DNA of 64,000 bases. Source: Colwellia sp. PAMC 20917 (lineage in GTDB: Bacteria > Pseudomonadota > Gammaproteobacteria > Enterobacterales > Alteromonadaceae). The notes under the pieces are model-generated. The model was given only the letters and a program-made list of their open reading frames with translations. It was not told the DNA's origin and did not search any database. How positions within the stretch are numbered: the stretch's first letter is position 1; each line of letters starts with the position of its first letter. The translations under genes and the position numbers were made by a program. Below are positions 1 to 64,000 of the stretch, piece after piece. Location: NCBI RefSeq assembly GCF_001767295.1, contig NZ_CP014944.1:62001-126000 (forward strand), written 5' to 3'.

Positions 1-1044
1 CTTGCTTGTGGTGTTTTACTACCGGTTGTGCAATCAAACGGTATCGGTGATGCTATGGTCAATGTGTTTGGCGCCGGTGGTTCAGTTAGCTCTTTTATGG
101 GCGACTTACCTTTAACGAAAGTATATACCGCGGTATTTATTGTTTTATTACTTGGTTTTATCATTTTTGGTGGTGTTAAGCGTATTGCGAACTTTACCCA
201 AATTGTGGTGCCTTTTATGGCGCTTGCTTACATTATTATTGCCTGTACTATCATAGCATTGCATATTGATCAGCTACCCGGTGTCTTTATGCTAATTATT
301 ACCGATGCTTTTACGCCAATTGCGGGCTTTGGGGCAGCCATTGGTTGGGGTGTTAAACGCGGAGTTTATTCAAATGAAGCCGGACAAGGTACTGGACCCC
401 ATGCTGCTGCTGCTGCTGAAGTTGAACATCCAGCGCAACAAGGATTAGTGCAAGCTTTCTCAGTTTATATTGACACCTTATTTGTTTGTTCTGCAACTGC
501 GTTTATGATCTTAATCACACAGTCGTATAATGTTATGCCTGAAGGCGCGACTAGTTTTGTTGTACGTAACTTAGCCAGTGACGTTGTTATTAGCGGTCCT
601 GCTTTTACGCAAATTGCGGTCGATAGTGTTTTAACCGGTTTCGGTAAACCCTTTATTGCTATTGCATTGTTTTTCTTTGCCTTTACAACAGTACTAGCTT
701 ATTACTTTATCGCAGAAAACAATGTTTCTTATATTAATAAAACAATTAAAATGCCGGTACTTAGGTTCTTCCTTAAAGTGGTGCTAATGTCAGCTGTCTT
801 TTATGGGACTGTTGCAGAACCGAGTGCTGCTTGGAGTCTTGGTGATATAGGTGTTGGGTTAATGGCATGGTTGAATATCTTTGCTCTTATCGCCATTTTC
901 TTTATGGCTAAACCCGCGATTAAAGCGCTAAAAGATTACGAACGTCAGCAGAAATTAGGGGTGACAAAATTTACCTTTGACCCTAAAAAGCTGGGTATTG
1001 AAAAAGCAAAGTTCTGGGAAGATCGTTTTAATAAAAACAAGTGA
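1..1044 (+). CDS. Sodium:alanine symporter (AGCS family), C-terminal part
   Basis: This is the 3' part of an amino-acid carrier that co-transports alanine or glycine with sodium across the inner membrane. The frame is open from base 1, so the gene starts outside the window; 347 residues are visible. The segment GVYSNEAGQG followed by a small-residue-rich stretch is the typical AGCS signature, and about seven hydrophobic membrane segments follow. It ends in a charged cytosolic tail. A Rho-independent terminator lies 60 bases after the stop, so this is probably the last gene of its transcript. The family call is firm; the exact substrate is inferred. Confidence 0.9.
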   Translation, partial: LACGVLLPVVQSNGIGDAMVNVFGAGGSVSSFMGDLPLTKVYTAVFIVLLLGFIIFGGVKRIANFTQIVVPFMALAYIIIACTIIALHIDQLPGVFMLIITDAFTPIAGFGAAIGWGVKRGVYSNEAGQGTGPHAAAAAEVEHPAQQGLVQAFSVYIDTLFVCSATAFMILITQSYNVMPEGATSFVVRNLASDVVISGPAFTQIAVDSVLTGFGKPFIAIALFFFAFTTVLAYYFIAENNVSYINKTIKMPVLRFFLKVVLMSAVFYGTVAEPSAAWSLGDIGVGLMAWLNIFALIAIFFMAKPAIKALKDYERQQKLGVTKFTFDPKKLGIEKAKFWEDRFNKNK

Positions 1045-1102
1045 TTTTATTTATAATTGATTTACTTTTATTAATTTGCAATAAAAGTGAAATTACTTTA
1101 AA

Positions 1103-1128
1103 AAACGTCCAATAGGACGTTTTTTTTT
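1103..1128 (+). terminator. Rho-independent terminator after the symporter gene
   Basis: A 7-bp stem (aacgtcc / ggacgtt) with the 4-base loop aata is followed by a run of nine T. It serves the plus-strand symporter gene. Confidence 0.85.
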
Positions 1129-1183
1129 GCTTAAATTTAGGTAGAATATTAACACTAATTATTTTATGGAGCGTTATCTTCCT

Positions 1184-1510
1184 ATGGCTGTAATTAATTG
1201 CCCAAACTGTAAGAAAAAGATATCTGACAAAGCGAAGTCTTGCTCTCATTGTGAAATCGATTTGACCGGAGTTGATGCCAGTCAAATAGCATCAATGAAA
1301 AAATTAAGCAAAATAGATCAATCTCAAAAACTGATGAATCACTCATTTATCGCTATGTTGCTTTTTTGTGGTGGTTTTCTGTTTTTGTATTGGCAAGATG
1401 CACAGCAGGGCACATGGCAATATTTTATCAGTATTGGTGCGGCAGTGGTTGGCTTTATTTGGTATATTGCAACCCGCATTCGTTTGCTGATGCTTAAATA
1501 CCGAAATTAA
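1184..1510 (+). CDS. Small zinc-ribbon membrane protein
   Basis: A 108-residue protein of unknown role. An N-terminal zinc ribbon has the form CPNC-x9-CSHC (roughly residues 6-22), followed by a polar linker and two hydrophobic segments near residues 58-75 and 80-98 that should span the inner membrane. I chose the ATG at 1184 because the zinc ribbon follows immediately and a GGAG lies 12 bases upstream; the reading frame also contains an ATG at 1166 without a ribosome site. Similar zinc-ribbon plus two-helix proteins are common and mostly uncharacterised. It probably precedes yeaC as an independent unit. Confidence 0.7.
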   Translation: MAVINCPNCKKKISDKAKSCSHCEIDLTGVDASQIASMKKLSKIDQSQKLMNHSFIAMLLFCGGFLFLYWQDAQQGTWQYFISIGAAVVGFIWYIATRIRLLMLKYRN

Positions 1511-1559
1511 CATTAACTTTTTTCGTAAGAATTAAGAAACAAAGGCTGTAAATATAACA

Positions 1560-1850
1560 ATGGATATTATTTCATTAGTAGACGATATGTCAGAAGAAAT
1601 GTACTTGCGCTTAAAGTGTGCCGCTGAAACGGGCAAATGGCCAGAGGGAACTATAGTTGATACAGCACAAAAAACATCAGCGCTACAAATTACCATGGCT
1701 TATCAATCAAGACATTTAAACTCAGATCAAATCTTAAGTGTTGGCGCAGATGGACTTATCGTAGATAAAACTAAACGCCAGTTGAAAAGCGAGTTCGCTG
1801 ATCTTAAAAACAACCCAGACAATAATATTGCAAGGTTTTCCGATTTATGA
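1560..1850 (+). CDS. yeaC: DUF1315 family protein (YeaC-like)
   Basis: A 96-residue acidic cytosolic protein with the features of the YeaC/DUF1315 family: an N-terminal DDMSEEMYLRLK helix, a GKWPEG turn and a conserved MAYQSRHLN segment. Its function is unknown. Its stop codon overlaps the start of the next gene by four bases (ATGA-type overlap), so the two are translationally coupled. In E. coli, yeaC also lies in the wider neighbourhood of ansA and sppA, which are just downstream here, so the gene order looks partly ancestral. Confidence 0.8.
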   Translation: MDIISLVDDMSEEMYLRLKCAAETGKWPEGTIVDTAQKTSALQITMAYQSRHLNSDQILSVGADGLIVDKTKRQLKSEFADLKNNPDNNIARFSDL

Positions 1851-4672
1851 TTTTTTCTAAATTTTTCAAAGCAAAATGGCAAAGTAAAGAACACAATGTT
1901 CGGTTAACGGCAATCAGTGAAGATTTATTACTTAGCAATCCCGATGACTTAGTTATATTAACAAACCTTGCACAAACAGACCCTAACGAATTAGTGCGCC
2001 GCGCTGCTCTCATTAAAATGGCTGACTTTACTGTTTGGCATAAAAACAGTATCGACAACGACAATAAAAAAGTCCGTGAATATTGTCTTAAGCAAGTAGA
2101 AAAAATTCTGCTTGGTCAGCACGAAATAACGATCAGTAATCAAGAAAAATTAGTCTTATTGAAAAGTAATGACAAGTTACCGTCCTTGGAACTATGGTTA
2201 CAAAATGAAACACAAGCCGATGTTGTTATCGCTTTATTTGAAAAAATTAATAAACCATCGTTAACCCATTCAATATTTACCCATAAGCAAGATGAAGTCG
2301 TACAAGCTTATTTACTCGAACAAGAATTGCCTCTCGATGTGTTAGATAAATTACTTAAAAAATCATGTAATGAAAAAATAAAAACTAATATTGAGCAACA
2401 GTTACAACATTTACATCAGTTGGCAGAGCAACCTGACAAAATTAAAAAAGGTGTGCAGTTAGTTTTAGCAAAGTTACTCGCTTTGAAAGAAGTAAATGAT
2501 TATCTGCAACTCAAAGAAAAACAAGCTGAATTAGAAACGCAGTGGCAAAACTATTATCAAGACTTCTCTTGTCTCTCTTCGCCAGAAGCTGAAAACTTTA
2601 CAGACAAGTATAAAATAATTAATAGCCAACTCATTAAACATTTCTCTCCGTTACATGAAACCCATCAACAAGAAATCATTGCTGAAAAATTAGTGGCAGA
2701 CAAACGTTTGGCTAATGAGCATTTTAATAGTGCCCTTAATGAAATGAGTAAAAAGCTTACCACAACAATTTTTGAAAGTAGTGACCTTGATGAAGCTGAG
2801 TATCAAGATAAACTTGAGCAATTACGTGGAGAAATAACCTCTTCAATCTTAAACAGTAAAGAACAACAGCACTTTATTGCTTTAGTAAAAGCCCAAGCAA
2901 AAAAACTGGCTCAATTGCCTGAGATTGCACAATCGGTGAGTGATGCAACCCATCTAATTTCAAAAATATCACAAGTCGCTTTACCTAAAGATATTGAAGA
3001 ATTGAACCTGCGAAAACCTTTGTTCGATCAGTGGTTACAAGAATGGAAAACTGTTGAGCTAAAAGCGGCGGGGGTATTACCACAATCTATTGTTGACGCC
3101 TTTAAAGAAATAAAACAACAATGGCAGCAAGGCCTAAAATCGTTAATTAAAGAACAAGGCTTACTTTTATCACAATGCCAGAAAAAAATTGCTGACGTAA
3201 AGCGCTTAATAATGACAGGTAAGTACAATGCGGCTTTTGGTGTATTCAAAAAAGCTAAAAAACATTTTGATGGTTTATCAGAAGAGCAAAAATCACGAGT
3301 TCAACGTGACTTTGATGATATAACAGATAAAATTGCCAAATTAAGTGATTTAGAGCAATCTATTGCTACGCCTAGAAAACAGCAGTTACTTGTGGATATT
3401 AAGTTACTCGTTGATCAGCCCATTGATAACCCCAATGAGCAAGCCGCAAAAGTTAAACAATTCCGTGTTACGTGGAATTCACTTGGACATGCTGAAGAAT
3501 CAATTGAAAAAGAGTTAAATTATCAATTCAACGCACTTTGCGAACAAGCTTTTGCTCCATGTCGGTTATTTTATGCAGAACAAGAAAAGTTACGTGAACT
3601 ACATCTTGAATCTCGCCAGCAACTTATTAGTAAAGCCCAAAGTTTTGCCGACGACTTTTCTGCAAAACTCAATGAAGGCGTTAATAATGAAGCCATCGAT
3701 TGGAAGTTTACTGATGCAACACTCAATAAATTAATACAGCAATGGCAAAACGCGGGGCAGGTTGATAAAACTAAATTCAACTTACTTAGTCAATCGTTTA
3801 CGGCGAGCTTACAACCCGTTAAAGCTGAATTAAGAAATTATCATCAACGTAACAGTGATAGCAAAAACCTATTGATCGCTCAAGTTACTCAAGCATTGAA
3901 CGACGATGACGTTTTCTCTGCGATTGAGAGTGTTAAAAAATTACAAACACAATGGCAAGCCATTGGCTACAGCGGTCAACGTGAAGAGAATCAGCTTTGG
4001 CAAAAATTTAGAAAAGTAAATGACCAGCTATTTGCAAAGCGTGATGAAGCTAAGTTACTTGAACAATCGAACCGTGAAAATCAACAAATTGAATTATCAC
4101 AACAATTACAAAGCTATCAGCAACAACTAGTCGCGGACATATCAGAAACAGCGTTATTAAGTTTACAAGTAAGTATTGAAGAATTACGAGTGAAAATTAC
4201 CAGTCAACGTCCGGTAATAAGAAGTGCCGTGACCTTAGCTGAAAAATTACTTGCGCAAATAACTCAACAACTCATGCAAATGACAGAAAATAAAAAGGCC
4301 AAGACTTGGCAACTTGTTTTCGACTGCTTAGAAAGTTTAGCCACTAATAAACCGGAAACGGCAGCAGATTTTTCTGAAACACTGGTAGATTTACCCAATG
4401 TTTGGCAGAAGCGTTTACAAGAGTGTTATCAAAACAGCAAACTGATTGACAGAAGTAACAAAACCCTTGAACTTGAAATTTTAGCAAGTAAAGAGTCACC
4501 TGCAGAATTTAAAGCCGAGCGGATGCAAGTACAAGTACAATTATTACAAAATCAAATGTTGTCAGGGCAATCTATCGATTTAACTAAATCGCTTATTGAA
4601 TGGTTAAAATTAGGGGCATTGTCTGCAAATGATTTACCATTACTGGCCAGAGTTAAAGCTATTTACTGCTAG
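1847..4672 (+). CDS. DUF349 domain-containing coiled-coil protein
   Basis: A 941-residue, strongly charged, helical protein with no signal peptide. The second half contains repeated units of about 75 residues with conserved tryptophans in motifs such as FRVTWNSLG, LIQQWQNAGQVD and LQTQWQAIGYSG, typical of DUF349 repeats. The N-terminal 200 residues look like a HEAT-like helical repeat region (LVILTNLAQTDPNELVRRAAL). Proteins of this family are common in Alteromonadales and Vibrio, but their role is not established. It overlaps yeaC by four bases and is followed by a terminator. Confidence 0.8.
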   Translation: MIFSKFFKAKWQSKEHNVRLTAISEDLLLSNPDDLVILTNLAQTDPNELVRRAALIKMADFTVWHKNSIDNDNKKVREYCLKQVEKILLGQHEITISNQEKLVLLKSNDKLPSLELWLQNETQADVVIALFEKINKPSLTHSIFTHKQDEVVQAYLLEQELPLDVLDKLLKKSCNEKIKTNIEQQLQHLHQLAEQPDKIKKGVQLVLAKLLALKEVNDYLQLKEKQAELETQWQNYYQDFSCLSSPEAENFTDKYKIINSQLIKHFSPLHETHQQEIIAEKLVADKRLANEHFNSALNEMSKKLTTTIFESSDLDEAEYQDKLEQLRGEITSSILNSKEQQHFIALVKAQAKKLAQLPEIAQSVSDATHLISKISQVALPKDIEELNLRKPLFDQWLQEWKTVELKAAGVLPQSIVDAFKEIKQQWQQGLKSLIKEQGLLLSQCQKKIADVKRLIMTGKYNAAFGVFKKAKKHFDGLSEEQKSRVQRDFDDITDKIAKLSDLEQSIATPRKQQLLVDIKLLVDQPIDNPNEQAAKVKQFRVTWNSLGHAEESIEKELNYQFNALCEQAFAPCRLFYAEQEKLRELHLESRQQLISKAQSFADDFSAKLNEGVNNEAIDWKFTDATLNKLIQQWQNAGQVDKTKFNLLSQSFTASLQPVKAELRNYHQRNSDSKNLLIAQVTQALNDDDVFSAIESVKKLQTQWQAIGYSGQREENQLWQKFRKVNDQLFAKRDEAKLLEQSNRENQQIELSQQLQSYQQQLVADISETALLSLQVSIEELRVKITSQRPVIRSAVTLAEKLLAQITQQLMQMTENKKAKTWQLVFDCLESLATNKPETAADFSETLVDLPNVWQKRLQECYQNSKLIDRSNKTLELEILASKESPAEFKAERMQVQVQLLQNQMLSGQSIDLTKSLIEWLKLGALSANDLPLLARVKAIYC

Positions 4673-4737
4673 TTTTATGTGAGTCTAATGTCAGTTGAAT
4701 GTGAGTTTATTTAATTAAATAGACTTAACAATATCCC

Positions 4738-4768
4738 AAAGCCACTGATTATTTAGTGGCTTTTCTTT
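4738..4768 (+). terminator. Rho-independent terminator after the DUF349 gene
   Basis: The stem aaagccact / agtggcttt with a 7-8 base loop is followed by a T-rich stretch. The rest of the 370-base gap between the DUF349 gene and ansA (to 5042) contains no gene I can support. Confidence 0.75.
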
Positions 4769-5042
4769 TCTGGTGTTTACTAAAGAAAGTTAGTTTTTTA
4801 ACGAGTGTAAAAGCGGGCTACCGTTATATTTAATGTGAATCTTATTCTACCTTCCGGTAACGCGTAACTATATATTTAAAGGTTGATCCTTGTAAATCGA
4901 CGAGTAAAAGCACCGTTATTATTTTAAGCAATTGATTTTAAGTGTTTTTATTTTTATCTTTAGGCAAGGAGTGATTTGGTCATATAAGAGAGATAAATAA
5001 GGCTGCCATGTTTCTTAATCATAGCAACCAGAGCATAAAGGC

Positions 5043-6053
5043 TTAATGAGTAGTGAGTTCACCACGAAGATTTTCTTTTAAAAGACGACAAATTTCAGCT
5101 TGGGGCAATTCTTTACTGAGTAAATAATGTAGTTTAGTTAATGTTGCCTCTAACGTCATATCACCACCACCGACAACACCACATTTACTTAATGCGACGC
5201 CCGTTGCATAACCTTCCATATTCACAGTCCCTTTTATGCATTGACTACAATTTACCACCACAATTCCTTGATGATAAGCTTGTGTTAAACAAGCAAGTAG
5301 CTGTTCATCTTGTGGGGCATTACCGACGCCATAACTGCGAATAATTAACGCTTTTACCGGTTGCTTGATAATGTTGGCGACTAGTTCACTAGAAATCCCT
5401 GGATACAAATGAACAACACCTATCGGTTGTGGTGTTATTTGTGCGACCGAGAATGGTTGGGTAACAGCAACGTTGAGTTTACCTTCAAGGAGCTTAATAT
5501 TAATTCCAGCTTCTAGAAGTGGCGACATGTTGGGGGAGTCAAAAGCGTTAAAGCCATCAGCGTAAGCTTTAATGCAACGGTTACCCCGGTATAATTTATT
5601 ATTAAAATATAAGCCCACTTCATTAATGGGGTAGTTTGCCGCAATATAAAGTGAATTCAACAGATTGACTTGTCCGTCTGAGCGTAATTGGCTTAACGGA
5701 ATTTGTGAGCCGGTTACAATGACAGGTTTTGATAAATTTTCAAACATAAACGAAAGCGCAGAGCTGGTATAAGCCATGGTATCTGTACCATGAAGAACAA
5801 CAAAACCATCATAATTATCGTAATTAGCTTTTATATCATCGGCAATACGTTGCCAATCTTGAGGCGTCATATTCGATGAATCAATTAATGGTGAATATTC
5901 ATTAATGGTAAAATCAGGCATCTCTTGTCGATGAAAATCAGGCGTACCATTAATTGACTCGGTTAAATGTCCTTTTACCGGAACACAACCTTGTCCGCTG
6001 TTTTTCATGCCGATGGTACCGCCAGTGTAGGCGATATAAATGCGTTTTTTCAT
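5043..6053 (-). CDS. ansA: Type I (cytosolic) L-asparaginase
   Basis: Hydrolyses L-asparagine to aspartate and ammonia in the cytoplasm. The N-terminus IAYTGGTIGM carries the first catalytic threonine and VVLHGTDTM carries the second threonine-aspartate pair; both asparaginase active-site motifs are intact. There is no signal peptide, and the length of 336 residues matches the E. coli type I enzyme, which argues against the periplasmic type II. It lies downstream of sppA on the same strand with 120 bases between them; sppA-ansA adjacency is also seen in E. coli. Confidence 0.93.
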   Translation of the reverse strand: MKKRIYIAYTGGTIGMKNSGQGCVPVKGHLTESINGTPDFHRQEMPDFTINEYSPLIDSSNMTPQDWQRIADDIKANYDNYDGFVVLHGTDTMAYTSSALSFMFENLSKPVIVTGSQIPLSQLRSDGQVNLLNSLYIAANYPINEVGLYFNNKLYRGNRCIKAYADGFNAFDSPNMSPLLEAGINIKLLEGKLNVAVTQPFSVAQITPQPIGVVHLYPGISSELVANIIKQPVKALIIRSYGVGNAPQDEQLLACLTQAYHQGIVVVNCSQCIKGTVNMEGYATGVALSKCGVVGGGDMTLEATLTKLHYLLSKELPQAEICRLLKENLRGELTTH

Positions 6054-6173
6054 GCTGTTACCTTAGAATTATTACTGTCTTGTCGTTTGGTCTGATAATC
6101 ACGTGCGCTTGTTAAATATTGTTCTCTATTCACCTCCATGTGAATATAACAAAGCGATTAAGATCATTGCGAA

Positions 6174-8060
6174 CTAATTAATTTCACAGGTCATACATAA
6201 GGAATAAACCCCTTGCGGATCATTAAGTATGTTGAGGTGAGACAGTTGTGCTTTCATTTCTAAAAATAATTTATCCGTATTACTTAGGGTTATTATTTCA
6301 GTTTCAGGAAAGAAAGTCTTCGCTTGACCTAATAACCCTTGCAGGAAAAGATCTTTTGGCGTTTGTTCTATTTCAATCAATAAGGTTTCAAACGTTGCTA
6401 ACTCGGCTAATTCTGCTGCTGCATTAATAGCGGTCGTTAAGTTGCCTAACTCATCAACAAGCCCTAACTCTTTCGCTTTTACCCCTGACCAGACACGACC
6501 TTGGGCTATACTATCAACTTGCTCAAGGCTCATATTTCTATTTTCGGCGACAAGGCCAATGAAGTCTTGATAGCCTCTATTAATATTTAATTGAAATACT
6601 CTTGCCATGCCATCAGTGAGTGGGCGGGTTACACCAAATCCGGCTATATCAGTAGTACCAACGCCATCAGTGTAAACACCTAGTTTGCTTAATGAATTCT
6701 CAAAGGTCATGAAAAATCCATAAATACCAATTGAGCCGGTGATTGTTGCCGGAGAAGCGATTATTTTATCAGCAGGTGCCGATATCCAATAGCCTCCAGA
6801 GGCGGCATAAGTTCCCATTGAAGCAACAACAGGTTTTCCTGCTAACTTGATCAGTTCAATTTCTTGACGAATAATTTCAGAGGCATAAGCACTTCCACCT
6901 GGGCTATCGACACGAAGAACTACCGCTTTCACCTTATTGTTTAAACGTGCTTCTCTTAATAGTGATGCTGTACTATCCCCGCCAATGGTTCCTGGTTTTT
7001 GGTGACCATCTAAAATAGTCCCCTTAGCAACAATAACGGCGACCTTATCGGTATTTGGGTTAACCATTGGGTACATAGGTTTAGTAGCAGACAAATAATG
7101 TTTGAAACTAATATGATTGTAGCTATCACCGGCAGAATTTTTTCCAACAAGTTTAATCAAAGACAGCTTCATCTCTTGACGATTTTTTAATGCGTCAACC
7201 CAAAGATTATCTAAAGCATACTGCGCAATATTACCATCAGCTTGCTCAAGTTTTGCCACTAAAACATCAGCATTTTCATCAAAGTTATTAATCGAAAACT
7301 TTCGGTTGCTTGCGACATCACTTTTATATTGTGACCATAAATCAGTTAACCATAATTTGTTGGCTTCTTTAGCTGCCGCTGACATATCGTCGCGCATGTA
7401 AGGTTCTACAGCAGATTTATAGGTACCGACTCGAAATATATGTTGGCTAATGGAAAGCTTATCTAATGCTGATTTAAAATAAAGTTGATAACGACCATAA
7501 CCGTCAAGTAACAACCAACCACGAGGATTGAGCCATACTTCATCAGCAGAGCTTGCCAAGTAATATTGGTCTTGTGAATACTGATCGCCAACAGCAATTA
7601 TTTTTTTACCAGCCGCTTTAAACGTCTCTAAAGCTTGGGCAATGTCTTGTAATTTACTTAACCCCGTGCTGTTAAGTCCTTGAAGCTGTAATACGATCAT
7701 TTCTATACGGCTGTCATTTTTTGCTCTTTCAATGACATTCAATAAGTCGCTAAGTAAAACTTCTGGGTTTTTTTCTTTTTCTTCTAACGCTTCCGATATC
7801 AAAGCATCCATCGGGTCAATCGCATTCTTTTGTTCAACGATATCTCCGGTAAGATTTAACACTAAGGCTGTATTGTTAGGGACAAGGATCTTGTCATCAT
7901 CGCTGCCAAGTGCCGCGATAAATATAAATAAAACCAGAAAAAAAACGACATTAATAATTATTTTTCTAAATGAATTTAATAAACTAAAAAATTTTAAAGT
8001 CACTCGTTTTAAAGCACTTTGCTTTACAGGAGCATTAGGTAACGATGTGGGTTCTGTCAT
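6174..8060 (-). CDS. sppA: Signal peptide peptidase SppA, 67-kDa type
   Basis: An inner-membrane serine protease that degrades cleaved signal peptides. One membrane segment near residues 35-53 anchors the protein. Two S49 domains follow: the first carries the general-base lysine in the VGTYKSAVEPY segment (about residue 215) and the second carries the nucleophile in RVDSPGGSAYAS. About 628 residues is normal for the long two-domain form. The frame also allows a GTG 12 bases earlier, but the ATG at 8060 has a GGAT-type site before it and was preferred. It faces the nitroreductase gene. Confidence 0.93.
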   Translation of the reverse strand: MTEPTSLPNAPVKQSALKRVTLKFFSLLNSFRKIIINVVFFLVLFIFIAALGSDDDKILVPNNTALVLNLTGDIVEQKNAIDPMDALISEALEEKEKNPEVLLSDLLNVIERAKNDSRIEMIVLQLQGLNSTGLSKLQDIAQALETFKAAGKKIIAVGDQYSQDQYYLASSADEVWLNPRGWLLLDGYGRYQLYFKSALDKLSISQHIFRVGTYKSAVEPYMRDDMSAAAKEANKLWLTDLWSQYKSDVASNRKFSINNFDENADVLVAKLEQADGNIAQYALDNLWVDALKNRQEMKLSLIKLVGKNSAGDSYNHISFKHYLSATKPMYPMVNPNTDKVAVIVAKGTILDGHQKPGTIGGDSTASLLREARLNNKVKAVVLRVDSPGGSAYASEIIRQEIELIKLAGKPVVASMGTYAASGGYWISAPADKIIASPATITGSIGIYGFFMTFENSLSKLGVYTDGVGTTDIAGFGVTRPLTDGMARVFQLNINRGYQDFIGLVAENRNMSLEQVDSIAQGRVWSGVKAKELGLVDELGNLTTAINAAAELAELATFETLLIEIEQTPKDLFLQGLLGQAKTFFPETEIITLSNTDKLFLEMKAQLSHLNILNDPQGVYSLCMTCEIN

Positions 8061-8330
8061 AATATCCGGCACAGTTAGTATGTAATTGTAATTACTGGCT
8101 ATGCTACTTAATTATTGATCACTTATGTAGTCTGATTAGTAAATAAATGTGTTATTAGCAAACTTTTTTCATTATATGTTACACCTTTACTTTTTAGAGC
8201 CGGTCGGTTGACCCGTATTGATTATTATCTATGTTGTTTATTAAACAAGATGTAGCGATCCGCGTGCACTTTGAAAGACAACGGGTATATAATCCTTAGT
8301 ATTGAAACTACCCATGAGTCTTTATAATTA

Positions 8331-8879
8331 ATGAATGCCAAAGAATTATTATTACAGCGACAATCTAATCCTAGGTTAATATCACCAGCCCCTGTTGCTA
8401 GCGATGTTGAATTTATATTGAACGCTGGAATGCGCGTTCCTGATCACGGTTGTTTATCACCCTGGTTTTTTACCCTTGTTAAAGAACAAGGGTTAGATAA
8501 GTTAAGCCAGATATTTGAAGATGTCGCTAAAGTTCAACAGTTTACTGAGGCTAAAATACAAAAAGCTAAAAAGATGCCATATCGTGCACCGTTAATTATC
8601 GTTGTTAGCACACGGTATCAAGCGCACGACAAAGTGCCTAAATTTGAACAAGCAATCGCAGCAGGTTGTTGTGCCCATGCTATGCAAATGGCTGCCTTTA
8701 GTTTAGGTTATGGCGCTGTGTGGCGAACAGGAGACTTTAGCTACGACCCTTCAGTAAAACGTGGTTTAGGAATAGGCCAAGACGATGATATTATTGGGTT
8801 TATTTACATAGGCACCGCCGAAAACGATCGTCCTATTAAACCCGCTAAAAGCTTAACGTCTCATGTTTCATATTTGTAA
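8331..8879 (+). CDS. Nitroreductase family protein (YdjA-like)
   Basis: A 182-residue minimal nitroreductase that should bind FMN and use NAD(P)H. The N-terminus LLLQRQSNPRL matches the family's FMN-binding RRS-like segment, and GYGAVWRTG and GFIYIGTA match the C-terminal FMN contacts. E. coli YdjA is of the same short type and is also beside sppA, so synteny supports the call. The physiological substrate is not known. It is followed after 17 bases by a GNAT gene and probably shares its transcript. Confidence 0.85.
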   Translation: MNAKELLLQRQSNPRLISPAPVASDVEFILNAGMRVPDHGCLSPWFFTLVKEQGLDKLSQIFEDVAKVQQFTEAKIQKAKKMPYRAPLIIVVSTRYQAHDKVPKFEQAIAAGCCAHAMQMAAFSLGYGAVWRTGDFSYDPSVKRGLGIGQDDDIIGFIYIGTAENDRPIKPAKSLTSHVSYL

Positions 8880-8896
8880 AATAAAGGGGGAGAGCG

Positions 8897-9316
8897 ATGA
8901 ATATTGAAATTTTGGATGCGCCTGAACAAGCACTAATAGATTTTTTAGATAAAAAAATTGCAGATTTCAATTGGGCGCACTGGGAAGTAAGCGAACGAAA
9001 GCCATTAGCTATTCAAATAAAGGACGAACTTGGTAACATTATTGCTGGTTCATCCGCACGCACCTTTGGCAATTGGCTGTTAATTAATACGCTGTGGGTC
9101 GACGAGTCACTTCGTGGTAAAAAAATGGGTGTTAAGATATTAGCGCAACTTGAAGCTGCAGCAGTGGCGAGGGGATGTACGTTAAGTATGCTTGATACTC
9201 TGAACTTTCAAGCAATGCCGTTTTATGAAAAGCAGGGTTATCAAACAAAATGGGTACAAGAAAATTATCCAAAAACGGGCTGTAAATATTTTATGGTAAA
9301 AGAACTTACTGAGTAA
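8897..9316 (+). CDS. GNAT-family N-acetyltransferase
   Basis: A 139-residue single-domain acetyltransferase. The acetyl-CoA site is the segment LWVDESLRGKKMGVKIL (motif A, about residues 70-86), and the C-terminal MPFYEKQGYQ is motif B. A strong ribosome site (AAAGGGGGAGAG) precedes the ATG. The target is unknown. It lies directly after the nitroreductase gene, and a bidirectional terminator separates it from asnS. Confidence 0.85.
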   Translation: MNIEILDAPEQALIDFLDKKIADFNWAHWEVSERKPLAIQIKDELGNIIAGSSARTFGNWLLINTLWVDESLRGKKMGVKILAQLEAAAVARGCTLSMLDTLNFQAMPFYEKQGYQTKWVQENYPKTGCKYFMVKELTE

Positions 9317-9329
9317 ACCAGATATTTCA

Positions 9330-9367
9330 CCCATAAAAAAACCTCAATAATGAGGTTTTTTTATGGG
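9330..9367. terminator. Bidirectional terminator between GNAT gene and asnS
   Basis: The long stem cccataaaaaaacctca / tgaggtttttttatggg has A-runs and T-runs on both sides, so it can stop both the plus-strand GNAT transcript and the minus-strand asnS transcript. Confidence 0.9.
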
Positions 9368-9382
9368 ATTATTATTCTTAGC

Positions 9383-10783
9383 CTAGAACGCAGCGTTGTT
9401 TGGCGTTCTTGGGAAAGGAATTACGTCACGAACATTTTGCATACCGGTAGCATAAGCCACTAAACGTTCAAAACCTAAACCAAAACCTGAATGAGGAACA
9501 GTGCCGTAACGACGTAAATCGCGATACCAACTGTAATCATCTTGGTTTAAATTCATTTCGGCTAAACGCGCATCAAGTACATCAAGACGTTCTTCACGTT
9601 GGCTACCACCAATGATTTCGCCAATGCCTGGTGCTAAGATATCCATAGCAGCAACGGTTTTGCCATCATCATTTAAGCGCATATAAAATGATTTAATATC
9701 TTTAGGGTAATTTTGTAACACGACTGGGCCATTAAAATGTTCTTCGGCTAAGTAACGCTCGTGCTCTGAATTAAGATCAACACCCCAAGCTACTTTGTTT
9801 TCAAATTTCTTGTCACAATTTTCTAATATTGTAATAGCGTCAGTGTAATCTAAACGGACAAAATCATTATTAATAACAGAATTCATGCGGTCAATAACTG
9901 TTTTATCAATACGCTGTTGGAAGAAGTTCATGTCATCACTACGTTCATCAAGCACAGCTTGGAAGACATATTTTAGCATTTCTTCTGCTAGGTCAGCAGC
10001 ATCAGACAAATCAGCAAAAGCGATTTCTGGTTCAATCATCCAAAATTCTGCAAGATGGCGTGTTGTGTTAGAGTTTTCAGCACGGAAGGTCGGTCCAAAA
10101 GTATAAACCTTTGAAAGGGCACATGCATAAGTCTCGACGTTCAATTGACCTGAAACGGTCAAGAAAGTTTCTTTACCAAAAAAATCTTTAGCGTAGTCAA
10201 CATTACCTTTATCGGTGCGAGGTAAGTTTTCCATATCAAGCGTACTCACACGGAACATTTCGCCAGCGCCTTCACAATCTGAGCCAGTAATTAACGGCGT
10301 GCTGATCCAGAAGTAACCTTTACTGTGTAAAAAGCGATGAACCGCTTGAGCTAACGTATTACGAACACGAGCAACAGCTCCGCCCATATTGGTACGAGCA
10401 CGCAGATGTGCTTGCTCTCGTAAAAATTCAATGCTGTGACGTTTTGCTGCCATAGGATAGGTATCAGGATCATCAACCAAACCAAGTATCTCTACCTTAG
10501 TTGCTTGAATTTCAAAAGATTGGCCTTGGCCCGGAGACTCAACCAAAATACCGGTGACTTTTACAGAAGCACCCGTAGTCAATTTTAATATTTCTGATTG
10601 ATAATTATCGAGATCACTGGGTGCGATAGCTTGAATCGCATCAAAACATGATCCATCATGAACCGCTAGGAATGAAATACCTGCTTTAGAATCACGGCGA
10701 GTGCGGATCCATCCGTGTACTGTAACTGCTTCACTTACTGGGTACTTACCAGCAAGTACATCAGTGATTGAGATAACTGACAT
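9383..10783 (-). CDS. asnS: Asparaginyl-tRNA synthetase
   Basis: Charges tRNA-Asn with asparagine. The N-terminal OB-fold anticodon-binding domain includes [14 protein letters not shown]. The class IIb catalytic core carries motif 2 ([21 protein letters not shown] region) and motif 3 ([10 protein letters not shown]). With the ATG at 10783 it has 466 residues, the usual length. That start has an AGAGG site; an in-frame TTG six bases upstream is less likely. It is a single gene transcribed toward the bidirectional terminator. Confidence 0.96.
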
Positions 10784-10981
10784 TATCAACCTCTTTTCTT
10801 TATTTAATTATTGTCATAGATTTTGTCGATGCACAGACCCAGTGTAGAATACTGAATTTATTTGCACTAACTTTAAGGTGTGATATGTTACCTTTACTGC
10901 GGTGTTTAACAAGTAAAAGTTGCTGATCCGGTCTATATAAAAACAAAAAACAGTAATATTGACTTTAGAGGGTTTGAATCA

Positions 10982-11350
10982 ATGATATTGGGATTAAAAA
11001 ACAGGCGACATTCAACAGATTTTTGGGTCCTGTTAAGCCGGACTTTGGCATTAAGCGGATGGATATTATTCATTTTTGCTATTGTTATGTCTTATTATGC
11101 TGCACCAGAGCAAGATTATGGTTTATTGCGCTTTAGAAATATTGAAATAAGGGATTTTTGGTTAACGCCATTAACGGGCTATTTATATATCGTCCTTTGG
11201 GTCAGTGCACTTTGTAGTTACCTTTGTTTGGTTGTCGATCACTATCGCACTAGAAGAGAACAAGACAGTAAGCATTTTAATATCGTTCTGCTACTTACGA
11301 TAACGGTTGCTTGGGTCATCTATATATTAGTGAAACTTAACTTGGCGTAA
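10982..11350 (+). CDS. Small membrane protein of unknown function
   Basis: A 122-residue protein with three clear hydrophobic segments, near residues 20-40, 60-82 and 98-118, and a basic N-terminus (LKNRRHSTDFW). I do not recognise a family with confidence. A GAGGG site lies nine bases before the ATG. Its stop codon lies inside the stem of a terminator-like hairpin. It is a single gene between asnS and bioA, both on the other strand. Confidence 0.6.
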   Translation: MILGLKNRRHSTDFWVLLSRTLALSGWILFIFAIVMSYYAAPEQDYGLLRFRNIEIRDFWLTPLTGYLYIVLWVSALCSYLCLVVDHYRTRREQDSKHFNIVLLLTITVAWVIYILVKLNLA

Positions 11351-11371
11351 AATTATTAATAATTCTACGCC
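11344..11371. terminator. Hairpin between the small membrane protein gene and bioA
   Basis: The inverted repeat ggcgta...tacgcc with AT-rich inner arms is followed by GTTTTC on the plus strand. It includes the stop codon of the plus-strand gene and also sits behind bioA, so it may serve both. The T-run is short. Confidence 0.5.
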
Positions 11372-11398
11372 GTTTTCTTAGCAGCAAATCTGTGTCTG

Positions 11399-12700
11399 TT
11401 AATCTTCAAAACACTGCTGCTCATCGAGTACCGTGCTTATCGCCTTAACAAGTTTCGCTAAAGCCCGTTCATCACTAATAAAGGGCGGCATAATATAAAT
11501 AAGCTTGCCAAACGGTCTGATCCAGACACCTAATTCAACAAATCTTTTTTGTATATTTGCCATATTAACCGCAACCCTTGTTTCTACCACACCTATACCG
11601 CCTAAGACGCGGGCATTTTTTACTCTTGAATGTTGATTTAACACTAATAAGTGTCGCGTTAAATAATCTTCAATAAAACTCACTTGCTGTTGCCATTCTC
11701 CCGTTGCCAAAAGATCTAGACTTGCATTTGCTACCGCACAAGCCAGCGGATTAGCCATAAACGTTGGGCCGTGCATAAAACATCCGGCTTCTCCATCACT
11801 GATGGTCTTTGCGATTTCTTGCGTACACAAAGTTGCTGCCAGGGTCATATAACCGCCGGTCAGGGTTTTTCCTAAACACATAATGTCAGGACTGATATCC
11901 GCCCAGTGACAAGCAAACAATTTTCCTGTACGGCCTAAACCCGTAGCAATTTCATCAACAATAAATAACACCTGATATTGGGTACATAAGGCGCGACAGG
12001 CTCTTAAATACTCAGGATGATAAAAGCGCATACCACCAGCACCTTGGACAATAGGTTCAATAATAAAGGCGGCAATATCATTATGATGTTGTGAAAATAG
12101 GGCTTTTAAAGGCGCTAACTCAGCGCTATCCCAAGGTTGATAAAAATCACACTGTGGCGCAGGTGCGAAAATGTTTTTCATTAATACACTTTCAAAAATT
12201 TGGTGCATACCATTAACCGGATCGCATACCGACATCGCGGCAAAAGTATCACCATGATAACCATTTTTAACGGTCAATAATTTATGTTTTTCACTTTTGC
12301 CCTGACTGTGCCAATACTGTAATGACATTTTTATGGCAACTTCTACCGATACAGAGCCAGAGTCTGATAAAAAAACTTTTTGCAGCGGCTCTGGTGTGAT
12401 CTCAATGAGCTTTTTACACAAATTAATAGCGGGTTCATGCGTTAACCCCCCAAACATAACATGTGCCATCTTTTGTGTTTGATCAACAAGCGCCTGATTT
12501 AATTTTGGATGATTATAGCCGTGTAAAACAGACCACCAAGACGACATACCATCAACCAGTTCCTCACCCGTCGCTAACTTTATATAAACGCCCTTGGCCG
12601 ATTCAACTAAGTAGGAGGGCAGAGGGTTTGACATCGATGTGTAAGGATGCCAAACATGTTTCTTATCAAAATCGATTAAATCTGTATGTTTTTTGTTCAT
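11399..12700 (-). CDS. bioA: Adenosylmethionine-8-amino-7-oxononanoate aminotransferase
   Basis: Makes 7,8-diaminopelargonate (DAPA) from KAPA with S-adenosylmethionine as amino donor. It is a class III PLP enzyme of 433 residues. WHPYTSM near the N-terminus and SSWWSVLHGYNHP are BioA hallmarks, IVDEIATGLGRTG carries the PLP-contacting aspartate, and CLGKTLTGGYM carries the Schiff-base lysine. It is transcribed away from bioBFCD, the arrangement also seen in E. coli, with the presumed BirA operator beginning right at its start codon. Confidence 0.96.
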   Translation of the reverse strand: MNKKHTDLIDFDKKHVWHPYTSMSNPLPSYLVESAKGVYIKLATGEELVDGMSSWWSVLHGYNHPKLNQALVDQTQKMAHVMFGGLTHEPAINLCKKLIEITPEPLQKVFLSDSGSVSVEVAIKMSLQYWHSQGKSEKHKLLTVKNGYHGDTFAAMSVCDPVNGMHQIFESVLMKNIFAPAPQCDFYQPWDSAELAPLKALFSQHHNDIAAFIIEPIVQGAGGMRFYHPEYLRACRALCTQYQVLFIVDEIATGLGRTGKLFACHWADISPDIMCLGKTLTGGYMTLAATLCTQEIAKTISDGEAGCFMHGPTFMANPLACAVANASLDLLATGEWQQQVSFIEDYLTRHLLVLNQHSRVKNARVLGGIGVVETRVAVNMANIQKRFVELGVWIRPFGKLIYIMPPFISDERALAKLVKAISTVLDEQQCFED

Positions 12701-12733
12701 ATGTAAAGCTTGCTATGGTTTTTATGTTGACAA
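12701..12733. promoter_or_regulatory. Possible BirA operator between bioA and bioB
   Basis: The two half-sites atgtaaagc and tgttgacaa are separated by 15 bases. Each matches 7 of 9 positions of the known BirA operator halves TTGTAAACC and GGTTTACAA. The right half overlaps a perfect -35 box (TTGACA, 12727-12732). It lies exactly between the divergent biotin genes. Confidence 0.5.
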
Positions 12734-12755
12734 TTAATGACTGGCGTATAGATTA
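12727..12755 (+). promoter_or_regulatory. Putative sigma-70 promoter of bioBFCD
   Basis: TTGACA (12727-12732), a 17-base spacer and TAGATT (12750-12755) lie about 55 bases before the bioB start. The -10 box matches 4 of 6. Overlap with the BirA-like site would explain repression by biotin. Confidence 0.45.
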
Positions 12756-12811
12756 CCTGCTAATATTTAGCGATGCAATTTCACATTTACATTTTACAGT
12801 AAAGGTTTCAC

Positions 12812-13858
12812 ATGTCACAAACGAATATACCTCGTCATGATTGGTCAATAGCAGAAGTGGAAGCATTGTTTGCTCGACCTTTTAGTGATCTTATGTTTCA
12901 AGCTCAAACCGTTCATCGTGAACACTTTAATCCTAATGAAGTACAAGTTAGTACCTTATTGTCAATCAAAACAGGTGCTTGTCCTGAAGATTGTAAATAT
13001 TGCTCGCAAAGTGCACGCTATAATACTGATGTTCAAAAAGAACGTTTGATGGAAGTTGAAAAAGTTTTAGAAGCAGCAAAGGTAGCGAAAGATCAAGGGT
13101 CAACACGTTTTTGTATGGGGGCAGGTTGGAGAAATCCAAAAGCTCGTGATATGCCCTTTGTATTAGAAATGGTCAAAGGTGTTAAAGCACTTGGCTTAGA
13201 AACCTGTATGACATTAGGCATGATTAACGGAGGTCAAGCCGATGAATTACAAGAAGCCGGGTTAGATTATTATAACCACAACCTAGATACTTCTCCTGAA
13301 CATTATAACTCTATTATTACCACACGCAGCTATCAAGACCGATTAGATACACTGCAAAATGTCCGTGATTCGGGAATGAAAGTTTGTAGTGGTGGTATTG
13401 TTGGTTTAGGTGAAAATGCTCAAGACAGAGCGTCATTCTTAGCACAATTGGCTAACTTACCTAAACATCCTGAAAGTGTTCCAATTAATATGCTGGTAAA
13501 AATTGCCGGAACACCACTCGCAGATGTTGACGATTTAGAAGCTTTTGATTTTGTTCGTTGTATAGCCGTTGCACGTATTATGATGCCTAAAAGCCATGTG
13601 CGTTTATCAGCTGGGCGCGATGCAATGAACGAGCAAATGCAAGCAATGTGTTTCTTAGCCGGTGCCAACTCAATATTCTACGGTTGTAAGTTGTTAACTA
13701 CAGGCAACCCTGAAGCCAATAAAGATATGCAGTTATTTGCAAAATTGGGCATTAACACAGAAACAGTGGCCACCGATGATATTGAGACCGAGCAGAAAAT
13801 AACGACTGCCGTTGTCAATCAGCAAAATAAAGAACTTTTTTACGACGCTGCGCTTTAA
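12812..13858 (+). CDS. bioB: Biotin synthase
   Basis: A radical-SAM enzyme that inserts sulfur into dethiobiotin. The motif [13 protein letters not shown] (about residues 50-62) gives the three cysteines of the [4Fe-4S] cluster, and the [12 protein letters not shown] region belongs to the second cluster site. Its 348 residues are typical. It is the first gene of bioBFCD; 35 bases separate it from bioF. Confidence 0.97.
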
Positions 13859-13893
13859 CGTTTATTTACTGATCAAGAGCCAAGCTGAAATTT

Positions 13894-15033
13894 ATGTCTT
13901 TTAACTTTATTGCTGAGCAAGTCGCTCAGCAAAAAGAAAAATCACAATATCGCCAACGCCAATGTATAAGCGAGCAAAATGGCCGAGAGGTGGTTGTTGC
14001 AGGAAAACGCTATTTAAATTTTTCTTCTAATGATTATCTCGGCTTAAATCATCATCCTTTAATAAATAAAGCCTGGCAAGAAGGTGTCGATAAATACGGT
14101 AGTTGCGCAAGCGCTTCCAGTTTAATAACCGGTTTTCATTATGCACACAAAGCCTTAGAAGATGAAGTTTGTCAGTGGCTAAATAAACCACGCTGCTTAC
14201 TTTATAGTAGTGGTTTTGCGGCTAATTCTGGTGTATTGCAAGCCTTGGGTAAAAAAGATTGCCAATTTTTTTTAGACAAGTTAAGTCACGCTTCTTTAAT
14301 TGACGGTGCTCTGGCTAGTGAAGCTTCAGTGAAGCGATATTTACACAATAATCATCAGCAACTTGAACAATTTTTAGCGAAAAGTCCTGTTGACAATAAA
14401 CTCATTATTTCTGAAGGTATTTTTAGCATGGATGGCGATCGCGCAGACGTTAGCCAGTTAATTATGATTGCTCAGCAACAACAAGCTATGCTTTACATGG
14501 ATGATGCACACAGTATTGGTATTATTGGTCAGGCCGGTCAGGGCAGTAGTAGCTTTGGTCAGGTCGATATAGTAATGGCAACTTTTGGTAAAGCTTTAGC
14601 CACTAGTGGTGCATTTATCGCTTGTGATGAAGATGTTTATGATTACTTAGTCAATTTTTCTCGTCATTATATTTATTCAACCGCGATTTCCCCCGCCGTT
14701 GCTTGGGCGACAAAAACCAGTATCAAGCTTGCTCAAAAAGAGTCTTGGCGCAGAGATAATATTTTTGAATTGAGCGCGCTTTTATCATCTAAGCTTGATA
14801 GTCAAATAACAATAATTCCGTCATCCTCTTCTATTCACGCTGTTGTTATTGGCAGTGAAAAAAGAACACTAGAAATATGTCAACATTTTAAAAACAGAGG
14901 TATTTGGCTAACCGCGATACGCCCACCAACGGTTGCTAAAAACAGCTCAAGGTTACGCGTTACTATCACAGCTAACCATAAAGAATGCGATATCAATTAC
15001 TTAGCTAATTGTTTGAATGAGGTTTTACGTTAA
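13894..15033 (+). CDS. bioF: 8-amino-7-oxononanoate synthase
   Basis: A PLP enzyme that condenses pimeloyl-ACP/CoA with L-alanine to KAPA. Length is 379 residues. FSSNDYLGLNHHP and YGSCASASSLITG are the conserved substrate and PLP regions, MDDAHSIGIIG holds the PLP aspartate and ATFGKALATSGAF the Schiff-base lysine. Its last base is the first base of the bioC start codon (TAATG), so translation is coupled. Confidence 0.96.
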   Translation: MSFNFIAEQVAQQKEKSQYRQRQCISEQNGREVVVAGKRYLNFSSNDYLGLNHHPLINKAWQEGVDKYGSCASASSLITGFHYAHKALEDEVCQWLNKPRCLLYSSGFAANSGVLQALGKKDCQFFLDKLSHASLIDGALASEASVKRYLHNNHQQLEQFLAKSPVDNKLIISEGIFSMDGDRADVSQLIMIAQQQQAMLYMDDAHSIGIIGQAGQGSSSFGQVDIVMATFGKALATSGAFIACDEDVYDYLVNFSRHYIYSTAISPAVAWATKTSIKLAQKESWRRDNIFELSALLSSKLDSQITIIPSSSSIHAVVIGSEKRTLEICQHFKNRGIWLTAIRPPTVAKNSSRLRVTITANHKECDINYLANCLNEVLR

Positions 15034-15818
15034 TGCCTGAAGTGTTAAACAGAATTAAAATAGCCAAGTCATTTGGCTTAGCGAGTCAGTCGTATGATAT
15101 TTCATCGCGACTACAACGCTATACGGGTAAGAACTTAATGTCTTTATTACCCAACCGTTCAGATCTAACCGTCGTTGACTTAGGCTCTGGAACCGGTTTT
15201 TTTACTGACATTCTTGCCAGTAAATTTCAGCAAACTATTGGCGTTGATATCTCCGCTAAAATGCTGTCTTTTGCTCAAGAAAACCGCAGTAAGGAAATCT
15301 GCTGGTTAGAAGCTGATGCGTATTACTTGCCTTTTCAAGCCAACACCATAGATGTTATTTATTCTAATTTGGTTATTCAGTGGTGTGATCCGCTCGATGA
15401 TATTATTGAAGAAATATTACGCGTACTCAAACCAGGAGGATTGTTTATATTTTCCACCTTACTCGATGGCACATTATATGAGTTAAAATCATCTTGGGCA
15501 CAAGTCGATGATGAACAACACGTGATTGACTTTAAAACACATGCCGACCTAAAAGCTATTTTTGCCAAGGCCTCATGTAAATTACTTGAACAAAAAACTC
15601 AAGACCTAGTGTTAGAATATCAAAATGTTATACATTTAGCGCGAGAGCTGAAAGGGCTAGGCGCAAATCATGTCCCTAAACAGCAAGGCAAGGGTTTAGC
15701 GGGTAAAGATAAATGGCAAAGGATGACTAATTGCTATCAAGACTTTCAAGAGCCTAGTGGTATTTATCCGGCGACTTATAAGGTGTATTCTGCAATTATG
15801 GTGAAATTAAATGCTTAA
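15033..15818 (+). CDS. bioC: Malonyl-ACP O-methyltransferase
   Basis: Methylates malonyl-ACP so that it can enter fatty-acid synthesis as the pimelate precursor. It is a 261-residue class I SAM methyltransferase; VVDLGSGTGFFTD (about residues 45-57) is the SAM-binding motif I. The N-terminal AKSFGLASQSYD is typical of BioC. It overlaps bioF by one base and bioD by eight bases. No bioH, the esterase that completes the pathway, is in the window. Confidence 0.94.
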   Translation: MPEVLNRIKIAKSFGLASQSYDISSRLQRYTGKNLMSLLPNRSDLTVVDLGSGTGFFTDILASKFQQTIGVDISAKMLSFAQENRSKEICWLEADAYYLPFQANTIDVIYSNLVIQWCDPLDDIIEEILRVLKPGGLFIFSTLLDGTLYELKSSWAQVDDEQHVIDFKTHADLKAIFAKASCKLLEQKTQDLVLEYQNVIHLARELKGLGANHVPKQQGKGLAGKDKWQRMTNCYQDFQEPSGIYPATYKVYSAIMVKLNA

Positions 15819-16500
15819 AATATTTATTACTGCTACAGATACTGATGCTGGAAAAACTTATTTTGCGCAAATACTCACCGCAGCCTTAGTTAAAAAAGAT
15901 TACCAAGTTGCTGTGTTTAAACCTATATCTGCAGGCTGTGAGCTTAAACATACTGCGCAGGGTGAAATTCTGGTCAATGAAGATGCACAATTATTGTTGC
16001 AGCAAGCAAACTGTGGACAAGGTATTAGTGAAATTAACCCTATTGCATTTGAACTGGCAATAGCGCCACACATCGCCGCTAATTTAATGAATGTTGACAT
16101 TAAACTCGCTGATATAAATGCGGGTTACGAGCGTATTATTGCTCGGGCTTGCGATATTGTTATCACTGAAGGTGCAGGGGGTTGGCGATTACCTTTAGGT
16201 AAAGGTATATTTTTATCTGAGTTCGTACAGCAAACAAAACAGCAGGTAATATTGGTGGTGAATATGAAACTAGGGTGTTTAAATCATGCGGTTATCACCT
16301 ATGAAGCGATAGTAGCCGATGGTCTTGATTGTATTGGTTGGGTAGCAAACTGCGTTGAGCCAATGAATTATCTCGCTGAAAATATAGCAGAACTCAAAAC
16401 ACTTATTCCAGTTCCAATGATTGCTCAACTCGGTTTTGAAACAGATATCAATAAAGCCAGTTCAAACGTTAATGTATCGTCGATAACGGCGCGGCTTTAG
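15811..16500 (+). CDS. bioD: Dethiobiotin synthetase
   Basis: ATP-dependent closure of the ureido ring of dethiobiotin from DAPA and CO2. The P-loop TATDTDAGKTYF is at the N-terminus, KPISAGC follows, and TEGAGGWRLPL is the conserved second motif. Length is 229 residues. It is the last gene of bioBFCD, overlapping bioC by eight bases. The 260 bases that follow, to the hicB-like gene, contain only a weak inverted repeat. Confidence 0.95.
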   Translation: MLKIFITATDTDAGKTYFAQILTAALVKKDYQVAVFKPISAGCELKHTAQGEILVNEDAQLLLQQANCGQGISEINPIAFELAIAPHIAANLMNVDIKLADINAGYERIIARACDIVITEGAGGWRLPLGKGIFLSEFVQQTKQQVILVVNMKLGCLNHAVITYEAIVADGLDCIGWVANCVEPMNYLAENIAELKTLIPVPMIAQLGFETDINKASSNVNVSSITARL

Positions 16501-16760
16501 CTGCTAGCTTTACTTTAAATTACAGATAGAACAAGCAATAAGTGAGTGCCTTAACTGATTTATTGCTTAGTTTGTTAATAGATAATTATCAGGCTTTTAT
16601 CGTTACGAAAAAAGTCTAACGATAAGAAACGCTGATCAATTTAAAGCACTTCCTTTAAACCCTCACAACTAATCTTACAGCGTTCATCACCATGAACCTT
16701 GTTAAGTCTTACTCTTTCTTATTTTTCCATAATTTATAAATAATAATTCAGGGAAAACTC

Positions 16761-17159
16761 TTATTTATTTAACTCACTGATACACGCGCTTGCGATAAAG
16801 CCGGAACGTGTTTTATAAGTTGAAGACTTACTGACTCGGTTATCAATTTGTTTAATCAACAACTCCGGTAAGGTGACATTGATTTTATGACTTTTCCCTA
16901 AATAGGGTGTTATATCGATATCAAGAATACACCAAATAACATTTGGATAGGCTGTTAGATGATTTTCAATCGTTGTAGCGTGTGGGATGGCTTCACCATA
17001 TTCGGCCAATATAGAAAGGTGTGCAGCGATACTGTCATTAATATTGTTTAAAGAGACATCAATGCTCTCACCATTACCTACACAACCGGGTAAGTCAGGA
17101 ACGTATGTTTTGTAGTTTTCAACGCCAATTATTTTCTTTAATGCGATAGGGTATTTCAT
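16761..17159 (-). CDS. HicB-like antitoxin/regulator (orphan)
   Basis: A 132-residue HicB-family protein. The N-terminal half (VENYKTYVPDLPGCVGNGESI...) is the RNase-H-like HicB fold, and the C-terminal half (VTLPELLIKQIDNRV...SGFIASACISEL) is a ribbon-helix-helix-like DNA-binding domain. I chose the ATG at 17159 because GAGG precedes it and HicB homology starts there; the open frame extends to 17228 without a family match. In HicAB systems the hicA toxin is adjacent, but no HicA-like ORF lies on either side, so this looks like an orphan. Four phased repeats lie directly upstream and may be its operators. Confidence 0.8.
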   Translation of the reverse strand: MKYPIALKKIIGVENYKTYVPDLPGCVGNGESIDVSLNNINDSIAAHLSILAEYGEAIPHATTIENHLTAYPNVIWCILDIDITPYLGKSHKINVTLPELLIKQIDNRVSKSSTYKTRSGFIASACISELNK

Positions 17160-17193
17160 TGTTATTGCCTCTTTAATTAACGTATTCAAGTGT

Positions 17194-17306
17194 AACCCCA
17201 GCAACTCCATATAGCAACAAATTAACAACCCTAGTAACCCCTGCTCAAACTAAAAAATAACCCCAACAACCCCGTGAAACTTAGTGACAGTAACCCTGGT
17301 AACTCT
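17194..17306. repeat. Four phased copies of AACCCYRRYAACYCY upstream of the hicB-like gene
   Basis: Copies begin at 17194, 17227, 17259 and 17292, spaced 33, 32 and 33 bases, i.e. about three helical turns. Only the first 15 bases of each unit are conserved; the spacers are not. A related copy in the opposite orientation lies at 17424-17440. The pattern suggests repeated protein-binding sites. The whole gap between the hicB-like gene and the alkaline phosphatase gene (17160-17667) holds no gene. Confidence 0.6.
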
Positions 17307-17621
17307 ATTGTTGGTGTGAAGTGATTGGTCACTTAGTACTAGACTCCTTATAAATAAGGGGAATGATAAAGAGTTAAATTATATCGCTATAAATAGCCGA
17401 TAATGCTTTAACGAAGCTAATACGGGGTGCTTGGGGTTGCTATGATTAAGCTGTTTGAGGAACGATTGACAATAACAGAGGGTTTTTAGCTACTCTTTCT
17501 AGCTAAGTTACCTACATAAAGTAAGATAGTTAAGGCATGGGTAAACGCTTAATCCACAATATAATTTTTGATGAGATGAAGGGTTTTTATATCAGGGAGA
17601 GTAGTTTTTAAGCACAAAAAA

Positions 17622-17645
17622 AACGGCTAATTTTCATTAGCCGTT
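17622..17645 (-). terminator. Terminator behind the alkaline phosphatase gene
   Basis: The stem aacggctaat / attagccgtt with a 4-base loop is preceded on the plus strand by a run of eight A, which is a T-run on the minus strand. Confidence 0.85.
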
Positions 17646-17667
17646 GTTATATTATTAAAGTAGGACG

Positions 17668-19071
17668 TTACTTTTTACCGAGCAATAAAAATATTTGTTT
17701 AGCAATGTCAGTATTATCAACCTTGCCCTTTAAGACTTCGCTGCTTTTACCTAGTGTATGTAAAGGAACGTCAATTGCAGTATGGCCACCTGATGTCCAG
17801 CCAGTGTTTGTTCTAATATCTATAATGTTTTTAATTGCACTTGCTATGATGTTATTCATGGTGGGTTCTTTAGTCTTTAGCTTTTCTTGTTCATCAAGTG
17901 ATTTGTAAGTAGCAATTTCCTCAACTGCAAATATTTTCGCCGCTTCAATTTGTTCAACTTCATTATTTGTTACATCGAAGTTAAGTAATTGACTTAATCC
18001 TTGTTGTGTTACTGGGTTGTTAGCTAACTGTTTAGCTATTGTGCTTGGCGAACTTTTCATTGTGCGTAAAATTTCAGGGTGCCACTCATACTTGCCACGT
18101 GCACCAACGGTTAAACCACCCGTACTATGATCAGCTGTTAAAATGACTAACGTATCAGGATTTTGTTTTACGTACTCTTCTAAGTACTCCATCGTTTTAG
18201 CTAAATCTGACATTTCAGCCATCGCTGTTGCGATATCATTAGAGTGACCAGCCCAATCTATTTGACTAGCTTCAACGAGCATAAAATAACCTTTACTATT
18301 TTCTAGTTGTTTAATTGCAACTTTAGTCATGGCGGATAAACGATATGGGTCACTATCATCTAGGGCTGTTGGTAAACCTGTATCATCAAAAAGACCAATA
18401 ACAGGCATATCTACTTTAAGTGTGTTTAAGGCGTTGTAGTTATCAATATACTGAAACCCTGATGCTTTAAATTCTTCAACTAAATTTCTATCTTCACGTA
18501 TAAAGTATTTCCAGCCTCCGCCAAAATAGACATCTGCTTTTATACCATTATCTATATAGCTATCGGCAATGGCATTATAATTATTTCTGCTTTCATTGTG
18601 AGTTAAATAACCAGCAGGGGTCGCATGATTTATCTGTGATGTTACGACAACACCTGTTTTTTTACCTTGTTTTTTGGCAAATTCAAGTACAGTTTCAACG
18701 CTGTTTTTATTCACGTCTAAAGCAATTGCACCGTTATAAGTTTTATAACCCGTGGCAAGTGCAGTAGCACTTGCGGCAGAATCAGTGACAACACCAGAAA
18801 CACTTGCCGGATAAGTACTAGCTGAGCCAACAAGTAAACGGTCAAATACTGTTTCTTCTATAATCTCAGTTGTTGGGTCATCATTAAAGTATCGGTAGGA
18901 TGTTGTATAAGCGGGACCCATACCATCGGCTATCACCATAATGATGTTTTTTGGTGAAGGCATTTTCTTAGCAGCCTCTGCATTTAAAAGCATTGCTGTT
19001 GAGTCATTATCAATCGTTTGACAGGCTGTTAATGCAAGTACGATGCTAACAGCAGATAGGAGTTTTTTCAT
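17668..19071 (-). CDS. Alkaline phosphatase, predicted lipoprotein
   Basis: Removes phosphate from organic monoesters outside the cytoplasm. A lipoprotein signal (VSIVLALTACQT) puts the lipid-bearing cysteine at residue 17. The alkaline phosphatase fold shows IMVIADGMGPAY (metal ligand), VTDSAASATALATG (nucleophilic serine), ILTADHSTGG and SGGHTAIDVPLH (metal ligands). Length is 467 residues. It follows a nuclease-family gene and a RutR-like regulator on the same strand, so it probably strips phosphate from nucleotides before uptake. A terminator follows it. Confidence 0.9.
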   Translation of the reverse strand: MKKLLSAVSIVLALTACQTIDNDSTAMLLNAEAAKKMPSPKNIIMVIADGMGPAYTTSYRYFNDDPTTEIIEETVFDRLLVGSASTYPASVSGVVTDSAASATALATGYKTYNGAIALDVNKNSVETVLEFAKKQGKKTGVVVTSQINHATPAGYLTHNESRNNYNAIADSYIDNGIKADVYFGGGWKYFIREDRNLVEEFKASGFQYIDNYNALNTLKVDMPVIGLFDDTGLPTALDDSDPYRLSAMTKVAIKQLENSKGYFMLVEASQIDWAGHSNDIATAMAEMSDLAKTMEYLEEYVKQNPDTLVILTADHSTGGLTVGARGKYEWHPEILRTMKSSPSTIAKQLANNPVTQQGLSQLLNFDVTNNEVEQIEAAKIFAVEEIATYKSLDEQEKLKTKEPTMNNIIASAIKNIIDIRTNTGWTSGGHTAIDVPLHTLGKSSEVLKGKVDNTDIAKQIFLLLGKK

Positions 19072-19099
19072 TTTTATCTTCTTGTATAAGTGTTAATAA

Positions 19100-20281
19100 T
19101 TAATAAGGGTTGGTGATAATTTTAGATGACGCTTTAGTCTTCAGTAACAGGTCAATCCATACCATTCGGTGATCGGAAGATGCTGCTCTTTTTTTTATTA
19201 ACCTAAAAGTCTCTTCGTTTTCTGTTGGCCAGTAAACGCCTGATTTTTCAATAACTAATCCAGACTTTGATGGTAACGCGTAATCGGCTCTCATTCGCCA
19301 AGAGGCCGTATGATACTTTGCATGTGCGTTATTTTGACTGTGTCGTTTTCCCCCTTGACTTTGGGGCAATGCATCTTGAATTTTATCATTATTTAGTAAG
19401 CTTGATATGGCCGAATTTAAAGAATCACCCTCAACATTAGACGCATTAAGATCACCGAGAATAACAAAAGGTCCACAGGATGTTAAACCTCCTTTTTGAC
19501 CCTTGTCATCGTAAATGTATGCTGATTTTTCCGATGAGATGTAATCATCCCAAAAACGAATTTCATCATGATTACGTTTACTATTTCTATTTTCTGGACC
19601 ATCAAATATCGGTGGTGTAGGGTGGCTTGCTAAAATATGAACGACTTGTCCATTAACCTCAACCGGAATATCCCAATGAGATTTAGAAGATAAACGCATA
19701 TTTTCCCAAGCTTCATCACTAAACCAAGATGTCGAGGTTTTAGGAGTGAATGGTTGTAGGGCGTTAGGCATATCTCGCCACTTAAAGTACTGAAAGGTAC
19801 GAATATCGGCAATATTAATCGGGTGCTTTGACAAGAGAACCATACCAAAGTGACCTGAAAAATGTCCATAACCAAAACCATCACCCGGCAAAACACCTCG
19901 TTTACCGTCGCCATCTAGATCGTAGCCTGAATTGACACCCGTATTAACGGGTCCTTGATAAAAATAAGGAAAATCAATTTCTTTTTGCCCATTTTGGCTT
20001 TTGTTCAAATAACGTTTAATGAAAGTTTTTAGCGCGTGGTGTTGGTTATTGTCGCTATTATCTTGATTATCAAATTCATTCAGTAAAAGAATATCTGGGT
20101 TCTTACGCTGAATAATTTCTGCAATATTTTTAATTTGTTGATGATCACTGTCTATGGCTATTTGCAGGGTGTTATTTGAAATGTTAGTCGCCCCAGAACT
20201 TAGCGCAGACTGATAGTTTAAAGCCTCCATACTTACATTAAAGGTTGCTATTTTAAGAGGCTGTGCTTGTGTTGTGCTCAT
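19100..20281 (-). CDS. Endonuclease/exonuclease/phosphatase family protein
   Basis: A 393-residue EEP-fold metalloenzyme, probably an extracellular nuclease or phosphodiesterase. KIATFNVSMEAL, ILLLNEFDNQ (metal-binding glutamate), SHPTPP, LGDLNASN and the C-terminal SSDHRMVWIDL are the expected active-site segments. It lies between the RutR-like regulator and the alkaline phosphatase on one strand. The annotated ATG gives no signal peptide, yet the ten codons before it encode PITLILALTY without any usual start codon, so the true N-terminus is uncertain. Confidence 0.82.
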   Translation of the reverse strand: MSTTQAQPLKIATFNVSMEALNYQSALSSGATNISNNTLQIAIDSDHQQIKNIAEIIQRKNPDILLLNEFDNQDNSDNNQHHALKTFIKRYLNKSQNGQKEIDFPYFYQGPVNTGVNSGYDLDGDGKRGVLPGDGFGYGHFSGHFGMVLLSKHPINIADIRTFQYFKWRDMPNALQPFTPKTSTSWFSDEAWENMRLSSKSHWDIPVEVNGQVVHILASHPTPPIFDGPENRNSKRNHDEIRFWDDYISSEKSAYIYDDKGQKGGLTSCGPFVILGDLNASNVEGDSLNSAISSLLNNDKIQDALPQSQGGKRHSQNNAHAKYHTASWRMRADYALPSKSGLVIEKSGVYWPTENEETFRLIKKRAASSDHRMVWIDLLLKTKASSKIITNPY

Positions 20282-20336
20282 ATAAGTTAGCGCTAATATT
20301 AAAGTAATAGGTTAAATGTCGATGATTATGTCAACG

Positions 20337-20969
20337 TTAGTGTAAACCGCAGCCACGTAAAATCATGTCAGTTAGAAAAGCGATAACATCTTCGACATCT
20401 TCATCTTCGTAATCAGCTCTATTCATAATCGTTAAAATTTGTGTTTCAAAATCGGCATAGTGTTGCGTTGCTGACCAAATAAGAAATATTAGATGAGTCG
20501 GGTTAACATCGCGCATTTCACCATTATCAATCCATTGCTGAAATAGTTGTGCTTTCTCTCTTACCCACTTTCTTTGATAGGTACGTGCAAAATCTTTCAA
20601 ATGTTGTGCACCTTGAATAATCTCCATGGCATATATTTTTGAAGATTCAGGGTGCTTAAAAGACATTCTTACTTTTGCTTCAATAAATTTTTCAATAGCT
20701 GCTTTAGGACCATCTTCAGGATTTATATCACCAATACCTTCGTCCCACATTTGTAGGGTATGTTCTAGTACGGCATGGTATATATTCTCTTTATTCTTGA
20801 AATAATAAAGTATATTAGCCTTAGGTAGGCTTGCTCTATCGGCAATTGATTGCACCGTAGCGCCTTTATACCCTTGTAAAACAAATTCTGTACTAGCCGC
20901 TATTAAAATCTTGTGTTGGCTTAGTGCACGAATATTCCCTGTTTTTTTTATTTCTTTGTTATTTTTCAT
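20337..20969 (-). CDS. RutR-like TetR-family regulator
   Basis: A 210-residue transcription factor. The N-terminal TetR helix-turn-helix is ILIAASTEFVLQGYKGATVQ...ILYYFKNKENIY. The C-terminal domain contains HLIFLIWSATQHYADF, almost the same as the corresponding segment of E. coli RutR, the uracil/thymine-responsive regulator. I preferred the ATG at 20969; a TTG 12 bases upstream is also in frame. A near-copy of the RutR operator lies 82 bases upstream and three more lie in front of nucleoside genes, so this protein probably controls the nucleoside locus. Confidence 0.88.
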   Translation of the reverse strand: MKNNKEIKKTGNIRALSQHKILIAASTEFVLQGYKGATVQSIADRASLPKANILYYFKNKENIYHAVLEHTLQMWDEGIGDINPEDGPKAAIEKFIEAKVRMSFKHPESSKIYAMEIIQGAQHLKDFARTYQRKWVREKAQLFQQWIDNGEMRDVNPTHLIFLIWSATQHYADFETQILTIMNRADYEDEDVEDVIAFLTDMILRGCGLH

Positions 20970-21050
20970 TAAGTTGCTCAATATTTAAAATGCATAAATA
21001 AAACATTTTTAAGTTAAATTGTTATTATAATTTTACTTTTTTACTATCTG

Positions 21051-21066
21051 TTGACCAAATAGTTAA
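21051..21066. promoter_or_regulatory. RutR-type operator, regulator/TonB-receptor intergenic
   Basis: ttgaccaaatagttaa matches TTGACCAnnTGGTCAA at 12 of 14 fixed positions. It lies upstream of the RutR-like gene and in the same intergenic region as the TonB receptor promoter. Confidence 0.65.
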
Positions 21067-21640
21067 CTTTTATGGTTTGTTATACTTATCTTTATTTTAT
21101 CATTGATTTAAGTCACTAAATGCCATTTTTCAATGAAATTCTACTATAAATGTTTAGCCATTTATATGAAAGGGAACTTTAGTGCTTTAGTTGATGTTTT
21201 TAATTTCTCCATAGCTATTTTAGTTAAATAATGAGTGTTAATAGGCTTAAGGCTATGTATATATGGTTAATTGTTTATTATGGTTTGTTTTTTATCTTAA
21301 TTGACTCATTCTACTTATAACTAAAAAGCCTTAAATCTGCTTATAGATAACAATATTTTATATAAGGGTCATCTTCGCTATCAATATAAATGATAGTCAT
21401 AAGCTTGTAGCGCATCTTGTTGTTTATTATGGTTTTTTATCATTATTTTTTAATTGTTCTTTTTGTCATCATTAACAGATACTATTTGAATTTCAAAAAC
21501 TCTGAAAATATGTAATGAAAGTGTAATAAAAATCTGGTCTAATTTCATCCGAAATTAAAAACAGAGCAACTGGTTAGGTTTTTTGGTTGCTAAAAAAAAT
21601 AATTCGTAAACACTTAAAAAACGTAATCAAGGAATAACCG
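21067..21640. other. Long AT-rich leader region before the TonB-receptor gene
   Basis: I see no gene here. A 15-base direct repeat (tgtttattatggttt) occurs at 21272 and 21421, 149 bases apart. No clear promoter could be fixed. A 5' leader this long before a large outer-membrane receptor gene may carry regulation. Confidence 0.4.
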
Positions 21641-24600
21641 ATGAACACTCAACGTCTCTCACTTATTTCAAGTGCAGTTATTTTTGCACTTGGCTTATCG
21701 ACTTCTGCTATGGCAAACGATACCTCCTCCGCTATTCGAGGTAGTATTGAAAATTCAGCGGGTGCTATTTCAGTTAACGCAAAAATTGAAATTATCCACG
21801 AACCTTCAGGCACAAAAACGCTTACCACTTCTAACGACGCAGGTAATTTTTCAAGTAAAGGTCTTCGCGTAGGCGGTCCTTACACGATTAAAATCACCGG
21901 CGAAAAAGGTGTTACTGTTTACAGAGATATCTTTTTAACGCTAGGTGATACCTTTCGTTTAAATGCAAAACTTGAAGCTGCAGATGATGTTGAACGTATT
22001 TCTGTAACAGGTAGCAAGATTTTTTCTAATAATATTGGTAGCAATAGTTATTTTGGTGCTGATGATATTGTTAATGCTCCAAGTTTCGACCGTGATATTA
22101 AAGATATCGTTCGTAACAACCCTCTAGCTGTTTTATCTTCTAAAGATGGCGAGTTAAGTGTTGCCGGTACTAACCCAAGATTTAACAGCATCAGCGTTGA
22201 CGGTATTAGCCAAAATGATGACTTTGGTCTGAATGCCAATGGTTACCCTACAACGCGTTCACCTATTTCTCTTGACGCGATTGAGCAGGTAACTATCGAT
22301 GTTACTCCTTTCAATGCGAAAGACAGTGGTTTCCAAGGCGCTAAGATTAACGCGGTAACAAAATCAGGTACCAACGAGTTATCAGGTTCATTCTTTTATG
22401 AAACTCAAAATGACGGCATGGCCGGTACACCTAAGAATGGTACAGACGAAGCGCCATTAGATTTTGATGAAACAACTTTTGGTGCAACCCTTGGTGGCGC
22501 TATTATTGAAGATGAATTATTTTTCTTCGCTTCATACGAATATTACGAAGCAACATCAACTGTTGAGTGGGGACCAGATGGCGCTAACGTACCTAACTCT
22601 GCTGATGCCAACGTTGCTGATGTTTTAGAAGTACAAAGAATTGCTCGTGAAGTCTACGGCGTAGAGCCAGGCGAATGGGATTTATCTCCTAAAGTTGACG
22701 ATGAAAAATTATTGTTGAAACTAGATTGGAACATTAACGATGATCATCGTTCAGCGTTTACTTACCAATATACTAAAGGTAACAGTACACGTAACCAGTC
22801 TACTTATGGTGGCGAATTACGTTTATCATCACATTGGTATGACAGAACTGAAGAATTAAACAACTACGCGTTTAAACTTTATTCTGATTGGAATGACGAT
22901 TTTTCAACACAACTTAGCCTAACTTACCTTGATAACCCAACGACTCAAGCTTCATTAGGTGACTATTCTGACACTGTTATTCAAGCTGAATCTGGTGATA
23001 TCGCAATTGGTGCAGATCACTCTCGCCATTCTAACGATTTACGTAAAAAGACTTTTATCATGTCTTTAGACGGTGATTACTTATTAGGCGATCACAGTTT
23101 AAGTTTTGGTTACCAGTTTAAACGTTTAGACATTTTTAACTTGTTTTTACAAAACACCAAAGGCGATTACCGTTTTGGTAGTATTGAAGACTTTGAAAAT
23201 AAAGTTGCGAACAGAGTTATCTACCAAAATGCAACCAGCTTAGATCCAAATGACGCAGCCGCTTCATTTGTCCGTGACGAGCATGCATTTTTCATTCAAG
23301 ATGAATGGATGTTCAATGACGATATTACTATCGACATGGGTTTAAGATACGAAATGTTAGCGTCTGACGACACACCTACCTATAACGAACAATCTAAAGC
23401 ACGTACAGGTTTTGACAATACTGAAAACTTAGACGGCACGGGGATTTTCTTACCACGCTTTGGTATTAAGTGGGATGCAAGTGATGACCTTATCGTTCGC
23501 GGTGGTGTTGGTCGTTATTCTGGTGGTCAACCAACAGTTTGGGTATCTAATTCTTATTCAAACCCTGGCGTTGGAATTGGTAAAGTTTTTGCAAACGGTA
23601 CCTTTGAAAATGTAGATATTAGCGGTCCACGTCAAGAAGATAAGGACGCAGTAGCTAATTCAACCACATTTGCTGGCACAAACTTTGTAGATCCAAACTT
23701 TGATTTACCTTCTGATTGGCGCTACCAGATAGCTCTTGATTACCGCTTCGATATTCCGGTATTAGGTGAAGACTTTTTATTAACCACAGAATATTTATAC
23801 AAAAAGTCTGAGAATACTGCTTTTTGGCAAGACGCAAGTTTATTCGGTGACGAAGATGGCACGACAGCAGATGGCGGTCGAACTATCTATGATGATGCCG
23901 ATGGTTCAATTACTGACCTAATGTTAACAAATGCCGGTAAAGATGGTCGTTCTAAAATCTTTAGCGTTGTTTTGAACAAAGATTGGGACAGTGGTGTTAG
24001 ATTAACAACGTCATACACTAACCAAGACGTGACTGATGCACACACAAGTACAAGTGCAACCGCAGGCAGCAACTTTGGCTATAATACGGTGATTAACCGT
24101 AATGACGCTGAAGTCGGTCGTTCTGGTTTTGAAACAGAACACAGATTTGTTGTTAACTTAGGTTATGAAACTGAATTTGTTGCGGGTTACAAAACTAACA
24201 TCAACTTGTTCTTCGAACGCCGTTCAGGCAAGCCAGTAACTTTCTATGCTGACGGTACTGACGTAGATGGAAGAAGTGGCCCTGGTCGCGACCCTTATGG
24301 CTTAATAAGCCCAGGTACTACTAACGATTCGTTCCTACCTTATATTCCTACTGTAGGTGATACTAACGTTGTTTTCACTTCAGCGGAAAATGAAGCTAAT
24401 TTCTTTGAAGCGATCAACGACTTAGGTTTAGATAAATATGCCGGTGGTTACTTACCAAAAGGCGTAATAACTACACCATGGGTAACAACACTTGATTTAA
24501 GCATTCGTCAAGAAATCCCAGGGTTTAAAGAAGGCCACAAGGGTATGGTTTACTTAACGGTTGATAATCTATTAAATCTTGTAGATAGCAGCAAAGGTAA

Positions 24601-24781
24601 AGTATACGGAAGCGACTTTGGTACTCAAGAGTTAGTTGAATTTACTGTTGACCCAGCAACAAGACAATATGTATATGGCCGTTCTATCTCACAAAATGAT
24701 GATGGTAGTTACGCAGACAATAAATTTTATACGACTGATTCTGCATGGCGTATAAAAGTGGGTGTTAGCTACAAGTTCTAA
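21641..24781 (+). CDS. Oar-type TonB-dependent outer-membrane receptor
   Basis: A 1046-residue energised outer-membrane transporter. The signal peptide ends about residue 26 (STSAMA/ND). A carboxypeptidase-regulatory-like domain (roughly 27-115) precedes the plug, whose conserved parts read FNSISVDGISQND and INAVTKSGTNELSG. The rest is the beta-barrel, ending in WRIKVGVSYKF with a terminal phenylalanine as needed for assembly. Oar-like receptors import varied large substrates. Its position across from a RutR-like regulator, a nuclease-family gene and a phosphatase suggests nucleic-acid fragments or nucleosides; this is inference. A terminator follows. Confidence 0.88.
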   Translation: MNTQRLSLISSAVIFALGLSTSAMANDTSSAIRGSIENSAGAISVNAKIEIIHEPSGTKTLTTSNDAGNFSSKGLRVGGPYTIKITGEKGVTVYRDIFLTLGDTFRLNAKLEAADDVERISVTGSKIFSNNIGSNSYFGADDIVNAPSFDRDIKDIVRNNPLAVLSSKDGELSVAGTNPRFNSISVDGISQNDDFGLNANGYPTTRSPISLDAIEQVTIDVTPFNAKDSGFQGAKINAVTKSGTNELSGSFFYETQNDGMAGTPKNGTDEAPLDFDETTFGATLGGAIIEDELFFFASYEYYEATSTVEWGPDGANVPNSADANVADVLEVQRIAREVYGVEPGEWDLSPKVDDEKLLLKLDWNINDDHRSAFTYQYTKGNSTRNQSTYGGELRLSSHWYDRTEELNNYAFKLYSDWNDDFSTQLSLTYLDNPTTQASLGDYSDTVIQAESGDIAIGADHSRHSNDLRKKTFIMSLDGDYLLGDHSLSFGYQFKRLDIFNLFLQNTKGDYRFGSIEDFENKVANRVIYQNATSLDPNDAAASFVRDEHAFFIQDEWMFNDDITIDMGLRYEMLASDDTPTYNEQSKARTGFDNTENLDGTGIFLPRFGIKWDASDDLIVRGGVGRYSGGQPTVWVSNSYSNPGVGIGKVFANGTFENVDISGPRQEDKDAVANSTTFAGTNFVDPNFDLPSDWRYQIALDYRFDIPVLGEDFLLTTEYLYKKSENTAFWQDASLFGDEDGTTADGGRTIYDDADGSITDLMLTNAGKDGRSKIFSVVLNKDWDSGVRLTTSYTNQDVTDAHTSTSATAGSNFGYNTVINRNDAEVGRSGFETEHRFVVNLGYETEFVAGYKTNINLFFERRSGKPVTFYADGTDVDGRSGPGRDPYGLISPGTTNDSFLPYIPTVGDTNVVFTSAENEANFFEAINDLGLDKYAGGYLPKGVITTPWVTTLDLSIRQEIPGFKEGHKGMVYLTVDNLLNLVDSSKGKVYGSDFGTQELVEFTVDPATRQYVYGRSISQNDDGSYADNKFYTTDSAWRIKVGVSYKF

Positions 24782-24807
24782 CCACACTGTAATTTATTGA
24801 AATACAG

Positions 24808-24837
24808 GCCCTTTAGTATACTAAAGGGCTTTTTTTT
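24808..24837 (+). terminator. Terminator after the TonB-receptor gene
   Basis: A perfect stem gccctttag / ctaaagggc with loop tata is followed by eight T. Confidence 0.92.
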
Positions 24838-24879
24838 ACAAAAAAATTAGCCGAGTAAGTGATACCTTAAATGCATTAC

Positions 24880-24895
24880 TTGACCACTTGGTCAG
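24880..24895. promoter_or_regulatory. RutR-type operator upstream of cdd-deoA
   Basis: ttgaccacttggtcag matches TTGACCAnnTGGTCAA at 13 of 14 fixed positions. It lies 46 bases before the cdd start, a repressor-like position. Confidence 0.75.
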
Positions 24896-24941
24896 CTATG
24901 GTATTCTCACAGGTCTACATTACTCTTGAATTTTTACAATA

Positions 24942-25361
24942 ATGAATAAAAATACCATAGAAATACCTGCAGAATTAAAAGTAGCCGCTAAAGAAGCTTA
25001 TTTAAAAGCTTATGCGCCTTATAGTAAGTTTCATGTCGGTGCTGCGGCTTTAACCACTTCCGGTACGATTGTCCAAGGGTGTAATGTTGAAAATGCCTCT
25101 TACGGGTTAACTGTCTGTGCAGAACGAAATTGCATAAGCCATGCCGTGATAAAGGGTGAGCAAAGTTTTCAAATGATCGTTATATATACCGAGCAAGAAA
25201 AAATGACACCTCCGTGTGGTGCCTGCCGACAGGTTATTGCTGAGTTTTTTGAACAATCAGCACCTGTGATAGCGTTTAACCACAAAGATAAACAACAAGT
25301 GTGGAGTGTCGCAGAGCTTTTACCTGATGCTTTTACGCCAAAATATTTATTGGACATTTAA
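24942..25361 (+). CDS. cdd: Cytidine deaminase
   Basis: Deaminates cytidine and deoxycytidine to uridine and deoxyuridine. It is the short, homotetrameric form of 139 residues. CAERNCISHA carries the catalytic Cys-Ala-Glu and PPCGACRQV the two other zinc cysteines, with the substrate-binding FHVGAAALT segment before them. It starts the cdd-deoA unit; 12 bases separate it from deoA. A RutR-type operator lies just upstream. Confidence 0.96.
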   Translation: MNKNTIEIPAELKVAAKEAYLKAYAPYSKFHVGAAALTTSGTIVQGCNVENASYGLTVCAERNCISHAVIKGEQSFQMIVIYTEQEKMTPPCGACRQVIAEFFEQSAPVIAFNHKDKQQVWSVAELLPDAFTPKYLLDI

Positions 25362-25373
25362 GGATATCCATCA

Positions 25374-26675
25374 ATGATATTACCCCAAGAAATTATTCGC
25401 ACTAAGCGCGATGGTAAAATCCTTAATCAAAGCCAAATTCACGATTTTGTTAATGGTTTAGTTGATGGTAGCTTTTCTGACAGCCAAGTCGGTGCAATGG
25501 CGATGGCAATTTTTCAGCAAGGATTATCGGTTGAAGAAAAAGTAACGCTCACCACCGCGATGATGAACTCGGGTGATGTGCTCTCTTGGGAGGGCTATGA
25601 TGCCCCCATCGTTGATAAACACTCTACGGGTGGCGTAGGTGATAAAGTCAGCTTTATGTTAGCGGCGATTGTTTCTGCGTGTGGCGCTTATGTGCCGATG
25701 ATCTCAGGGAGAGGGTTAGGGCATACCGGAGGTACATCAGATAAATTAGAAAGTATTGCCGGTTTTAATGTAGAACCAACAATTAGCGAGTTTAAGCGTA
25801 TTGTTAAAGAAGTGGGCGTAGCCATTATTTCTCAAACAGATAATTTAGCGCCAGCAGATAAACGCCTTTATGGTATTCGTGATGTCACTGCGACAGTTGA
25901 ATCTATTCCACTGATAACCGCTTCAATTTTATCTAAAAAACTTGCAGCAGGTCTTGATACTTTAGTGATGGATGTCAAAGTGGGTAATGGCGCGATGATG
26001 TCATCTCTTGAAGATGCTAAAGCACTTGCCGATAGTATTTCTAGTGTCGCCAATGGTGCAGGGGTTAAGACTCAAGCGATCATTACTGACATGAATCAGG
26101 TATTAGGCACCAGTGCCGGTAATGCCATTGAAATGTATGAAACCGCTAAATATCTGACGGGTAAACAACGCGAACCTCGTTTACATAAAGTCGTTAAAAC
26201 CTTAGCCTGTGCGATGCTTGTGAATTCGGGCTTAGCCAGCGACGAGCAAACCGCTTACCTTAAAATTGATAAAGCCCTTCATTCAGGTCAAGCAGCTGAA
26301 ATATTTGAGCGCATGATAGCGGCGTTAGGTGGGCCAAAAGATTTTGTTGAAAACCCATGGGGCTCAATGAATAAAGCGGCCATTATTATGGAAGTTAAAG
26401 CAAGTCAACATGGCTATTTAGCTCAAATGGACACTCGAGATATTGGTATGTCAGTGGTGGGATTAGGCGGCGGAAGAACGGCGCCAAAACAAAAAGTTAA
26501 CCACAGTGTTGGCTTCGATAGAATTTTACCGCTTGGGGTTCAGGTCAATAGTGGTGAAGTCATCGCTCGTGTACACGCCAAAGATGAAAATTCAGCGCTG
26601 TTAGCCGCAGAGCAATTTAAACAAGCGATCACTTATTCTGAAGATAGCCCTGAATTACCACCGGTTATTTATTAA
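25374..26675 (+). CDS. deoA: Thymidine phosphorylase
   Basis: Splits thymidine and deoxyuridine with phosphate into the base and deoxyribose-1-phosphate. Length is 433 residues. VDKHSTGGVGDKVSFML is the family phosphate-binding signature, and ISGRGLGHTGGTSDKLES is the glycosyltransferase family 3 signature. It is co-transcribed with cdd and so takes the deoxyuridine that Cdd produces. Its product feeds DeoB and DeoC, encoded nearby. Confidence 0.96.
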   Translation: MILPQEIIRTKRDGKILNQSQIHDFVNGLVDGSFSDSQVGAMAMAIFQQGLSVEEKVTLTTAMMNSGDVLSWEGYDAPIVDKHSTGGVGDKVSFMLAAIVSACGAYVPMISGRGLGHTGGTSDKLESIAGFNVEPTISEFKRIVKEVGVAIISQTDNLAPADKRLYGIRDVTATVESIPLITASILSKKLAAGLDTLVMDVKVGNGAMMSSLEDAKALADSISSVANGAGVKTQAIITDMNQVLGTSAGNAIEMYETAKYLTGKQREPRLHKVVKTLACAMLVNSGLASDEQTAYLKIDKALHSGQAAEIFERMIAALGGPKDFVENPWGSMNKAAIIMEVKASQHGYLAQMDTRDIGMSVVGLGGGRTAPKQKVNHSVGFDRILPLGVQVNSGEVIARVHAKDENSALLAAEQFKQAITYSEDSPELPPVIY

Positions 26676-26766
26676 ATAAAGCCGTTATAGACAATGCCGA
26701 TATAGGTAATATCTTGCTAACTAATCACTTATTAAAAAAGTGATTAGTTTAACCAAGTCGCATTAA

Positions 26767-27393
26767 TTACAGCGTACCAAAGATTTTATCTCCGGCATCG
26801 CCCAGACCCGGTAAAATATAACCTTGTTCGTTAAGTTTCTCATCTATTACACCAATCGTTAACATGACATCCGGATGAGCATCCTCAAGCAATTTTATAC
26901 CTTCAGGCGCAGCGACCAAAAATAGTGCAATGATTGTTTTACATCCCGACGCCTTTAATAAATCTATGGTTGCTAATGCTGTGCCGCCAGTCGCTAGCAT
27001 GGGATCAATAATAATTGCTGTTCTACTTTCTATATCAGAGATAATATTCTCGTAGTAACTTTCTGGCGCTAATGTGTCTTCATTACGCTGTATACCGACA
27101 ACACTTATTTTTGCACACGGCAGTATTGACAGTGAGCCTTCAAGCATACCTAAACCAGCACGTAGAATTGGTACCAGAGTGGGTTGTTTATCAGCAAGAG
27201 TTGGCACTGAAATTTCACCAGACCAACAAGTTAATGGGATATTTTTAATACTAAGGTTTTGAGTCGCCTCAACCGTTAATAACATTGATATCTCTTTGGT
27301 TAACTCTCGAAAGGCTTTAACTGAAATATTATTATCGCGTAGTAAACTGACTTTGTGTTTAACCAGAGGATGAGAGCTTTCAAAAACTGACAT
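26767..27393 (-). CDS. upp: Uracil phosphoribosyltransferase
   Basis: Converts uracil and PRPP to UMP. With the ATG at 27393 the protein has the standard 208 residues; the open frame extends 20 codons upstream without homology. IIDPMLATGGTALATIDLL is the PRPP loop, and PTLVPILRAGLGM and the C-terminal GLGDAGDKIFGT are typical. It is the last gene of udk-nupC-deoC-tdk-upp and converges on deoA. Confidence 0.96.
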   Translation of the reverse strand: MSVFESSHPLVKHKVSLLRDNNISVKAFRELTKEISMLLTVEATQNLSIKNIPLTCWSGEISVPTLADKQPTLVPILRAGLGMLEGSLSILPCAKISVVGIQRNEDTLAPESYYENIISDIESRTAIIIDPMLATGGTALATIDLLKASGCKTIIALFLVAAPEGIKLLEDAHPDVMLTIGVIDEKLNEQGYILPGLGDAGDKIFGTL

Positions 27394-27474
27394 GGAATAT
27401 TCCTTGTTTTTATAAAGATATAGAGGAAGTTTAGCTGAACATATTGTTAGCAATAAGTACTTTAAGCTAGATAT

Positions 27475-28050
27475 TTACCAGACCAATTGCTTAAAATGGG
27501 CTCTGCATAATGGCTCATATCGTTCATTGCCGCCCACTTCTACTTGTTGACCTACTTTTACGGGTACACCATTTTCATCTTGTCTGATAACAAAATTAGC
27601 TTTGCGTCCACAATGGCAAATTGTTTTTAACTCGACTAACTTATCGGCCCAAGCAAGTAGGGCAGCACTGCCTGAAAAAGTTTCACCAAGAAAGTCAGTT
27701 CTTATTCCGTAGGCTAACACGGGAATATGTAAGAGATCGACAACATCCGTTAACTGCTTAACTTGTTCGGTTGACAAAAACTGTGCTTCATCAATCAGTA
27801 CACAATCAATTTTAGCGGCTTGATGTTTATCTTTTATTTCCGTAAACATATTGATGCTATCATCAAATAAGAAAGCATCTGCGTCTATACCTAAACGTGA
27901 AGCGACTTTGCCTTTAGCAAATCTGTCATCAATTTGCGCCGTATAAATTGCGGTAGTTAAGCCGCGTTCTCGATAATTATAAGACGATTGCAGCAAATGA
28001 GTAGATTTACCCGCATTCATTGATGAATAATAAAAATACAGTTGTGCCAT
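27475..28050 (-). CDS. tdk: Thymidine kinase (type II)
   Basis: Phosphorylates thymidine and deoxyuridine. Length is 191 residues. The P-loop is [22 protein letters not shown] carries the catalytic glutamate, and CHCGRKA with the C-terminal CRAHF forms the zinc-binding lasso. It lies 24 bases after deoC on the same strand. Confidence 0.96.
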
Positions 28051-28074
28051 GAGTTACTTCTTTATTAAAGGAGA

Positions 28075-28848
28075 TCAGTAGTTAGTTGCTGAGGTATTTT
28101 CTGTGCTGTGTCCTAGTGTGTCAAGTAAACTGTTAAGTAAGCTACTTGCACCAAAGCGAAAGTGGTTATTATCAGCCCACTCACTGCCTAAGATACTATC
28201 GGCTAAAGCAAGATAAACTGCTGCATCTTCTGCGTTTTTAACACCACCGGCGGGTTTAAAACCGACATTGATATTTTTGTTTTTTATCACTTCAAGCATA
28301 ATTTTTGCGGCTTCTGGTGTTGCATTTACCGCTACTTTCCCTGTTGAGGTTTTGATAAAGTCAGCACCGGCATTAATAGCAATTTCACTGGCTTGTTCAA
28401 TCAAAGCGGGTGATTTAAGCTCACCCGTTTCAATAATTATCTTCAACTTAGCAAATTCACCACAAGCTTGTTTACATACTTTGACCATATCAAAACCAAT
28501 CGCTTCATTACCTGCCATCAGAGCTCGGTAAGGAAAAACCAAATCGACTTCGTCGGCGCCGTATGCGACCGCGGCTTGTGTTTCGGCTAATGCGATATCT
28601 ATATCATCATTACCGTGCGGGAAATTAGTAACGGTAGCAATTTTTATCTGTGGTGTTTGTTGTGCTTTTAACGTCTTTTTTGCCAAAGGTACAAAGCGAG
28701 GAAAAATACAGATAGCAGCAGTGACGCCACCAATAGAATTTGCCTGTCGACACAAGGTTATAATTTCTTCTTCTGTTTCACTGTCGGTTAAACTTGTTAA
28801 ATCAATTAACGAAAGTGCGCGTTGAGCGATGGCTTTAAGGTCAGACAT
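28075..28848 (-). CDS. deoC: Deoxyribose-phosphate aldolase
   Basis: Cleaves deoxyribose-5-phosphate to glyceraldehyde-3-phosphate and acetaldehyde, the last step of deoxynucleoside catabolism. Length is 257 residues; [12 protein letters not shown] carries the Schiff-base lysine and [14 protein letters not shown] the second essential lysine. It lies 24 bases after nupC and before tdk. Confidence 0.95.
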
Positions 28849-28872
28849 AACGTTTATTTTCCTATCAATTAT

Positions 28873-30117
28873 TTATAAAGAAATGAATACGCCAGCAATA
28901 GCTGCGCTCATTAAATTAGCTAAGGTCGCCGCTAACATAGCGTGCATGCCAAGCCGCGCGATATCACGTCGGCGACTAGGTGCCATTGAACCAATACCAC
29001 CTAACAAGATTGCGATGGAAGATAAGTTAGCAAAGCCACACAATGCAAAGGTGACGATGGCTTGGGTTACCGGTGAAAGTGTATCTTTAATTTCAACGAA
29101 ATTAACATAAGCAAAAAATTCATTGACCACAACTTTTTGGCCAATAAAACTACCCGCTTGTAGCATTTCATTAACCGGTACACCAATAATGAAAGCGAAA
29201 GGAGCAAACACGTAGCCTAAAATAAGTTCGATGGTAATATTATCGTAGCCAAACAAACCACTAATACCACCAACAATCGTATTAAGAAGAGCAATTAAAG
29301 CAATAAATGCTAATAACATCGCACCCACGTTTACCGCTAGTTTTAATCCAGATGCCGCGCCAGATGCGGCTGCATCAATAACATTAGCAGGCTTTTCATC
29401 GCCTTCGTCAAAGTCTACGGAGTCTTGAACAATTTTTTCAGGCTCTGTTTCAGGGCAAATGATTTTAGCCATCAGTAAGCCACCCGGTGCCGCCATAAAC
29501 GACGCCGCTATTAGGTATTTAAGCTCTATGCCTAAACCCGCATAACCCGCCATAATAGAACCAGCAACAGAGGCTAAGCCACCAACCATAATGGCAAATA
29601 GTTCAGACTGGGTCATTTTAGCTATGTAAGGTCGAACAACTAAGGGCGCTTCTGTTTGACCAACAAAGATATTGGCAGTCGCTGATAGTGACTCGGGTTT
29701 ACTGGTTTTTAACAGTTTTTGTAAACTACCACCAATAATTTTAATAACCCACTGCATAATACCCAGATAATAAAGTACGGCGATTAATGAAGAAAAGAAA
29801 ATAATATTAGGTAAAACACGCACAGCAAAGACAAAGCCAACACCATTCTCGTACATAGCATCTGTGCCTAAGCCACCAAAGAGGAAGTTAATACCGACCT
29901 TGGCACTATCAATAACACTTTGAACACTTGAAGTAATCGTGGTCAATACGTCTTTGCCAAAGGGGACATATAAAACAAACGCACCAAGTAATAGTTGCAG
30001 CAAAAATGCAAAACCTACCGTACGAAAATTAATGTCCTTTCTACTTTTAGAAATTCCATAGGCAATGGCTAATAAAACAAATATGCCTATTACCCCTCTA
30101 AATGCGGCAAAATCCAT
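28873..30117 (-). CDS. nupC: NupC-type concentrative nucleoside transporter
   Basis: Imports nucleosides across the inner membrane with an ion gradient. It is a 414-residue CNT-family protein with about ten hydrophobic segments; VFAVRVLPNIIFFSSL, IFVGQTEAPLVVRPY and the C-terminal CGFANLSSIAILLGGIGSMAPSRR are conserved CNT features. A strong AGGGG site precedes the ATG. It follows udk in the same operon and so supplies the neighbouring salvage and catabolic enzymes. Confidence 0.93.
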   Translation of the reverse strand: MDFAAFRGVIGIFVLLAIAYGISKSRKDINFRTVGFAFLLQLLLGAFVLYVPFGKDVLTTITSSVQSVIDSAKVGINFLFGGLGTDAMYENGVGFVFAVRVLPNIIFFSSLIAVLYYLGIMQWVIKIIGGSLQKLLKTSKPESLSATANIFVGQTEAPLVVRPYIAKMTQSELFAIMVGGLASVAGSIMAGYAGLGIELKYLIAASFMAAPGGLLMAKIICPETEPEKIVQDSVDFDEGDEKPANVIDAAASGAASGLKLAVNVGAMLLAFIALIALLNTIVGGISGLFGYDNITIELILGYVFAPFAFIIGVPVNEMLQAGSFIGQKVVVNEFFAYVNFVEIKDTLSPVTQAIVTFALCGFANLSSIAILLGGIGSMAPSRRRDIARLGMHAMLAATLANLMSAAIAGVFISL

Positions 30118-30136
30118 ACATACCCCTTAATATTTT

Positions 30137-30159
30137 TTATTGTTATTGTTATTGTTATT
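30137..30159. repeat. TTATTG hexanucleotide repeat between udk and nupC
   Basis: Three full TTATTG units plus TTATT overlap the udk stop codon and end about 20 bases before the nupC start. The run sits in the intercistronic leader of nupC and could vary in length without touching either protein. Confidence 0.7.
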
Positions 30160-30805
30160 TTTGTAGTGGTAATTTTGACAGTTGACGAATTTTTGCTTTA
30201 AGTACTTCTATCGCCATTCTGTTTTTTCCGCCTCGTGTGATCACTATATCAGCCCAAGCTTTAGAGGGTTCAATAAATTGATAATACATAGGTCTAACCG
30301 TTTCTAAGTATTGATTAGTTACCGACTCAACACTTCTATTTCGCTCGGTTAAATCACGTTTGATTCGTCGAACTAAACAAATATCAAGTGGCGTGTCCAT
30401 GTAGACTTTTATATCAAACTGATCTCTCAGTGCTTTGTTTGAAAGCAGTAAAATACCTTCAACAAGCACAATCTTCGTTGGGGTAAATACCCGTGTTTCA
30501 TTTAAACGTGTATGCGTTTTATAACAGTAAATAGGCACGTCGATAGATTTATTTTCAGTGATGTTTTTTAAGTGCTCAGTTAACAAGTCATGTTCAAAGG
30601 CACTGGGATTATCATAGTTTGTTTGTTCACGTTCAGACATCGACAAATGAGATTGATCGCGATAGTAGGCATCTTCACTTAGAATAGAAATACCGTCTTC
30701 ACCTAATTCATCGATAAGTTCGTCGTGAATAGTATGCGCAAAAAGGGTTTTACCCGATGCAGAAGGACCTGTGATTGTAATGATTGTCGGTTTATTTGCG
30801 TTCAA
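30155..30805 (-). CDS. udk: Uridine kinase
   Basis: Phosphorylates uridine and cytidine. It is a 216-residue P-loop kinase: ITGPSASGKTLFA is the Walker A motif, YYRDQSHLS the substrate-binding region and LVEGILLLSN the Walker B-like segment. It is the first gene of the minus-strand operon udk-nupC-deoC-tdk-upp and faces deoB across an intergenic region that holds a RutR-type operator. Confidence 0.92.
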   Translation of the reverse strand: MNANKPTIITITGPSASGKTLFAHTIHDELIDELGEDGISILSEDAYYRDQSHLSMSEREQTNYDNPSAFEHDLLTEHLKNITENKSIDVPIYCYKTHTRLNETRVFTPTKIVLVEGILLLSNKALRDQFDIKVYMDTPLDICLVRRIKRDLTERNRSVESVTNQYLETVRPMYYQFIEPSKAWADIVITRGGKNRMAIEVLKAKIRQLSKLPLQK

Positions 30806-30990
30806 TTGTTTATGCCTGTCGATAATTCAGCTTCAGAAATGGTTTTAATCCTATCATTAGTGATAATGTGATAGTAATTAACGCTAATTTTGTACTTTTA
30901 CGGTTAAATGATCAAAAATACGTTACTTTATTCACGTATATTTTAAAGCATCATTTACCCCATTTTCAAAAGATGGTAAATTAGCACAAC

Positions 30991-31006
30991 TTGACCATGT
31001 GGTCAT
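30991..31006. promoter_or_regulatory. RutR-type operator between udk and deoB
   Basis: ttgaccatgtggtcat matches TTGACCAnnTGGTCAA at 13 of 14 fixed positions. It is 56 bases before deoB and 185 before udk, so it could control both divergent units. Confidence 0.75.
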
Positions 31007-31062
31007 GTTTTATTCTGCTATTTATGAATATATATTGAAAAAATGATCATAAAGGAAATGCT

Positions 31063-32280
31063 ATGGCCCGCGCAATAGTTTTAGTAATAGACAGTTTTGG
31101 TATCGGTTACTCTGCTGATGCAGCTGAGTTTGGTGATGTAGGCGCAAATACCCTTGCTAACCTCGCTAAAGCATATTATGCAGAGACAGGCAAAGCGATA
31201 AACTTACCTAATTTGGCAAGTTTAGGCTTATTTAAAGCTTGCCATGAGGCGTCAAATACCGATTTTCCACAGCAAGGCGGTGAACCTCAAAAAGGGGCTT
31301 ATGGCTACGCACAAGAGATAAGCACAGGTAAAGATACCCCAAGTGGTCATTGGGAAATGGCAGGTGTGCCGGTTCTCTTTGACTGGGGATATTTCACCAA
31401 TAAAGAAAAAGCCTTTCCGGTTGACCTAATAGATAAAGTTAACAAAGCCACTGGCTTTAGCGATATGTTAGGCAATTGTCATGCCTCAGGTACGGTTATC
31501 TTAGAAAAGTTAGGACAAGAGCATATCAAAACTGGCTTACCTATTTGTTATACCTCAGCAGATAGTGTTTTTCAGGTTGCCGCTCATGAAGAACATTTTG
31601 GTCTAGACAATCTTTATAAGTATTGCGAAACAGTAAGAGCAGAACTTGAAGGCCTTAATATAGGGCGAGTTATTGCCAGACCTTTTATCGGTGACAACCC
31701 AGACAATTTTGCTCGAACAGGTAACCGCCGCGATTATTCGGTATTACCACCAGCACCAACCGTACTAGATAAAATATTTGATGCCGGTACGCATGTGATC
31801 AGTGTTGGTAAAATTGCTGACATTTTTGCCCATCAAGGTATTAGCGAAAAAACCAAAGCAACGGGCTTAGATGCTTTGCTCGATGCCAGTATCAAACATA
31901 TTAATAGTGCAGCAGATAATTCGTTAATATTTACTAATTTGGTTAATTTCGACCAAGATTTTGGCCATAGACGTAACCCGGTCGGCTATGCACAAGAACT
32001 TGAAGCCTTCGATCTACGCATTCCTGAAGTACTCAATGCGATGAGCGATAACGATGTGCTGTTTTTAACCGCTGACCATGGATGTGATCCAACGTGGCCA
32101 GGTAGCGACCATACCCGTGAGTATGTGCCAGTATTGGCTTATCATCACAATATTGCTTCGGTAAATTTAGGTAAACGAACAACCTTTGCTGATTTAGGGC
32201 AAACCATAGCTGAAATGTTTAATGTTGATAAAATGGATTACGGCACCAGCTTTCTAACTGAGCTTAACTTTAACAATTAG
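31063..32280 (+). CDS. deoB: Phosphopentomutase
   Basis: Interconverts ribose- or deoxyribose-1-phosphate and the 5-phosphate, linking DeoA/DeoD to DeoC. It is a 405-residue enzyme of the alkaline-phosphatase fold: [14 protein letters not shown] holds metal ligands, [10 protein letters not shown] the phosphorylated threonine, and [21 protein letters not shown] more metal ligands. A good AAAGGAAA site precedes the ATG. It is a single-gene unit followed by a bidirectional terminator. Confidence 0.96.
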
Positions 32281-32332
32281 TAGCGAAGTGGCTTTGATTC
32301 AAAGCTGTTATACGTGTAAATAATGCTTATAA

Positions 32333-32368
32333 AAAAAGGGGTTAGCAAAAATGCTAACCCCTTTTTTT
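32333..32368. terminator. Bidirectional terminator between deoB and deoD
   Basis: The stem aaggggttagca / tgctaacccctt with loop aaaa has A-runs and T-runs on the two sides, and lies between convergent deoB and deoD. Confidence 0.92.
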
Positions 32369-32393
32369 ATGTTCAGGATGAACGAATATAACG

Positions 32394-33098
32394 TTATAGG
32401 ATACTTTCTAAGGTTAATTCCATCATGTCTTTAAAGGTGGTTTCGCGCTCATCTGCGGTAGTTTGTTCACCGGTTTTAATATGATCGCTTACGGTTAATA
32501 CCGTTAAAGCTTTTTTACCGTATTCTGCTGCAACGCCATAAAGGCCAGCAGCTTCCATTTCTACCGCTAAAACCCCATACTTTTCCATAGTGGCAAACAT
32601 TTCAGGCTGCGGAGTATAAAATAAATCAGCCGTGAAAATATTACCAACACGGACAGGTTTATTTAAACGCTCAGCCGTATCTACAACACTTTTTAACAAT
32701 GAAAAATCTGCACATGCGGCAAAATCAACGCCATGAAAACGCTGTCTGTTAACGTTAGAGTCGGTACTTGCTGCCATACCAATAACAATATCACGTACTT
32801 TAATGTCATCACGAACAGCGCCACAAGACCCAATACGAATAATACTTTCAACGCCGTAGTCTTTGTACAGTTCAGTCGCGTATATTGAAACGCTAGGGAT
32901 CCCCATTCCAGAACCCATTACTGAGATAGGCTTGCCTTTATAGGTGCCCGTGTAGCCAAACATGTTTCGAACACGTGTAACGCATTTAACATTTTCTAAA
33001 AAATTATCGGCAATATATTTAGCGCGAAGTGGGTCGCCCGGCATTAATACAGTTTTTGCAAAGTCGCCTGCTTGAGCTTCAATATGTGGAGTTGGCAT
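32394..33098 (-). CDS. deoD: Purine-nucleoside phosphorylase, DeoD type
   Basis: Phosphorolysis of purine (deoxy)nucleosides. It is the hexameric type at 234 residues; [28 protein letters not shown] and [16 protein letters not shown] are hallmark segments, and [12 protein letters not shown] holds the catalytic aspartate. It has its own 246-base upstream gap before add, in which I see no RutR-type site. Confidence 0.96.
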
Positions 33099-33344
33099 AA
33101 GAGTTATCCTTTAGTTTTTAAGTGTAACTCAGTAAGTTTCTAGCCAGACCTGATGGGATCAAACTGCTATCAAGGATTTTTTACTGAAAAATGTTTATGG
33201 CGACTATTTAAAATCGCCTAAAAGTTAATGTGGTTATAATAATACTAAGTACTGTAACGATCAATTACCTATTAATCATTAAGGTTAACAACAACCAATA
33301 AAATTTATAATCGCAGTGTGATTGATAGCAATATTATCTTTACG

Positions 33345-34340
33345 CTATAGTTTTAACTGGCGTAATGTTTGTTTTTCATCATGGCTTAAAAAACTCATTT
33401 CAATGGCATTGCTTTGTAATTGCGTTATTTGTGCTTCACTGAGTTTAAGTAAGTTACTGGCAAGGTTAAATTCATCTTCAAGCTCAATATTCTCAACCGC
33501 AGGGTCATCAGTATTTAAACAAACATTAAGGCCATTTGCTAAAAAGGTTTTTACGGGGTGCTGACTTAAATCTTTTATCGTACCTGTTTGATAATTTGAC
33601 GTCAGGCAAGACTCAAGACCAATGTTATGTTTAAGCATGTAGTCCATTAGCTTTTGATCTTTTACACAAGCGACGCCATGACCAATTCTTGTGGCTCCCA
33701 GTTTTTCTATAGCATGCCAAACGCTTTCTGGTCCGGCCGCTTCACCCGCATGCACGGTTACTTGTAAACCCGCATGCGATGCTTTCTTGAAATGACTTTC
33801 AAAAAGACTACCAGGAAAATTATACTCGTCTCCCGCTAAATCAAGTGCAACAATATTATCTTTATGGGCTAAAAGGGCGTTAAGCTCAGTTTCACAATTG
33901 TCTACTCCAAAAGTACGGCTCAAAATACCAATTAAATTTATTTTGGTCGGATACTTTTTACGGCCTTGGTTAACGCCTTCAATAATCGCTTCCACAACAC
34001 CTTCAATAGGGAGTTTGTGGGTCATTGCCATATAAAAAGGTGAAAAACGTAATTCGGCATAATCAATATTAGCCAGATAAGCATCTTCAACATTTTCATA
34101 ACCGATGCGAATAACATCATCTAATGAAGAGAGAACTTGCACGCCCCAATCTAACTTCTTTAAAAAAGCGAGCAGGTCGGCTTCATTGTCCGTAATTTTA
34201 ATATGAGGTAAAAAGTCTTCGAAATTAGTTTCAGGTAAGGCAATATTATTTTTCTGAGCTAATTGCCAAACAGTTTGAGGTCGAATGTTTCCGTCTAAAT
34301 GTCGGTGAAGGTCTATAAGTGGCAGTTGCTTATTATACAT
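33345..34340 (-). CDS. add: Adenosine deaminase
   Basis: Converts (deoxy)adenosine to (deoxy)inosine, which DeoD then splits. Length is 331 residues. DLHRHLDGNIRPQT provides two zinc histidines, TVHAGEAAGPESV a zinc histidine and the catalytic glutamate, and CLNTDDPAV the zinc aspartate. It lies between the secreted EEP gene and deoD on the same strand, with a perfect inverted repeat 30 bases before its start. Confidence 0.94.
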   Translation of the reverse strand: MYNKQLPLIDLHRHLDGNIRPQTVWQLAQKNNIALPETNFEDFLPHIKITDNEADLLAFLKKLDWGVQVLSSLDDVIRIGYENVEDAYLANIDYAELRFSPFYMAMTHKLPIEGVVEAIIEGVNQGRKKYPTKINLIGILSRTFGVDNCETELNALLAHKDNIVALDLAGDEYNFPGSLFESHFKKASHAGLQVTVHAGEAAGPESVWHAIEKLGATRIGHGVACVKDQKLMDYMLKHNIGLESCLTSNYQTGTIKDLSQHPVKTFLANGLNVCLNTDDPAVENIELEDEFNLASNLLKLSEAQITQLQSNAIEMSFLSHDEKQTLRQLKL

Positions 34341-34369
34341 GTGGGTCTATTGTCCTGATAATATAAAGT

Positions 34370-34391
34370 GTTGCTAGTTAACACTAGCAAC
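34370..34391. promoter_or_regulatory. Perfect 9-bp inverted repeat upstream of add
   Basis: gttgctagt and actagcaac are separated by taac. It lies between the EEP gene stop and the add start. No T-run follows on the minus strand, so a protein-binding site or mRNA hairpin is as likely as a terminator. Confidence 0.4.
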
Positions 34392-34437
34392 GGTTTATGT
34401 CTGTGGTCTATTCTAGCTTAAAATCCTTATTAAATGT

Positions 34438-35343
34438 TTAAAGCTGTACTTTAACCGAAATAGGGCAATGGTCTGTTAATGTATTAGCAAGCTCCCGAGT
34501 ATATTTTTCTTTGAAAACTAATTGTTCAAAAGAGTTTTCGACATACATGTTTTTTGCGCTAGGGTTAAAAACAATATGGTCGATATAATCTTTGTAGTAG
34601 CCGCCCCAACAAGCAGACTCTTTAGTCATTGTTGGTGTCCAAAGCGCTTCATTGCCTTCATCGTCAAGGGCTTGCCATAAACCTTGGTCTTCGGCATATT
34701 GATGACTTACATCTTGTGAGAATCTGCGATTAAAATCGCCAAGTACAATAAAGGCTTCATTATCTTTAGCTCGTTCATCTACCCAACGTTCAAGTGGGTC
34801 TATTTGCATACTTAATGTAGTGCAGGCTTCTTTTAGTCTTAATTCTTTATCTGTACTACTTGGCATCGCTGCAAGATATTTACTATCAAGTGGCAAAGCA
34901 AAACAACCAGACTTTAAATGTACGGCAAGTAACCTAATTTGTTTACCATCTCGAGATAGGGTTAAGTCCATACCATGTCTGACACGGGTAACATTTAATG
35001 CTTTATATTCTTTGGCAACCACTGTTAAGCCCGCTGATTTTTTAACGGCTACACCAACACGCTGTACCCAATCTTTAGTTGAAAAATAAAAATCGTATTC
35101 GTTACCAAAGACCATTTTTGCCCAATTTTCATCTTCAACTTCTTGTAAAGCAATCACATCGGCATCAAGTTGTTTAGCATAGACGGCTAATTGCTGATAA
35201 TCATCTGATTTTCGTTTATTATACTCATGAGAACCTAACCAAGCGATATTCCATGAAGCTACTTTTAGTTCTTGAGAGTAACTTGGTGAAACATACATTA
35301 AGCTAAATAGTAAACTAGCAGTTGTTAATATTGTTTTTTGCAT
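34438..35343 (-). CDS. Secreted endonuclease/exonuclease/phosphatase family protein
   Basis: A 301-residue exported EEP-fold enzyme, predicted nuclease or phosphodiesterase. The signal peptide is LTTASLLFSLMYVSPSYSQ, with cleavage near residue 23. KVASWNIAWLG, VIALQEVEDENW (metal glutamate), LLAVHLKSGC, FIVLGDFNRRF and LTDHCPISVKV are the conserved active-site segments. It faces the phosphoribosyltransferase gene across a RutR-type operator, so it is probably part of the nucleic-acid scavenging regulon. Confidence 0.85.
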   Translation of the reverse strand: MQKTILTTASLLFSLMYVSPSYSQELKVASWNIAWLGSHEYNKRKSDDYQQLAVYAKQLDADVIALQEVEDENWAKMVFGNEYDFYFSTKDWVQRVGVAVKKSAGLTVVAKEYKALNVTRVRHGMDLTLSRDGKQIRLLAVHLKSGCFALPLDSKYLAAMPSSTDKELRLKEACTTLSMQIDPLERWVDERAKDNEAFIVLGDFNRRFSQDVSHQYAEDQGLWQALDDEGNEALWTPTMTKESACWGGYYKDYIDHIVFNPSAKNMYVENSFEQLVFKEKYTRELANTLTDHCPISVKVQL

Positions 35344-35418
35344 TAATACTTCTCTTAGTTAAACTCAAGTTTTTTGAGCACAGGTAAATAATAAACGTTA
35401 ATTCACTGAATAATTTAC

Positions 35419-35434
35419 TTAACCATTCGGTCAA
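35419..35434. promoter_or_regulatory. RutR-type operator between EEP and phosphoribosyltransferase genes
   Basis: ttaaccattcggtcaa matches TTGACCAnnTGGTCAA at 12 of 14 fixed positions. It lies 53 bases before the phosphoribosyltransferase gene and 76 bases from the EEP gene. Confidence 0.65.
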
Positions 35435-35487
35435 GAATTGATATAATTCGCCACATTACACTACTTTTACAGTAAGAAACAACCACT

Positions 35488-36045
35488 ATGAATAAAAAAT
35501 TTATTACCGCACAAGAATTACTAGAAGATTCTTTTAGACTGGCCGCAAAAGTCTTTGAAGATGGTTTTCGTCCACAATTTATCATAGGCATATGGCGTGG
35601 TGGAGCACCTGTTGGTATTGCTGTTCAGGAGTATTTTGATTTTAAAAATATTGACACAGATCATATCGCTGTCCGTACTTCTTCTTACTACGGCATTAAC
35701 CAACAAAGTAAAGAAATTAAAGTGCATGGTTTGCATTACATTATCGAAAATGCCAATGCAACTGATGGCTTATTGATTGTTGATGATGTTTTTGATTCAG
35801 GCCGCAGTATTGATGCATTAATAAAACAACTTAAAAAATTAGCGCGTAATAATATGCCAACAGATGTTCGCATTGCTTGTCCTTGGTATAAGCCAACCAA
35901 TAATGTGGTTGACATCAAACCAGACTACTATGTTCACGAGTCTGATGAATGGTTGGTATTTCCACATGAATTGTCAGGATTAACACAAGAAGAAATTGCT
36001 GAAGGTAAGTCTGACCTTACCAATATATTACACCTTTTAAAATAA
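35488..36045 (+). CDS. Purine-type phosphoribosyltransferase
   Basis: A 185-residue PRPP-dependent enzyme, probably salvaging hypoxanthine, guanine or xanthine released by DeoD. GLLIVDDVFDSGRSIDAL is the PRPP-binding loop, and FIIGIWRGGAPVGIAVQEY matches the N-terminal core of xanthine/guanine-type enzymes. It resembles these more than the standard Hpt of about 175 residues, so I leave the symbol open. The next gene starts 18 bases after its stop. Confidence 0.82.
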   Translation: MNKKFITAQELLEDSFRLAAKVFEDGFRPQFIIGIWRGGAPVGIAVQEYFDFKNIDTDHIAVRTSSYYGINQQSKEIKVHGLHYIIENANATDGLLIVDDVFDSGRSIDALIKQLKKLARNNMPTDVRIACPWYKPTNNVVDIKPDYYVHESDEWLVFPHELSGLTQEEIAEGKSDLTNILHLLK

Positions 36046-36063
36046 TTACAGGTTGAGTTGTTA

Positions 36064-37170
36064 ATGAAGCTGCTACCCTTTATAGCTATCTATCTCTCTG
36101 CTTTTACTGTGCTTGCTGATGATAACATTCATCAGCAAGTGACTTTAAAGGGAAAGTGGCTGGTAGAAGCTGATCAGCAAGTTATGTTTGACCCACAAAC
36201 CTCCGCGTTAAAGCTATGGCGCGGCAAGTTACTGACTCTCTCTGATGGTTCAGCTGATAAGTCTCAGCAGAAACAATTACATATAATTGAGCCCACGAGT
36301 GGCTTAGTTGAAAAAAATTCATTGCTCATGACCATGTCTAGCCAGGTAAAGTCCAGCTGCTTTTCCTCGTATCTAGCAGGTGAGCCAGATTTTGAAGCTT
36401 TAGCGGTTGACCCTAACAATGATAAAGTTTTCATTATAGTGACCGAAGATGCCCGTAATGGCGATGAACTTTCATCGGCATGTCAACAGCGCTATCAAAA
36501 TACCGGTTCGACAACATTCCCGACACTTATTGTGAGATTAGCGCTTGATGATAATAATATATTATCAATGACGCACGTTAGACCCTTACAATTTGACGCA
36601 AGTTATAACGTCGGTGACTTTTCTAATGATGGTATCGAGGGACTAGCTTTTGGTCAGGACAACACTTTATACCTTGGTTTGGAAAAAGACAGTCAGGGTT
36701 TAGCGCGTATTTTTTCGTTGGTATTAGGCGAAAATTTTTGGGCGACTGATGAATTTGCTCCGGTAATTGATACTGAAGTTCTATTACCGACATTTAGTCA
36801 GGGTGGGCACCCTATAAATGGTATGGACTATCTTTCGAAGGATAATCACCCTGGTTATATCGTTGCTGCAGCTAGGAATGATGATCAATTATGGATTATC
36901 GATTTGGCAAAGAAACAACCAACAAAAATTATTGCTATGAATTTTTTAGCGCCAGTGAGTGCTGAAAATGATGAATGCAGTGATTGGGAGCCTATTGGTA
37001 ACACCTCATTAGAAGGCGTTGCAGTAGCGAAAAATAAAATTTGGCTAATCAATGATCCATGGAAAGCGCATTACATAGAAAATGCAAAATGTCCGTCAAA
37101 TTATGATAAGTACAAAACTTTTTCGCCCTTATTGTTTTCGCTAGCCATTGATAAAGGTTGGTTAGAATAA
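36064..37170 (+). CDS. Secreted protein, esterase-like/phytase-like beta-propeller
   Basis: A 368-residue exported protein. The signal peptide is LLPFIAIYLSAFTVLA, with cleavage before DDNIHQ. Repeated segments such as EPDFEALAVDPNN, DGIEGLAFGQDNTLYLGLEKD and TSLEGVAVAKNKIWLINDPW are typical of the phytase-like esterase propeller group. Four or more cysteines suggest disulfides. The ATG at 36064 was chosen over a TTG six bases upstream. It lies 18 bases behind the phosphoribosyltransferase gene and may remove phosphate or cleave esters of scavenged material; that role is inference. Confidence 0.6.
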   Translation: MKLLPFIAIYLSAFTVLADDNIHQQVTLKGKWLVEADQQVMFDPQTSALKLWRGKLLTLSDGSADKSQQKQLHIIEPTSGLVEKNSLLMTMSSQVKSSCFSSYLAGEPDFEALAVDPNNDKVFIIVTEDARNGDELSSACQQRYQNTGSTTFPTLIVRLALDDNNILSMTHVRPLQFDASYNVGDFSNDGIEGLAFGQDNTLYLGLEKDSQGLARIFSLVLGENFWATDEFAPVIDTEVLLPTFSQGGHPINGMDYLSKDNHPGYIVAAARNDDQLWIIDLAKKQPTKIIAMNFLAPVSAENDECSDWEPIGNTSLEGVAVAKNKIWLINDPWKAHYIENAKCPSNYDKYKTFSPLLFSLAIDKGWLE

Positions 37171-37256
37171 ATAATCGCTATATATACAACATAGTTATTT
37201 GTAATTATAGCCATATTGTTTACGAAGCTTACTTGAAAGTTTATAATGCTCAGGTT

Positions 37257-37283
37257 AACCAGTGGTACAGCCACTGGTTTTTT
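37257..37283 (+). terminator. Terminator after the phytase-like gene
   Basis: The perfect stem aaccagtgg / ccactggtt with loop tacag is followed by six T. Nothing else is evident in 37171-37441. Confidence 0.9.
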
Positions 37284-37441
37284 ATGTCTGTACTTACTCA
37301 GGCAAATAGATCGCGAATAAATAGTCATAAATTTTTAATACGCTTTAGCGTTCTCGCGGAATAATTAATAGTAATAGAGTGATGAATAATGCCAATAAGT
37401 GGTGTTTTCACTTTATTAGGCAATTAGCAATAGGAAAGTAA

Positions 37442-39673
<2,232 letters not shown>

Positions 39674-39700
39674 CGTAACATTCGTTAAGTTATAAAGATA

Positions 39701-39739
39701 AAAAAGGCTGAGTATCTTCATTGATACTCAGCCTTTTTA
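39701..39739. terminator. Terminator between monomeric icd and the RRM gene
   Basis: The stem aaaaaggctgagtatc / gatactcagccttttt has T- and A-runs on both sides and lies between two convergent genes. Confidence 0.92.
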
Positions 39740-39765
39740 TTGAATGCTAATAATGATAATTAGTC

Positions 39766-40002
39766 TTACTTAGATATTTTCACTCTAATTCTATTACTAC
39801 CAATTCTAGTTTCGTGCAGTGCTTTAATCGCTTTTTTAGCTTCTGCTTCATTAGGCATTGCCACAAACGCGAAACCTTTAGATTTTCCCGTTTCTTGGTC
39901 TAAAACTAAAGTACATTCGGTGACACCACCATGAGCTGAAAATAAAATCCGAATTTCTTGTTCGGTTGTAGAGCGAGATAAGTTACGTACTAATAGTTTC
40001 AT
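39766..40002 (-). CDS. Single-RRM RNA-binding protein
   Basis: A 78-residue protein that is one RNA-recognition motif: KLLVRNL is RNP2 and KGFAFVAM is RNP1, in the usual order and spacing. AGGA precedes the ATG at 40002. Bacterial RRM proteins of this size are often cold-induced RNA chaperones; here it lies between two isocitrate dehydrogenase genes, one probably cold-regulated. Cold induction is an inference. Confidence 0.88.
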   Translation of the reverse strand: MKLLVRNLSRSTTEQEIRILFSAHGGVTECTLVLDQETGKSKGFAFVAMPNEAEAKKAIKALHETRIGSNRIRVKISK

Positions 40003-40103
40003 CAACAATCCTAAAAAATAATATTAAAAGTAATTATCTCAAGATAGTTAACTTTCACCAAGCTATTTTATTTCATTAGCGGGTATTAATACCTTTCAAA
40101 CGC

Positions 40104-40129
40104 ATAATTTAAACGGTTGTTTAAATTAT
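40104..40129. promoter_or_regulatory. Perfect inverted repeat in the RRM-icd intergenic region
   Basis: ataatttaaac and gtttaaattat (11 bp) are separated by ggtt. It is about 100 bases upstream of the RRM start and 180 upstream of dimeric icd. No T-run follows. The remainder of the 309-base gap 40003-40311 shows no gene. Confidence 0.4.
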
Positions 40130-40311
40130 TCACCTCGGTTATAGTCAATATCATCTATTATGTATTAGTGTTGAAGGTCTTTTTCATTTATTTTTAACAT
40201 TCAAGTAAAGATAACCTATACTAAAATAAGCAGTTTTATCCATAATTCAAACAATATAGCTTTAAAGTTAATACCTGTTAACGTTATTGTGCTAAAGAAG
40301 AGGAATCATAT

Positions 40312-41562
40312 ATGTCTACGAACGTAACAATCCCGACTGAAGGTCAAGCCATTACCTGTGAAAATGGGCAGCTATGTGTCCCGAATAATCCTATTATCCC
40401 TTTTATTGAAGGTGATGGTATTGGCATCGATGTAACACCGCCAATGATTAAAGTTGTTAATGCTGCTGTTGAAAAAGCTTATAACAGTGACCGTAAGATC
40501 CACTGGATGGAAGTTTATGCCGGTGAAAAGGCAACCCAAGTTTACGATTCAGAAACATGGTTACCTGATGAAACATTAGAAATGTTTAAGCAGTTTAAAG
40601 TTGGTATAAAAGGGCCGTTAACTACGCCTGTAGGTGGTGGCATGCGTTCATTAAACGTAGCACTTAGACAAATATTAGATCTATATGTTTGCCAACGCCC
40701 AGTACAATGGTTTACCGGTGTACCCAGCCCGGTTAAAAAGCCAAGCGAAGTAGACATGGTTATTTTTCGAGAAAATTCAGAAGATATCTATGCTGGTATT
40801 GAGTATAAAGCGGGTTCTGATCAAGCCAAGAAAATGATTAAGTTTTTAACCGATGAAATGGGCGCAACAAAAATTCGTTTCACCGAGAACTGTGGTATAG
40901 GTATTAAGCCGGTATCTAAAGAAGGTACCGAACGCTTAGTGAGAAAAGCCATTCAGTATGCTATTGATCACGACAGAGAGTCGGTAACTTTAGTACACAA
41001 AGGTAATATCATGAAGTATACCGAGGGCGCCTTTAAAGAATGGGGTTACCAATTAGCACGTGATGAATTTGGTGCTGACTTTATTGCGGGTGGTCCTTGG
41101 TGTTCATTTGTAAACCCAAAAACGGGTAAAGAGATCATCATTAAAGATGTTATTGCTGATGCAATGCTACAGCAAATTTTATTAAGACCCGCAGAATACA
41201 GTGTTATCGCAACATTGAATTTAAACGGTGACTATATATCTGACGCATTAGCAGCACAAGTTGGCGGCATTGGTATTGCACCAGGCGCGAACATGAATGA
41301 TGATATTGCTATTTTTGAAGCAACGCATGGCACAGCACCAAAATATGCGGGTTTGAACAAGGTTAATCCAGGCTCTGTTATTTTGTCTGCAGAAATGATG
41401 TTGAGACATATGGGTTGGGTTGAAGCCGCTGATTTATTACTTAAAGGTATGTCAGGAGCTATTAACGCTAAAACAGTCACTTACGATTTTGAACGTTTGA
41501 TGGATGGTGCAACACTCGTTACATGTTCAGAGTTTGGTGATTGTATTATTGACCATATGTAA
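40312..41562 (+). CDS. icd: Isocitrate dehydrogenase (NADP+), dimeric type
   Basis: The second isocitrate dehydrogenase, 416 residues, same size as E. coli Icd. [12 protein letters not shown] and [11 protein letters not shown] surround the isocitrate and phosphorylation-loop region, and the family signature [25 protein letters not shown] is complete. It shares no obvious similarity with the monomeric enzyme 600 bases upstream. An AGAGGA site precedes the ATG and a terminator follows. Confidence 0.96.
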
Positions 41563-41590
41563 TATTAACGACATTAAGTTATAGAAAGAG

Positions 41591-41623
41591 GATCAGTCGG
41601 ACACTATTCGACTGGTCTTTTTT
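41591..41623 (+). terminator. Terminator after dimeric icd
   Basis: The stem gatcagtcg / cgactggtc (one G-T pair) with an 8-base loop is followed by six T. Confidence 0.85.
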
Positions 41624-41697
41624 AATGATAATTATTGTAATATTTACCCTAGAAAAAGCTTTAATAGTTTATAACCAAAATCTGTAATGGAACCGTG

Positions 41698-42039
41698 ATG
41701 CACAAAGGACAATTAACAAGTTGGAAAGATAATAAAGGCTTTGGCTTCATTCAATCGAGTGAACTGACTAAAGATACCTTTATCCATATATCATCATTAA
41801 AAGAGATGAGTAGAAAACCTAAAGTAGGTGATTTAATTTATTTTGAAGTAGAAAAGCAAGCTAACGGTAAAAGCAAAGCCGTTAATTGTCGTATTGAAGG
41901 TGTTGAAGCTAAAGTTATACAAGCACATAAACCTCGTATTTATAGAAATACTTCAGCCGTTAAGAGTAAGCTTGTTTTAATATTAGTACTAATAGGTATT
42001 GGTGCTTTTGCATTTCAACGACTAGGCTTAGCGCCTTAA
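41698..42039 (+). CDS. Cold-shock-domain protein with C-terminal membrane anchor
   Basis: A 113-residue protein. The N-terminal cold-shock domain (residues 1-65) contains GQLTSWKDNKGFGFIQ and DTFIHISSL, the RNP1- and RNP2-like nucleic-acid-binding motifs. A basic linker is followed by one hydrophobic segment (about 91-108, LVLILVLIGIGAFAF). A tail of this kind may derive from the DUF1294 module that often follows a cold-shock domain, here reduced to one helix. The ATG at 41698 was chosen; a GTG just before it is also possible. The likely role is RNA binding at the inner membrane. Confidence 0.82.
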   Translation: MHKGQLTSWKDNKGFGFIQSSELTKDTFIHISSLKEMSRKPKVGDLIYFEVEKQANGKSKAVNCRIEGVEAKVIQAHKPRIYRNTSAVKSKLVLILVLIGIGAFAFQRLGLAP

Positions 42040-42194
42040 CATTTAACACGATAAACAACGTTCGTAATTTATCGCGTTGCTAGACGATGAGTTTATGGAA
42101 TGAATAAGAGGTGATTAAAATTATAATAGCAGATCAGAAGTTTTTTATTCTACGAGTAATTACGGGGAGCACTTCTCTATATTCCACATAGCTC

Positions 42195-42264
42195 ACTATG
42201 TCCGATACTCTTCAGTATTGGACATAGTACGTATAATGGTTTAGACTGCCTTTATACGTACTAT
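42195..42264. promoter_or_regulatory. Two overlapping, mutually exclusive hairpins before the lone recombinase gene
   Basis: Hairpin 1 (42195-42228) has 15-base arms starting actatgtcc and ending ggacatagt, loop cttc, one G-T pair. Hairpin 2 has 13-base perfect arms at 42224-42236 and 42252-42264 (atagtacgtataa and its complement). They share bases 42224-42228, so they cannot form together fully. They may be a recombinase recognition site or an mRNA switch. Confidence 0.55.
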
Positions 42265-42283
42265 CTACTTGGTTTTCAAAATA

Positions 42284-43525
42284 ATGTTGTTAAATAAACC
42301 TGTTCCTTTATATCCACCATACATTGATTTGTGTGATTTTGATTTTGATGACTACCCAGAGTTAGATAAAATATTCTCATCAAATGAACCTTGGTGGCTT
42401 GAACAATTTGATTGGGGGAAAATTTTCCTTACTTATATTGGTAGAAATAAATCTACACACACTTATGACCGATTTAGAAATGACGTTGAACGTTTTCTTT
42501 TATGGTCATTTATTGAAAAGAAGAAACCAATAGACCAATTACGTAAATCAGACTTACTTGAATATGCTGACTTTTGTTGGCAGCCACCAGTTACTTGGAT
42601 TGGTACATCAAATCAAGAACGTTTCAAAATATCCAATGGTTATTCTTTGGCTAATGAGCTTTGGTTCCCATATAAAATCCAAGCACCTAAAAGTCTAAAA
42701 TCTGAATATATCATCGATAAGAAAAAATATCGTCCATCACAACAAACACTTTCATCAATGTTTACCGCAATTATCGTTTTCTACAACTATTTAATGGCTG
42801 AGGATTTTTGCATTGGTAATCCCGCACAAATAGCTAAAAAAGATTGCCGACATTTTATAATCGACTCTCAAGTTAAAGAAGTTAAACGTTTAACCGCTAG
42901 CCAATGGCAATATGTTTTAGATACAGCCATTGAAATGGCTGATGAAAACCCACTATTTGAACGAAATTTATTTGTTATATCTGCATTAAAAACTCTTTTT
43001 TTAAGAATTTCGGAACTATCAGAACGTGCAAATTGGTCACCTACAATGGGACACTTTTGGCAAGATGATGATGAAAATTGGTGGCTTAAAGTCTTTGGAA
43101 AAAGCCGTAAATTACGTGATATCACGGTTCCTCTTGATTTCTTACCTTTTTTAGAGCGTTACCGCTCTTCACGAGGTTTATTAGGCTTGCCATCCAGTAA
43201 TGAAAATTCAATTCTTGTTGAGAAAGTTCGTGGCCAAGGTGGTATGACATCTCGACATTTACGCCGTTTAGTTCAAAGTGTTTTCGATCAAGCACATGAA
43301 AATATGCGCAGATCCGAAGGTGAAAATAAGGCATTAAAATTGAAAGAAGCTTCTGCCCATTGGTTAAGGCATACCGGTGCAAGTATGGAAATTGAACGTG
43401 GGCGCCCTCTTAAAGATATTTCAGAAGATCTGGGTCATGCAAGCATGGCAACAACCGATACGGTATATGTTCAAAGTGAAAATAAAAAACGTGCTGAAAG
43501 TGGTAAAAAACGACGGGTTAATTAA
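42284..43525 (+). CDS. Tyrosine recombinase/phage-type integrase
   Basis: A 413-residue site-specific recombinase. The N-terminal part (about 1-150) is a core-binding SAM-like domain (TYDRFRNDVERFLLWSF). The catalytic residues are visible: R in LFLRISELSER, K in VFGKSRKLRD, H-x-x-R in HWLRHTGAS, H in LGHASMATTD and the nucleophile Y in TVYVQSE. The ATG at 42284 was chosen over an upstream TTG. No phage genes, excisionase or attachment repeats are obvious nearby, so it stands alone. It lacks the added segment expected of integron integrases. Confidence 0.87.
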   Translation: MLLNKPVPLYPPYIDLCDFDFDDYPELDKIFSSNEPWWLEQFDWGKIFLTYIGRNKSTHTYDRFRNDVERFLLWSFIEKKKPIDQLRKSDLLEYADFCWQPPVTWIGTSNQERFKISNGYSLANELWFPYKIQAPKSLKSEYIIDKKKYRPSQQTLSSMFTAIIVFYNYLMAEDFCIGNPAQIAKKDCRHFIIDSQVKEVKRLTASQWQYVLDTAIEMADENPLFERNLFVISALKTLFLRISELSERANWSPTMGHFWQDDDENWWLKVFGKSRKLRDITVPLDFLPFLERYRSSRGLLGLPSSNENSILVEKVRGQGGMTSRHLRRLVQSVFDQAHENMRRSEGENKALKLKEASAHWLRHTGASMEIERGRPLKDISEDLGHASMATTDTVYVQSENKKRAESGKKRRVN

Positions 43526-43602
43526 TCCTACACTCATTTATTTGTATAACTTACAGCCAACTTAATAAATGAATGTAGACCTTAATATCGCGTTAATATT
43601 TT

Positions 43603-44433
43603 CTATTTAATGGCAACAGCTTTTAACGCTAATGCGGGATCTAAACGCATATTAAACCAATTAATACGCCAATCTAAATGAGGACCTGTAGTTCTGCCAC
43701 TAGAGCCAACGGCAGCAACAACTTGTCCTTTTTTAACTTCGTCACCGGTTTTAACGTAAGATTTACTTAAATGTAAAAAACTAGAAGTAATACCATGACC
43801 GTGATCTATTATCATAGTGCCACCTGAATAAAACATATCAGATACGAACATTACCACAGTGCCTGCTGCGGGAGCTTTGACTGGATCGCCGGTTTTTCCT
43901 GCGTAATCTAAACCATAATGAGGACGTTTAGGTACACCATTAAAAACCCGTTGGCTACCATAAACACCCGTAATAATGCCTGTTATTGGTGCAATAAAAC
44001 CTTTTGCAAAATCAGTTTTAGTACTTAAGGTTTGTCTGGCTGTACTCACTTGCGCGCCATCTTGCTTAGAACGAGTAACAGCTTTTGGATTGGGGTTCAT
44101 TATTTTTTTGGCAATACCTTCAATACGTTGAATATCGTATTGACGCTTTAACGGTGTTAAAGTCTTTAATTCTTTTTCACCATTTGGCTGAGTGATCATT
44201 AATTGATGCGTTTTATCATCATCGCGGCTAAATCCAAAAACATAATCGCCATACTCAGATAAAGGCAGTACTTTTCCATCAAAGGTAACAACATTATCAT
44301 TAGCTGTTTTACCTATAACTAAAGCGCCCTGCTTTATTTCTCCGGAAAGCTTAATATCAGCAAACGAGTGCTGATTAAAAAAAACACCGATTAAACATAA
44401 GGTTATAAGCTTAGTGTTTTTAGTATTAAGCAT
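43603..44433 (-). CDS. M23 family peptidase, secreted
   Basis: A 276-residue exported metallopeptidase, probably cutting peptidoglycan cross-links. The signal peptide is TKLITLCLIGVFFNQHSFA. The LytM domain in the C-terminal half holds RPHYGLDYAGKTGDPV (zinc His and Asp), IDHGHGITSSFLHLS and GPHLDWRI (H-x-D-type zinc ligand). The ATG at 44433 overlaps the end of the upstream PTPS-like gene (ATGCTTAA), so the two are translationally coupled. Confidence 0.88.
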   Translation of the reverse strand: MLNTKNTKLITLCLIGVFFNQHSFADIKLSGEIKQGALVIGKTANDNVVTFDGKVLPLSEYGDYVFGFSRDDDKTHQLMITQPNGEKELKTLTPLKRQYDIQRIEGIAKKIMNPNPKAVTRSKQDGAQVSTARQTLSTKTDFAKGFIAPITGIITGVYGSQRVFNGVPKRPHYGLDYAGKTGDPVKAPAAGTVVMFVSDMFYSGGTMIIDHGHGITSSFLHLSKSYVKTGDEVKKGQVVAAVGSSGRTTGPHLDWRINWFNMRLDPALALKAVAIK

Positions 44434-45304
44434 TTGCAATCGCGCCTTTACCAACACCTTCAAAGGCAACAACCGTTACCTCACGTTGATTATCAGCAAC
44501 TAATTGTCTGGCAATAAAGTCGGCTAAAAGCTCAACGGTTGAGTCACAATCGACAACGTCTAATACCGTATTCTCAACCGCGATGTCAAAGCGACCTTGT
44601 GGCGCGGTATAAGAAAAGAAATGGTGATCGGGCGTCAAATTATGTTGAGCAAAATTTGACAGTTCAATATCTGCTTTTGCAACACGGTCAACATCTGAAG
44701 CAATATAAATATCTTGCCAACGTAAGCACCATGCTTTTTCTAATGCAGCTACCCGTTGACCTTTTTGTAAGATATGAATAGTAGAACGGTGACCATGAGC
44801 AATACGCTGACAATTTCCGTCATGTAATTTTAAACCATGGGTGTAATGGTAAAAATCGCCACTTATATTCTCTGGTCGAAGGGTTAGCTTAAGACCTTGA
44901 ACATTTTGTGGTAATTGCTCAAGAATTATTGCGGTTAAATGCTCAGTAACAGATGCTACATCAATCGTATCGCTAGTAATTTTAGCAAAAGCACATTTTG
45001 GTGACTGCAAATAGTAACTGGCCCGCTCACTAATAAAATCAACGTATTCATGGTTTTCCTGATGTAATGAATCAGTAACAGTCATACATTCGTTTTTCAT
45101 CGGTAATAATAATTTATGATCAACAGCATCATCTATAATTGCTTTAATTTGCTTTTTAACCACAGCAAAGTCAAGCACCATGCTCATTTCATTGAGAGCA
45201 CCATCAAGGAGTACATCAACGATCCAACTCTCGCCGACAATGCCACGTTCCTGGCAACAGTATGAAAAATCAATGACCGTTAAATCATTTACAAATAATT
45301 GCAT
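44426..45304 (-). CDS. Double-domain 6-pyruvoyl-tetrahydropterin synthase/QueD-like protein
   Basis: A 292-residue protein with two PTPS-like halves. The first (about 1-120) begins LFVNDLTVIDFSYC and includes MSMVLDFAVVKKQIKAIIDDAVDHKLLL. The second (about 140-285) includes LRPENISGDFYHYTHG and AHGHRST and ends in EGVGKGA. Zinc histidines are present in the DHK and HGH segments, but the usual layout is altered. Similar proteins occur in Vibrio and Alteromonadales and their pterin or queuosine role is unproven. Coupled to the M23 peptidase gene; pyrC lies 19 bases upstream. Confidence 0.7.
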   Translation of the reverse strand: MQLFVNDLTVIDFSYCCQERGIVGESWIVDVLLDGALNEMSMVLDFAVVKKQIKAIIDDAVDHKLLLPMKNECMTVTDSLHQENHEYVDFISERASYYLQSPKCAFAKITSDTIDVASVTEHLTAIILEQLPQNVQGLKLTLRPENISGDFYHYTHGLKLHDGNCQRIAHGHRSTIHILQKGQRVAALEKAWCLRWQDIYIASDVDRVAKADIELSNFAQHNLTPDHHFFSYTAPQGRFDIAVENTVLDVVDCDSTVELLADFIARQLVADNQREVTVVAFEGVGKGAIANA

Positions 45305-45323
45305 TATTACTTCCTATTTAAAT

Positions 45324-46370
45324 CTAGTCTTTTACTTGCCAAGCAATAGTATCGTTAGCACGGATTGGCACAACAACATCATGACCAAACGAAATCGTCG
45401 CTGGTACATGCCATTGGGCTTTTTCTAAAGTTATTTTATCGCTATTAACGGGTAAATTATAAAATGCTGGCCCATGTAAACTCGCAAAGCCCTCTAATTT
45501 ATCCAAGGCCCCTGCTGCTTCAAATGCTTCAGCATAGAGCTCAATTGCTGCATGTGCCGTATAAGATCCTGCACAACCACAAGCCGATTCTTTGGCATGT
45601 TGTGGGTGAGGAGCAGAATCAGTTCCTAAGAAAAACTTACGACTCCCTCCAGTTGCTGCAGCAATTAATGCTTGTTGATGAATATTACGTTTCAAAATAG
45701 GTAGACAGTAGTAATGAGGTTTAATCCCGCCAACTAACATATCGTTACGATTAAATAATAAATGGTGAACGGTAATGGTCGCCGCAACGTTATCACCTGC
45801 TTGCTCAACAAATTCAACCGCATTTTTAGTGGTTATATGTTCTAAAACTATTTTTAATTCCGTATATTTTGCTACTAAGGGCGTTAAAATAGTTTCAATA
45901 AATATCGCTTCACGATCAAATATATCAATATGGCTGTCAGTCACTTCGCCGTGGACCAATAAAAGCATGCCCACTTCTTGCATTGCTGCAAGTACATCAG
46001 CGATGTTATCAATACTCGTCACACCAGAAGAAGAATTTGTCGTTGCTCCAGCAGGATACAACTTAGCCGCAAAAACAAGACCCGTTGCTTTAGCGTCGTA
46101 TATTTCTTGTACGGTTGTTTTATCAGTTAAATAAAGCACCATTAATGGTTGAAATGGCGTACTTTGTTTTGAGCCGTTTATATTAGCAGCCATAATGCGT
46201 TGATGATATTGCGTCGCTAATTCAGCATTGGTAACGGGAGGAACTAAGTTTGGCATAATAATAGCGCGGCCAAAGTAACGGCTAATATCTGGAACTGTGG
46301 TCGTTAAAGCATCGCCATCGCGTAAATGTACATGCCAATCGTCTGGGCGAGTAATGGTTAATGTTGTCAT
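45324..46370 (-). CDS. pyrC: Dihydroorotase
   Basis: Forms dihydroorotate from carbamoyl aspartate in pyrimidine synthesis. It is a 348-residue class II (E. coli-type) enzyme. [10 protein letters not shown] contains the first two zinc histidines, [13 protein letters not shown] the carboxylated lysine, LLVHGEV and LEHITT further zinc histidines, and [14 protein letters not shown] the catalytic aspartate. It starts a probable pyrC-PTPS-M23 unit. Confidence 0.95.
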
Positions 46371-46399
46371 TTTTATACCTATAAATTAGTTAACTAACT

Positions 46400-47476
46400 T
46401 TAAAATTCTGTATTTTCAGATTGATGAGCGTCTTGCTCTTTCTTATCAGCTGTTTGCAATAACGCTAATAATTGATCTTTTAAATTTGGGGGGACTTTAT
46501 AAATAGTAATACTTTCATTTGCCGCATTGTAAACAACGTCTTCACCAAAGTGGCTGCGTTCAAAGCTCAAGCTAATACCATTACCATACCCTGAGTACTT
46601 AGTGACTTTATTAACAACCGTTTGATCATGTGGAAAAGATTCTTCCAACGGATAAGATTGCTCTTGGCAAAATTGATGAAAATCTTGAGTAGCGCCCTCT
46701 TGCTTGATCACTTGCCCTATTTCTTGAATGGAGACATCCTGAGCAGCGCTTTTTTGTTCTTTACAGTAACTCAATAATTCTTTGCGGGTATTCTGTTTTT
46801 CTGTCGCATCAAGTTGATTAACAGCAACATAATCTTCAACAGCCTGCACTAACGTTTGTGTCTGTTCTTTGGAATTTAAGCCTTCTTCACAACCTAAAAA
46901 GTCTAAAAAGAAATCAGAAACAACACGACCCGCTCTACCTTTGATAAACGAAACATACTTATTACCTTGCTGGTTTTCTTTATAATCAAATAAATCGATA
47001 CGCGCTGCTAATTGCATACGCGCGGTATCAAGGTGTTTGTCAGCAGAAATATTCAATTCGCCATCAACAGAATAATGTTCAGAAACGGGGATCACTGTAG
47101 CTAGTAAATAACGACCGCCCATATACTCATAGTGGCAAACAACTAAGTAGCCGGTTTCAGCCAGGTTATATTTTTCCAATTCATTTTTTAATAAATTAGC
47201 CGCCTGACTACTAAAAGCATAAAAACTTTGTGATTCACCTAAATAGCTTTCCATAATATCAACAAAACGAGCAGTATCTCCTGCTGCAGGCATAGTGGTA
47301 AAATGTCCGTAGGCTTTACTCGCTTTAGCATTATAGATTTTATGAAGTCCATCAACAAAATTTTCAATCTTATTGCTGATTTCGATAGATTCTGGCCCTA
47401 AACGCAGCACAACTTCACCGGTTTCTTCTTTTTTGGTTAAAAAATGTAGGGCAATGTTTGAAATAATTAAGCTCAT
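46400..47476 (-). CDS. yejK: Nucleoid-associated protein YejK/NdpA
   Basis: A 358-residue nucleoid-associated DNA-binding protein. LGPESIEISNKIENFVDGLHKIYNAKASKAYGHF and FIKGRAGRVVSDFFLDFLGCEEGL are family segments. The C-terminus is charged. It is transcribed away from yejL and yejM, the same divergent order as in E. coli (yejK / yejLM). Confidence 0.94.
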   Translation of the reverse strand: MSLIISNIALHFLTKKEETGEVVLRLGPESIEISNKIENFVDGLHKIYNAKASKAYGHFTTMPAAGDTARFVDIMESYLGESQSFYAFSSQAANLLKNELEKYNLAETGYLVVCHYEYMGGRYLLATVIPVSEHYSVDGELNISADKHLDTARMQLAARIDLFDYKENQQGNKYVSFIKGRAGRVVSDFFLDFLGCEEGLNSKEQTQTLVQAVEDYVAVNQLDATEKQNTRKELLSYCKEQKSAAQDVSIQEIGQVIKQEGATQDFHQFCQEQSYPLEESFPHDQTVVNKVTKYSGYGNGISLSFERSHFGEDVVYNAANESITIYKVPPNLKDQLLALLQTADKKEQDAHQSENTEF

Positions 47477-47555
47477 AGTTAAAGGCCAGTTTTATATTGT
47501 TCAGGCATTTGATAAACTTGTACCAATCTATCAAATAACCTATTAAGTATTTAAG

Positions 47556-47768
47556 ATGCCTATTGTATCCAAGTATTCGAATGAACGTGTAGAAAAAATT
47601 ATCCAAGATTTACATAATGTTTTAGTTAATGAGTCTGCAACCCCTGATCTAGCGCTAATGTGCTTAGGAAATACCTTAACAGAAATTATTAATAAAAATA
47701 TTCCTGAAGCAAAAAGAGCTGATATAGTAACCAATTTCACCAATGCTTTAAAAAAGTCAGTCCTATAA
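47556..47768 (+). CDS. yejL: YejL (DUF1414) family protein
   Basis: A 70-residue helical protein. [19 protein letters not shown] and the central [14 protein letters not shown] match the YejL/DUF1414 family. Function unknown. It sits between yejK and yejM as in other gammaproteobacteria; 64 bases separate it from yejM. Confidence 0.93.
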
Positions 47769-47832
47769 TTACCCCTATATTCATAAAATATAGAACTGAT
47801 AAACTACAATAATAAGAGAATGATAATTAACT

Positions 47833-49530
47833 ATGGTTGCATTTGATTCAAAAACGTATAGCAAGCGCCTGTTACACCTGATCAGTTGGAGCCATTGGTT
47901 CACTTTTTTTAATATAATTGCCGCCATTGGATTATCATCCTTTTATATTTTTAGTGAAGGAGGTCCCGAGACATTCCTTGGACAATTTTATTTAATCACC
48001 ACGTGGTTTAGTCATATGGGTTTTTTAACCTTTATGACTTTTGTTTTAATATTATTCCCGATCACCTTAATATTTCCACATACCCGTTTTATTCGAGCGA
48101 CAGCCTCGGTAGTCTTTACCCTGCAATTGTTAATATTACTGCTTGATGCTTATATATATAACAGTTTGGGTTACCATCTAAATGCTTCTTCAAGCGCACA
48201 AATTGTTGATCTAATTAGCACGCAAATACAACATAACAGCCGTATTTTTTGGTTTGTTAGTATCGTATTAACCTTGTTTATTTTAGCGTTCGAATTAATT
48301 ATAAGTAATTATGCGTGGAAACATTTAAGAGACTTACAGAAAGTCGTCTTCGCAAAGTTTGTTGTTATCGGTTTAGTTTGTTCTTTTTTCTTTAGCCACT
48401 TATTACATATTTGGGCTGATGCGAACTTAGAATATGATATTTTAAGACAAGACACAGTATTACCTTTGTCATACCCATCGACGGCTAAAACATTACTCAC
48501 AAAATACGGTATGTTTGACCGTGAAGCATATATAGAAAGAACAACAAGCCCACTAGCCTTTACCAATGCTATTCCTCAATACCCACTGCTCAATGAAGCC
48601 TGTGTTTCACAAACACCAATACAAAAATCAGTATTTATGGTGGTTAACGATGTCAGCTTAACAGATAAACAGATCAAGCAATTTAAGCAGAGAAACACCC
48701 AAAACCAGTTAACGCTCGAACATCATATAGATAACGCCTTACACAAAAACGCGTGGTTTAACTTGTTTTACAGCTTGCCAAGTATTTACCAAGAAGGCTT
48801 GGAAGAACAAAAGGCGATCCCTTTACTCTTTCAATTATTAGACAGAAATAAGTTGGCAAGTTCATACACAATGATCCATGGCTATGACAAGATAAATAAA
48901 GAGCTAGTACTAGAATCACAAGGTTTTGAACCTTTATTTAATCAGCAAACGATACTTGATAATATTTCATCACTAGTCTTTGCTGATAAGCTTAATAGCT
49001 TACCTGTAGGTTTACATTTATTTTATTTTGCTGACAGTAATACTTACCAATTTGAATTGTTTATGGATGCATTGCTGCTAGCACAAAAAACAAAACAAAC
49101 TAAAGATATTATTTGGATCACTTCCGTTGGTAACAAGACCAAGGCGACCAGTTTATCTATTAAACCTTCGTTACTCATTTTGCCTGAAAGTGAAAGTAAG
49201 ACAGTGAGCCATTTAACCAGTCACATGGATATTCAACCAACCTTAATACAGGAATGGTTAAACTGTGACATTAATGAAAAAACCTATAGTAATGGCAAAA
49301 ATGTTCTGCAGTTATCCAAAGACCGTATTATTGCCAATACCATGGACGATGGCATGATGGTATTTAGTAAAGACAAATCAGTGTTTATTGATCAAAATGG
49401 TAATTTCCAAAGCTACTCTCGACAATTAGCGGCCCCTATAATGGTAAACTCTGATTTTCCATTAATGATTGACGGGGTTAACTTTATTAAGCAGTTTAGT
49501 AAGCAGGCAGAGAAATTGAACAATAAATAA
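47833..49530 (+). CDS. yejM: Inner-membrane sulfatase-fold protein YejM/PbgA (LapC)
   Basis: A 565-residue protein with five membrane segments in the first 200 residues (DUF3413), then a periplasmic sulfatase-like domain. In E. coli it senses lipopolysaccharide and restrains LapB-FtsH turnover of LpxC. SWSHWFTFFNIIAAIG near the N-terminus is typical. The periplasmic domain is shorter and more divergent than in enterics, with no clear sulfatase nucleophile motif, consistent with a non-catalytic role. Confidence 0.88.
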   Translation: MVAFDSKTYSKRLLHLISWSHWFTFFNIIAAIGLSSFYIFSEGGPETFLGQFYLITTWFSHMGFLTFMTFVLILFPITLIFPHTRFIRATASVVFTLQLLILLLDAYIYNSLGYHLNASSSAQIVDLISTQIQHNSRIFWFVSIVLTLFILAFELIISNYAWKHLRDLQKVVFAKFVVIGLVCSFFFSHLLHIWADANLEYDILRQDTVLPLSYPSTAKTLLTKYGMFDREAYIERTTSPLAFTNAIPQYPLLNEACVSQTPIQKSVFMVVNDVSLTDKQIKQFKQRNTQNQLTLEHHIDNALHKNAWFNLFYSLPSIYQEGLEEQKAIPLLFQLLDRNKLASSYTMIHGYDKINKELVLESQGFEPLFNQQTILDNISSLVFADKLNSLPVGLHLFYFADSNTYQFELFMDALLLAQKTKQTKDIIWITSVGNKTKATSLSIKPSLLILPESESKTVSHLTSHMDIQPTLIQEWLNCDINEKTYSNGKNVLQLSKDRIIANTMDDGMMVFSKDKSVFIDQNGNFQSYSRQLAAPIMVNSDFPLMIDGVNFIKQFSKQAEKLNNK

Positions 49531-49628
49531 ACTAACAGATTGATTTTCTATATTTTATATTGCAATCAGTATTTAAACCATTATTATACAGGCAGTAAAC
49601 AGATTAACCCTCTTAATGTTTACTTATT

Positions 49629-49705
49629 CGGGGTATAGCGCAGCTTGGTAGCGCGTGCGTCTGGGGGACGTGAGGTCGCAAGTTCGAATCTTGCTACTCC
49701 GACCA
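49629..49705 (+). tRNA. tRNA-Pro (anticodon GGG)
   Basis: A 77-base cloverleaf. The acceptor stem cggggta pairs with tactccg (one G-T), the D arm is agcgcagcttggtagcgc, the anticodon loop is ctggggg with GGG at positions 34-36, the T arm is gcaagttcgaatcttgc, and CCA is encoded. Anticodon-stem pairs include two G-T. It marks the left border of the accessory region. Confidence 0.95.
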
Positions 49706-49717
49706 CATTTATAAATC

Positions 49718-49742
49718 AAGACGTCCTAGGGCGTCTTTTTTT
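49718..49742 (+). terminator. Terminator after tRNA-Pro
   Basis: The stem aagacgtc / ggcgtctt (one G-T pair) is followed by seven T. Confidence 0.8.
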
Positions 49743-50179
49743 ATGCCTAAAGATCAATCCAAACCACTAAACAGCAAAATTATAACGCTTTTTACAAACC
49801 TATATTGTGTTATAAAATCCCACCGCTAATGTAACACTCCAAGTAACACTATCTATTACTCATGATTATGATGTTTTTAGAAAGATCTGATTGTTTAATT
49901 ATTATAATATTGATGTGTCATAGCAAAATAGCATAACCGTTAGGCAATACTTAAGTTAAGGCCGCAAAAGACAAAAATTATAATTTTGCTGATACTTTAG
50001 CCTTACAAATGACACCAAGAAAAGATAATGGATAAAAGAGATCACAGTATTACTTTAGCTACGCTCTCTTTTTACCGTGTTAGAAATATACAAACCTCTC
50101 AACATCGTGAACGCCTGTTCCCCACATAGGTGAGTTTATGAAAAAACAGAACCGTCCTTTGCTATTTTAATCTTTTCTC
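49743..50179. other. Non-coding stretch between tRNA-Pro and the cassette region
   Basis: I see no gene, no attC-like site and no direct repeat of the tRNA 3' end here. It is AT-rich with several stop codons in every frame. It may hold decayed cassette or island border sequence. Confidence 0.4.
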
Positions 50180-50467
50180 TTACATATGTTTCAAATCCTG
50201 AAAGTTCTCAATTTTAATGTTTCTTAATTCTTCTACAAAGTGCGCTGCTTTGTATTTAACTGCTTCTCGCTGATAATGTTTCGCGCAGTTTTCTGGAATA
50301 AGAAAAAATTCTTCATCCTCATCCCAATCAAAGGCTTCTACGTAGTCGATTTCTATACTTCCTGACCCATCTTCTGAGTAACAAGCAAAGGCGACATCAT
50401 ACTATTTTGTTTCAGGCTGCTTGCTAAAGACAGACTCTAAATCGTCGATGATATGCTGAACTTTCAT
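50180..50467 (-). pseudogene. Cassette ORF of unknown function with in-frame amber codon
   Basis: The frame from the ATG at 50467 encodes 21 residues (KVQHIIDDLESVF...), then a TAG, then 73 more residues of good acidic protein sequence (IDYVEAFDWDEDEEFF...) to a TAA. Both parts are in one frame, so one base change explains the break. I do not recognise the family. When the IS110-type element is removed, the ATG lies directly behind an attC-like site, which marks this as a cassette gene. Readthrough of the amber is possible but unproven. Confidence 0.6.
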
Positions 50468-50500
50468 TTAGCTTCCTAGACACAATGACTCCCCACAAGG

Positions 50501-50579
50501 TGCTAGCCTCTAAATGTGGGTTAGTTTTACAAACCAGAGCCATAATATATGTGTCAACATTATCAAACAGAGGCTAGCA
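50501..50579 (+). promoter_or_regulatory. Inverted repeat that covers the transposase ribosome site
   Basis: tgctagcctct (50501-50511) is perfectly complementary to agaggctagca (50569-50579), which contains the AGAGG ribosome site and the A of the start codon. A transcript entering from outside would fold and hide the start. Confidence 0.65.
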
Positions 50580-51733
50580 TGATAAAACATAACATACTTT
50601 TCATTGGCTTAGATACCCATAAAACATTTACTGAAGTCGCTTATATTGAAGACCAACGTGGCGCTAAATCAACTCATCTAGGTAAAATACTCAGTAATAA
50701 AGCCGCCTTTAAAAAACTCGCACGACAATTACAATCAAAATATCCAGATGCCACACTTCATTTTGTTTACGAAGCAGGTCCTTGTGGCTATTGGATTTAC
50801 CGCTTTCTCACCAGCCTTAATCATTGTTGCTATGTCATCGCACCTTCTCTTATCCCTAAAAAACCAGGAGATAAAATCAAAACCGATAAACGTGATGCGC
50901 TCAAACTTGCAAAGCTGCTCAAGTCTGAAGACTTAACATCTATCTATGTCCCTGAGCCCGAAGATGAAGCCGTACGGGACTTATCTCGGGCACGAGAAAC
51001 AGGCATGAAAGACTTAAAGGATGCTAAATATCAACTTAAAGCATTGTTATTACGTAACAACATTAACAGCAAAATAAAAGATAACTGGTCATTACAACAT
51101 TTGCGTTGGCTCGCTGAATTAGTATTACCTCATCCTTGTCAGCAAATTGTTTTGCAAGAAGCGGTTTTAACCATTAATGAACGACTAAAACGCTTAAAAA
51201 GGCTGGATAATGAATTAACACATCAAGTGAAAAACTGGCGGTTTTATCCTGTAGTTAAAGCGATACAGGCGCTCCGTGGTGTGAGGTTATTAGTCGCCAC
51301 AGGAGTGATTGCCGAACTAGGTGACTTATCACGGTTCGACCATCCCAGAAAATTAATGAGTTACCTTGGTCTTGTACCAAGTGAACATTCAAGTGGCGAT
51401 AAACGCCATTTAGGTGCTATTACCAAATGCGGTAACAGCCGTGCAAGACGACTACTGGTCGAAGGTGCACATTCGTATAAACACAACGCCAATATTTCAA
51501 AAGAAATGCAATTAAGACAAGAAGGCTTAAGCAAAGAAATTATTGATATGGCTTGGCAAGCTCAACTGAGGTTGTGCCGCCGCTATCAACGACTCATGCA
51601 TAAAGGCAAACATCGTAATGTGGTCGTTACGGCCATCGCCAGAGAAATGATCGCTTATATTTGGGCTATTTCTCGCGAGGTAGTGCTACCAAAAATTGAT
51701 GTGAAGCTAAGAATATCGACAGTACCTGCATGA
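50579..51733 (+). CDS. IS110-family DEDD transposase
   Basis: A 384-residue RNA-guided recombinase. The N-terminal RuvC-like DEDD domain shows IGLDTHK (D), VYEAGPCG (E) and KTDKRDALKLAKLL (D-x-x-D). The C-terminal Tnp20 domain holds RGVRLLVATGVIAELGDLSRF and SGDKRHLGAITKCGNSRARRLL with the likely catalytic serine. The ATG at 50579 has AGAGG at the right distance; an ATG 30 bases upstream lacks a site. Intact and probably functional. Confidence 0.93.
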   Translation: MIKHNILFIGLDTHKTFTEVAYIEDQRGAKSTHLGKILSNKAAFKKLARQLQSKYPDATLHFVYEAGPCGYWIYRFLTSLNHCCYVIAPSLIPKKPGDKIKTDKRDALKLAKLLKSEDLTSIYVPEPEDEAVRDLSRARETGMKDLKDAKYQLKALLLRNNINSKIKDNWSLQHLRWLAELVLPHPCQQIVLQEAVLTINERLKRLKRLDNELTHQVKNWRFYPVVKAIQALRGVRLLVATGVIAELGDLSRFDHPRKLMSYLGLVPSEHSSGDKRHLGAITKCGNSRARRLLVEGAHSYKHNANISKEMQLRQEGLSKEIIDMAWQAQLRLCRRYQRLMHKGKHRNVVVTAIAREMIAYIWAISREVVLPKIDVKLRISTVPA

Positions 51734-52041
51734 ATAAAAGTTTTGAGTTAGCGCATGGGATCAAGCATCGGGTGTGGCACAATCACCGACGGCGTTAGGA
51801 CGGCAATAGCCTAACGGCTATTGAACCGCGAACATAGACTGAAGACAGGTGCCACGACGAAATGAGTAAGGTAGGCGCTGCTAGCAAACAAGTTAGTAAT
51901 TCACGAATATCAGCATGATAACCGACGAAATTACTTGCTTCATTCTATGCGTTAACTCACTTAATACTAAAAGTGAATACAATGATTCTGAAATTAATGA
52001 ACAAGGATCAGTGTATTTAACTTGACGTGGGGAGTCATACC
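51734..52041 (+). ncRNA. Candidate bridge/seek RNA region of the IS1111-group element
   Basis: About 300 non-coding bases lie between the transposase stop and the right end. In the IS1111 group the target-choosing RNA is encoded here. The segment 51791-51800 (ggcgttagga) equals ten bases of the attC insertion target as rebuilt from the flanks, and 51810-51816 (cctaacg) equals the other strand; the two form a 7-bp hairpin. RNA ends cannot be set from sequence. Confidence 0.6.
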
Positions 52042-52135
52042 AACGCCCAATTAACGGGCTAAAAATAGTTGGTTAAAATTAGCAACGAAGGAGCAAAAGC
52101 CAACTACTTTTCTCCTTGTTTAACAGCATGTTATA
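52042..52135 (-). other. attC-like recombination site 1 (interrupted by the IS)
   Basis: Read on the minus strand, the site begins at the stop codon of the lipoprotein gene with tataaca, has two imperfectly paired arms around ggagcaaaagc/aaggaga and taaccaact/agttggct, and ends ttaattgggcgtt, continuing across the IS as aggaagc. This gives an R box GTTAGGA next to the cut. Length and layout match attC sites of marine chromosomal integrons. Confidence 0.7.
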
Positions 52136-52136
52136 G

Positions 52137-52583
52137 CTAAACTTCACGTTTAGGGCAATTTTCCAAGTACTTAGTCTCAGTTGGGTTTCTACTAGTCGAA
52201 AAATCCATACGGACAGAAGTTAAAACTGGCGTATTATTTTTATTTTTCTCTGTTGCTTGCCACTTCCATTTAACTAGCGCGGCGGCGGCATTATTATCAA
52301 ATACACCTTTAGGATATGATGAGCGAATCTTATACCCTTTAGCTTTTCCATTTTGATCAATGCCAACGATCAAATCAACACAACCTGATATATTATTTCT
52401 TGCAGCTGAAACTGGGTATCTTGGATCAATTCTTTTTGCAACACTCCAATATTCTTCAACGAGTTTAACTTGTTCTTTACCTGATAAGTCAAGGTAATCA
52501 ATTTTAGTTTCTTCAACTTTAGTTGTTGAAGTACAGGAAACCACAAAAAGTGCAAGTGGCAGTAATAGATATGATTTATTCAA
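52137..52583 (-). CDS. Lipoprotein with TonB C-terminal-like domain (cassette gene)
   Basis: A 148-residue predicted lipoprotein. LPLALFVVSCTSTTK is a lipobox with cysteine at 17. Residues 50-130 (DPRYPVSAARNNISGCVDLIVGIDQNGKAKGYKI...AAALVKWKW) match the TonB C-terminal domain, which normally contacts outer-membrane receptors; the rest of TonB (membrane helix, Pro-rich region) is absent. Its stop codon abuts attC-like site 1 and attC-like site 2 lies just upstream of its start, so it is one complete integron-type cassette. Confidence 0.78.
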   Translation of the reverse strand: MNKSYLLLPLALFVVSCTSTTKVEETKIDYLDLSGKEQVKLVEEYWSVAKRIDPRYPVSAARNNISGCVDLIVGIDQNGKAKGYKIRSSYPKGVFDNNAAAALVKWKWQATEKNKNNTPVLTSVRMDFSTSRNPTETKYLENCPKREV

Positions 52584-52599
52584 AGCTTTCTCCTTTAGC

Positions 52600-52694
52600 T
52601 CTAACGCCGCAATAAGCGGCTAAAAATGGTTGGCTATAATGTGAACGAAGTGAAACAGCCAGCTGTTTTTTGTCCATTTAATTGCCTTGTTATA
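52600..52694 (-). other. attC-like recombination site 2
   Basis: Read on the minus strand it starts tataacaaggcaatta, has paired inner arms (aacagctggctgt / tagccaacca), and ends ttattgcggcgttagag. The R box GTTAGAG agrees with GTTRRRY at six of seven positions. Same orientation and size as site 1. Confidence 0.72.
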
Positions 52695-52743
52695 TATTTT
52701 ATACCATAATCTAATATATATTGGTACAAACAAGGGTTTCATT

Positions 52744-52983
52744 ATGGCTAAAAATACTAGCGTCACACTAGGCGATCACTTTGATCAGTTTATTAACCAA
52801 CAACTTAACACAGGTCGTTACGGTTCAGCGAGTGAAATTGTTCGAGCTGGGTTAAGAGCTTTAGAAGATCAAGAGACTAAACTATTAAATTTACGCAATA
52901 TGCTTATTCAAGGTGAACAAAGCGGTATAGCTGATTACAGTTATGATTCTTTATTAACAGAATTAGATAACGAAAATCACTAA
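52744..52983 (+). CDS. parD: ParD-like antitoxin
   Basis: A 79-residue ribbon-helix-helix antitoxin. KNTSVTLGDHFDQFINQQLNTGRYGSASEIVRAGLRALED is the ParD/CopG DNA-binding and dimerisation part; the acidic C-terminus wraps the toxin. ATG at 52744 follows an AAGGG site. The stop codon shares one base with the ATG of the toxin gene, the standard coupling. It is opposite in direction to the neighbouring cassette genes, so it needs its own promoter; toxin-antitoxin cassettes are often placed this way. Confidence 0.9.
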   Translation: MAKNTSVTLGDHFDQFINQQLNTGRYGSASEIVRAGLRALEDQETKLLNLRNMLIQGEQSGIADYSYDSLLTELDNENH

Positions 52984-53276
52984 TGAAAAAATTAGTATTA
53001 TCCGCTAAAGCGAAATCAGATTTAATTAAAATAGCTCTATACACTCAACTTACATGGGGAACCACGCAACGAAATGATTATTTAAAAATATTAGATAGCA
53101 CATTTCGATTATTAGCTGAGGAGCCAGAGTTAGGAATAAACTGTGATTACATCAGAGAGGGTTACAGTAAATATCCTCAAGCTAGCCACGTAATTTATTA
53201 CAAAGAACATAAAGTAAATCAAATATTAATTGTACGTGTGCTGCATAAAAGTATGGATGTTAACTCTGCTATCTAG
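52983..53276 (+). CDS. parE: ParE/RelE-family toxin
   Basis: A 97-residue toxin of the RelE/ParE fold. LVLSAKAKSDLIKIALYTQLTWGTTQRNDYL and the C-terminal HVIYYKEHKVNQILIVRVLHKSMD are typical of ParE, which blocks DNA gyrase. Coupled with the ParD-like gene by a one-base overlap. The pair probably stabilises the cassette array. A truncated IS begins eight bases after the stop. Confidence 0.9.
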   Translation: MKKLVLSAKAKSDLIKIALYTQLTWGTTQRNDYLKILDSTFRLLAEEPELGINCDYIREGYSKYPQASHVIYYKEHKVNQILIVRVLHKSMDVNSAI

Positions 53277-53284
53277 AAAAATAT

Positions 53285-53487
53285 AGACACAATGACCCCC
53301 CACAAGGTGCTAGCCTCTAAATGTGGGTTAGTTTTACAAACCAGAGCCATAATATATGTGTCAACATTATCAAACAGAGGCTAGCATGATAAAACATAAC
53401 ATACTTTTCATTGGCTTAGATACCCATAAAACATTTACTGAAGTCGCTTATATTGAAGACCAACGTGGCGCTAAATCAACTCATCTA
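53285..53487 (+). mobile_element. Truncated second copy of the IS1111-group element
   Basis: These 203 bases equal 50478-50680 of the complete copy except one C for T in the left inverted repeat. The copy holds the left end, the hairpin and the first 36 codons from the transposase ATG, then stops abruptly inside the gene and continues into the cyclotransferase-like gene. The remaining 1360 bases and the right end are missing. Confidence 0.92.
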
Positions 53488-54006
53488 AGCACAGTCTTTT
53501 TGAATAGTGTGTGGACGATACATTGCCCGTTCTTTTGTTTCTCTCTCTTTATTTGGATCCTCTATACAGACAACAGATTCGATAATAGCGAGGTAATCCA
53601 ACGGTAGCTTTGTTTCTTTTGCCCCAACAATGACGTGATTTAGGTACCAAGTATATGGTTTTAATGAAGGGTCTATTTTAATTGCGCAATAAATTAGTGC
53701 TTCGAACGTTTTTCCCTGTTCATTTATTACGGATACTGTTTTTTCATTATACCCAGACCCTAAACTTTCCGCTCTATCTAAAATGGGTTTCTCATTTTCA
53801 TCTATCTCAAAAAGAGCGCCTACGACCACGTCATCACTATTATTCGTATAAAAAGAGTCGCATTTACCTGATCCATCTTTGCCACTCATATTAAAACGCA
53901 ACTGATGATTTTTAAGACTTACTGTGTCAATTTTTTGGGCACTTGGCACCCTTTGTTGAAGTCTTATAAGGGACATGTTTGAACCATATGCAAAATACTT
54001 CATCAA
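53485..54006 (-). CDS. Gamma-glutamylcyclotransferase-like (AIG2/GGCT) protein
   Basis: A 173-residue GGCT-fold protein. KYFAYGSNMSLIRLQQR is the conserved YGSN substrate loop, VVGALFEIDENEKPILDRAE holds the catalytic glutamate. Proteins of this family are common in chromosomal integron cassettes. The stop codon TAG lies in the truncated IS: the last native codon is at 53488, so the original C-terminus and the gene's own attC site were probably deleted when the IS was cut. The missing end is likely short, because the length is near normal. Confidence 0.82.
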   Translation of the reverse strand: MMKYFAYGSNMSLIRLQQRVPSAQKIDTVSLKNHQLRFNMSGKDGSGKCDSFYTNNSDDVVVGALFEIDENEKPILDRAESLGSGYNEKTVSVINEQGKTFEALIYCAIKIDPSLKPYTWYLNHVIVGAKETKLPLDYLAIIESVVCIEDPNKERETKERAMYRPHTIQKDCA

Positions 54007-54292
54007 AACTCCTCTGCGATTAATACCTGATCAACAGGCAAATAATTATTGGTTAAAAATATAGAACACAAACATTTAACTATTTATTGTTTGAAATTCT
54101 ATGACATCGGCTTAAAGGGTAACAAAAAAACATTAGCTTTTACATGTTCGTATTGCTTATATGTTTACGCTTGGGATGGCTTAACCGTTAGTATGGAGCT
54201 TAACTCAAATAAGTCATTTTGATTTTTCATATAAACTACTCGAAAAATCAAAGCATACATTACCCCAGCACTTAGTTTATATAAGATGTTTA

Positions 54293-55143
54293 TTAATCTA
54301 AGGGTAATGCGATAACAAATTGTGTAGATTCATCAACCGTACTAAAACAGGTAACTTTACCGTTCAAACTTTGAGTGACTAGGTTATAGAGAATACTTAG
54401 CCCTAGACCAGAACCTTTTTGCCGTTGCGTTGTATAAAAAGGTTCAAACACCTTTTCTATCTTTCCCACTTCAATACCACAACCATTATCTTGCACAGTA
54501 AGCATTAGCATTTCATTTTGTACTTTAAAACTGATTTTTATTTGACCATTAATTATTTCTTTAAATGCATGAGTTAAGGCGTTATCAATCAAAATAGTTA
54601 CTATTTGTGCAATCGTACCTGGTGATGTTAAAAGGGGTAAGGTTTCATCTCCTGATAAAAATATTTTTATATTCTTTTCACTAACCCGAGACGACAATGT
54701 CGAAATAATATCATTTAAATATTTAAAGAAATTAATTGTGCGTTTTTCGTCATTTGATTGGTCAACGGCTATCCTCTGAAAATTCCTTAGCAATTCAGAG
54801 GCCCGCTCTAAATTACGTAAAATTATATCGCTACTACCAATCAAGCTGTTACATTGATTAACAAACGCTGTTCTTCTAATTTTTCCACTTTCCACCGCTT
54901 TTTTAATCAGTTGCGCGCTATGTTCTAAATTACTAGCCCCCGTTACAGCAATACCAAGAGGCGTATTAATCTCATGGGCAACACCGGCAACTAAATTACC
55001 TAAGGCCGCCATTTTTTCAGACTCAACAAGCTGGTCTTGTGTTGACTTTAATGACTCAAATGCTACGGCTAATTTTTTGTAAGTTTGACTTAGCTCTTTC
55101 GTACGCTCTTCAACTTTTTCTTCTAATTCATCTCGAGCTTTAC
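54293..55143 (-). pseudogene. Sensor histidine kinase, 3' part (split by IS200/IS605 element)
   Basis: The kinase core of the interrupted gene: coiled coil (KARDELEEKVEERTKEL), HisKA with the phosphorylated histidine in GVAHEINTPLG, and HATPase with N box TILIDNALTHAF, G1 DNGCGIE and G2 KGSGLGLSI. Rejoined to 56999-57902 the gene has 1755 bases and 584 residues in one frame. A GTG at 55165, inside the IS end, opens a frame into this part, so the core could still be made alone. Confidence 0.88.
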
Positions 55144-55216
55144 CGAAATCGGCGAAAAGCCCCACCGCTTGCGGTGAGGGATGGATAGCCGAGATTGCAT
55201 AGCAATCTAATGCGGC

Positions 55217-55630
55217 CTATCTTGCTGCTCGATTGTATTGCTTAAGAACCTCTATCGGCGCTCCGCCGACAGAGCATGCATAATAACCAGAGCTCCAAAG
55301 TGCATTCTACCTCCAAGCTACCTGATTTAACTGCGGAAACCACAACTTCATCTCTCGACCTGTAATACTTTTTAAAACATTAACTAATCGTGAAATTGAA
55401 ATAGAAGGCAGGTAAGAGATAATCATGTGAACATGATCTGACTCCCCATTAAACTCAACCAATTCTGACTTTAGTTTTAAACATTCTCTTTTTATTATAA
55501 AGTTCATTTTATATAACATCTCGCTCGTAAACTTCCGCTCACGATATTTAGTAACAAATATAATGTGAGCTTGAATTAAATACGAAGAATGAGCGCTCTT
55601 TTTATATTTCATACAGACACTTATTGACAC
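55217..55630 (-). pseudogene. tnpA: TnpA (Y1 HUH transposase) with in-frame amber codon
   Basis: The frame encodes 107 residues ending VAWR, then TAG (55307-55309), then 29 further residues in the same frame (NALWSSGYYACSVGGAPIEV...) to a second TAG. ESDHVHMII supplies the HUH metal site before the stop; the catalytic tyrosine in VLKQYNR is after it. Total length would match a normal TnpA of about 137 residues. Without readthrough the enzyme lacks its nucleophile and the element cannot move by itself. Confidence 0.82.
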
Positions 55631-55658
55631 TGGTTATTTATACAGTATAGTCGTCATT

Positions 55659-56960
55659 ATGAGTTTAATCAGCGTTTCGAAATTTAATATCGGTCAGACA
55701 ACACCTTTGCAAACAGAGTTGCGAAGAGAGTCAGCTCGCCTTTGGAACGATATGGTTAAACTGCACAAATTCATCCGAAAACGCCGATGGAAGTGGCCTT
55801 TTAGAGGTGATTTTGAAAAGCACTTTAAAAGTAAGTACCGACTTCATAGCCAGACAAACCAGGCGCTTATTAAAAAGTTCTTTGCTAACATCGAAACAAC
55901 CTCAGAGAATCGAAAAGCTGGCGATAAAAAAGCTCGTTATCCGTACCGTGACAGGAAGCACTTCCAGGTAGTAATGTACAAGGCTTCGGCGATAAAAAGA
56001 AAAGGTAACCGCGTCATTCTTTCAAACGGACTTGGAGTTAAAAAACTCATCGTTCGCATTCCAAAAGATATACCCATTGGTAAAATCACAGGGGCGGAGC
56101 TTAGTTTTCGGGAGCTTAGGCTCACGATAAAGCAAGATATCAAAACCATTAAGTCCGCTGGCAGCAACGTAGTTGCTGCTGACTTAGGTGTAATTCATCT
56201 TGCAGCGATGACCGATGGCGAAACGTCGGAGATCATAGTTGGTCGCGGTCTTCGCTCGTTAATTCAGTATAGAAACAAGAAGCTCGCTGAATTCTCAAGA
56301 CTGCTTTCAAAATGCAAGAAAGGGTCTAGACGGAGCCGAAAATTACGAGTAGCAAAAGCTAAAATGCTGTTCAGAAATGACAATCAGCAGCGCAATTTTC
56401 TCCATCATGCATCCAAGCAAATGATTGATTATTGCGTGAAACAACAAGCAGGTATGCTTGTTGTGGGCGATTGCATCAATATGAGTAAGAATGCTCGGAA
56501 AAAGAAGAAAGGCTCAAGACGTTCAAATCAAATGAACAGCAACAATCCCCTTGGGCAGCTACTCACCTATCTTAAATACAAAGGTAAATTCCAAGGTGTA
56601 GAGCTTGATAAAATAGGAGAGCAGTACACCACTCAGACTTGCCCGAAATGCGGTCATAGACACAAACCTTCGGGGCGCAATTACCAGTGTAAAAATCCAG
56701 AATGTGATTTCATTGGAGTGCGGGATTTGGTCGGTTCGGCCAACATTAAAAATAAATTCGAGAACGGTAGAATAGAAAAAGGATACCTTCTCCCGCCACT
56801 TGTGGCAAAGTATCGCAGACCTGTAAAAGTCCCTGTAATAAGGCTGAACTGCGTAGTCCATCTGACAGATGGCATGTTGCTTGATAACACCCTTGATGCG
56901 GCTCAGGCACTTTCGAGTGCAGGTGGTAAAACACCGTCTGAGCTATTTCACGTGGCCTGA
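55659..56960 (+). CDS. tnpB: TnpB RNA-guided nuclease
   Basis: A 433-residue TnpB, ancestor-type of Cas12. The N-terminal wedge/REC-like part is basic. RuvC-I is VVAADLGVIHLA (Asp about 174), RuvC-III is GVRDLVGSANI (Asp), and the zinc finger is CPKCGHRH...CKNPEC. In RuvC-II the usual glutamate is absent: the strand reads MLVVGDCINMS. A glutamate in KIGEQYTTQTCPKCG could be the replacement. It is opposite in direction to tnpA. The guide RNA should come from the tnpB 3' end and right end (about 56850-56998). Confidence 0.88.
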   Translation: MSLISVSKFNIGQTTPLQTELRRESARLWNDMVKLHKFIRKRRWKWPFRGDFEKHFKSKYRLHSQTNQALIKKFFANIETTSENRKAGDKKARYPYRDRKHFQVVMYKASAIKRKGNRVILSNGLGVKKLIVRIPKDIPIGKITGAELSFRELRLTIKQDIKTIKSAGSNVVAADLGVIHLAAMTDGETSEIIVGRGLRSLIQYRNKKLAEFSRLLSKCKKGSRRSRKLRVAKAKMLFRNDNQQRNFLHHASKQMIDYCVKQQAGMLVVGDCINMSKNARKKKKGSRRSNQMNSNNPLGQLLTYLKYKGKFQGVELDKIGEQYTTQTCPKCGHRHKPSGRNYQCKNPECDFIGVRDLVGSANIKNKFENGRIEKGYLLPPLVAKYRRPVKVPVIRLNCVVHLTDGMLLDNTLDAAQALSSAGGKTPSELFHVA

Positions 56961-56998
56961 TCAAGAATCCTCACCGCTTGCGGTGCAGGAGCTGTCAA

Positions 56999-57902
56999 TT
57001 AACTCGACCTGCATATTTTTTAATTCAGAAATGTCATCGTAAGTACCAACGATACCAATAACTTCATTAAACTCATTAATAATCGGTCGTTTAGAGGTGC
57101 GTAACCAGATGGTTTTTCCATTAGCATGGGTTTGAGGTTCTTCTGAAGCGATTAAATGCTCTCTTGAGGTCATTGTATGAGCGTCATCTGACCTATACAG
57201 CTCTGCCTGTTCAGGAAATATATCAAAATCAGTCACTCCAACAATGTCAGAAGGCGAATTAAGATGGGCATCATTTGAAAAAGCTTTATTACTTCCTAAA
57301 TAAACAGATTCTCTGTTTTTCCAAAAAACACGCTGTGGCATTAGGTTCAATACGGTTTGAAGCGTGTTGATTTGTGTACCTTTTTGCCTATTTGTATGGT
57401 CGGCAGAAAAAACATAATGAATAAATTGATAGAGCGGGCTAGATGTTTTAATCACGGTATTAGGCGTATTCGCTTGATAGCTAATTACACCTATAAGCTC
57501 ATCATCCACGGTAAAGGGTAACACAAAGCAATTATCGTCTTGAGAATCGCTAAAATCTGTTTTGTTTAAGAAACTAACAGTGACTTGGCTTTTACTTTGT
57601 TTTATTTCTTGTAATTGACGATTTAATAAACAAATAGTGTCGGGTAATTCGCTTTGATTTACATTAACAACGACACGCTCTTCACTTGGCTCATTATTTT
57701 GCGTGTTCAAACAGTAACTATTGTAATGTGACTTTTTATTTTGAATATCTTTGTAAACTACGGTAAAAATAAAGAATGGACTGTTCAAGAGCACTGACAG
57801 CTTTTTCATCGCGAAAGAGAAATGCTCTGTATTGGTGAAATTAGTTTCTGAATCTAATGATAATAAACGTATAAACTCTAATTGTTGTTCACTATTAGTC
57901 AC
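56999..57902 (-). pseudogene. Sensor histidine kinase, 5' part (split by IS200/IS605 element)
   Basis: The N-terminal 301 residues of the interrupted kinase. Residues 1-170 look like a GAF-type sensory domain (FAMKKLSVLLNSPFF, VLPFTVDDELIGVISYQ). Residues 190-290 are a PAS domain (VFWKNRESVYLGSNKAF, KTIWLRTSKRPI, IGIVGTYDDISE). There is no membrane segment, so the kinase was cytosolic. Beyond 56999 the frame runs 36 bases into the IS and stops at 56961, giving a kinase-less protein of 313 residues. Confidence 0.85.
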
Positions 57903-58125
57903 TTAGGTGCCCTTTCTTAGTTATACCCCTATTAAATATATATGATGATTGAAATTAAGCATAATTATTTATTATTTACTGATGTAAAAATAAACAGCAG
58001 GATAAACTGCCATTAGGTAAGCTATACCTAACGCCCTTTTATTTAATAAGTGTTTATATCCCTATCTAGGTTTGGTGCGAACACCGGGTATGGTATCGGT
58101 TAATACCGATACCTCCACTAAGCAA
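57903..58125. other. Intergenic region with two inverted repeats
   Basis: A perfect 9-bp inverted repeat (ggtatcggt-taat-accgatacc, 58092-58113) lies just behind the PepSY gene and may end its transcript, although no T-run follows. A second small palindrome, taggta-agcta-taccta, is near 58014-58030. No gene seen. Confidence 0.4.
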
Positions 58126-58725
58126 TTACTCTCTATTTTTAATATAAAGCCTGATACCAAAGGTGGTTAGGGTTGCTAATAGTAATAAACCTAAAACGCC
58201 AAAAACTAAATTTACATTTTTAAATGGCGTCCATTGAAGGTAATGAATTTTATAAAGTCTGTTAATTAACTTAGTATCATCGCCCTTCTGGCTTAATCTT
58301 AAGCTTACCCAATCAAGATTTATTTCAACACCTGTGCTAGTTTTTGCATTTGTTCCATCAATAGAAATAATGTCGCCATAACGCTCTTTATTTTCTGAAA
58401 GCGCATCATCAATAAGGCGTTTATATTCTAACTTAGTTGGCAACCCTTTAACTTGAAGCGTAACAGGGTCTAAATGTTCCGTTTTTCCTTGCGATTTAAC
58501 CAATAAATGATGCCCTAAAATAGTTTTGATGAGTTTAACTTCACTCCAATTTTCTTTTGGATCAACTAATAACTGTGTTGCTAGGGGATAAGTTTTTAAT
58601 GATAATTGTTCATAAGCCCCTTTGTAGCCGGGTTTAATAAAAAATATGACCCCGGTAATTGTCCAACCAAACATTGGTAATATGAGGATTAAACCTATGA
58701 ATCTATGTATTTTTCTACTTGTCAT
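58126..58725 (-). CDS. PepSY-associated membrane protein
   Basis: A 199-residue protein with an N-terminal membrane segment (HRFIGLILILPMFGWTITGVIFF), a periplasmic PepSY-like region including a second PepSY-type motif, the conserved KIHYLQWTPFKNVNLVFG segment, and a C-terminal membrane helix ending in basic residues. This is the short PepSY transmembrane type often found near iron uptake or reductase genes, but no such gene is adjacent. Function unknown. Confidence 0.8.
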   Translation of the reverse strand: MTSRKIHRFIGLILILPMFGWTITGVIFFIKPGYKGAYEQLSLKTYPLATQLLVDPKENWSEVKLIKTILGHHLLVKSQGKTEHLDPVTLQVKGLPTKLEYKRLIDDALSENKERYGDIISIDGTNAKTSTGVEINLDWVSLRLSQKGDDTKLINRLYKIHYLQWTPFKNVNLVFGVLGLLLLATLTTFGIRLYIKNRE

Positions 58726-58835
58726 TTTATCTATCTTATTGTTGGAGACTGAAATCTTAATTGCATAATAACAGCAATAACCCGCTCATTAGTAAAATGC
58801 AATGAGATGGAGTTAAGCGCTACAATTAATGAATG

Positions 58836-58994
58836 CTACTTATTAGTAGGTTTGTTATGTATAGGTTTAATAAGTGGCTGTGAAAAACGCAACAGTAACA
58901 GTAAGCCTATAATTGCCGCTGCAAAGAAAAGGTACTCACCAAAAGTGCAGTTATCTTGCTGTATTTCTCGATGTTACTTTTTTAATCTAGCCAT
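58836..58994 (-). pseudogene. Possible remnant of a small membrane protein gene
   Basis: From the ATG at 58994 the frame reads MARLKK, TAA, then 45 residues (HREIQQDNCTFGEYLFFAAA...) with a good hydrophobic segment, to TAG. It lies upstream of the PepSY gene on the same strand. The hydrophobic pattern suggests a real small protein that has lost its frame by one stop codon, but chance cannot be excluded. Confidence 0.25.
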
Positions 58995-59036
58995 TTTAGC
59001 CTCATTGAGACTGACTGTTTTGATACACGGTTGACA

Positions 59037-59603
59037 TTATTCATTAATGGTTATTATTTTAGGTCGGTAAAGTGAGCCCAAAATGCCCCCAAAGAGATTT
59101 TTATAGATCGCTTCTATCTCTTCTTTGGAGATACTGCCACCATGTATTAGCATTTCAAGTACCTCACCTGGCTCTTTAACAAGGTAACCAGAAGAACTAA
59201 AGCCATTATTTAAATAGAATGCTTTTCGTTTTACTCGTTGTGAATAATTTTGTTGTTGTACTTGAAGTTCTTCAATATTTAATACAACTCTGTTTTCATG
59301 CTTCTCTTTCAATGCGTCTAATACCTTACTCCCATAACCAGACGAACGCTGATCCTCTGCTATAGCAAAGAAATGAACAAAGACAATATCTTTATACTCG
59401 GTAAGATAGATTAAACCAATCCAGTTATTATTTTCATAAAGAACGCTAAAGCCGTCCTTCCCTTTTCTTAATATGAAGCGAAGCAACCAAGAAGGAACAC
59501 GCCTTACTGTCGTAAAAGCCTCTTTATAAAGCTCAATAACATTTCTATAATTAACGTCATATTTAGAAAGTGGGCTGAATTTTATGCTCATAGTATTACT
59601 CAT
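59037..59603 (-). CDS. GNAT-family N-acetyltransferase
   Basis: A 188-residue acetyltransferase. FVHFFAIAEDQRSSGYGSKVLDAL is the acetyl-CoA-binding motif A, with beta strands before (NWIGLIYLTEY) and RKAFYLNNGFSSSGY as motif B. Two in-frame ATGs, at 59603 and 59591, both follow AAGGAT; the second has the better spacing, so the start is uncertain by four codons. Target unknown. Single gene next to the accessory region. Confidence 0.82.
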   Translation of the reverse strand: MSNTMSIKFSPLSKYDVNYRNVIELYKEAFTTVRRVPSWLLRFILRKGKDGFSVLYENNNWIGLIYLTEYKDIVFVHFFAIAEDQRSSGYGSKVLDALKEKHENRVVLNIEELQVQQQNYSQRVKRKAFYLNNGFSSSGYLVKEPGEVLEMLIHGGSISKEEIEAIYKNLFGGILGSLYRPKIITINE

Positions 59604-59974
59604 ATCCTTTGAATCTATTGATTAGCAGTCAGGGCTTTTGTACCTTAGCCGTATATGTTTTTAAAGTGCTTGTGCTTTTACTAACATCGTTAGATATTTA
59701 ACCACTCCATGGCTAAGCCAATATAAATACGCACAACCAAAAGTAACGCGTTACCTTTAAGTTATTGATATAGTTGTTACTTATTAAATCACTTTATAAA
59801 AAGCATAACATTGAGGATTAACATCCATTTTAGGTTTCACTGCTTAACATGGCTTTAAGCAATGAAAATTTAGTCCATTTATCGCTAATTGACGTCGGAT
59901 CAATAGCGATAAATTTTTACTACTAGGCTACCTAAATAATAAGTTAGGTCTACAAATTGAAAAAAAACTTCTAG
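59604..59974. other. Intergenic region with a strong hairpin
   Basis: The sequence at 59881-59910 forms atcgcta / tagcgat plus inner ttga / tcaa pairs. It lies behind the aminotransferase gene and may end its transcript, though no clear T-run is present on the minus strand. No gene seen in these 371 bases. Confidence 0.45.
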
Positions 59975-61300
59975 TTACTGCGCGTTAATCGCGGCGCTCA
60001 TTGATTGCTCAGCAACTTGCTCTAACCACTTAAGATCGACAGTTTGGTGGGCTTCACAAATAAACCAAGGTTCACGTGAATCCGGCTCTAACATAACGCC
60101 ATTGTCGATTAAGTTAAGCGCGAATTGCGTATAAAGATCACTGTTAGTTTTTTTCCAATCACGATAATTTTGTGGTACTTCACTACCAAAATGTACGCCA
60201 AACATTGCATCGGGTCCTGCAAAACAATGTTCAATATCAAATTTTGTAAACACTCTTGAGAGTAACGCTTGAATTTTTTGACCTACTGTCGCAATCGTTT
60301 CAAGTGCATCGGTTTCTTTAAGCACGGTTAATGTCGCTTTAGCTGCGCTCAGTGCCACCATATTAGCGGTATAAGTGCCGCCGTGAGTTACCCCGTCTTT
60401 TGCAAATGATATAGCATCCATAACATTAGCTTTACCACCAAAAGCAGCAATCGGGTAACCGTTGCCCATAGCCTTTGCATACGTGGTTAAATCAGCATAG
60501 ATACCATATAAGGCTTGTGCTCCGCCCTTGGCAACACGAAAACCCGTTTTGACTTCGTCCATAATGAGCAAAGAACCATTGGTATCACAAGTGTCACGCA
60601 ACTTTTGCATATAGGCTTGCGTTGAGGCAATCGAACCACAGTTACCCATGATAGGTTCAATCAATATAGCCGCAATATCATGACCATGTTCAGCGAAAAC
60701 AGTATCGATAGCTTTAAAATCGTTAAGCGGTACACTTACTTGATGTTCACGCGTACTTTGTGGGATACCTGCGCCAAAAGGTATAATTTCAGGCGCGTTT
60801 TCATCAGTGATTTCCCAGTTATCTACATCAGATTTCCACATCACTTCATCATGCAGTCCATGAAAGCCACCTTCAACCACGACTATTTTATTACGTTTTG
60901 TAAATCCACGAGCGGTGCGCACTGCGCCAATAACCGCTTCGGTACCTGAATTAGCAAAGCGCATTTTATCGATATTAGGGCAAAGTGACTTCACCAATTC
61001 AACCACATCAGAATCAAGACCGGTAGAGAAACCCGAAATGGTGCCAACGCTAGTGATCGCGTTAATCACTTCATTGTCTACGCGTTCGTCACGATAACCA
61101 AGAATAATTGGGCCATAGGCTAAACGAAAATCAACAAACGTTTGTTGATCACAATCGGTGATGGTACAGCCTTTCATGCTGCTTAAAAATACGGTGTTTT
61201 CTTCACCCCAATAACGGTAGCTGTCTGCAACCCCTAACGGCATATTTTCGTGGGCTCTTTTTAGCATAGCATTGCTTTGGGGCTTAAGTGGTTTAGTCAT
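59975..61300 (-). CDS. Class III aminotransferase (glutamate-1-semialdehyde aminomutase-like)
   Basis: A 441-residue PLP enzyme. FANSGTEAVIGAVRTARG binds the cofactor phosphate, GGFHGLHDEVMW, LLIMDEVKTGFR (PLP aspartate) and TTYAKAMGNGYPIAAFGG (Schiff-base lysine) follow the class III plan. It resembles the GSA-aminomutase branch but lacks the heme-pathway context. Together with the nearby BCCT-like transporter, porin and GMC oxidoreductase, it more likely acts on an amino compound derived from the transported substrate; the reaction is not known. Confidence 0.82.
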   Translation of the reverse strand: MTKPLKPQSNAMLKRAHENMPLGVADSYRYWGEENTVFLSSMKGCTITDCDQQTFVDFRLAYGPIILGYRDERVDNEVINAITSVGTISGFSTGLDSDVVELVKSLCPNIDKMRFANSGTEAVIGAVRTARGFTKRNKIVVVEGGFHGLHDEVMWKSDVDNWEITDENAPEIIPFGAGIPQSTREHQVSVPLNDFKAIDTVFAEHGHDIAAILIEPIMGNCGSIASTQAYMQKLRDTCDTNGSLLIMDEVKTGFRVAKGGAQALYGIYADLTTYAKAMGNGYPIAAFGGKANVMDAISFAKDGVTHGGTYTANMVALSAAKATLTVLKETDALETIATVGQKIQALLSRVFTKFDIEHCFAGPDAMFGVHFGSEVPQNYRDWKKTNSDLYTQFALNLIDNGVMLEPDSREPWFICEAHQTVDLKWLEQVAEQSMSAAINAQ

Positions 61301-61507
61301 GATCGCTCTTTATATCACTGAATGTTTTAAACATTAATTAACGTAAATTTTATCGGGTGATAATACAGGGATAGCGCAATTTCAGGAAGAGTAAATCTTT
61401 TAATTAGTCAGGTATTCGTCTTTTAAAGGGGTAAATTAGCTAATAAAGTCATGGTCATTGGGTATAACCAAGCCTAAAAACTACAGTTGCTGTTTATCCA
61501 TAACACT

Positions 61508-61539
61508 AAAAAAAGCCTCAGTGATAACCACTGAGGCTT
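61508..61539 (-). terminator. Terminator behind the TorF-family porin gene
   Basis: A perfect 11-bp stem aagcctcagtg / cactgaggctt, loop ataac, preceded on the plus strand by seven A, i.e. a T-run on the minus strand. The rest of 61301-61599 holds no gene. Confidence 0.9.
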
Positions 61540-61599
61540 AGATAATAAGTCGATAGCTCATTGAACTACCTACAATAAACGTTACTTAATCCAATACAA

Positions 61600-62304
61600 T
61601 TATAAGCTGAAGGTATGAGATACAGATAACACGACACGGGTATCAGCCAAATCAATGTTCATATTTGTATCTTCAAGAGCAAGATCAACATCAAAGCCGT
61701 TCCAATTGGTCATATATTCAACGCGGTAATGGTTGTAAGCATCTTTAGCGTTCCACGACCATTTATCTTTATTCGCTGATATTGAACGATCAAAACTTAC
61801 CTTAATATTATGACCCGGTTTAACTTCAAACGTATGAGCAACCATAGCAATATAATGATTAACATCAAGACCAAAATAATCCCAGCTATACCAAAAGTTT
61901 ACTTCACTGTTACCCATTGATGAACTGTAGCCAAATTTTGCATAAGCTTCAGGATAGTTGTATGTATCTGACACGTTATCGCCGTGGTACGTATAGTAAG
62001 CAATACCTGCATCTAGTCCTATTTTTTCGTTAAGTTGAAAATATTGACCAACATAGGCATCCCACTCAATGTTAGTGTCTTCATAGCGACCAAAGTCAAC
62101 GTTTGACGCCCAAGTTCCAGCATAAAAGCCGCTATCATCTGCATAATCCAAACTCGCTTGTAATGCTGGATCGTTGCCTGTTTGGCTAACACCGTTAAAG
62201 GTATAATCAGAGGCTATGTTAACCGTTGCAGACACATCAGCTAGTGCGGTAGAAGATAATGTTATTAGACAACTTGCGGCTATAGCTATAATACTTTTAT
62301 TCAT
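61600..62304 (-). CDS. TorF-family putative porin
   Basis: A 234-residue outer-membrane protein. The signal peptide IIAIAASCLITLSSTALA is cleaved before DVSATV. ASDYTFNGVSQTGNDPALQASLDY and GFYAGTWASNVDFG are hallmark segments of this family (also called conserved hypothetical protein TIGR02001), and the protein ends in VVLSVSHTFSL, a beta-barrel with terminal aromatic pattern. It is 45 bases behind the BCCT-like gene, so it may let the same substrate through the outer membrane. Confidence 0.88.
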   Translation of the reverse strand: MNKSIIAIAASCLITLSSTALADVSATVNIASDYTFNGVSQTGNDPALQASLDYADDSGFYAGTWASNVDFGRYEDTNIEWDAYVGQYFQLNEKIGLDAGIAYYTYHGDNVSDTYNYPEAYAKFGYSSSMGNSEVNFWYSWDYFGLDVNHYIAMVAHTFEVKPGHNIKVSFDRSISANKDKWSWNAKDAYNHYRVEYMTNWNGFDVDLALEDTNMNIDLADTRVVLSVSHTFSL

Positions 62305-62349
62305 TTAGTTTCTCTTTTTATTTAGTATTCAAATACAAAATGGTCGGTG

Positions 62350-63567
62350 CTATTCGACTAATTCGATTTTAGTAAAATCAATTTTATTTTCTTTCGGTGA
62401 ACGCTCAATTTCGCTAACGGCTTTAAACTTGTTAAACAGGATATAACCAAAGCAAGTAAAAAAGAGTCCAATAACGACTGCGCCAACCCATTGGATTTGC
62501 AAGAAATCTAATTTAAATAACAGGGTAAGTAAACTAAGAGCAATTAAATTGCCGAAGAAATATTTCACTCTGCCCAGCCTTGCAACACTCAAGTTCAAAT
62601 TATCTGTATAGAGACGGATCAATGAATCAAGTGAGTTAATAACGAAGGTTATGCCAACAAATGCCATCGCGATATTATAGAAACCAGCGGTCTCTAGCCC
62701 ATTTGCACTGTAGTAATACAGTACTGAGAACCATATGGCGATTGGAATAGAAGGAAAAACCAACATCGCTGCCAATACTTGATAAGTACGAAGACCTCCA
62801 ACAAAACGAGAAGTAAACTGGCCAATCATAATGCTCCAAGCAAACCACCAATAAAGGTAAAATTCATGGTAATCATTAAGAGGCAAAGCAAATTCGTGGA
62901 TATTACCAAAATAACCGCCAATCATCGCGATAGTGTTGACAAACTCCCCAATACTTGAGGTTTCTGAAAGAAAAGCCCCACCCCACATTAGACCAATCAA
63001 TGCCAAAAATAACCATGTAGTTGCCAAACTTAATATTTTTACGTAACGAATATTAGTACTTGAATAAACCGCTGCAGCTATGACTAAAAATACAATCAAA
63101 TAGAAGCTACTAACAATAGATTCACCATCGCCAAGTTCTGGCATATACCAAGGTAAATTGGTTAATAATAAATAGGCGGTAAAAGCACAGGTACCAATAA
63201 TAACTACGTTATTTACCAGTTTAACCAGTGGGATTTCAAAAAAACGAACACGAGGTTCAATCACACAAAAATAGAAACAAGTTAGAAAGTAAAATCCCCA
63301 GATAAGAAATGCCCAGTAGCCAAACTCTATGGCCAACGGGTTAGTAAATCCATATTCGGGGTTGGTTGCTAAATCAGCATATCCGGCAAATTCGGTTAAC
63401 GGAAACATGATCAAGCCAACATCTAGCCCAGAGGTAAACAAAATAGCAATAAAGGTAAATGTTTTAACCGGTGTTACACCGACACAGCGAATATTGCCCC
63501 ACCGATATAATACAAAGGCGATGGCGGTAAAGGTAAATAACAGCCCAGCTGTTAACCATGTAGTCAT
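62350..63567 (-). CDS. BCCT-like transporter (short form)
   Basis: A 405-residue protein with about eleven to twelve hydrophobic segments. YWWFAWSIMIGQFTSRF resembles the tryptophan-rich substrate segment of betaine/choline/carnitine transporters, and EFGYWAFLIWGFYF precedes it. It is about 100 residues shorter than usual BCCT proteins and clearly divergent, so the exact family should be tested. Its neighbours, a GMC oxidoreductase upstream and a porin downstream on the same strand, suggest uptake of a choline-like compound. Confidence 0.65.
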   Translation of the reverse strand: MTTWLTAGLLFTFTAIAFVLYRWGNIRCVGVTPVKTFTFIAILFTSGLDVGLIMFPLTEFAGYADLATNPEYGFTNPLAIEFGYWAFLIWGFYFLTCFYFCVIEPRVRFFEIPLVKLVNNVVIIGTCAFTAYLLLTNLPWYMPELGDGESIVSSFYLIVFLVIAAAVYSSTNIRYVKILSLATTWLFLALIGLMWGGAFLSETSSIGEFVNTIAMIGGYFGNIHEFALPLNDYHEFYLYWWFAWSIMIGQFTSRFVGGLRTYQVLAAMLVFPSIPIAIWFSVLYYYSANGLETAGFYNIAMAFVGITFVINSLDSLIRLYTDNLNLSVARLGRVKYFFGNLIALSLLTLLFKLDFLQIQWVGAVVIGLFFTCFGYILFNKFKAVSEIERSPKENKIDFTKIELVE

Positions 63568-63770
63568 AGTTCTCTCCTGAGCAAGGTATTAATTAATATA
63601 AACAAGTAGTACTCCTCTTTGAGGTTTATAAAAGTACACGGCAAATTTAAGCTGAAGATTTCAATTGTCGCCATCATGAAAATATCTTGATGGCGAAAAT
63701 TAAGATCTAACCGTGTACTGACGATTAACGTTAGTTAATTTTTAGATTTGGCTTTAGTGCGCAGTTGCTA

Positions 63771-64000
63771 TTAATTTTGCACTAAGCTAACAGGGGCGTT
63801 TGATGGCGATAAAACTTCTCGGCCACGAATAATATCGGCGGAACGTTCGGCGACCATTATGGTTGGTGCATTTAAATTACCGTTAGGAATAGTTGGAAAT
63901 ATTGACGAATCAACAACCCTTAACCCTTCAATACCATGTACTCGGGTTTGGGGATCTACAACCGACAATGCATCTGTGCCCATTTTGCATGAACATGACG
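63771..64000 (-). CDS. GMC oxidoreductase (choline dehydrogenase-like), C-terminal part
   Basis: The last 75 residues of a flavin-dependent alcohol dehydrogenase; the gene continues beyond the window edge. [39 protein letters not shown] is the highly conserved GMC C-terminal segment, including the aspartate-serine stretch near FAD and the asparagine of the active site, followed by [14 protein letters not shown]. It is the first visible gene of the minus-strand module with the BCCT-like transporter. Choline as substrate is inferred. Confidence 0.88.

What the first reader, a model, noticed from the sequence alone, without database searches (positions are those of the whole stretch)
51734..52041. 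Candidate bridge/seek RNA of an IS1111-group element carries a ten-base copy of its attC target
The element sits exactly in an attC-like site. With it removed, the minus strand reads ggcgttagga across the insertion point. The non-coding region after the transposase contains this same ten-base string at 51791-51800, and the complement of its core (cctaacg) at 51810-51816. A guide RNA that pairs with both target strands, as in the IS110 bridge RNA model, would need both. It links attC targeting by this IS group to a readable guide in one locus.
Basis: partly seen in the sequence, partly recalled or inferred. Interest (0 to 1): 0.8.

Follow-up and report, generated by a model that had tools for sequence, protein, structure and literature searches.

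The report
RNA-guided IS1111 element in attC
This is a jumping gene that very probably carries its own small guide RNA and uses it to land in integron cassette sites; the kind is already known, but its relatives show which bases of the RNA read which side of the target, and one of the two segments first proposed is wrong.

Summary
In detail: a 1,564-bp IS1111-group element (50478-52041) splits an attC-like site, and its non-coding region holds ggcgttagga (51791-51800; 22 of 5000 shuffles match as long) and cctaacg (51810-51816). GGCGTTA (51791-51797) is very probably the right-target guide: in 14 diverged relatives with other targets the homologous segment complements each element's own site (0 of 100,000 within-group permutations). 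The cctaacg segment is not the second guide: it straddles a hairpin loop and occurs in 3 of 27 related RNAs. The left-target guide is most likely ACATA (51832-51836; 16 of 100,000). ATATCA (51907-51912) may read the element's right end. The ten-base match overstates the target: ten copies share only TAACGCC. Two of ten are not in attC, so attC is not required; yet eight are, although TAACGCC occurs 851 times in the genome. Loss of insertions in genes may explain much of that bias (37 of 40 sampled sites lie in long open frames). Guide-directed attC targeting was shown for ISKpn4 and ISPst6 in 2024: a new member of a known kind. No RNA was measured.

The parts
50478..52041 (+). IS1111-group element, 1,564 bp (one A at the left end could belong to the target instead)
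   Evidence: same ends in ten full copies; 7/3-bp extensions as stated in PMC11187229; sequence
50579..51733 (+). transposase gene (an upstream ATG at 50549 is also in frame)
   Evidence: Pfam Transposase_20 and DEDD_Tnp_IS110
50485..50496 (+). left subterminal inverted repeat ATGACTCCCCAC
   Evidence: sequence
52027..52038 (+). right subterminal inverted repeat GTGGGGAGTCAT
   Evidence: sequence
51734..52041 (+). downstream non-coding region that should encode the guide RNA
   Evidence: 9 further copies in the genome at 99% identity; homologous regions in relatives
51774..51855 (+). hairpin closed by stem 51774-51780 / 51849-51855; a short guide RNA would lie at about 51770-51860 (boundaries inferred)
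   Evidence: five stem pairs with changes on both sides among 27 RNAs
51791..51797 (+). T guide GGCGTTA (in the finding extended to 51800), complementary to target top strand TA|ACGCC
   Evidence: co-change with the target among relatives
   Evidence: cctaacg in 3 of 27 distinct RNAs; a hairpin of 5 or more pairs folds in 24 of 27 segments
51832..51836 (+). B guide ACATA, same sense as the left flank, so complementary to the bottom strand
   Evidence: co-change with the left flank among relatives
51907..51912 (+). candidate donor guide ATATCA, resembling the right end ATACCA (52037-52042)
   Evidence: 81 against 77.0 +- 1.27, 383 of 100,000 within-group permutations; z 3.15 in the scan, not above its noise
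52042..52136 (+). rest of the interrupted attC-like site (its first bases are left of 50478)
   Evidence: GTT boxes and paired arms by eye

Best explanation
An IS1111-group element whose downstream non-coding region is transcribed into a guide RNA of the seekRNA/bridge-RNA kind. Mechanism: the RNA binds the DEDD transposase; GGCGTTA (51791-51797) pairs with the target top strand TA|ACGCC, ACATA (51832-51836) pairs with the bottom strand of the left flank, and a second part of the RNA (51907-51912) may read the element's right end; the excised circle is inserted at T|AACGCC, the sequence at one end of many attC sites of this genome. Shown here by comparison: the guide positions (co-change of RNA and target between relatives), the closing stem (compensatory changes) and the target core (ten copies). 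Inferred: transcription, binding, pairing and the reaction.
For: Fifteen elements, one per distinct guide: own-target T match 106 against 68.0 +- 4.6 when targets are swapped, B match 62 against 40.3 +- 4.0, each 0 of 100,000. Fourteen without the window element, swapped only within two sequence groups: T 99 against 68.4 +- 5.5 (0 of 100,000), B 59 against 40.2 +- 4.4 (16 of 100,000), B without its last two bases 33 against 18.3 +- 3.7 (26 of 100,000). A scan of 18,360 pairs of 5-nt RNA and DNA windows gives six with z above 4: three are B and three are T. Stem with both-sided changes in 5 pairs. TAACGCC at 10 of 10 own copies and at 35 of 42 insertions of the attC-type group after two mis-joined rows are dropped. 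T lies 5' of B, as reported for IS1111 seekRNAs.
Against: No RNA was measured. The B guide matches the window's own left flank at only 3 of 6 bases. The own target is the best or tied-best match in 12 of 15 elements for T and 9 of 15 for B, strictly best in 10 and 5. The elements are those with both ends found among relatives I fetched, and the anchors that locate T and B were set after seeing the sequences, so the tests are not blind. Glaciecola copies (guide GGTGTTA) stand beside right flanks that fit it poorly in the three loci that show one (ACATG, ACACT, ACTTC against ACACC); they were in no permutation test. Seven of 42 insertions have another core.
Confidence: 0.85

Rival explanations
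1. One reading: ggcgttagga and cctaacg (51810-51816) are the two guide segments.
For: Both strings are present and their order (top-strand match first) is the one reported for IS1111 elements.
Against: cctaacg is in 3 of 27 distinct RNAs and 2 of 23 distinct variable segments, and it straddles a hairpin loop; the scan puts the bottom-strand guide about 20 nt further 3'.
Confidence: 0.03
2. The match is chance or a captured piece of attC and the NCR does not guide insertion.
For: 22 of 5000 shuffles reach a ten-base match and 750 of 5000 a seven-base one.
Against: Relatives with other targets carry matching segments at the homologous place.
Confidence: 0.03
3. The guide is real but not enough: attC is also preferred in a second way, for example through its folded single strand. 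This can be true together with the best explanation.
For: TAACGCC occurs 851 times in the genome, yet 8 of 10 copies are in attC-like sites. If attC were 3%, 10%, 20% or 30% of available sites, 8 or more of 10 would have probability 3e-11, 4e-7, 8e-5 or 0.0016.
Against: 37 of 40 sampled other TAACGCC sites lie in open frames of at least 100 aa, so loss of harmful insertions explains much; counting only non-coding sites, attC would be about 30% (26 of about 90, my arithmetic). Two copies are outside attC, one of them in a LysR-like frame.
Confidence: 0.25

Closest known systems
ISKpn4, ISPst6 and ISPa25 (IS1111 elements that target attC) with their seekRNAs, PMC11187229
   Same: IS1111 group, guide in the downstream NCR, top-strand segment 5' of bottom-strand segment, insertion at one end of attC
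   Different: Different element from a Colwellia-like marine genome. Their sequences and figures were not available here, so guide letters and transposase identity were not compared. Theirs is shown by experiment, this one by comparison only.
IS621 and the IS110 bridge RNA, PMC11208160
   Same: DEDD and Transposase_20 transposase; RNA segments that read the target and perhaps the donor end
   Different: In IS110 elements the RNA lies upstream of the gene and the order of target segments is reversed; here there are long subterminal repeats, and a donor guide is only a candidate

Membership tests
IS1111 group of the IS110 family | DEDD transposase with Transposase_20 domain | tested here: met
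   PF01548 60.9 bits and PF02371 71.2 bits, both above cut-off
IS1111 group of the IS110 family | subterminal inverted repeats of 11-13 bp with 7-bp left and 3-bp right extensions | tested here: met
   12-bp repeats 50485-50496 and 52027-52038; extensions 7 and 3 bp if the ambiguous A is counted to the element
IS1111 group of the IS110 family | long NCR downstream of the gene | tested here: met
   308 bases after the stop codon
IS1111 group of the IS110 family | circular intermediate | not testable with these tools
   needs an experiment
IS1111-attC group | insertion at one end of attC in a fixed orientation | tested here: met
   8 of 10 own copies, 8 of 8 in G012 and 2 of 2 in G090 by eye, all with the same junction; 2 of 10 own copies are not in attC
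seekRNA systems | segments matching both target strands, top-strand segment first | tested here: met
seekRNA systems | RNA that co-purifies with the transposase and is needed for movement | not testable with these tools
   needs an experiment
bridge RNA systems | donor-reading guides | tested here: inconclusive
   right-end match 383 of 100,000; z 3.15 in the scan, not above its noise; no left-end guide among the six top pairs

The most novel reading that the evidence does not exclude
The RNA reads only about seven firm bases plus a soft left side, too little to single out attC among 851 matching sites, so this IS group has a second, unrecognised way of preferring attC, for example its folded single strand.
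Probability: 0.22. Interest if true: 0.65.

Novelty: new member of a known kind. Interest (0 to 1): 0.4.

Why it matters
It adds a marine lineage in which attC targeting by an IS1111 element can be read from sequence, shows by natural reprogramming over diverged relatives which RNA bases read the left and the right target, and raises a testable question: is a guide with about seven firm bases enough to explain the attC preference?

Tried and rejected
Rfam search of 49500-53500 gave only a tRNA. RNAalifold on the 27-RNA alignment left the variable hairpin unpaired, probably because it is misaligned; single folds were used instead. No left-end donor guide came out of the scan. A first anchor set for T picked a wrong downstream place in the diverged groups and was replaced; the B column shows a wrong pick for several attC-type rows, and the first pick was used from then on. 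A regex for the RNAs returned nothing and was corrected. GGCGTTA in 26 of the 27 RNAs is not evidence, because the regex that selected them required most of it.

Whether the B guide steers the choice among attC sites: base -3 is A at 7 of 8 occupied and 8 of 18 empty attC-like sites of this genome, p 0.08. Adding the G012 and G090 copies gives 17 of 18 against 8 of 18, p 0.003, but the empty sites come from this genome only. Among insertions of the attC-type group, base -3 of B and of the left flank go together weakly: p 0.045 with all 44 rows, 0.052 without the two mis-joined ones.

Rows dropped: of 26 plasmid regions fetched, 2 are of the attC type and 14 entered the permutation tests. Left out were seven without a usable left or right end or NCR (L152, L154, L161, L163, L164, L168, L171), L174 (same flanks as L167), and L175 and L176 (same guides as L160 and L159, other insertion sites; their right flanks differ from the guide at the first base). 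In one search the rows L025 and L028 join ends of different copies.

Full report
What is there. The window lies in a single-contig genome of 4,683,314 bases; the nearest named transposase relatives are from Colwellia (96% identity, which may leave out records very near the window's own genome). The element at 50478-52041 has ten full copies in this genome including the window's and a truncated one at about 53284-53487. Its ends are the same in the ten: left ...A|GACACAATGACYCCCC (one copy has one base fewer), right GTGGGGAGTCATACC|AACGCC.

The target. Joined flanks of the ten copies all contain TAACGCC. Eight of ten are attC-like by eye; L014 (in a LysR-like open frame) and L009 (no listed frame of 60 aa or more reaches the insertion point from outside the element) are not. 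Eight of 8 fetched full copies in G012 and 2 of 2 in G090 are at attC-like sites by eye. An integron integrase (415.8 bits, cut-off 265) lies about 3.3 kb from one copy.

The guides. Transposases about 46-50% identical on plasmids of Burkholderiales and alphaproteobacteria have recognisably homologous NCRs but other insertion sites. The segment homologous to 51791-51797 complements the element's own right flank plus the last two left-flank bases, for example TAGTCCG, AAGCGTGG, TACCCTGG, TAACAGGG, TAGTATCT; the segment homologous to 51832-51836 equals the own left flank, for example CACTA, CCATA, TGGTA, GCCACTTA. These are the clearest cases; the weaker ones (T 5 or 6 of 9, B 2 or 3 of 6) are. 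Permutations over all 15 elements, within groups for 14, and a scan of 18,360 window pairs agree. The tests are not blind: anchors were set after seeing the sequences, and the elements are those with both ends among the relatives I fetched.

The second segment of the finding. cctaacg straddles the loop of a hairpin that mostly keeps its pairing but not its sequence; 3 of 27 distinct attC-type RNAs contain it, two of them from one other genus. In this genome base -3 is A at 7 of 8 occupied attC sites: the B guide ACATA predicts A, the T string extended to GGCGTTAGG predicts C. This suggests that the T guide ends at GGCGTTA, but against 8 of 18 empty sites it is only suggestive (p 0.08). The window's own copy is the exception: its left flank reads TTCCTA, which fits the longer T string and fits B at only 3 of 6 bases.

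Structure. In 27 RNAs the closing stem 51774-51780 / 51849-51855 has five pairs with changes on both sides.

How specific can it be. TAACGCC occurs 851 times. Eighteen empty attC-like sites with TAACGCC were fetched, a lower bound. Of 40 other TAACGCC sites, taken by hand from the 100 listed (plus strand, first 1.09 Mb), 37 lie in a stop-free stretch of at least 100 codons in one of six frames and 3 do not. Loss of insertions in genes could therefore account for much of the attC bias; whether it accounts for all is open.

Donor side. ATATCA at 51907-51912 resembles the right end ATACCA. In the 14 diverged elements the corresponding segment matches the own right end at 6 of 6 bases in 12, 5 in one and 4 in one. 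Durrant et al. [quoted passage not shown] It does not stand above the noise of the scan.

Results against. Glaciecola copies with guide GGTGTTA have right flanks that fit it poorly in the three loci that show one. Seven of 42 insertions of the attC-type group have another core. No expression was measured.

What is known. Siddiquee et al. 2024 (PMC11187229; outline, abstract, sections 9 and 13 and passages seen) purified RNAs with the ISKpn4 and ISPst6 transposases, found segments for both strands of the attC target and reprogrammed ISEc11. Of Durrant et al. 2024 (PMC11208160) passages and section 12 were seen. Text searches for IS1111 with attC, IS1111 or seek RNA since 2023, seekRNA, bridge RNA with IS1111 and donor, ISKpn4 with attC, target- and donor-binding loops and IS1111-attC showed no title or abstract start about this element; apart from the two papers named, only listings were seen, 20 of 32 papers and 20 of 178. 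Tetu and Holmes 2008 and Post and Hall 2009 are not held.

Verdict. A well-supported guide, one of two proposed segments wrong, mechanism already published: a new member of a known kind, with a correction and one open question about specificity.

Noticed in passing
window 53284-53487: Truncated second copy of the same element (about 200 bases of its left end), 1.2 kb downstream, after a cassette-like pair of frames (52687-53276) that looks like a ParD/ParE-type pair by eye.
   Followed up: partly
L014 (G000:C1:3973800-3976900), about 750: One copy interrupts a LysR-like frame at a GGCGTTAGA stretch; a non-attC site that fits the guide.
   Followed up: partly
L080 (G039:C4:59600-62100), NCR: A related element whose T guide region is interrupted by an insert of roughly a hundred bases right after GGCGTT.
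   Followed up: no
L090-L096 (Glaciecola sp. XM2): Several contigs end at or near copies with guide GGTGTTA; the right flanks that are visible fit the guide poorly, perhaps a looser or changed target.
   Followed up: no
window 55307-56960: Divergent pair of frames that look like IS200/IS605-type TnpA and TnpB (by eye, not searched).
   Followed up: no
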